From a virus, in the IMG/VR virus record IMGVR_UViG_3300027987_000091, positions 1 to 20,814 of that record: a stretch of 20,814 nucleotides of DNA; one strand, written 5' to 3'. Numbering within the stretch: position 1 is the first letter of the stretch; each line of letters begins with the position of its first letter. Positions 1 to 20,814 of this stretch are shown in pieces. Below the pieces are notes generated by a model. That model worked only from the letters and a program-made list of their open reading frames with translations, was not told the origin of the DNA and did not search any database. The translations under genes were made by a program, and so were the position numbers.

Positions 1-1
1 A

Positions 2-127
2 ATAAACACAAAAGAAGAAGAAAAACTAAAAGTGATAAAAGATATTCAGGATGAATTTTCAAGAGGTGAAGGAGTTATTTTTAGTATATTTTCAAATAAG
101 TTTCCATGTTACTTTTGTAAAAAATAG
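2..127 (+). CDS. C-terminal end of an upstream gene (partial)
   Basis: One frame is open from the first bases of the window to a TAG at 125-127, giving the last 41 residues of a protein whose start lies outside. The fragment is charged, beginning with a Lys/Glu-rich stretch and ending in a short aromatic tail with two cysteines (CYFCKK). The stop is 11 bases before the next gene and on the same strand, so it is probably the preceding member of the tail operon. The fragment is too short to assign a function, and a chance open frame at the window edge cannot be excluded. Confidence 0.4.
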   Translation: MNTKEEEKLKVIKDIQDEFSRGEGVIFSIFSNKFPCYFCKK

Positions 128-138
128 TAAATACATAA

Positions 139-1068
139 ATGAGTTTAACATTAGTAACAAATCCGGTAGGTAGTGCAGCAAGTAAATTCTTTGCAGGGTT
201 TCAGAAATGCGAGTTTGTGTTTAAGCGTGAGGACTTGGCGGTTACTTCTGTTGATAGTGGAGTCGATGCAAAAGCTAGAATAAATCATACAGGAGACTTG
301 ACCTCTGTTTTGTCGGCTGGTGGTTACGTATATCTATACTCAGAGGCGGCGGATTATACTTATAACGGTTCATTTGAGATTATTACGATTGTAGCCGGAC
401 AAATAACTGTTGATACTCCTTATATTCAATCAGGGACAGGGGGTTATATAAACTACCTGAAAAATTATTATGTAGAATTACAATGTGTTAATAAAACTTT
501 ATCAGATGTAAATTTATTACCGTTCAGTTTGCAAAGCGATGGCGATTCAGCCGGAAATATTACAATTGATGTATCGATAATTAACGAACTAAACAAGCAG
601 AGAGGCGCAATATCTCAGAGTGAATTGTCTGATAGTTTAACTGAATTTGAGATAAAATACAGACAGGTTTATTCAGGCAGTTCAGAAAGTTTTACACTTG
701 TGGATGATAAGCTCGTTATAATGCTTTACACAATCGATGAACCTGAACAGGACGCCATTTTAAACCAATTCGATTTACCTAAGATTTATCTAGGTTATCA
801 GGCCGCAATTGTAGCCGCAATTTTAGAACGTCCGGCGAGTTCAACATGTGAAATGCTTTATAATGAACTAGGAATTAATAAAAATTTATTAGTTTCTGGA
901 ACACTTGGAAATCAGGACGCGGATAAAAACGCTTTACTTATGTTTGAATGGCCTAAGGACTCAACCGTTAATGATCAGACTTATTATATTGAGTTTTATT
1001 TTATTATTAATGGTGTATTTGATTTTGCAACGCCTGATTTCGCTTATCCTGATTTTGTAACACAGTAA
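139..1068 (+). CDS. Putative phage tail/virion structural protein
   Basis: This 309-residue protein is rich in Thr, Ser, Val, Ile and Tyr and poor in charged clusters, as expected for a beta-rich virion protein. No signal peptide, membrane segment or catalytic motif is visible. It starts 11 bases after the preceding stop and lies just upstream of a tail-fibre-like gene. Residues about 45-105 alternate polar and hydrophobic positions in a beta-sandwich-like way, and the C-terminus is aromatic (repeated DFA/PDF motifs). I do not recognise a specific family. Position and composition point to a tail or baseplate component, possibly a fibre-anchoring or tip protein. The structural role is inferred from context. 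Confidence 0.55.
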   Translation: MSLTLVTNPVGSAASKFFAGFQKCEFVFKREDLAVTSVDSGVDAKARINHTGDLTSVLSAGGYVYLYSEAADYTYNGSFEIITIVAGQITVDTPYIQSGTGGYINYLKNYYVELQCVNKTLSDVNLLPFSLQSDGDSAGNITIDVSIINELNKQRGAISQSELSDSLTEFEIKYRQVYSGSSESFTLVDDKLVIMLYTIDEPEQDAILNQFDLPKIYLGYQAAIVAAILERPASSTCEMLYNELGINKNLLVSGTLGNQDADKNALLMFEWPKDSTVNDQTYYIEFYFIINGVFDFATPDFAYPDFVTQ

Positions 1069-1079
1069 AATATATAATT

Positions 1080-2093
1080 ATGTCAGATAGGAAAACAGCA
1101 AAAAGCAATATTGACACCCTCAACGTACCGAGCGTTACGAACGCCGTTCTAGGTGAAATACTAAAAGATGAGATATGTGACAATGTAGTTTTTAAAGAAG
1201 AGGTTTCGGAAACTCAACGGAGTGAAGTTCCGTTGATAACTTTAGATTTCACAACTAAAGACAGAATAGAGTTAACCCGTTTAGGGGGCTCTTTATCAAT
1301 CACAGTTTCAAATATTGGAGATGGTCAAGAAGTTTCTTTGCTTATATTTAAGACAAGCGGACAAACAGTTTCTTTTGTTGGTGTTACTGATATGACACCA
1401 GTTTTAGCAGACGTAACCGCATTGGATAGGGTTTTGTATTTTATAAAACGGGTAGGTTCATATTATTATGCAAAAGCGTGGGTTTCTATTGGGGCTGCAA
1501 CAACAACAAGAACAGGAGTTTTAAGGGTTGGAACACAAGGTCAGCATAACGCACTTTCCAGCACAAGTGTTGTTTGTGTGCCAGGGTATCTGCCTTTAAT
1601 GTCAACAGCTCAAAAAGGATTGTGTGAGGCGGCAGACACAGCGCAGATAGACGCTGGGCAAGATTTAGAGACAACTTCAAATGATCCGTTAGTTGTTGTT
1701 CCTTCTCAGTTGATAAGGAAATTAACAGAAGTTTATAATTATATTCAAGATAATCCATCTTGGCAGAACGCAGCATTGGTTAGTGGATGGACAGCTGGAT
1801 CATTACAGTATAAAGTATTATTTGGAAATATTGTTTTTTTGAAAGCCGTTGGCTTAAAGAGGTCTTCTAATATAACAGGAACAAGTAGAGTTCAGATATC
1901 TTTGCTAACATCAGGAATAAGACCTACATCTGGATATTTTACATTTTTATGTTCTGGTGAATATAGCGACGCTTCACGTCCTAGTATTCATAATTTGCAA
2001 GTAAGTTCAAGTTTAGGTCTTGAAATATCAGCGGAACCTGATGATTTTAACACGGCTGAAGGATTAGATTTTATGATTTCTTATATAAGATAA
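1080..2093 (+). CDS. Putative tail fibre / receptor-binding protein
   Basis: The 337-residue protein has a modular fibre layout. Residues about 1-135 form a beta-rich N-terminal part, probably for virion attachment. Residues about 179-211 resemble the widespread tail-fibre repeat (G-x-x-E/A-A-x-x-A-x-x-x-A-G-x-D, then a V-x-P-S/x-x-L ending): here KGLCEAADTAQIDAGQD and VVVPSQL. Residues about 228-337 resemble the fibre C-terminal domain that starts with a Trp, has a Y-K/R-x-x-G-x-x-V-F-L strand and an IRP segment (cf. LP-x-GYRP in tail tips). It follows the previous structural gene by 11 bases and leads into the next by one base. By family knowledge such proteins bind the host surface; the receptor is unknown. 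The fibre call is fairly safe, the receptor-binding role is inferred. Confidence 0.65.
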   Translation: MSDRKTAKSNIDTLNVPSVTNAVLGEILKDEICDNVVFKEEVSETQRSEVPLITLDFTTKDRIELTRLGGSLSITVSNIGDGQEVSLLIFKTSGQTVSFVGVTDMTPVLADVTALDRVLYFIKRVGSYYYAKAWVSIGAATTTRTGVLRVGTQGQHNALSSTSVVCVPGYLPLMSTAQKGLCEAADTAQIDAGQDLETTSNDPLVVVPSQLIRKLTEVYNYIQDNPSWQNAALVSGWTAGSLQYKVLFGNIVFLKAVGLKRSSNITGTSRVQISLLTSGIRPTSGYFTFLCSGEYSDASRPSIHNLQVSSSLGLEISAEPDDFNTAEGLDFMISYIR

Positions 2094-2094
2094 T

Positions 2095-2514
2095 ATGTCT
2101 AAAATATTTGAACTAATAAGACCAAAAAGCGTAATTGATTCGTTATATGAAGATTACGAATATCTAATTAGATGGATTGGTAGGGATGGTTCCGATTATC
2201 TGTATATGTTCTATGATGCTGAATTGCAGAAACGAATTGATAATGAAACCGTAAATCAGGAGGATAGCGATAATATACAGAGTCTTGTTGATAGAGTTGG
2301 TCAAAGCGTTACATTGACAGCTAATGACTTATCAAAATCTGACCTTGTTATTATTAGTCAAATACTTGAAAACACCTATGTTTCTAGATTAAAAAAAGAC
2401 GGTACTTTTGAAAGGTACGCCCCTGATTCAAATAGGTTTAGTTATCGCTTATTAGATGGTAGATATAATTTAGAATTTACATTAATAATGCCTGATATAA
2501 AATCATGGAGGTAA
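2095..2514 (+). CDS. Hypothetical protein in tail operon
   Basis: A 139-residue protein of mixed composition, with an acidic middle (residues about 50-65) and a C-terminal Arg/Tyr-rich part that looks beta-structured. It has no signal peptide or membrane segment. It begins one base after the fibre stop and overlaps the next gene by 10 bases, so it is translationally coupled on both sides. I do not recognise the family. Its place between a fibre and a large baseplate-type protein suggests a small baseplate or fibre-assembly component, but nothing in the sequence proves that. Confidence 0.6.
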   Translation: MSKIFELIRPKSVIDSLYEDYEYLIRWIGRDGSDYLYMFYDAELQKRIDNETVNQEDSDNIQSLVDRVGQSVTLTANDLSKSDLVIISQILENTYVSRLKKDGTFERYAPDSNRFSYRLLDGRYNLEFTLIMPDIKSWR

Positions 2515-4259
2515 AAGTAAACGGTGAGATAATTGAGCTTGGCAACAGCTATCCGGCTATTACCCGTAAAGCTTTTGATATAAACAACCCTTCAAATAGG
2601 TTTGCTGATATAACCAACCGTTTTGATTTACCAGACACTCAGGATAACAGGGAGAAATTTGAGCATCCTTACTCTGTTGGAAGTAATAACAGGGCTTTAG
2701 ATAAGAGTTACGATGTTGTTATATCTGATATTTTTGAGTTATTCAGAGGCAAAGGTTTTTTAAGCTCAGTAAAAAAGGGATCATTATCTTTGCAATGTGT
2801 TGATAATTCAAAGGACTTATTCAATGCTCTTAACGCGAAATTAAACACTGTTCTTTGGGATGATTATGATACGATATTAACACAAGCGGCTATTGATGCA
2901 CAGGATACTTACGATGTTGATAATTGTTGGATTTGGGGTAAAATGTGCTGTCATAGACAAGCAATTCAGGTAAATACAGATCAAACAACCGGAGATTCAC
3001 GGACAAAATACAGTCGCCCACAATTTAATTTAAACTCATTATTAAAAAGAGCAATTGAAGCGAAAGGCTATACATTTACTGAACCAGATGAACATTTAGC
3101 TATATCAAGTAATCACAAACAGTTTTTCTTCTCAGATTATCAAAAGAGTTTTTCTAATGTAACTTATAATCCTGTAGGTAGTTTGCAGATTACCGGATGG
3201 TCAACTTACGATTTTAAAGAGGCGAGCGTAACAGCTACCTCAACGACAGTAAAAGGATTATCAAAGCATAATTACAGGGTAAGGGGTTATTTCACAGCGG
3301 ATGAGGGTATTTCACTTAGGATTCATTCTGTTGACCAAGGAGGCACAAAGCATATTTACAACACAATTGCTTTACCTGAATCTGGATTCCTTGATTATGT
3401 TACAAGTGAGGTTTATAATGGTCCAACAGGAATGACTACTGATTTTTATTTAATCGGTACTGGATCAGTAACTTTTGAAGATGTTTTAATATATAAAATA
3501 GTTGATGAAAAGAATGAGGATTTAAGTACAAACCATTTTTTAGACCATTACATAAAAGCTTATGATAACTTACCAGACGATTTGACTTATAACGACCTTT
3601 GGAAACTTGTTTGTATTTTATTCAATAAATACCCGATTGTTGACACTTATAATAAGGTTTTTTCGTTCGGTACATTTGCGAACTTGAATAAACTTAACTC
3701 TGTTGATTGGTCAAGTAAGTTTATCATAGGAAGTGAAGATATAAGCAATAATTATTCAGGGTTAGCTCAAAAAAATAAATTAACTTGGGATAATGATATT
3801 ACGGTATTGTATAATCATGGTGATGAATATTTCTTAACTGATAATGAATCTTTACCAGCTGAACTAGATTATATAAAAATCCCTTTTTCATCTTCTATTG
3901 ATGTTCAGGTAAATTCAAATACTATTGCTCAGGTAGAAATTTACGATGACACTACAAGAATACCCGACAGAGATTTAAACAAAAGGGTTTTCTATATTAA
4001 TGGCGATAGGCTTGAATTTGATGAATTGCATTGGCTAGAGCTTAAAGAGTACTATTATAATGATTTTTTCAATTCTCTGTATCGTGTAAGAATGATAACC
4101 GCCGATTTTAATTTATCAAAATTAGATGTTTTTAATTGGGAGAAAAATAAATTAGTTTATATTGATTATTTTAAAACTACATTTTTTGTTTTAGAAATAA
4201 GTAATTTTATACCTGGAAGAAAAACTAAATGTAAATTATTGGCATATGGCCGGACTTAG
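2505..4259 (+). CDS. Putative distal tail / baseplate hub protein
   Basis: This 584-residue protein opens with a strand-rich N-terminal domain (residues about 1-110) containing an ITNRFDLPDT segment; openings of this style recur in large tail-tip proteins of Bacteroidetes siphophages, as far as I recall. Residues about 222-332 look like an inserted beta-sandwich resembling carbohydrate-binding modules: a GWSTYDF start, an aromatic R-V-R-G-Y-F strand, and a closing FEDVLIY strand typical of CBM-like domains. Residues about 350-584 return to a structural tail-protein pattern with many aromatic residues. It overlaps its upstream neighbour by 10 bases and the next gene by 14. Role: tail-tip structural platform, perhaps with glycan contact. 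The structural role is likely; the CBM-like insertion is by pattern only. Confidence 0.6.
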   Translation: MEVKVNGEIIELGNSYPAITRKAFDINNPSNRFADITNRFDLPDTQDNREKFEHPYSVGSNNRALDKSYDVVISDIFELFRGKGFLSSVKKGSLSLQCVDNSKDLFNALNAKLNTVLWDDYDTILTQAAIDAQDTYDVDNCWIWGKMCCHRQAIQVNTDQTTGDSRTKYSRPQFNLNSLLKRAIEAKGYTFTEPDEHLAISSNHKQFFFSDYQKSFSNVTYNPVGSLQITGWSTYDFKEASVTATSTTVKGLSKHNYRVRGYFTADEGISLRIHSVDQGGTKHIYNTIALPESGFLDYVTSEVYNGPTGMTTDFYLIGTGSVTFEDVLIYKIVDEKNEDLSTNHFLDHYIKAYDNLPDDLTYNDLWKLVCILFNKYPIVDTYNKVFSFGTFANLNKLNSVDWSSKFIIGSEDISNNYSGLAQKNKLTWDNDITVLYNHGDEYFLTDNESLPAELDYIKIPFSSSIDVQVNSNTIAQVEIYDDTTRIPDRDLNKRVFYINGDRLEFDELHWLELKEYYYNDFFNSLYRVRMITADFNLSKLDVFNWEKNKLVYIDYFKTTFFVLEISNFIPGRKTKCKLLAYGRT

Positions 4260-4689
4260 TGATGACATATCAAATCTAATCGAAAAGAAAGTAATAGCTT
4301 TTAAAGAAGATTTTTTAAGGTTATTGACTGGTGAGCGTGGTTTAACAATGGACAGTAGAGCTGTAGACAGTTTAACGGTTATTGTTAATGAGAATGAAAA
4401 ATTTGTATCGCTTGAAGCAGTAAATTATATTTATTATGTAATTCACGGTAGGAGACCTGGGAAATTTCCCCCACCTAACGAAAATGGTGAATGGCCTCTT
4501 CCTTATCCGGCGGCAAAACAAATAGCTGAGTTTGGGAATATTGAAAAATACAGACCTATTGCGAATATGTTCGATAAGATGTATAATGAATTAATTAGAG
4601 AAATAGAAAAAGAAAGTCAGGAAGTATCAACAGTATATGCAACGAAAGTTTTATCATTCAAAAATAAGCAGATATGGCAGAGACAGTAA
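4246..4689 (+). CDS. Putative tail-completion / minor tail protein
   Basis: A 147-residue protein with a helical N-terminus and a conspicuous HGRRPGKFPPP motif at residues about 67-77. A Gly-Arg-x-Pro-Gly-x-x-Pro motif of this kind is seen in small phage tail-completion or HK97-gp10-like proteins, which join the tail tube to its terminator or connector. It overlaps the baseplate gene by 14 bases and the tape-measure gene by 16, so the three are translationally coupled. The position next to the tape measure suits a tail-assembly role. The motif match is by eye and the exact function (terminator, completion or chaperone) is not settled. Confidence 0.5.
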   Translation: MAGLSDDISNLIEKKVIAFKEDFLRLLTGERGLTMDSRAVDSLTVIVNENEKFVSLEAVNYIYYVIHGRRPGKFPPPNENGEWPLPYPAAKQIAEFGNIEKYRPIANMFDKMYNELIREIEKESQEVSTVYATKVLSFKNKQIWQRQ

Positions 4690-7124
4690 TTAAAATAGAA
4701 TACGATACAGACGAAGCGCAAAAAAACGTTGATGATCTTGCGTTAAAAATAGATGGCCTTACAGAATCAAATAAGGTTTATCAAAAAGCTGTTAAGGATG
4801 CTAGAGCAGATTTAAAGAAAACTGATGACCAGTTAGCGCAAGAGGGTAAAACAAGAGAGAATCTTATTAATACTATTCAGAAAGGAACTATAAAACTTTC
4901 ACGTAATAAAGATGAGATCGCAGCAGCAAGAAAACAACGCTCTCAATCTATCCGTGAGATTAAAGGAGAGCAAACAGCTTTTGAGAAATTAACATCAGCA
5001 ATAGAAGATAGTAACGCAGAAACAAAAAAACAAAGCACTATTCTAGCCGACATGAAAGGGTCATTAAATAATTTTGGCGATTCTTTAACAAAAATACCTG
5101 GTCCAATTGGTGGGATTGTTTCAGGTTTAGGCGCAATGACAAAAGCCTCGTTATCATTTATTGCAACTCCTTTAGGTGCTATTCTTGCTGTTATAGTTGG
5201 TGCGGTTACCGCTTTAGTTGGGGTATTCAAACGTTCTGAGGATAGAATGAATAAAGTCAGGGTTTTAACTGGGAAGATTTCAGGAATATTCAAAGGTCTT
5301 CAAAAGATATTAGAGCCTTTGGTTGACTTTTTAATTGACGGTGTTGTTAAGGCTTTCGATGCAGTTGGAAAGGCAATAGATACAACTATAACATATTTAG
5401 AGAAATTATTACGATTTGCAGGCTGGGATTCAGCAGCAAATAAATTAAAAGTTTATACTGAACAGGTAGCAGAGACAGCTAAACAAGCCGGTATATTAGC
5501 GGAGAAAGAAGCGGAACTACAGAAAGCGCAAAGAAACACTAGATTAATTCAATTACAATATCAAAAAGATGCTGAGAAATTAAGGCAGATAAGGGATGAT
5601 GAAAGCAAAAGCATTGACGATAGAATAAAAGCAAATAAAGAACTAGGTGCAGTTTTACAAAAGCAGTTAAAAGAAGAGCTTGCGATTGCTCAACTTGCTT
5701 TAGAGGTTGCAAATAAACGCATCGAGGTTGATGGAGAAACAACAGAAACCCTTGATGCAAGGGCTGAAGTTTTAACAGAGATAGCGGATATACAAGAAAG
5801 GATAACAGGACAAGAATCTGAGCAGCTTGTAAATGTAAATTCTTTACTAAAAGAAAAAGCTGATTTAGAAAAAGCAGAAATTGAGCGTAAAGAAAAGCTT
5901 GCAAAAGCCGAACAAGATAAACTAGATAAAGAGTCGGAGGCATTAAAAAAAACAAACGAAGAAGCTGAAATTTTAGCGAAACAAAAAGAAGAACAAGAAG
6001 CATTAAGGAGAGGTAAAGCGATTGAAAAACTAGCAGAATTAAAACAAAAAGAGCTTGAGCTAGAAGCGAAAAGTTTTGAAGATAAGCGAAATTTACAGAT
6101 TAAAGCCTCAGAGGATGAGTTATTAAACATTAAAGGACAAAAAGATATTCTTAATGAAGAAATTGAACTAGCTGAATTTGAGCACAAACAGAGATTACAA
6201 GATATTGAGGCTGAATATCAAGATAATATTTCAAATCAAAGACAATTAGCATTAGACCAAGCAAAGGCAAATTTTCAGGAGATAATAAATGCTACAGCTG
6301 GAATGGCTGGAGAGCGTGTTAGTATAATGACGGATGCTTTCGGGAAATTAGCAACTATTAATTTTAAAGAAGTAACATCCGCAAAAGAAGGTTTTATGCA
6401 AATAGGACAAGCGGCACAAGGATTGACTAATTTAATAATTGCAGGAAATCAAAAGCAGCTGGATGATTTACAAGCTAAGAAAGATGCAGAATTAGAAGCA
6501 GCAGGAGAAAATACACAAGCAAAAGAGAGGATTGAAAGGAAGTTTGCTAAAAAATTAGCTGCATTAAAAAAACAACAGTTCATTGAAGATAAAGTAAAAT
6601 CTATAATTGATGCAACAATTTCAACCGCTTTAGGTGTTACTAAAGCTTTAGGAGCTGCACCTCCACCGCTTAATTTTGTGTTAGCTGGATTAGTAGGAGC
6701 CGCAGGAGCTGTTAATATTGGTTTGATAGCAAGACAAAAAGAGCCTAATTTTACAAGCGGCAATACTTTTGAACAAGGCGGTGTTATTGCGTCTGGTAAA
6801 AGTCATGCACAAGGCGGTATTAATGTATGGGGTGATAACGGGCAATACTTTGGAAACGTGCAAGGTAACGAGGCTATGTTCGTTATGAAAAAGGATGCAA
6901 CCGCAGAGATAGCAGCAATGAGTAGAATTAACGAGAGCCACGGAGGACGTTCTTATTTTGATCGTCCAGTTACTTATGCAGAAGATGGCGGTCAGTTATC
7001 AGGTAATAATATTGCAAAAGTTGTTAATGAAGAAATACAAAGAACACCTATATTTGTAAAAGTTGGCGATATCGAAACAGGATTAACCGACATGAATAAT
7101 GTTAAAAATGCAGGGGTTTTATAA
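4674..7124 (+). CDS. Tail tape measure protein
   Basis: At 816 residues this is the longest structural gene. It has long charged, Lys/Glu/Ala/Gln-rich heptad-like stretches (about residues 20-110 and 270-560), a hydrophobic Gly/Ala/Ile-rich segment (about 140-185) and a second Ala/Gly-rich segment (about 640-690). The C-terminal part has Gly-rich turns (GGVIASGKSHAQGG) seen in tape measures of this phage group. Tape measures set tail length during assembly and are ejected on infection. With the usual rule of about 1.5 angstrom per residue, 816 residues suggests a tail of roughly 120 nm. It overlaps the preceding gene by 16 bases and shares one base with the next (TAATG). Size, composition and context agree well. 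Confidence 0.85.
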   Translation: MAETVIKIEYDTDEAQKNVDDLALKIDGLTESNKVYQKAVKDARADLKKTDDQLAQEGKTRENLINTIQKGTIKLSRNKDEIAAARKQRSQSIREIKGEQTAFEKLTSAIEDSNAETKKQSTILADMKGSLNNFGDSLTKIPGPIGGIVSGLGAMTKASLSFIATPLGAILAVIVGAVTALVGVFKRSEDRMNKVRVLTGKISGIFKGLQKILEPLVDFLIDGVVKAFDAVGKAIDTTITYLEKLLRFAGWDSAANKLKVYTEQVAETAKQAGILAEKEAELQKAQRNTRLIQLQYQKDAEKLRQIRDDESKSIDDRIKANKELGAVLQKQLKEELAIAQLALEVANKRIEVDGETTETLDARAEVLTEIADIQERITGQESEQLVNVNSLLKEKADLEKAEIERKEKLAKAEQDKLDKESEALKKTNEEAEILAKQKEEQEALRRGKAIEKLAELKQKELELEAKSFEDKRNLQIKASEDELLNIKGQKDILNEEIELAEFEHKQRLQDIEAEYQDNISNQRQLALDQAKANFQEIINATAGMAGERVSIMTDAFGKLATINFKEVTSAKEGFMQIGQAAQGLTNLIIAGNQKQLDDLQAKKDAELEAAGENTQAKERIERKFAKKLAALKKQQFIEDKVKSIIDATISTALGVTKALGAAPPPLNFVLAGLVGAAGAVNIGLIARQKEPNFTSGNTFEQGGVIASGKSHAQGGINVWGDNGQYFGNVQGNEAMFVMKKDATAEIAAMSRINESHGGRSYFDRPVTYAEDGGQLSGNNIAKVVNEEIQRTPIFVKVGDIETGLTDMNNVKNAGVL

Positions 7125-7324
7125 TGAAAGGACGTGAAAAGTATATAAAAAAAAGATCAGATTTTTGTAAACTTGCAATGACTGATAAAAAAAAGGCAGC
7201 AACACAACTTCGAAGTATGGCAAGTGGGTTAGAGAATTGCCGGAATACATCCGATATAATTAACGCTTTATGTACTATTTTTGCGGTTTCCGAAAGAACG
7301 GTATTTAATGATTTGGTTAAATGA
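7124..7324 (+). CDS. Small HTH-like protein at the end of the tail operon
   Basis: A 66-residue basic protein that starts at the overlapping TAATG of the tape-measure stop. Residues 1-30 are Lys/Arg-rich. Residues about 41-66 can form two helices around a turn (FAVSERTVFNDL), resembling the recognition part of a small helix-turn-helix where S-x-R-T-V is typical of DNA-binding helices. It is the last gene before two tandem terminators. It could be a small regulator of late genes, a DNA-packaging accessory protein, or simply an unassigned protein. Translational coupling supports it being real; the DNA-binding role is inferred from the motif. Confidence 0.5.
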   Translation: MKGREKYIKKRSDFCKLAMTDKKKAATQLRSMASGLENCRNTSDIINALCTIFAVSERTVFNDLVK

Positions 7325-7343
7325 GAAAAGATTTGTAAATTTG
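7312..7343 (+). promoter_or_regulatory. Weak candidate promoter before the tandem terminators
   Basis: TTTG at 7312-7315 and TAAATTTG at 7336-7343 are separated by 20 bases, fitting the Bacteroidetes TTTG / TAnnTTTG pattern. Transcription would start near 7350 and meet the first terminator at about 7412, giving a short RNA of about 60 bases unless read through. In such AT-rich DNA this match could arise by chance. Confidence 0.2.
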
Positions 7344-7380
7344 ACTGACTTTATACTTAAGATATTTGTGATTTTCTTTT

Positions 7381-7412
7381 AAAAGCTCAGGTGAAAATAC
7401 TGAGTTTTTTTT
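7381..7412 (+). terminator. Intrinsic terminator, end of tail operon
   Basis: CTCAG (7386-7390) and CTGAG (7400-7404) form a stem around a nine-base loop, followed by eight T (7405-7412). The four A and one G before the stem can pair with the first T residues, extending it. It lies 60 bases after the last tail-operon stop. Confidence 0.75.
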
Positions 7413-7435
7413 GTTTATAACTGCAACCGTTACAC

Positions 7436-7468
7436 AAGCCTGTCAATTTACTTTGACGGGCTTTTTTT
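7436..7468 (+). terminator. Second intrinsic terminator, tandem to the first
   Basis: GCCTGTCA (7438-7445) pairs with TGACGGGC (7454-7461) with one G-U wobble, around an eight-base loop, followed by seven T (7462-7468). Flanking AA/TT can extend the stem. With the terminator 24 bases upstream it makes a strong double stop between the tail and head operons. Confidence 0.85.
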
Positions 7469-7502
7469 ATTTTGTACCATTGCTTTACATATTATAAAAG
7501 CT

Positions 7503-8606
7503 ATGGTTAAATTCCAATTATTTGAAGATGTTGTTAACGATGCCACACGGGCGGAATATGAGAAGCAAGGGAAAAAATGTATCTCATTAGACAGCTTCAA
7601 AAACTTTCTTAATGATAACAAAGGTCAAGATTTACAGTTTGACATATCAACCCTTGGGGGCGATCTCGCAACAGCAATCACTATTCACGATTTAATAAAA
7701 GCATATCCGAAAAAAACAGTTGCTAATATAATAGGGTTGACCGCTTCGGCTGGTACTGTTATAGCCGAAGCCTGTGATAGTGTTGTAATGTCTGAGAATG
7801 CTTTATTCTTAATTCATAATGGATGGAAAAATGTCACTGGTAATATTTACGATTTCCAAAAAGCGGTTGAAGATATGAGTAAGACCGATGCTATTATGGT
7901 AAAAATGTATCGAGAAAAAACAGGATTGCCGGACGCTAAGATCATTGATATTATGAAAGCTTCAGATTGGTTAACCGCTTACGAGGCATTGGAATATAAA
8001 TTTGTCGATAAAGTAGAAGAAACTCAAAATAAAATTGCTGCAAGCGCACTAATAGAAGGGGCGCAAGGCAAGGTAAATAATCAATTATTAAATAAATTAC
8101 AAGAAAAAATGAATTTATTCGGAAAAAAAGAGGAAAGAAAACCAGCTTTCCCTTTAGCACTTAAAGACGGTAATTTCTTGGCGATGAATGCCGAGGAGGC
8201 CGCTAAAGGTGTTGAGGTTACGCCCCTCGGAGTTTTTGCGCTAGAGGATGGCGATTATCAATTGACTGATGGTCGAATGATAAGAGTTATTAAAAATGCT
8301 GATGGTAGTTATCAGATCGAAGATGTTATGGAAGAGCAACCAGCGGCTCAATTATCAGCAGAGCAAATGATTGAAACAGTTGCACAAATGCTAACCGCTT
8401 CTGAGGCTAAAATCGAATCGTTGATTGAGGTAAAATTAAAGCCTTTATCTGCGATGGTATCTACTCACAAGCCTGAAAAGATACAGCCAGTTGTTAACGC
8501 TTCGGCAAATGTTAATGCTTTTATTAGCGATGATCTTACAGAGAGAATTGAAGCAAAAAGAGCTGAGCAAAAAGCGGCTGCAAAAGCTAAAAGAGGAGGG
8601 AATTAA
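7503..8606 (+). CDS. ClpP-like prohead protease with C-terminal scaffold-like region
   Basis: The 367-residue protein has a ClpP/S14-type serine protease domain in residues about 1-180. Ser82 sits in TASAG, His105 in LFLIHNGW, and Asp155 in the SDWLTAYEALEY segment that matches the region carrying the ClpP catalytic Asp; STLGGD (49-54) matches the oxyanion-side Gly-Gly strand. Phage relatives cleave scaffold and capsid proteins during prohead maturation. Residues about 200-367 are not protease-like: Glu/Ala/Lys/Gln-rich and helical, ending in a basic tail (AKAKRGGN), as in protease-scaffold fusions. It directly precedes the major capsid gene and is the first gene of the head operon. The ATG follows the second terminator by 34 bases. 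Protease call strong; scaffold role inferred. Confidence 0.85.
   Translation: MVKFQLFEDVVNDATRAEYEKQGKKCISLDSFKNFLNDNKGQDLQFDISTLGGDLATAITIHDLIKAYPKKTVANIIGLTASAGTVIAEACDSVVMSENALFLIHNGWKNVTGNIYDFQKAVEDMSKTDAIMVKMYREKTGLPDAKIIDIMKASDWLTAYEALEYKFVDKVEETQNKIAASALIEGAQGKVNNQLLNKLQEKMNLFGKKEERKPAFPLALKDGNFLAMNAEEAAKGVEVTPLGVFALEDGDYQLTDGRMIRVIKNADGSYQIEDVMEEQPAAQLSAEQMIETVAQMLTASEAKIESLIEVKLKPLSAMVSTHKPEKIQPVVNASANVNAFISDDLTERIEAKRAEQKAAAKAKRGGN
8593..8600 (+). promoter_or_regulatory. Strong Shine-Dalgarno for the capsid gene
   Basis: GAGGAGGG lies eight bases before the ATG at 8609. Most other starts in the window have A-rich leaders without such a site, so this one stands out and fixes the start. 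Confidence 0.7.
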
Positions 8607-8608
8607 TC

Positions 8609-9541
8609 ATGCCACTAACATTATCTAATTCAAATTACGGCGGAGAGGTTGCGGATAAAATTTTCCTTAACCTTGGTTTAGGCAATGAGATTGCCGAAAA
8701 AGTCATAGCCGAAATGGTAACTGATGTTGCCGGAGATTACAGTATGCCAAATATGGAGGGAACTGAAAAACCTTTTGGCGTGTATACAGAGGAAGTGCCC
8801 ACTACTGATACAGAAACCATAACATACGGAGAGCGAAAGTTATCAATGGCTAAGTCAACTATTTGGCTTACTTTTAACCCAGATAATTTTCATGGAACAA
8901 TTTGGAAGAAATGGCAATCTGTAGGTGATTTCACAAATCTACAAATGAACACTCAATTTGTAAGTGCGCTACTTGAAGTACTTATGCAAAAAGCCGGAAA
9001 TCATTATTCTGCCTTGTGCTTCCAAGCTGATACTAGTTTGGCTCCTGGAACAAGAATGCATTATTTTGACGGTTGGGTAACTCGTGCTATTGCTGATGCA
9101 AATGTAATCAAGCCTGATCCGCTTGGCGATATCAATAGTAATAACTTTGCTTCGATTCTTGCAGCATTTTGGCAAGCTATACCTAACCATCTTTTATTTG
9201 ATGATGATTTCACAGCTAAGGTTAGTTTAGCAGATTGGAAAATTATGCAGATCGCCAATACTGAGTTAACTAAAAACTTTGCCGGAATATTGGGAGCTGA
9301 TTTAAAAGATGCTAAATATTTGACGCAAAAAATGATTCCTTTTGAAGGAATGAAGCAGAATTATATTTTAGGAGCTAAGTCTGACAACCTACATGCAGGT
9401 TTCTGGATGCCTCTTGAAAGTGAGAGTATGATCATCGACAAACTTGCTCCTCATTCTAAAAAATGGGGTATGCGACTTGATGTAAAAATCGATGCTAATT
9501 ACGCGCTTCCAAAAGAAGTTGTGTTATATGAACCCGCTTAA
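8609..9541 (+). CDS. Major capsid protein (putative)
   Basis: A 310-residue soluble protein directly after the prohead protease, with a strong ribosome site. Its sequence shows an N-terminal arm, an Asp/Thr-rich beta segment (about 55-85), a Trp-containing region (about 88-105), long helices in the middle (about 110-140 and 175-225) and a beta-rich C-terminus ending VVLYEPA. Length and layout suit an HK97-fold capsid protein, and Bacteroidetes phages have capsid proteins of about this size at this locus. No motif is diagnostic by eye, so the call rests on position after the protease, size, strong translation signal and general composition. No processing site can be named. Confidence 0.75.
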   Translation: MPLTLSNSNYGGEVADKIFLNLGLGNEIAEKVIAEMVTDVAGDYSMPNMEGTEKPFGVYTEEVPTTDTETITYGERKLSMAKSTIWLTFNPDNFHGTIWKKWQSVGDFTNLQMNTQFVSALLEVLMQKAGNHYSALCFQADTSLAPGTRMHYFDGWVTRAIADANVIKPDPLGDINSNNFASILAAFWQAIPNHLLFDDDFTAKVSLADWKIMQIANTELTKNFAGILGADLKDAKYLTQKMIPFEGMKQNYILGAKSDNLHAGFWMPLESESMIIDKLAPHSKKWGMRLDVKIDANYALPKEVVLYEPA

Positions 9542-9544
9542 TCG

Positions 9545-9551
9545 AAAGGAG
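9545..9551 (+). promoter_or_regulatory. Shine-Dalgarno for the signal-peptide gene
   Basis: AAAGGAG lies six bases before the ATG at 9558, in a 16-base gap after the capsid stop. It supports expression of the small secreted-type protein and its chosen start. Confidence 0.6.
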
Positions 9552-9557
9552 TAAAAA

Positions 9558-9986
9558 ATGAAAAGATTATTATCATTAATAGTTCTTATTGCATTTGCGT
9601 TAACAGTTAGCGCACAGCAATATAAGTACACTTTTGCAACTGATACTGTTCAAGGTGATACAACCTATTACCCATCGAGTAATTCAGCACCGGAAGTATT
9701 ACGACCTTCATACGGTTTAAAATCAAGTATTACAACTGGTGTTGTATCGTTTACTTTCACCCATACTGATATTGCGGATTCATTAGCATTTGCAGGGATT
9801 GAAGGTAGTAATGATGCAAGTAATTGGACTTCATTGTCTACATTAGCAGCAACAAGTACAGACGGCACGAGTACTATTAATACAAGTACACCTTTGCTTT
9901 GGCTGTATTATAGAGTAAGGCTTTCTTGTGCTTCAGGTGATACGGTTAAAATAACCAGTCCTACGTTAATTTATAAGGAGGATTAG
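9558..9986 (+). CDS. Small protein with Sec signal peptide, capsid module
   Basis: A 142-residue protein that begins with a textbook Sec signal: MKR, a hydrophobic core at about residues 4-17, and a signal-peptidase-I site VSA before Gln20 (no lipobox Cys). The mature part of about 123 residues is Thr/Ser-rich and beta-structured. Residues about 78-130 carry a GSNDASNW loop and a YYRVRLS strand, the pattern of small beta-sandwich modules frequent in phage surface and tail proteins. It lies between the capsid and tail-tube genes with its own strong ribosome site. A secreted protein inside a head operon is odd: it could be a capsid decoration exposed at lysis, or a periplasmic/outer-surface protein acting on the host (for example superinfection exclusion). 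Signal peptide: clear. Function: unknown. Confidence 0.7.
   Translation: MKRLLSLIVLIAFALTVSAQQYKYTFATDTVQGDTTYYPSSNSAPEVLRPSYGLKSSITTGVVSFTFTHTDIADSLAFAGIEGSNDASNWTSLSTLAATSTDGTSTINTSTPLLWLYYRVRLSCASGDTVKITSPTLIYKED
9975..9981 (+). promoter_or_regulatory. Shine-Dalgarno for the tail-tube-like gene
   Basis: AAGGAGG lies eight bases before the ATG at 9990 and inside the last codons of the upstream gene. It is another strong site in a window where most starts lack one. Confidence 0.65.
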
Positions 9987-9989
9987 ATT

Positions 9990-10544
9990 ATGGCTTGCAA
10001 AATTGATAGAGGTAGCGCGTTTGATTGCGCTACTTTAACACAAGGGGGAGTTAAGGATTATTTCTATTTGATCAATAAGGAGGATTTTGACGCAAATCAA
10101 TTACTTACTATTGACGCAACATCAAAGGAGATAACCGCGTTAACCCTTGCTTCAGGAACACAGGGGTATAAGTTCATGGCTCCGAAAGGGTCATTACATA
10201 TATTACCTACTGGTATTCAGAGAAAGACAAATTCTTTAGGAGGGTTCGATCATTCTCTAGATGTTAGAATTACTGACACTTCACAACTTTCTATTGAGAA
10301 TTTGGAGAAATTACAATTTCAGAAAGTTGTTGCTATTGTTCCGTTATTAAACGGTAAGTTTAAATTATACGGTCGCAATGTAGGGTTAAGAATGGATGTG
10401 TTTGAAATTATGGATGCTGACCCAGACACAGCCGGAACAGCTCATTTAGTTTTGGCAGCACCGGACGATCCACCAGAAGTGCACAATCCTATTATTATTA
10501 GCTCAGATTTTGACATTACAACCCTAGATACACCAGCGGCGTAA
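9990..10544 (+). CDS. Major tail (tube) protein-like
   Basis: A 184-residue protein starting MACKIDRGSAFDC with a strong ribosome site. Residues about 35-125 alternate strands and turns. Residues about 104-130 (LEKLQFQKVVAIV, then an NGKFKLYGRNVGLR turn) match the pattern of Bacteroidetes-phage tail tube proteins, where a K-x-K-L-Y-G strand precedes a Gly-Leu turn. The acidic C-terminal end is probably flexible. Tube proteins polymerise around the tape measure to form the tail. The strong ribosome site fits a high-copy virion protein. An alternative is a head decoration or connector protein; tube is preferred from the strand pattern and the two small ORFs that follow, where tail-assembly chaperones often lie. 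Confidence 0.55.
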   Translation: MACKIDRGSAFDCATLTQGGVKDYFYLINKEDFDANQLLTIDATSKEITALTLASGTQGYKFMAPKGSLHILPTGIQRKTNSLGGFDHSLDVRITDTSQLSIENLEKLQFQKVVAIVPLLNGKFKLYGRNVGLRMDVFEIMDADPDTAGTAHLVLAAPDDPPEVHNPIIISSDFDITTLDTPAA

Positions 10545-10726
10545 TGAGTTTTAAAATTGAAAATCAGATAATAACTGTAAAAGGTAAAGCTGTTGAGTTT
10601 GACAGCTTGCCTTTACATATTCAAGAATCATTAATAAATAGTTCAAAAAATGGAAACAAAAACACAAAACCAAAATCCAATACAAACAGAAAAAAAACAA
10701 GCTCAAAAAATACAGAAAGTAAATAA
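10544..10726 (+). CDS. Small hypothetical protein, possible tail-assembly chaperone part 1
   Basis: A 60-residue ORF whose ATG overlaps the previous stop (TAATG). The first 36 residues look like a folded beta/alpha unit; the rest is Lys/Asn/Ser/Thr-rich and low in complexity. The last 77 bases overlap the next ORF, which is in the +1 frame relative to this one. Placement right after a tube-like gene resembles the G / G-T chaperone pair of other long-tailed phages. It may equally be an independent small gene. Confidence 0.45.
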   Translation: MSFKIENQIITVKGKAVEFDSLPLHIQESLINSSKNGNKNTKPKSNTNRKKTSSKNTESK

Positions 10727-10976
10727 ACCGGATTACGACGAATATTGTCGCTTGAAGTTTATGAAGATTGATGGGGCTATATTAAATGATCAAAAAGAAA
10801 AAGAATTTCAGCAACTTGAAAAATCAATTCTTGCCTGTGATGGGAAAAAACCAAAAATCAGTACAACTAGGTCATTTGGTATGAGTGAAATTAAACTTGT
10901 TAAAGATGTTCCTGTTCCTGAAGAGGTTTATGAGTTTGTGAAAAACAACGCTAAAGACGTTAAAAAATACTTTTAA
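10650..10976 (+). CDS. Hypothetical protein, possible tail-assembly chaperone part 2
   Basis: A 108-residue ORF beginning inside the preceding ORF in another frame and ending at TAATG with the portal gene. Residues 1-25 are Gln/Lys/Asn-rich and low in complexity, as expected if this stretch is only an overlap zone. Residues about 28-108 look folded (charged helix about 38-62, C-terminal helix about 88-108). It may start at 10650, or be reached from the 60-residue ORF by a frameshift in the A-rich overlap, which includes eight A at 10690-10697. I do not recognise the family. Confidence 0.5.
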   Translation: METKTQNQNPIQTEKKQAQKIQKVNKPDYDEYCRLKFMKIDGAILNDQKEKEFQQLEKSILACDGKKPKISTTRSFGMSEIKLVKDVPVPEEVYEFVKNNAKDVKKYF

Positions 10977-12352
10977 TGAGAACCGACATATCAACTATAA
11001 AACAGTATGAAGATAATTTAATTGACAGTGATTTAAAAGTTGCTGTCAATTCTATTCAGAGAACATTGTTTGTTGAGAGAATGTGTGTTAACACTTCATT
11101 CCCTGTCAACTTAATAATTCCTTATGATAATGATAATCTTTATCCGAACAAGGTAAAATCAATATCCCAAAGGTCAGGAACGACAATGAGCGCAATCGGT
11201 GTATTATCTTCATTTATATCCGGCGATGGATTCCCTCAGATGAAAACAATTGTAAATTCAGAAGGCCAAACGCTTTGGGATATATGCCGCTTTATAGCTG
11301 ATAGTAAAAGTATGTTCAAAGGGTTTGCGCTTCATTTTAACTATAATATTTTCGGTCAGATAACCGAGATAAACCAGATTAATTTTGAGACAATAAGACT
11401 GTATAAAGATTTGTACAGATATGTATATAATCCTGACTGGTCAAATAGTTATCATTACAAAAACAAAGAAACAATTTACAACCCTTTCTTTCCTGAGAAT
11501 GTTGTTAATGAAATAAAAGAATGCGGTGGAATTGATAAGTATAAAGGACAAATTTACTACTGGATTCCAAACCAGAAGGATTATTACACGACATGTAATT
11601 TTGATAGTGTTCTGGACGATGCACAATTTGAAGCTGAGGCAAAGTTATATTCTTTAAGTTCTATCCAAAATGATTATGCTTTAAGCGGAATTATTTCTTA
11701 TCCTAAGAATATTGAAACGAATGACGGAAAAGAAAGTGTAAAAAAAGAATTAAAAGGAGATACCGGATCAGGGAACGCCGGAGGCGTTAGGGTTATACCC
11801 ACGCCTTTTACAGATGAGTTTAAAGATTGGAAATGGTTTACACCTATATCCAGAAATAATATTGACAGCCTACACACTAATCAAATTGAAAGGGCTAAGT
11901 TTAATATTTACGCAGCTTTTAGAATACCGCCAATTCTGGCTGGAGTTTCAAAAGACGGTATGTTTAATGAATCTTCTTTTGCGGATGCTTTTAATTACTA
12001 CAATGCTTCGACAGAGACAGAAAGAAAAGAAGTTGAAAGTGAACTAAATAAAATTATTTCGAAAAGCATTTGGGCCGGTATCGGAGAAATACAAATACAG
12101 GCTAAAAATTACGTTACAAGGGAAAGTAAAAATTCTCAGCCTGTAGCAAGTGAAGAGCCACAAGCACAAACAAACAGCACCTTAACAAACTTAACAGGCC
12201 GTCAATTACAGGGTGTTTTTAGAATAACAAGAAAGTATAAAAAAGGCGAGCTTACAAAAGATCAAGCCGGAATAATGCTAAAAGATGGCTTCGGGTTTAA
12301 TGATGAGCAAATAGAATCTTGGTTGATTAACGATGATGAGGAGGTTGTATAA
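10976..12352 (+). CDS. Portal protein
   Basis: The 458-residue protein has portal hallmarks. Residues about 50-80 hold a YDNDNLYPN motif followed by a Ser-Gly-Thr segment and FISGDGF, an N-terminal pattern I associate with portals of Bacteroidetes phages. Residues about 295-350 hold the conserved portal segment FRIPPILAGVSKDGMFNESS, then an alternating aromatic helix and E-x-E-x-x-L-N-K-I-I. Residues about 380-458 are a variable tail with a helical end. Portals form the dodecameric ring through which DNA enters and to which the tail joins. It shares TAATG boundaries with the genes on both sides. Position after capsid and tube genes is unusual. Confident call. Confidence 0.8.
   Translation: MRTDISTIKQYEDNLIDSDLKVAVNSIQRTLFVERMCVNTSFPVNLIIPYDNDNLYPNKVKSISQRSGTTMSAIGVLSSFISGDGFPQMKTIVNSEGQTLWDICRFIADSKSMFKGFALHFNYNIFGQITEINQINFETIRLYKDLYRYVYNPDWSNSYHYKNKETIYNPFFPENVVNEIKECGGIDKYKGQIYYWIPNQKDYYTTCNFDSVLDDAQFEAEAKLYSLSSIQNDYALSGIISYPKNIETNDGKESVKKELKGDTGSGNAGGVRVIPTPFTDEFKDWKWFTPISRNNIDSLHTNQIERAKFNIYAAFRIPPILAGVSKDGMFNESSFADAFNYYNASTETERKEVESELNKIISKSIWAGIGEIQIQAKNYVTRESKNSQPVASEEPQAQTNSTLTNLTGRQLQGVFRITRKYKKGELTKDQAGIMLKDGFGFNDEQIESWLINDDEEVV
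12338..12344 (+). promoter_or_regulatory. Shine-Dalgarno for the connector gene
   Basis: GAGGAGG lies seven bases before the ATG at 12352 and within the last codons of the portal gene. It may be partly a by-product of the acidic C-terminus it encodes (DDEE). Confidence 0.45.
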
Positions 12353-12870
12353 TGGCTGAAACTCAATTAATAACAATAGCTGATCTTTCAATATACAGAA
12401 AGATTGATCCTAAGTTCGATCAAACTAGATTTAACTCTTTTGTTAACTCAGTTCAAAGGAATAATCTCCGTGACTTATTCGGGGATGCTCTTTACTATGC
12501 TTTTATGAATGATGATAGAACAAGCGGAGTTTATAAAGTTTTACTGGATGGTGAATCATACACATACAATAGTAACACTATTCAGTATTACGGATTAAAG
12601 CCGGCTTTATGTTTTTGGGTTCTCGCTTTAATTGCTCGTGAGAGCGATATGTATTTAAGTGGTTACGGTGCTATACAGTTTATGGATAATGTACAGCAGC
12701 AATTCACAGGATCAAAACAAAAAGAAATAATTGCAGCCGGATATAACGAACAGGCCGAAAAATACGCAAACGACATAAAACAATATTTAAACGAAAAATA
12801 TACAAATTATCCGCTTTGGGATTTCAAACCTGAATCGAATGAAAGTAGTTTCACAACATTTAAAATTTAA
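12352..12870 (+). CDS. Putative head-tail connector (adaptor) protein
   Basis: A 172-residue mainly helical protein immediately after the portal (TAATG overlap). It resembles the gp6-like / DUF6712-type adaptors of Bacteroidetes phages: an N-terminal segment on ITIADL and dispersed hydrophobics, RNNLRDLFGDALYY at residues about 35-50, a central YYGLKPALCFWVLALIARES helix and a Tyr/Trp-rich end (NYPLWDF). Such adaptors bind the portal ring and seal the head for tail joining. Position after the portal agrees. The family name is from pattern memory, not a search. Confidence 0.6.
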   Translation: MAETQLITIADLSIYRKIDPKFDQTRFNSFVNSVQRNNLRDLFGDALYYAFMNDDRTSGVYKVLLDGESYTYNSNTIQYYGLKPALCFWVLALIARESDMYLSGYGAIQFMDNVQQQFTGSKQKEIIAAGYNEQAEKYANDIKQYLNEKYTNYPLWDFKPESNESSFTTFKI

Positions 12871-12875
12871 AAATC

Positions 12876-13142
12876 ATGGGTACGTTTTTTAAAAAAATAG
12901 GCGGTTGGTTGGCTGGGATGGCTTTGCCTTACGCGATAAGATTAATTAGTAAAAGTCCTGGCAAAATCGGGGTTGCTGTAAAAGAATCCATTGAGGTTTA
13001 CGACGTAATTAAAGACAAATCAAAAGACGGTGTGATTGATGTTAAAGATTTGAAAGATATTACGCCCGAAGTGATTGAGGCTTTTGTTGCAATATTCGGA
13101 TTATTTAACAAAAAAGTTGAAATTAAAGTGAAAAAAGAGTAG
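12876..13142 (+). CDS. Small protein with EF-hand-like loop
   Basis: An 88-residue protein, last of the head operon. Residues 1-25 are amphipathic or weakly hydrophobic (FKKIGGWLAGMALPYAIRLI) and residues 66-78 are hydrophobic (VIEAFVAIFGLF). Between them residues 47-58 read DKSKDGVIDVKD, an almost perfect EF-hand/dockerin calcium loop (D1, S3, D5, G6, I8, D9, with D for E at 12). It might bind calcium, or be a small membrane-associated protein. A holin role is possible from location and weak hydrophobicity but the segments are short for membrane spans. A terminator follows 44 bases downstream. Function unknown. Confidence 0.6.
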   Translation: MGTFFKKIGGWLAGMALPYAIRLISKSPGKIGVAVKESIEVYDVIKDKSKDGVIDVKDLKDITPEVIEAFVAIFGLFNKKVEIKVKKE

Positions 13143-13185
13143 TTTTGTGTTGATATTTTCATGTGATTATTTTTTTAAAGTTTTG

Positions 13186-13213
13186 CCCGATAGAGAGATT
13201 TATCGGGTTTTTT
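13186..13213 (+). terminator. Intrinsic terminator, end of head operon
   Basis: CCCGATA (13186-13192) and TATCGGG (13201-13207) make a perfect seven-base stem with an eight-base loop, followed by six T (13208-13213). It separates the head operon from the methyltransferase transcription unit and shows that the open frame running back through it before 13267 is not coding. Confidence 0.85.
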
Positions 13214-13214
13214 G

Positions 13215-13245
13215 TTTGTATATTAATAACAAAGTGTTATATTTG
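13215..13245 (+). promoter_or_regulatory. Promoter P1 for the methyltransferase/cassette block
   Basis: TTTG (13215-13218), 19 bases, then TATATTTG (13238-13245) is a full match to the Bacteroidetes TTTG / TAnnTTTG consensus. It lies between a terminator and the methyltransferase ATG at 13267. The whole element (13216-13246) recurs with one extra base and three substitutions at 14656-14687, upstream of the recombination operon. Confidence 0.7.
13226..13240. promoter_or_regulatory. 15-base inverted repeat operator, copy 1
   Basis: ATAACA-AAG-TGTTAT is a perfect inverted repeat with six-base arms and a three-base spacer. It sits between the -33 and -7 promoter elements and overlaps the start of the -7, where a dimeric repressor would block polymerase. 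The same 15 bases occur at 14667-14681 in the equivalent place. Confidence 0.6.
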
Positions 13246-13266
13246 TGTAAACAAAATGATAATGAT

Positions 13267-13887
13267 ATGAAAATACTTATATGTTTTGCAGGAATTGGAG
13301 GTGAATCCGAGTTATGTGATGATGTAAATAATAATATTACACATATTGAAATCGACCAGAAAATAGCTCAAAAGCTAATTGATCGTAAAAAAAATAGAAC
13401 AATTATAATAGGAGATGCGGTTGATTATCTACTTAACAACTATTATAAATATGATTTTATTTGGCTTTCTCCAATGTGCCAGGCAAATAGTAGAATGATA
13501 CGTTCAGGCAAGAACAGGAAACATAGATTACCGGATTTATTACTATATGAATTAAAAATTTGGCTTGATTACAATTATGATGGGTATTACGTAATTGAAA
13601 ACGTAATACCTTACTACAAACCAGTAATTGAACCAACCGCAAAAATAGGAAGGCATTTGTTTTGGTCAAATTTTGAAATATCAGAAGATTTTAAAATTAA
13701 ACAACCTAAAGATTTTATAAATAAAACAACCACAAAAGGATCAGAAGAATTAAAAAACTGGCTAGGAATACATTACAAAGGAAATTTATATTATAACGGA
13801 AATCACAACCCTGGACAAGTTCTTGCAAATTGTGTTCATCCGCTTTTAGGGTTACATGTATTTAATTGTTATTTAAAAACTTTATAA
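13267..13887 (+). CDS. Compact cytosine-C5 DNA methyltransferase
   Basis: A 206-residue protein, taken from the ATG at 13267 because the frame upstream runs through a terminator and promoter. C5-methyltransferase motifs appear in order: motif I FAGIGG (7-12), motif II-like HIEID (26-30), motif III-like GDA (49-51), motif IV SPMCQ with catalytic Cys71, motif VI ENV (111-113), a GRHLFW segment (128-133) in the motif VIII region, and motif X-like PGQVLANCVHPLL (182-194). Such enzymes methylate cytosine C5; in a phage this usually protects against restriction. The usual PPCQ is PMCQ here, and 206 residues leaves little room for a target-recognition domain. No partner endonuclease is visible. It is the first gene after promoter P1. 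The family is clear; activity and target site are unknown. Confidence 0.8.
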   Translation: MKILICFAGIGGESELCDDVNNNITHIEIDQKIAQKLIDRKKNRTIIIGDAVDYLLNNYYKYDFIWLSPMCQANSRMIRSGKNRKHRLPDLLLYELKIWLDYNYDGYYVIENVIPYYKPVIEPTAKIGRHLFWSNFEISEDFKIKQPKDFINKTTTKGSEELKNWLGIHYKGNLYYNGNHNPGQVLANCVHPLLGLHVFNCYLKTL

Positions 13888-13889
13888 AA

Positions 13890-14114
13890 ATGAAAATAAA
13901 CTACAAAACACAACACGAGATCATTCAAAAGATTCACGAGAAAGCAGAGGATTTAGAAGGATTCAAAGAAATTGAGTTCGAGTATGAAAATTACTCTGTT
14001 TGGGCTTACGTTGATTGTGGAGAGATCGAGGTTGAACCAGGGGATTACGACACAGAAACGGTTATTAAAAAAGAAATTGAAATTATTGAATTAGATATTG
14101 ATGAGATTTTATAA
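13890..14114 (+). CDS. Small acidic protein, first cassette-like ORF
   Basis: A 74-residue protein starting two bases after the methyltransferase stop. I chose the ATG at 13890 over an in-frame start at 13866 that overlaps the methyltransferase. It is very acidic: about 22 Asp/Glu against 7 Lys and no Arg. A helix (about 8-22) is followed by strands (about 28-40) and an acidic C-terminus. No family recognised; small acidic phage proteins of this shape are common and mostly uncharacterised. Its TAA stop forms the TAAC that opens the palindromic element at 14110-14236, as in integron cassettes where the stop codon overlaps attC. Confidence 0.6.
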   Translation: MKINYKTQHEIIQKIHEKAEDLEGFKEIEFEYENYSVWAYVDCGEIEVEPGDYDTETVIKKEIEIIELDIDEIL

Positions 14115-14236
14115 CGTATGGCGGTATGAAACTAAGCGGTGAACGGTATGCGAATGTATCAACCGCTAAGAACTTAAAGCGAGTAGTGAACTTGCAAATA
14201 GCCCTACCCCGCTTTGTTTTATGACCGCTTGTTATA
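14110..14236 (+). other. attC-like imperfect palindrome, site A
   Basis: TATAAC (14110-14115) pairs with GTTATA (14231-14236). After a five-base spacer on the left and two on the right, GCGGTAT (14121-14127) pairs with ATGACCGC (14221-14228) with one extrahelical G. The interior has two further hairpins: AGCGGT/ACCGCT (14135-14140 / 14162-14167) and AAAGCG/CGCTTT. Nested outer and inner arms with unequal spacers, one unpaired base, a variable centre, total length 127, the gene stop in the first TAAC and the next ORF after the last GTTATA are attC traits. The right spacer is shorter than the canonical five to six bases and the R box GTTATAC is off GTTRRRY. No integrase is in the window. An mRNA or terminator structure is an alternative. 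Confidence 0.45.
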
Positions 14237-14271
14237 CCTAGTTTTTGGCGGTGGGATAAAAACAATTGATT

Positions 14272-14484
14272 ATGACCAAAGAAAAAGATTTTATAAGAGA
14301 GTTGACTGCTCTGATGGAGAAATACGAAGTTGAGATGTATATTGAAATTGACCAAGATTATACAGGCGTACAATGTGTTGAACTTAGATTTGATACAAAA
14401 GATACTTGTGGCAACTTAGTATTCACTGGGTGGGATAGAAATGTAGATGCTAATATGATACGCGCGGAGGCAAATGAAGCCTAA
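14272..14484 (+). CDS. Small hypothetical protein, second cassette-like ORF
   Basis: A 70-residue protein; the ATG at 14272 is preferred to the in-frame TTG at 14266. Mildly acidic, with an N-terminal helix (about 4-18), a strand pair (about 20-40, reading EMYIEID and VELRFD) and a short C-terminal helix, so probably a small alpha/beta fold. It begins 35 bases after attC-like site A, and its TAA stop forms the TAAC opening site B. I do not recognise the family. ORF plus palindrome form the second cassette-like unit. Confidence 0.55.
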   Translation: MTKEKDFIRELTALMEKYEVEMYIEIDQDYTGVQCVELRFDTKDTCGNLVFTGWDRNVDANMIRAEANEA

Positions 14485-14605
14485 CGGTTTGCATAAGATT
14501 AGTTACGTGTTTGATGAACGACTTTTCGCAAACCACTAAAGTTTATTAATAGTAGATAAATTAAATAACCCAACAACGCAGCAATTAATTTTATGCGTTG
14601 TTATA
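14482..14605 (+). other. attC-like imperfect palindrome, site B
   Basis: TAAC (14482-14485) pairs with GTTA (14600-14603). After a five-base spacer on the left and three on the right, 14491-14504 pairs with 14583-14596 over 14 positions with two G-T mismatches (perfect core GCATAA / TTATGC). It opens with the upstream stop codon, as site A does, and ends with the same GTTATA. Sites A and B share architecture but almost no internal sequence, as expected for attC sites. Two competing local hairpins exist: GGTTTGC/GCAAACC (14486-14492 / 14528-14534) and a perfect nine-base AACAACGCA/TGCGTTGTT (14572-14580 / 14594-14602), so an mRNA stability or termination role is possible. From 14485 to 14713 there is no other gene. 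Confidence 0.45.
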
Positions 14606-14633
14606 AAACGTTTTTGAGCTATTTAATTTTTTT

Positions 14634-14649
14634 GGTGATATATATCACC
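14634..14649. promoter_or_regulatory. 16-base perfect palindrome, candidate operator
   Basis: GGTGATATATATCACC is a perfect 16-base palindrome ending six bases before the -33 TTG of promoter P2. Placement directly upstream of a promoter suggests a binding site for a dimeric activator or repressor. It is absent from promoter P1, so it could give P2 separate control. Confidence 0.55.
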
Positions 14650-14654
14650 TTTCT

Positions 14655-14686
14655 ATTGCATATTAAATAACAAAGTGTTATCTTTA
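14655..14686 (+). promoter_or_regulatory. Promoter P2 for the recombination operon
   Basis: ATTG (14655-14658), 20 bases, then TATCTTTA (14679-14686) matches seven of eight positions of TAnnTTTG. It is a near copy of promoter P1 and lies 26 bases before the first ORF of the operon (14713). Confidence 0.6.
14667..14681. promoter_or_regulatory. 15-base inverted repeat operator, copy 2
   Basis: Identical to the copy at 13226-13240 (ATAACAAAGTGTTAT) and in the same place between the -33 and -7 elements of P2. A perfect repeat of a perfect inverted repeat at two promoters points to shared control by one dimeric protein. Confidence 0.6.
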
Positions 14687-14712
14687 TACTATAATAATTA
14701 AAACAAAAAAAG

Positions 14713-14916
14713 ATGATACTTACAAAAATTCAAATAATCAATATGCTTTTAAATGGTCTTGAAATGTTTGAAAATCAGGAAATGAAAGCAAAGTTTCAAC
14801 TTAAAATGCAAATGAAAATGTTGCACATGCCGGAAGTTGATTTTCAGAAATTCGTAAAAAACGATACTAATTGGAATTTAGAGCCAATAAGAAAAAACAC
14901 ATATATTATTAATTAA
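14713..14916 (+). CDS. Small hypothetical protein, first gene of recombination operon
   Basis: A 67-residue protein, Met-, Lys- and Gln-rich, almost wholly helical in its first 50 residues and ending in a short strand-like tail. It starts 26 bases after promoter P2 with an A-rich leader and no Shine-Dalgarno. First position in an early operon is typical for a small regulator or host-takeover protein, but no motif supports a specific role. Not recognised. Confidence 0.5.
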   Translation: MILTKIQIINMLLNGLEMFENQEMKAKFQLKMQMKMLHMPEVDFQKFVKNDTNWNLEPIRKNTYIIN

Positions 14917-14928
14917 AACTTTAAGAAA

Positions 14929-15153
14929 ATGATAGTAAAATTTAAACATTCCGTAAAAGAATTAGTGTTCGCATTAATTGACACTAAGTTAAAAAAAATG
15001 GTTATTGACAGCGCAATGGCCGAAATAGACAGCGAAAACAAAATAACAGTTCGTTATTGGTGTATTTGTGACGGTGAAAAATTTTGGGTAAACGAGGATA
15101 AAATATTTTCTAGTAAAGAATCGTTTTTAAATCAGTTGGAAGATGAAGAGTAA
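14929..15153 (+). CDS. Small hypothetical protein
   Basis: A 74-residue protein that looks strand-rich in the middle (ITVRYWCICDGEKFWV at about residues 39-54) with a helical acidic C-terminus. The ITVRYWC...GEKFWV pattern resembles a small beta-hairpin unit with two Cys. It overlaps the annealing-protein gene by 11 bases, so the two are translationally coupled and it may modulate recombination. Function not recognised. Confidence 0.55.
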   Translation: MIVKFKHSVKELVFALIDTKLKKMVIDSAMAEIDSENKITVRYWCICDGEKFWVNEDKIFSSKESFLNQLEDEE

Positions 15154-15682
15154 TAAACCTGAAAAAAAAGAAATTATCACTATCGCAGAAATAGAAAGCG
15201 ATAGTGATTTAAGATTAAAAGGTAATCTTAACAAGCTTAATATTATCCTTAATCTTGCTCCACCTTCTAAATTTATAAAGATTCAGGACGGTGTAAAACA
15301 TGTACCTGTTGATAAAGTAAAATATTTACTTACAAAGATTTTTATTGAATGGTGGCACGAAATTAAACAGGTGCATATAATTGCCAATTCTGTTACTGTT
15401 GTTTCCACGTTGCATTATAAAAATCCTGTTTCCGGTGAATGGTGTAAAATGGATGGGATAGGTGCCGCACCTATCAATACAAAAAAAGGAGCTAAAGCAA
15501 TGGATTGGAATGAGGTTGTTCATGATTCAGTTCATAAGTGTGCCGGTGCTGCGGATTCATTTGCTTTAAAAAATGCAGCAAAAAAATTAGGTCGGATTTT
15601 CGGTGCTGAATTAATGGTTGATGATATCATTAATTACACAGCATTAACAGACAATGAAAGGTTTAACAAAATTAAAGAATAG
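15143..15682 (+). CDS. Single-strand annealing protein (Rad52/Erf-type), putative
   Basis: A 179-residue protein with the pattern of Rad52-like phage annealing proteins (Sak/Erf group). A strand ending VTVVSTLHY (84-92) leads to GEWCKMDGIGA (98-108), the W-x-x-x-D-G-x-G turn of this group. A long helix follows with AADSFALKNAAKKLGRIFG (about 136-154), matching A-x-x-x-A-L-K-x-A-x-K-x-x-G of Rad52-type proteins. These anneal complementary single strands during phage replication and repair. The next gene, three bases downstream, is a RecE/YqaJ-like exonuclease, the expected partner. Family by pattern; assignment among Rad52, Erf and RecT types would need a profile search. Confidence 0.65.
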   Translation: MKSNKPEKKEIITIAEIESDSDLRLKGNLNKLNIILNLAPPSKFIKIQDGVKHVPVDKVKYLLTKIFIEWWHEIKQVHIIANSVTVVSTLHYKNPVSGEWCKMDGIGAAPINTKKGAKAMDWNEVVHDSVHKCAGAADSFALKNAAKKLGRIFGAELMVDDIINYTALTDNERFNKIKE

Positions 15683-15684
15683 GT

Positions 15685-16548
15685 ATGATAACAAAAGATT
15701 TAACAATTGAACAATATCACGAAGAAAATAAACATTACTCAGCTTCGTGTCTTAAACACGCTTTACGTTCATTGAAAGAACTTAAGTTTTATATGGATGA
15801 TAAACTTGAAGAAAAAAAAGGTTCGCATTTTGATTTTGGTAATGCTTTTGAAACAGCATTAATTGAGGAGAGTGAGTTTTCAAAAAAGGTTTCTGTATTT
15901 GATCCATCAAGGAAAATTACTGAATTACTTGAAAAGAAACCAGATTTAAAAGCTCCTACAATGACAAATGAATTTAAGGAATTTAAGGAGTCTTTTTATT
16001 CTGATAATGAAGACAAGTATATCATTCAAAAAGAAGGGAAAGAAAGCCTTGATACTATATCAGAAATGATATTATCATGCAAAGATAATGAAACTGTAAA
16101 AACTCTTTTAAAAGGAATGGAGAAGCAAGTCTCTATTTTTTGGACTGATGAAAAAACAGGCGTAAAATTAAAGACACGACCGGACGTTTCCAGGACTGAT
16201 AAAAATATTCTTGTTGATATCAAAACAACTCGTGATGCTTCGCCTCGTGCATTTTCAAAGCAGATAAATGATCTTAATTATTGGATGCAGGCTGTTATGC
16301 AAATAGATGGCTGTTTGAGCTCTGGATTTATGGGTACTGTTGATTTTTATTTTTGGATTGCAGTTGAAAAAGAAGCTCCTTACAATGTTGCTATATATGA
16401 ATTTCATAAAGATGATATTGATCGTAAATTTATTGAATACAGATTACTGCTTGAAGAGATTGCAATTTGTGAAAAAGAAAACAAATGGCCAGGCTATGAA
16501 TTCGGAGCAAATAACGACATGGGAATATTAACCGCTAAAATTTGGTAA
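15685..16548 (+). CDS. PD-(D/E)XK exonuclease (RecE/YqaJ-like, DUF3799 type)
   Basis: A 287-residue nuclease. Residues about 15-30 hold YSASCLKHALRS, the usual N-terminal YSASxL motif. FGNAFETALIEES (51-63) matches the G-x-A-x-H-x-x-L-x-E motif with Glu in the His position. RPDVSR (165-170) and VDIKTT (177-182) give the catalytic Asp167 and D178-x-K180. YWMQAVMQ (199-206) is the helix with the Gln of this family. Such enzymes chew one strand of double-stranded ends and hand single strands to the annealing protein encoded just upstream. The C-terminal part (about 215-287) completes the fold. The exchange at the His position is odd, but the PD/DxK core is intact, so activity is likely. Confidence 0.8.
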   Translation: MITKDLTIEQYHEENKHYSASCLKHALRSLKELKFYMDDKLEEKKGSHFDFGNAFETALIEESEFSKKVSVFDPSRKITELLEKKPDLKAPTMTNEFKEFKESFYSDNEDKYIIQKEGKESLDTISEMILSCKDNETVKTLLKGMEKQVSIFWTDEKTGVKLKTRPDVSRTDKNILVDIKTTRDASPRAFSKQINDLNYWMQAVMQIDGCLSSGFMGTVDFYFWIAVEKEAPYNVAIYEFHKDDIDRKFIEYRLLLEEIAICEKENKWPGYEFGANNDMGILTAKIW

Positions 16549-16582
16549 ACGAAAATATTAACGATTTAATTTTAATTTGATT

Positions 16583-17653
16583 ATGAAAAACGAAATTACA
16601 AAAATTGATCCTAAAGAATTTGGATTACAAGAAACACAAGTATCTACAATTGAAAACGCATTCATGCCAATGATTACTGAGCGCGAAGGATTAAGACAAG
16701 TTTACGAGAATATCTTAACAAAGGAGATAACGCCTGAAGTTTGTAATGAAGCGAAAACAGCAAGAAATAAACTTGTTAAAGTAAGAACTGGAATTGCAAA
16801 TATTCACAAAACACAAAAAGCTTATTTCCTCGCCGCTGGTCGTTTTGTCGATGCTTGGAAAAACAAAGAAACTGAGCCAGTTTTGCAAATGGAAAGCTCT
16901 TTGAAAGAAATAGAAGAGTATTACGAAAGAATTGAAGAACAAAGAATCGCCAATCTTCAAATTTCAAGAGCCGACGAACTAAAAAAATACCTTGATGAAT
17001 CTTCTTTTGTTCCGTCTAATCTCGGCACGATGGATGATCAAATGTGGGGTAATTACCTACTTGGCGCAAAAACAGCGTTTGAACTTAAAAAAGAAGCTGA
17101 AAGAAAAGCAGAGCAGGAAGCAATAAGAATCGAAACAGAGAGAGTAACAAGAGAGGAAAGAAAAGAAGTTTTATTACCTTACTGGAATTTTATCCCTGAA
17201 TGGTGTAAAACTGAACAACTCGGAACCTGTGGTAATGTTATGTTTCAAAGTGTTTTGTCAGCCGCAATGACTGATAAAGAAAAATACGACAAAGAACAAC
17301 AGAGAATAAAAGAAGAAAACGAAAGGTTAAAAGCTGAACAGGAAGCACGGGAGAAAGCAGATAAAGAACGTATTGAAAAAGAACGCAAAGAACGTGAAGA
17401 AATTCAAGCGAAACTAAAAGCTGAACAGGAAGCCAGAGAGAAACTTGAAGCAGAGGCGAAAGCGAGAGAGAAAGCAGAAGCAGAAGCAAAAGAAGCAGAA
17501 TTAAAAAAAGGCGATTCACAGAAGGTAATAGACCTTATTAATGATCTTGAATTATTAAAATGTAAATATCAATTCAAGTCATTGCGGAATCAGAAAATGT
17601 ACAATGATGTTGGTTTGCTTCTCGATAAAGTTATTAACCATATTAAAAAGTAA
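16583..17653 (+). CDS. DUF1351-like phage recombination-associated protein
   Basis: A 356-residue protein from the ATG at 16583; an in-frame TTG lies two codons upstream. Residues about 1-130 hold a helical domain with ITPEVCNEAKTARNKLVKVR and TQKAYFLAAGRFVDAW, matching the style of DUF1351-type proteins found beside annealing proteins and nucleases. Residues about 170-310 are a long Glu/Lys/Ala/Arg-rich coiled coil, with repeats such as KAEQEAREK twice. Residues about 315-356 form a separate helical end. It is probably an accessory of the recombination operon: coiled coils in these proteins may give oligomers or link partners. TolA-like annotations are a composition artefact. Role beyond context unknown. 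Confidence 0.6.
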   Translation: MKNEITKIDPKEFGLQETQVSTIENAFMPMITEREGLRQVYENILTKEITPEVCNEAKTARNKLVKVRTGIANIHKTQKAYFLAAGRFVDAWKNKETEPVLQMESSLKEIEEYYERIEEQRIANLQISRADELKKYLDESSFVPSNLGTMDDQMWGNYLLGAKTAFELKKEAERKAEQEAIRIETERVTREERKEVLLPYWNFIPEWCKTEQLGTCGNVMFQSVLSAAMTDKEKYDKEQQRIKEENERLKAEQEAREKADKERIEKERKEREEIQAKLKAEQEAREKLEAEAKAREKAEAEAKEAELKKGDSQKVIDLINDLELLKCKYQFKSLRNQKMYNDVGLLLDKVINHIKK

Positions 17654-17656
17654 ACT

Positions 17657-18046
17657 ATGTACACTCTATTCTTAACATTAACAATTCTGGTCATTATTAG
17701 CCAAACGCTTCATACATATTTTGTCTTTATTTCTTTCTCACGACTAGAAGGTAATTTAAGGCTTATACAGGCTATTATTTTCTGTAGTATACTATCAGTA
17801 TCAATACTTGCATTTGTCTTGATCAGAAAGCCTAATTTAGCCATTCTAGGTGCGATTATAGAAATAATAATTAACATGTATTATTACGCTGAAGATTTTT
17901 GGAAAAATGGAATCCGTGCAAAAGTACACAGATGGAAAAGTATAATAACTTTTTGGCGGCGAAATTGGGTTTCAATATTTTTCGGTATATTGATACCGAT
18001 TTTAATATATGTTTTTTCTGAACAAATGATTGAATTGTCTTCTTAG
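17657..18046 (+). CDS. Small multi-pass membrane protein
   Basis: A 129-residue protein with four predicted membrane helices (about 3-26, 37-57, 60-78, 103-121) and a basic loop (about 83-102, with RAKVHRWK and RRNW) before the last helix, so that loop is probably cytoplasmic. It starts three bases after the previous stop and ends the recombination operon just before a strong terminator. No family recognised. Candidates are a superinfection-exclusion or membrane-tethering factor; a holin is less likely because of position in an early operon. Confidence 0.6.
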   Translation: MYTLFLTLTILVIISQTLHTYFVFISFSRLEGNLRLIQAIIFCSILSVSILAFVLIRKPNLAILGAIIEIIINMYYYAEDFWKNGIRAKVHRWKSIITFWRRNWVSIFFGILIPILIYVFSEQMIELSS

Positions 18047-18081
18047 TTTTTTCATATCTATTTTTGTTAGTTAGTTGTTAG

Positions 18082-18110
18082 CCCGTCTCTTTTTTGAGAC
18101 GGGTTTTCTT
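18082..18110 (+). terminator. Strong intrinsic terminator, end of recombination operon
   Basis: CCCGTCTC (18082-18089) and GAGACGGG (18096-18103) form a perfect eight-base GC-rich stem around a six-T loop, followed by TTTTCTT (18104-18110). It lies 35 bases after the membrane-protein stop. Confidence 0.9.
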
Positions 18111-18185
18111 TGAAAAACAGAATAATTTAACTAAATTGCAATGCCTGATTACAGGTAATTTTTTTCTCTAAACATTTCAAAATTT

Positions 18186-18329
18186 ATGAAAAAATACTTA
18201 ACAATAGAAGGTTATGCTAATAAAGAAGGAATAACCGAAAGGACGGTTTACAACCGTATAAATTCAGGAAAATTGAAAACAAAAAAGATAAAGTCACTAA
18301 CTTTAATAGAGATTGAAAATGAGTTATAA
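18186..18329 (+). CDS. 47-aa HTH (excisionase/MerR-like) protein
   Basis: ATG at 18186 gives 47 residues ending at TAA 18327-18329. The sequence has a helix-turn-helix layout typical of small DNA-binding domains of the excisionase/MerR type: LTIEGYANKEGITERTVYNRI (helix, turn, recognition helix, residues about 5-25) followed by a basic wing (SGKLKTKKIK). It follows the terminator and overlaps the primase-helicase gene by 11 bases. It could regulate the primase, bind the downstream repeats as an origin protein, or act as an excisionase. The HTH is fairly clear; the target is not known. Confidence 0.65.
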   Translation: MKKYLTIEGYANKEGITERTVYNRINSGKLKTKKIKSLTLIEIENEL

Positions 18330-20541
18330 TAAAGCGTTAATAGGATTCTATGAGAATGCGGCCTCAACTAAGGCAAAGCTTGAATTTTCAATTGATGAAT
18401 ATTTCAAAGGGATAATTTCCGGTCGTTGGCAAGATGAAATTTTCAATTACCGTAATGGAAAAATAAAAAAACATGAAGTTCCGGCTATAACCATATCAGG
18501 TACTTTTAACCCGGGTCGTAAAGATTCAGATATTAAGAGTTACACAAACGTAATGATAATTGATATCGATCAAAAGGACAATACAATTAAATTATCTGAA
18601 GTAAAAGAATCTTTGCGGGAAATACCTGAGCTTATGGCTTATCACCACTCATTAGGAGGTGAGGGGCTGGCTGTATATTTTCCAATCGTAAAAGCTAAAT
18701 ACAGGGAATCATATGAAGCAATTACACGAATGTTGACGAATGATTACGGAATAATTACGGATTCATCATGTAGTAATATTAGCCGTTTGCGTTTCGTGTC
18801 TTATGATCCTGATTTGTATATAAATTATGGTGCTGAAAAATGGAAAACATACATAGAAAAAGAACAATCAATAAATGAATACGATTATAATAGTTTCATT
18901 TTCTCGGATAATGATATTGATTATGTTTTAGAGCAGATAAAAGAAAAAGGGTTAAACATTGCGCCTGATTATTACTCATGGGTTAGAATAGGTTTTGCGT
19001 TTGCGAATCAATACGGTGAATCGGGTTATAAGTATTTTGAGTTTATATCTTCATTTTATTACGGTAAGCAGAAATTAAGCCCAAGAAAACAATTTGATCA
19101 ATGTTTAAAATCAGATAGAAATAAATCAGGAATTTCAATTAAAAGCTTTTTCCATTACGCTAAATTATCAGGATGCAACTTAGTTTCACCTAGGACAAAA
19201 CAAATTGTCGATGTTGGAAAACTAAGAAGAAAACAAGAGTTAACAAATACATCTGGGAAAGTAATAGACGGTAAACAGAGCGCAAAAGAATACTTATCGT
19301 TAATTGATGGTATTAACGGTGAAGATGTAGAGCAAATATTAACGCAAGTATGGGCACTTGACAATAAAAGTCTTAAGGAAAACGAAAGCACAATCATTGA
19401 AGAAATTGAACTTTTCCTAAAATCAAATTACAAATTAAAATTTAATGACATAACAAAAGTTGTTGAAATTGATGGTGTACCGATTAACGATTATAAATTT
19501 AATTCTATGTACTTACAATGTAGTAGGGTTGTTTCTGAAAAAACAAGTAAAGATAAGGTTTACGATTTATTACACTCAGATTTTACGCCAAAGTTAAACC
19601 CGATACTTTCATGGTTTGACCAAAATAAAAATACAAATGTACCTGGCGGCAATGTATTGGAATTGACAAATTGTATAAAATCAACCATGGATAAAAAACA
19701 CGTTCATTATTTTCTTAATAAATGGCTACTTTCTTTAATAGCATCTGCACATGGAACTTACTCAATACTTTGTTTGGTTCTTACGGGGGAAGAACAAGGA
19801 ACCGGAAAGACAAAGTTTTTTAGAGAATTACTACCGGATGAGCTACAAAGTTTTTACGCTCAATCTAAACTAGACGGAAAAGAAGCAGACGTTGCAAAAC
19901 TAATGTGTATTAAGTGGATTATATTAGATGATGAATTCGGTGGTAAAAGTAAGCAGGATGAAAAGAAATTTAAGGAACTTATATCTACTGACATATTTAG
20001 CGTAAGAAGCCCATACGGTCGTTATATTGAAGATTTAAAAAGGTTAGCTGTATTGTGCGGCACCACTAATGAAGAAGAAATTTTAAACGATATCACCGGA
20101 AACAGGCGTATAATCCCGATTCCGGTAAATTCAATCGATCATGAAAGATATAAGCAGATAAATAAAGATCATTTATTTATAGAGCTTTATCAGGAATACA
20201 TGAAAGATAAAAACTCATTCATGCTCACGAAGGACGATATAAAATTATTGGAAGAAATAACACTACAAAACCAATTTAGGATGCCGGAAATTGAATTATC
20301 AAATAAATATTTTGTTATATGCTCACCAACTGACCCAGCAGGAAAATTTTTATCCAGCACAGAAATAAGATCTTTTATTGAAAAGATGTCTGGGATAAGG
20401 ATTTCACAGCAAAAACTTTCAATAGCATTAAAAAAAGAAGGATTTATTCATGAGGTTAAATGGATAAATGGAAAAGCAAAGAGAGGTTTTTTTGTTAAAC
20501 CAGCCGAAAAATATGAAGCACATGAAGATATACCTTTTTAA
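18319..20541 (+). CDS. Primase-helicase: BT4734-like / PriCT_2 / VirE (SF3-like ATPase)
   Basis: A 740-residue protein from the ATG at 18319; a TTG two codons upstream is less likely. Residues about 55-185 are a BT4734-like primase domain: SGTFNPGR (60-67), IDID with Asp82 and Asp84, and HHSLGGEGLAVYFP (109-122). Residues about 198-285 match PriCT_2, with YYSWVRIGFAFA and a K-x-x-Q-F-D-Q-C-L segment. Residues about 415-605 are the VirE helicase-type ATPase: Walker A GEEQGTGKT (490-498), Walker B IILDDE (534-539) and GNRR (594-597) as sensor/arginine finger. Such proteins prime and unwind DNA at phage and plasmid origins. Iteron-like repeats begin one base after its stop, supporting an origin role. 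It overlaps the 47-residue HTH gene. Confident call. Confidence 0.88.
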   Translation: MSYNKALIGFYENAASTKAKLEFSIDEYFKGIISGRWQDEIFNYRNGKIKKHEVPAITISGTFNPGRKDSDIKSYTNVMIIDIDQKDNTIKLSEVKESLREIPELMAYHHSLGGEGLAVYFPIVKAKYRESYEAITRMLTNDYGIITDSSCSNISRLRFVSYDPDLYINYGAEKWKTYIEKEQSINEYDYNSFIFSDNDIDYVLEQIKEKGLNIAPDYYSWVRIGFAFANQYGESGYKYFEFISSFYYGKQKLSPRKQFDQCLKSDRNKSGISIKSFFHYAKLSGCNLVSPRTKQIVDVGKLRRKQELTNTSGKVIDGKQSAKEYLSLIDGINGEDVEQILTQVWALDNKSLKENESTIIEEIELFLKSNYKLKFNDITKVVEIDGVPINDYKFNSMYLQCSRVVSEKTSKDKVYDLLHSDFTPKLNPILSWFDQNKNTNVPGGNVLELTNCIKSTMDKKHVHYFLNKWLLSLIASAHGTYSILCLVLTGEEQGTGKTKFFRELLPDELQSFYAQSKLDGKEADVAKLMCIKWIILDDEFGGKSKQDEKKFKELISTDIFSVRSPYGRYIEDLKRLAVLCGTTNEEEILNDITGNRRIIPIPVNSIDHERYKQINKDHLFIELYQEYMKDKNSFMLTKDDIKLLEEITLQNQFRMPEIELSNKYFVICSPTDPAGKFLSSTEIRSFIEKMSGIRISQQKLSIALKKEGFIHEVKWINGKAKRGFFVKPAEKYEAHEDIPF

Positions 20542-20557
20542 CTTACAACCTTACATC

Positions 20558-20592
20558 TTCATTACAACTATTTTCAGTAAAGTTGTAATGAA
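20558..20592. repeat. 12-base perfect hairpin within the iteron region
   Basis: TTCATTACAACT (20558-20569) and AGTTGTAATGAA (20581-20592) form a perfect 12-base stem with an 11-base loop. Both arms contain an iteron-like sequence (TTACAAC / GTTGTAA). There is no T-run after it, so an origin hairpin or divergent protein-binding pair is likelier than a terminator. Confidence 0.6.
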
Positions 20593-20648
20593 TGTAAATA
20601 TATGTATATTAAATAGTTATGACACTACTCTTACAACCTTACAACTAC

Positions 20649-20684
20649 TTTTATTATATAAAGGTTTATTTATATATAAATATA
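20649..20684. other. AT-rich stretch, candidate DNA-unwinding element
   Basis: These 36 bases contain only two G and no C. They sit between a + oriented iteron pair (20630-20645) and a - oriented pair (20737-20752), the usual place for a DNA-unwinding element of an iteron origin. CTACTTT / AAAGTAG (20645-20651 / 20686-20692) flank it as inverted repeats. Confidence 0.45.
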
Positions 20685-20814
20685 GAAAGTAGTGAAAGCG
20701 TATATACTGGGGAGTTTAATAAAAGTTGGTGTAATGGTTGTAAGGTTGTAAGAACGCCGTATAACTAATTGAAATACACAGCCTTACAACTTACAACTAA
20801 AAATTATAAAAAAT

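Follow-up and report, generated by a model that had tools for sequence, protein, structure and literature searches.

Two attC-type sites in a Bacteroidota phage genome probably belong to an integron-like system and mark a site-then-ORF cassette

The window analyzed here, a stretch of 20,814 bases, is the complete IMG/VR virus record IMGVR_UViG_3300027987_000091. Its portal-like, tape-measure, exonuclease and primase/helicase genes identify it as a Bacteroidota phage. In it, two tiny ORFs are each followed by an attC-like site. The features are given below, with cuts marked by a slash; R1 is a covariance model described later in the text.

13890-14114, + strand: ORF A, 74 aa; its stop TAA opens the TAAC box of site A, and no site lies upstream of it
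14106-14240, + strand: attC-like site A with flanking boxes (site proper 14113-14233), supported by the R1 model, a geometry search and folding; box R'' is TTTTATAAC at 14107-14115 and box R' is GTTATAC at 14231-14237
14115-14484, + strand: inferred cassette of 370 bp, comprising site A, a leader and ORF B and bounded by two TAA/C cuts
14232-14271, + strand: leader TTATACCTAGTTTTTGGCGGTGGGATAAAAACAATTG.., which phage cassettes with other ORFs also have
14272-14484, + strand: ORF B, a 70-aa cassette gene of unknown function; its stop TAA is the inferred TAA/C crossover and opens the TAAC of site B
14476-14609, + strand: attC-like site B with flanking boxes (site proper 14483-14602), supported by the R1 model and the geometry search; box R'' is GCCTAAC at 14479-14485 and box R' is GTTATAAAA at 14600-14608

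Neither ORF had a significant match in Pfam or PHROGs, the only two PHROGs matches of ORF B being weak and of unknown function. Searching phages with both ORFs by tblastn, together with a viral scan for ORF A, recovered no relatives, so the window's own ORFs give no information on cassette phasing. ORF A might simply be a regular phage gene, or it might be what an earlier insertion left behind. No XerA/IntI-type integrase was found in the record, which may be a fragment.

Directly 5' of ORF A lies a DNA methyltransferase-like gene (13270-13887; phrog_363, E 3e-11), whose stop codon overlaps TTATAAAA, an 8-mer that also occurs 3' of site B at 14601. We did not accept this direct repeat (13882 and 14601) as the footprint of an ORF A insertion; it is a hint only, as the 8-mer is all A+T and no G precedes 13882. 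A longer direct repeat of ~29 bp containing a palindrome (ATAACAAAGTGTTAT) occurs at 13216-13244 and 14656-14685 and flanks the methyltransferase-ORF A-ORF B block. Its context is promoter-like, with the Bacteroidetes -7 motif TAnnTTTG. These copies are probably paired promoters with an operator, and they could conceivably be older insertion borders.

Site A consists of TATAAC, a 5-nt spacer, the inner arm GCGGT.ATGAAAC, the opposing arm GTTTTATGACCGC, TT and GTTATA, giving spacers of 5 nt on the left and 2 nt on the right. Site B runs from TAAC through GGTTT and GCATAAGATTAGTTAC to GCAATTAATTTTATGC, GTT and GTTA, with spacers of 5 and 3 nt. One unpaired (bulged) base is present in the right arm of site A, and site B has no obvious bulge. 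We searched all 20,814 bases for the geometry AAC, spacer of 4-6, stem, stem, spacer of 1-3, GTT; only sites A (121 bp) and B (120 bp) were returned, and three shuffles of the record gave none. When folded as single-stranded DNA, site A gave z-scores of -4.4 (+ strand) and -2.7 (- strand). A first-pass annotation of this stretch had described two attC-like sites after two tiny ORFs, with each TAA stop forming the start of a TAAC box, and this held for the ORFs, the boxes, the geometry search and R1. Its account of the arms held only in part, since they are longer than it gave. Its caveat that local hairpins compete also held, with site B folding at z ~ -2.5 on either strand.

Inner arms, an unpaired spacer and a length of 57-142 nt, the published range for attC (PMC2727003), are all found in both sites (121 and 120 bp; spacers 5/2 and 5/3). 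Sites of this family resemble classical attC sites such as VCR and attCaadA7 in their AAC/GTT outer boxes, in their inner arms with unpaired spacers, in their length and in keeping structure over sequence. They differ in that the letters outside AAC/GTT vary freely yet match within a cassette, and in the asymmetric 3/5-6 spacers. In the window, both sites have AAC and GTT, and R'' of site B (GCCTAAC) fits RYYYAAC, whereas neither R' box (GTTATAC in A, GTTATAA in B) conforms to the classical GTTRRRY. An Rfam scan of the window returned zero matches.

The leader of ORF B occurs in other genomes. A distant blastn match, phage OP947161 (L003), shares the leader (GTTTTTG.GCGGTGGGATAAAAACAA..ATG) and the gene end (GGCAAATGAAGCCTAACG), with a different ORF between them; a similar leader precedes different ORFs in L018, L083 and L089 as well. 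Following the leader and end patterns took us to more viral contigs, which hold small ORFs in arrays with sites of this kind between them, and also to Bacteroidota genomes. The Aquimarina mytili contig that carries the pattern also encodes a 377-aa tyrosine recombinase (L114:10273-11406), and a long array of ORFs, all in one orientation, begins directly after it. Cassettes in this array start with G/TTnnnnnn.. and end with the complement of their own start, as in TTACCCATA..TATGGGTAAC and TTAGCATTA..TAATGCTAAC. Relatives of the recombinase at E<=1e-70 were present in 46 of 395 Bacteroidota genomes, and downstream of them we observed arrays with sites of 118-125 bp and matched cassette ends of 8-9 bp. 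A chain detector that relied on matched cassette ends alone is strand-symmetric and reports chance chains in some loci (in the window, n = 4 with score 30), so its chains were used only where they stood far above shuffles.

We built the covariance model R1 from 30 aligned chromosomal sites beside integrase genes, without any phage sequence. RNAalifold gave these 30 sites a 14-pair stem with double compensatory changes in 14/14 pairs. R1 sites were detected in 180 of the 395 sampled Bacteroidota genomes, and none matched in 7 non-Bacteroidota genomes. They occurred in 43/46 genomes with a close relative of the integrase versus 137/349 without one (Fisher 4e-13, an upper bound on significance given shared ancestry). 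Of 17 integrase regions, 16 have their first site on the opposite strand, at most ~2.3 kb downstream. This agreement is partly by construction, as 11 of the 17 supplied R1 training sites, but all six non-training regions (L158, L159, L160, L166, L167 and L169) likewise have a site downstream on the opposite strand.

These Bacteroidota integrases match NF040815 (XerA-like) best and match the integron integrase model TIGR02249 in two stretches, below the cut-off. In a quick tree they are separate from the XerC/D proteins of the same genomes (SH-aLRT 99) and sister to IntI, and among solved structures, XerC-like/XerA proteins and the IntI structure 2A3V come closest. Alignment with true IntI showed that both end in a C-terminal S/N-P-L-D motif and that the IntI-specific insert (the additional domain, or patch) is missing from the Bacteroidota enzyme, which also differs in often carrying an N-terminal extension of ~100 aa. 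The fold of this extension is unknown. Chromosomal arrays behind such patch-less integrases can be seen at L114 10273-19388 (Aquimarina mytili) and at L154-L171; some of them contain a second site type of 56 bp or 159 bp.

Applied to the window with filters off, R1 matched site B with 77.1 bits (E 7.4e-17) and site A with 35.6 bits (E 4.3e-7). The next-best matches were the reverse strand of site B at 17.9 bits and a fourth at 8.9 bits, which is noise. A covariance search had been proposed as a check in the first-pass annotation, and this model, trained on chromosomal sites, matches both. The claim that the two sites share design and not internal sequence held between A and B, which do not resemble one another internally; both do share internal sequence with chromosomal sites. 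Structurally, sites A and B are members of one family with the chromosomal Bacteroidota sites that form arrays next to a patch-less IntI-like integrase. A match to integrase-adjacent arrays, here through a model of chromosomal sites only, satisfies the structural criterion for attC. With two sites and no XerA/IntI-type integrase, the record meets the definition of a CALIN. It does not meet that of an integron, which calls for intI with the IntI-specific domain, an attI and a Pc promoter: the window has no integrase, and the chromosomal integrase of the site family lacks the IntI insert.

Of 19 phage records to which the leader and end patterns had led us, 16 contain R1 sites; this sample is enriched and does not measure prevalence. 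No integrase was found in 18 of the 19. When read in the direction of the ORFs, the spacers are 3 and 5-6 nt in chromosomal sites and 5 and 2-3 nt in phage sites, so that the two are mirror images. We counted polarity using the longest ORF between neighboring sites, in 9 phage records and about a dozen genomes. The ORF lay on the strand of the R1 match in 16/17 phage segments and in 2/45 chromosomal ones (p 9e-12, which overstates independence). Phage cassette ORFs therefore point opposite to chromosomal ones relative to site polarity, and the annotated genes between R1 sites in phage P12002L obey the phage polarity.

Two other arrangements were noted among these records. In L044 (~3070-3340, - strand) and L043 (~11100-11500), a whole small ORF appears by eye to sit in the loop of a hairpin whose arms are ~280 bp apart. 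L098, a 47.8-kb phage contig, encodes at 3847-4677 (G411) a 276-aa relative of the Bacteroidota integrase that adjoins its two attC sites; this contig may be a self-sufficient phage integron, or the gene may be an ordinary prophage integrase.

The Polaribacter phages P12002L and P12002S, which infect the same host, provide a natural experiment. P12002L contains eight R1 sites and P12002S eight to nine. In reverse-complement coordinates, P12002L reads from ..AAATTGCAGGTAA into CGTTTGGTTATATGG.. without a break. Between the same flanks, P12002S holds 914 bp that begin with CGTACTTG, a site, continue with a methyltransferase ORF and end with TTGTTGCTAA. Removing these 914 bp makes P12002S identical to P12002L over 800/800 flanking bases, and the shared border is TAACGT. 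The 914-bp unit is therefore a site followed by an ORF, cut at TAA/C and present or absent without a scar. A second cassette difference lies at ~8960 in P12002L (L189) and 9219-10330 in P12002S (L202), again in reverse-complement positions. This second indel breaks 10-14 nt inside the site, in a shared TGTAT and not at the box; not all rearrangements are therefore box-precise.

Phasing of the window's cassette, 14115-14484, rests on the 914-bp indel. Because this is the only precise indel known to us in the phage family, and it shows a site followed by an ORF with a TAA/C cut, we read the unit in the window in the same way: the mobile unit is likely site A followed by ORF B with a TAA/C crossover, as opposed to an ORF followed by a site with a G/TT cut. 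Removing 14115-14484 joins TTTTATAA at the cut to the C of site B, with its box GTTATAAAA, and creates a 9-bp matched pair. The outer boxes TTTTATAAC and GTTATAAAA match over 9 bp, as if an insertion had split one older site. The cassette's own ends (TTATACC and GCCTAA) match over only 3 bp, unlike those of most cassettes; relatives begin with TTAGGC. The two phasings could not be told apart by identity profiles outside the boxes. We found no close phage relative without the 14115-14484 unit, and in viral scans with the gene at 15143-15682 and the portal the relatives were so distant or so short that no empty site could be seen. Presence and absence is consequently shown in the related system and not in the window itself.

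These results revise part of the first-pass annotation. Its preferred phasing, an ORF-then-site unit cut at G/TT, is probably incorrect in light of the P12002S/P12002L indel, which has the site before the ORF and a TAA/C cut. Its count of two units held only partly, with a single complete unit visible and no site preceding ORF A. Comparison of related phages for presence or absence of the region, which it had proposed, yielded no close relative lacking the unit, and a scarless indel was seen only in the P12002 pair. Capture of a cassette by a Bacteroidetes phage with no integrase in view stands as the best reading.

We conclude that sites A and B are most likely attC-type sites of a Bacteroidota integron-like system and that 14115-14484, with site A ahead of ORF B, constitutes a mobile cassette. 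In the mechanism we infer, a folded single strand would be cut next to the AAC box by an integrase of the host, or occasionally of the phage; the evidence does not show that the patch-less integrase is active, which strand serves as its substrate or that there is an attI. Cassettes would be gained, lost and swapped between phages and hosts, exchanging small accessory genes, and ORF B would be expressed as part of the phage operon, using its own leader. Since the record has no integrase, the sites in the window would rely on one supplied in trans, or are passengers at present.

The closest rival to this phasing is the classical one, in which the cassettes are ORF A with site A and ORF B with site B, cut at G/TT of the right box. 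The order in the window is indeed ORF, stop and site, the right boxes contain the G/TT core, and deleting 14232-14600 equally restores the matched TTTTATAAC/GTTATAAAA boxes. We nevertheless consider it unlikely: the one precise phage indel is cut at TAA/C with the site ahead of the ORF, the phage spacers (5, 2-3) mirror those of the host (3, 5-6), and, relative to the ORFs, R1 matches phage sites on the strand opposite to that in host sites. A different objection, which remains possible, is that the sites are true relatives of attC but inactive as recombinase substrates in phages, and that homologous or slipped-strand recombination between similar sites does the rearranging. Integrase is absent from 18/19 phage records, and one P12002L/S indel does break inside a site, in the shared TGTAT. 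Lytic phages also have strong general recombination. Against this, the 914-bp event shares only the six border bases TAACGT and joins at the core box, stem pairing is kept in many unrelated phages, and a P12002L site recombined with IntI1 in an assay (PMC9892861).

It could also be argued that the palindromes are transcription terminators or REP-like elements behind small genes, with no role in recombination, as they follow stop codons and fold. They have no T-run and their AAC/GTT boxes are fixed, R1 matches them in sequence and structure to sites of integrase arrays (E 7e-17), and their borders coincide with those of the scarless P12002S indel. We therefore rejected this explanation, which is virtually ruled out unless the R1 match is coincidental.

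Our preferred reading, attC-type sites with a mobile site-then-ORF cassette, extends earlier work, as phage-borne attC cassettes have been known since 2023 (PMC9892861). Qi et al. described attC sites and CALINs in Bacteroidota phages without integrase, with attC-type sites beside small ORFs and methyltransferases as in the window, and the eight sites of their phage P12002L match the same R1 family. They also showed IntI1 recombining one P12002L attC with attI1, preferentially through the bottom strand. Their analysis relied on general attC models, and in it the attC sites of P12002L were taken to point in divergent directions. In contrast, nearly all sites of the family described here have one fixed orientation, reversed relative to the ORFs, and a chromosomal source family is defined.

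Surveys of complete genomes reported very few Bacteroidota integrons: initially In0 elements only, and later a single complete integron, in Salinibacter (PMC9024848). In at least one survey, integrases were chosen by the IntI domain (PMC2426708). The patch-less Bacteroidota integron family and the reversed phage cassettes were undescribed in the open-access literature we searched; subscription papers and preprints were outside this scope, and a prior description is possible. On balance we lean, without much margin, toward a bolder reading, in which a widespread branch of integrons in Bacteroidota has been missed because its integrase lacks the surveyed domain and its attC sites escape standard models, and in which phages hold a separate pool of attC-then-ORF cassettes swapped by the same reaction. 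Earlier papers call the IntI-specific domain essential (PMC8138268, with reference to MacDonald 2006; PMC2426708, with reference to Messier and Roy 2001), and if a patch-less integrase acts on folded single-stranded sites, this requirement would be questioned. With the gene orientation reversed, cassette expression and the choice of recombining strand in phages become testable questions, and the P12002L/P12002S pair is cultured and can be used at once. Phage cassettes would represent a concrete route of gene exchange between phages and their hosts, small methyltransferases included.
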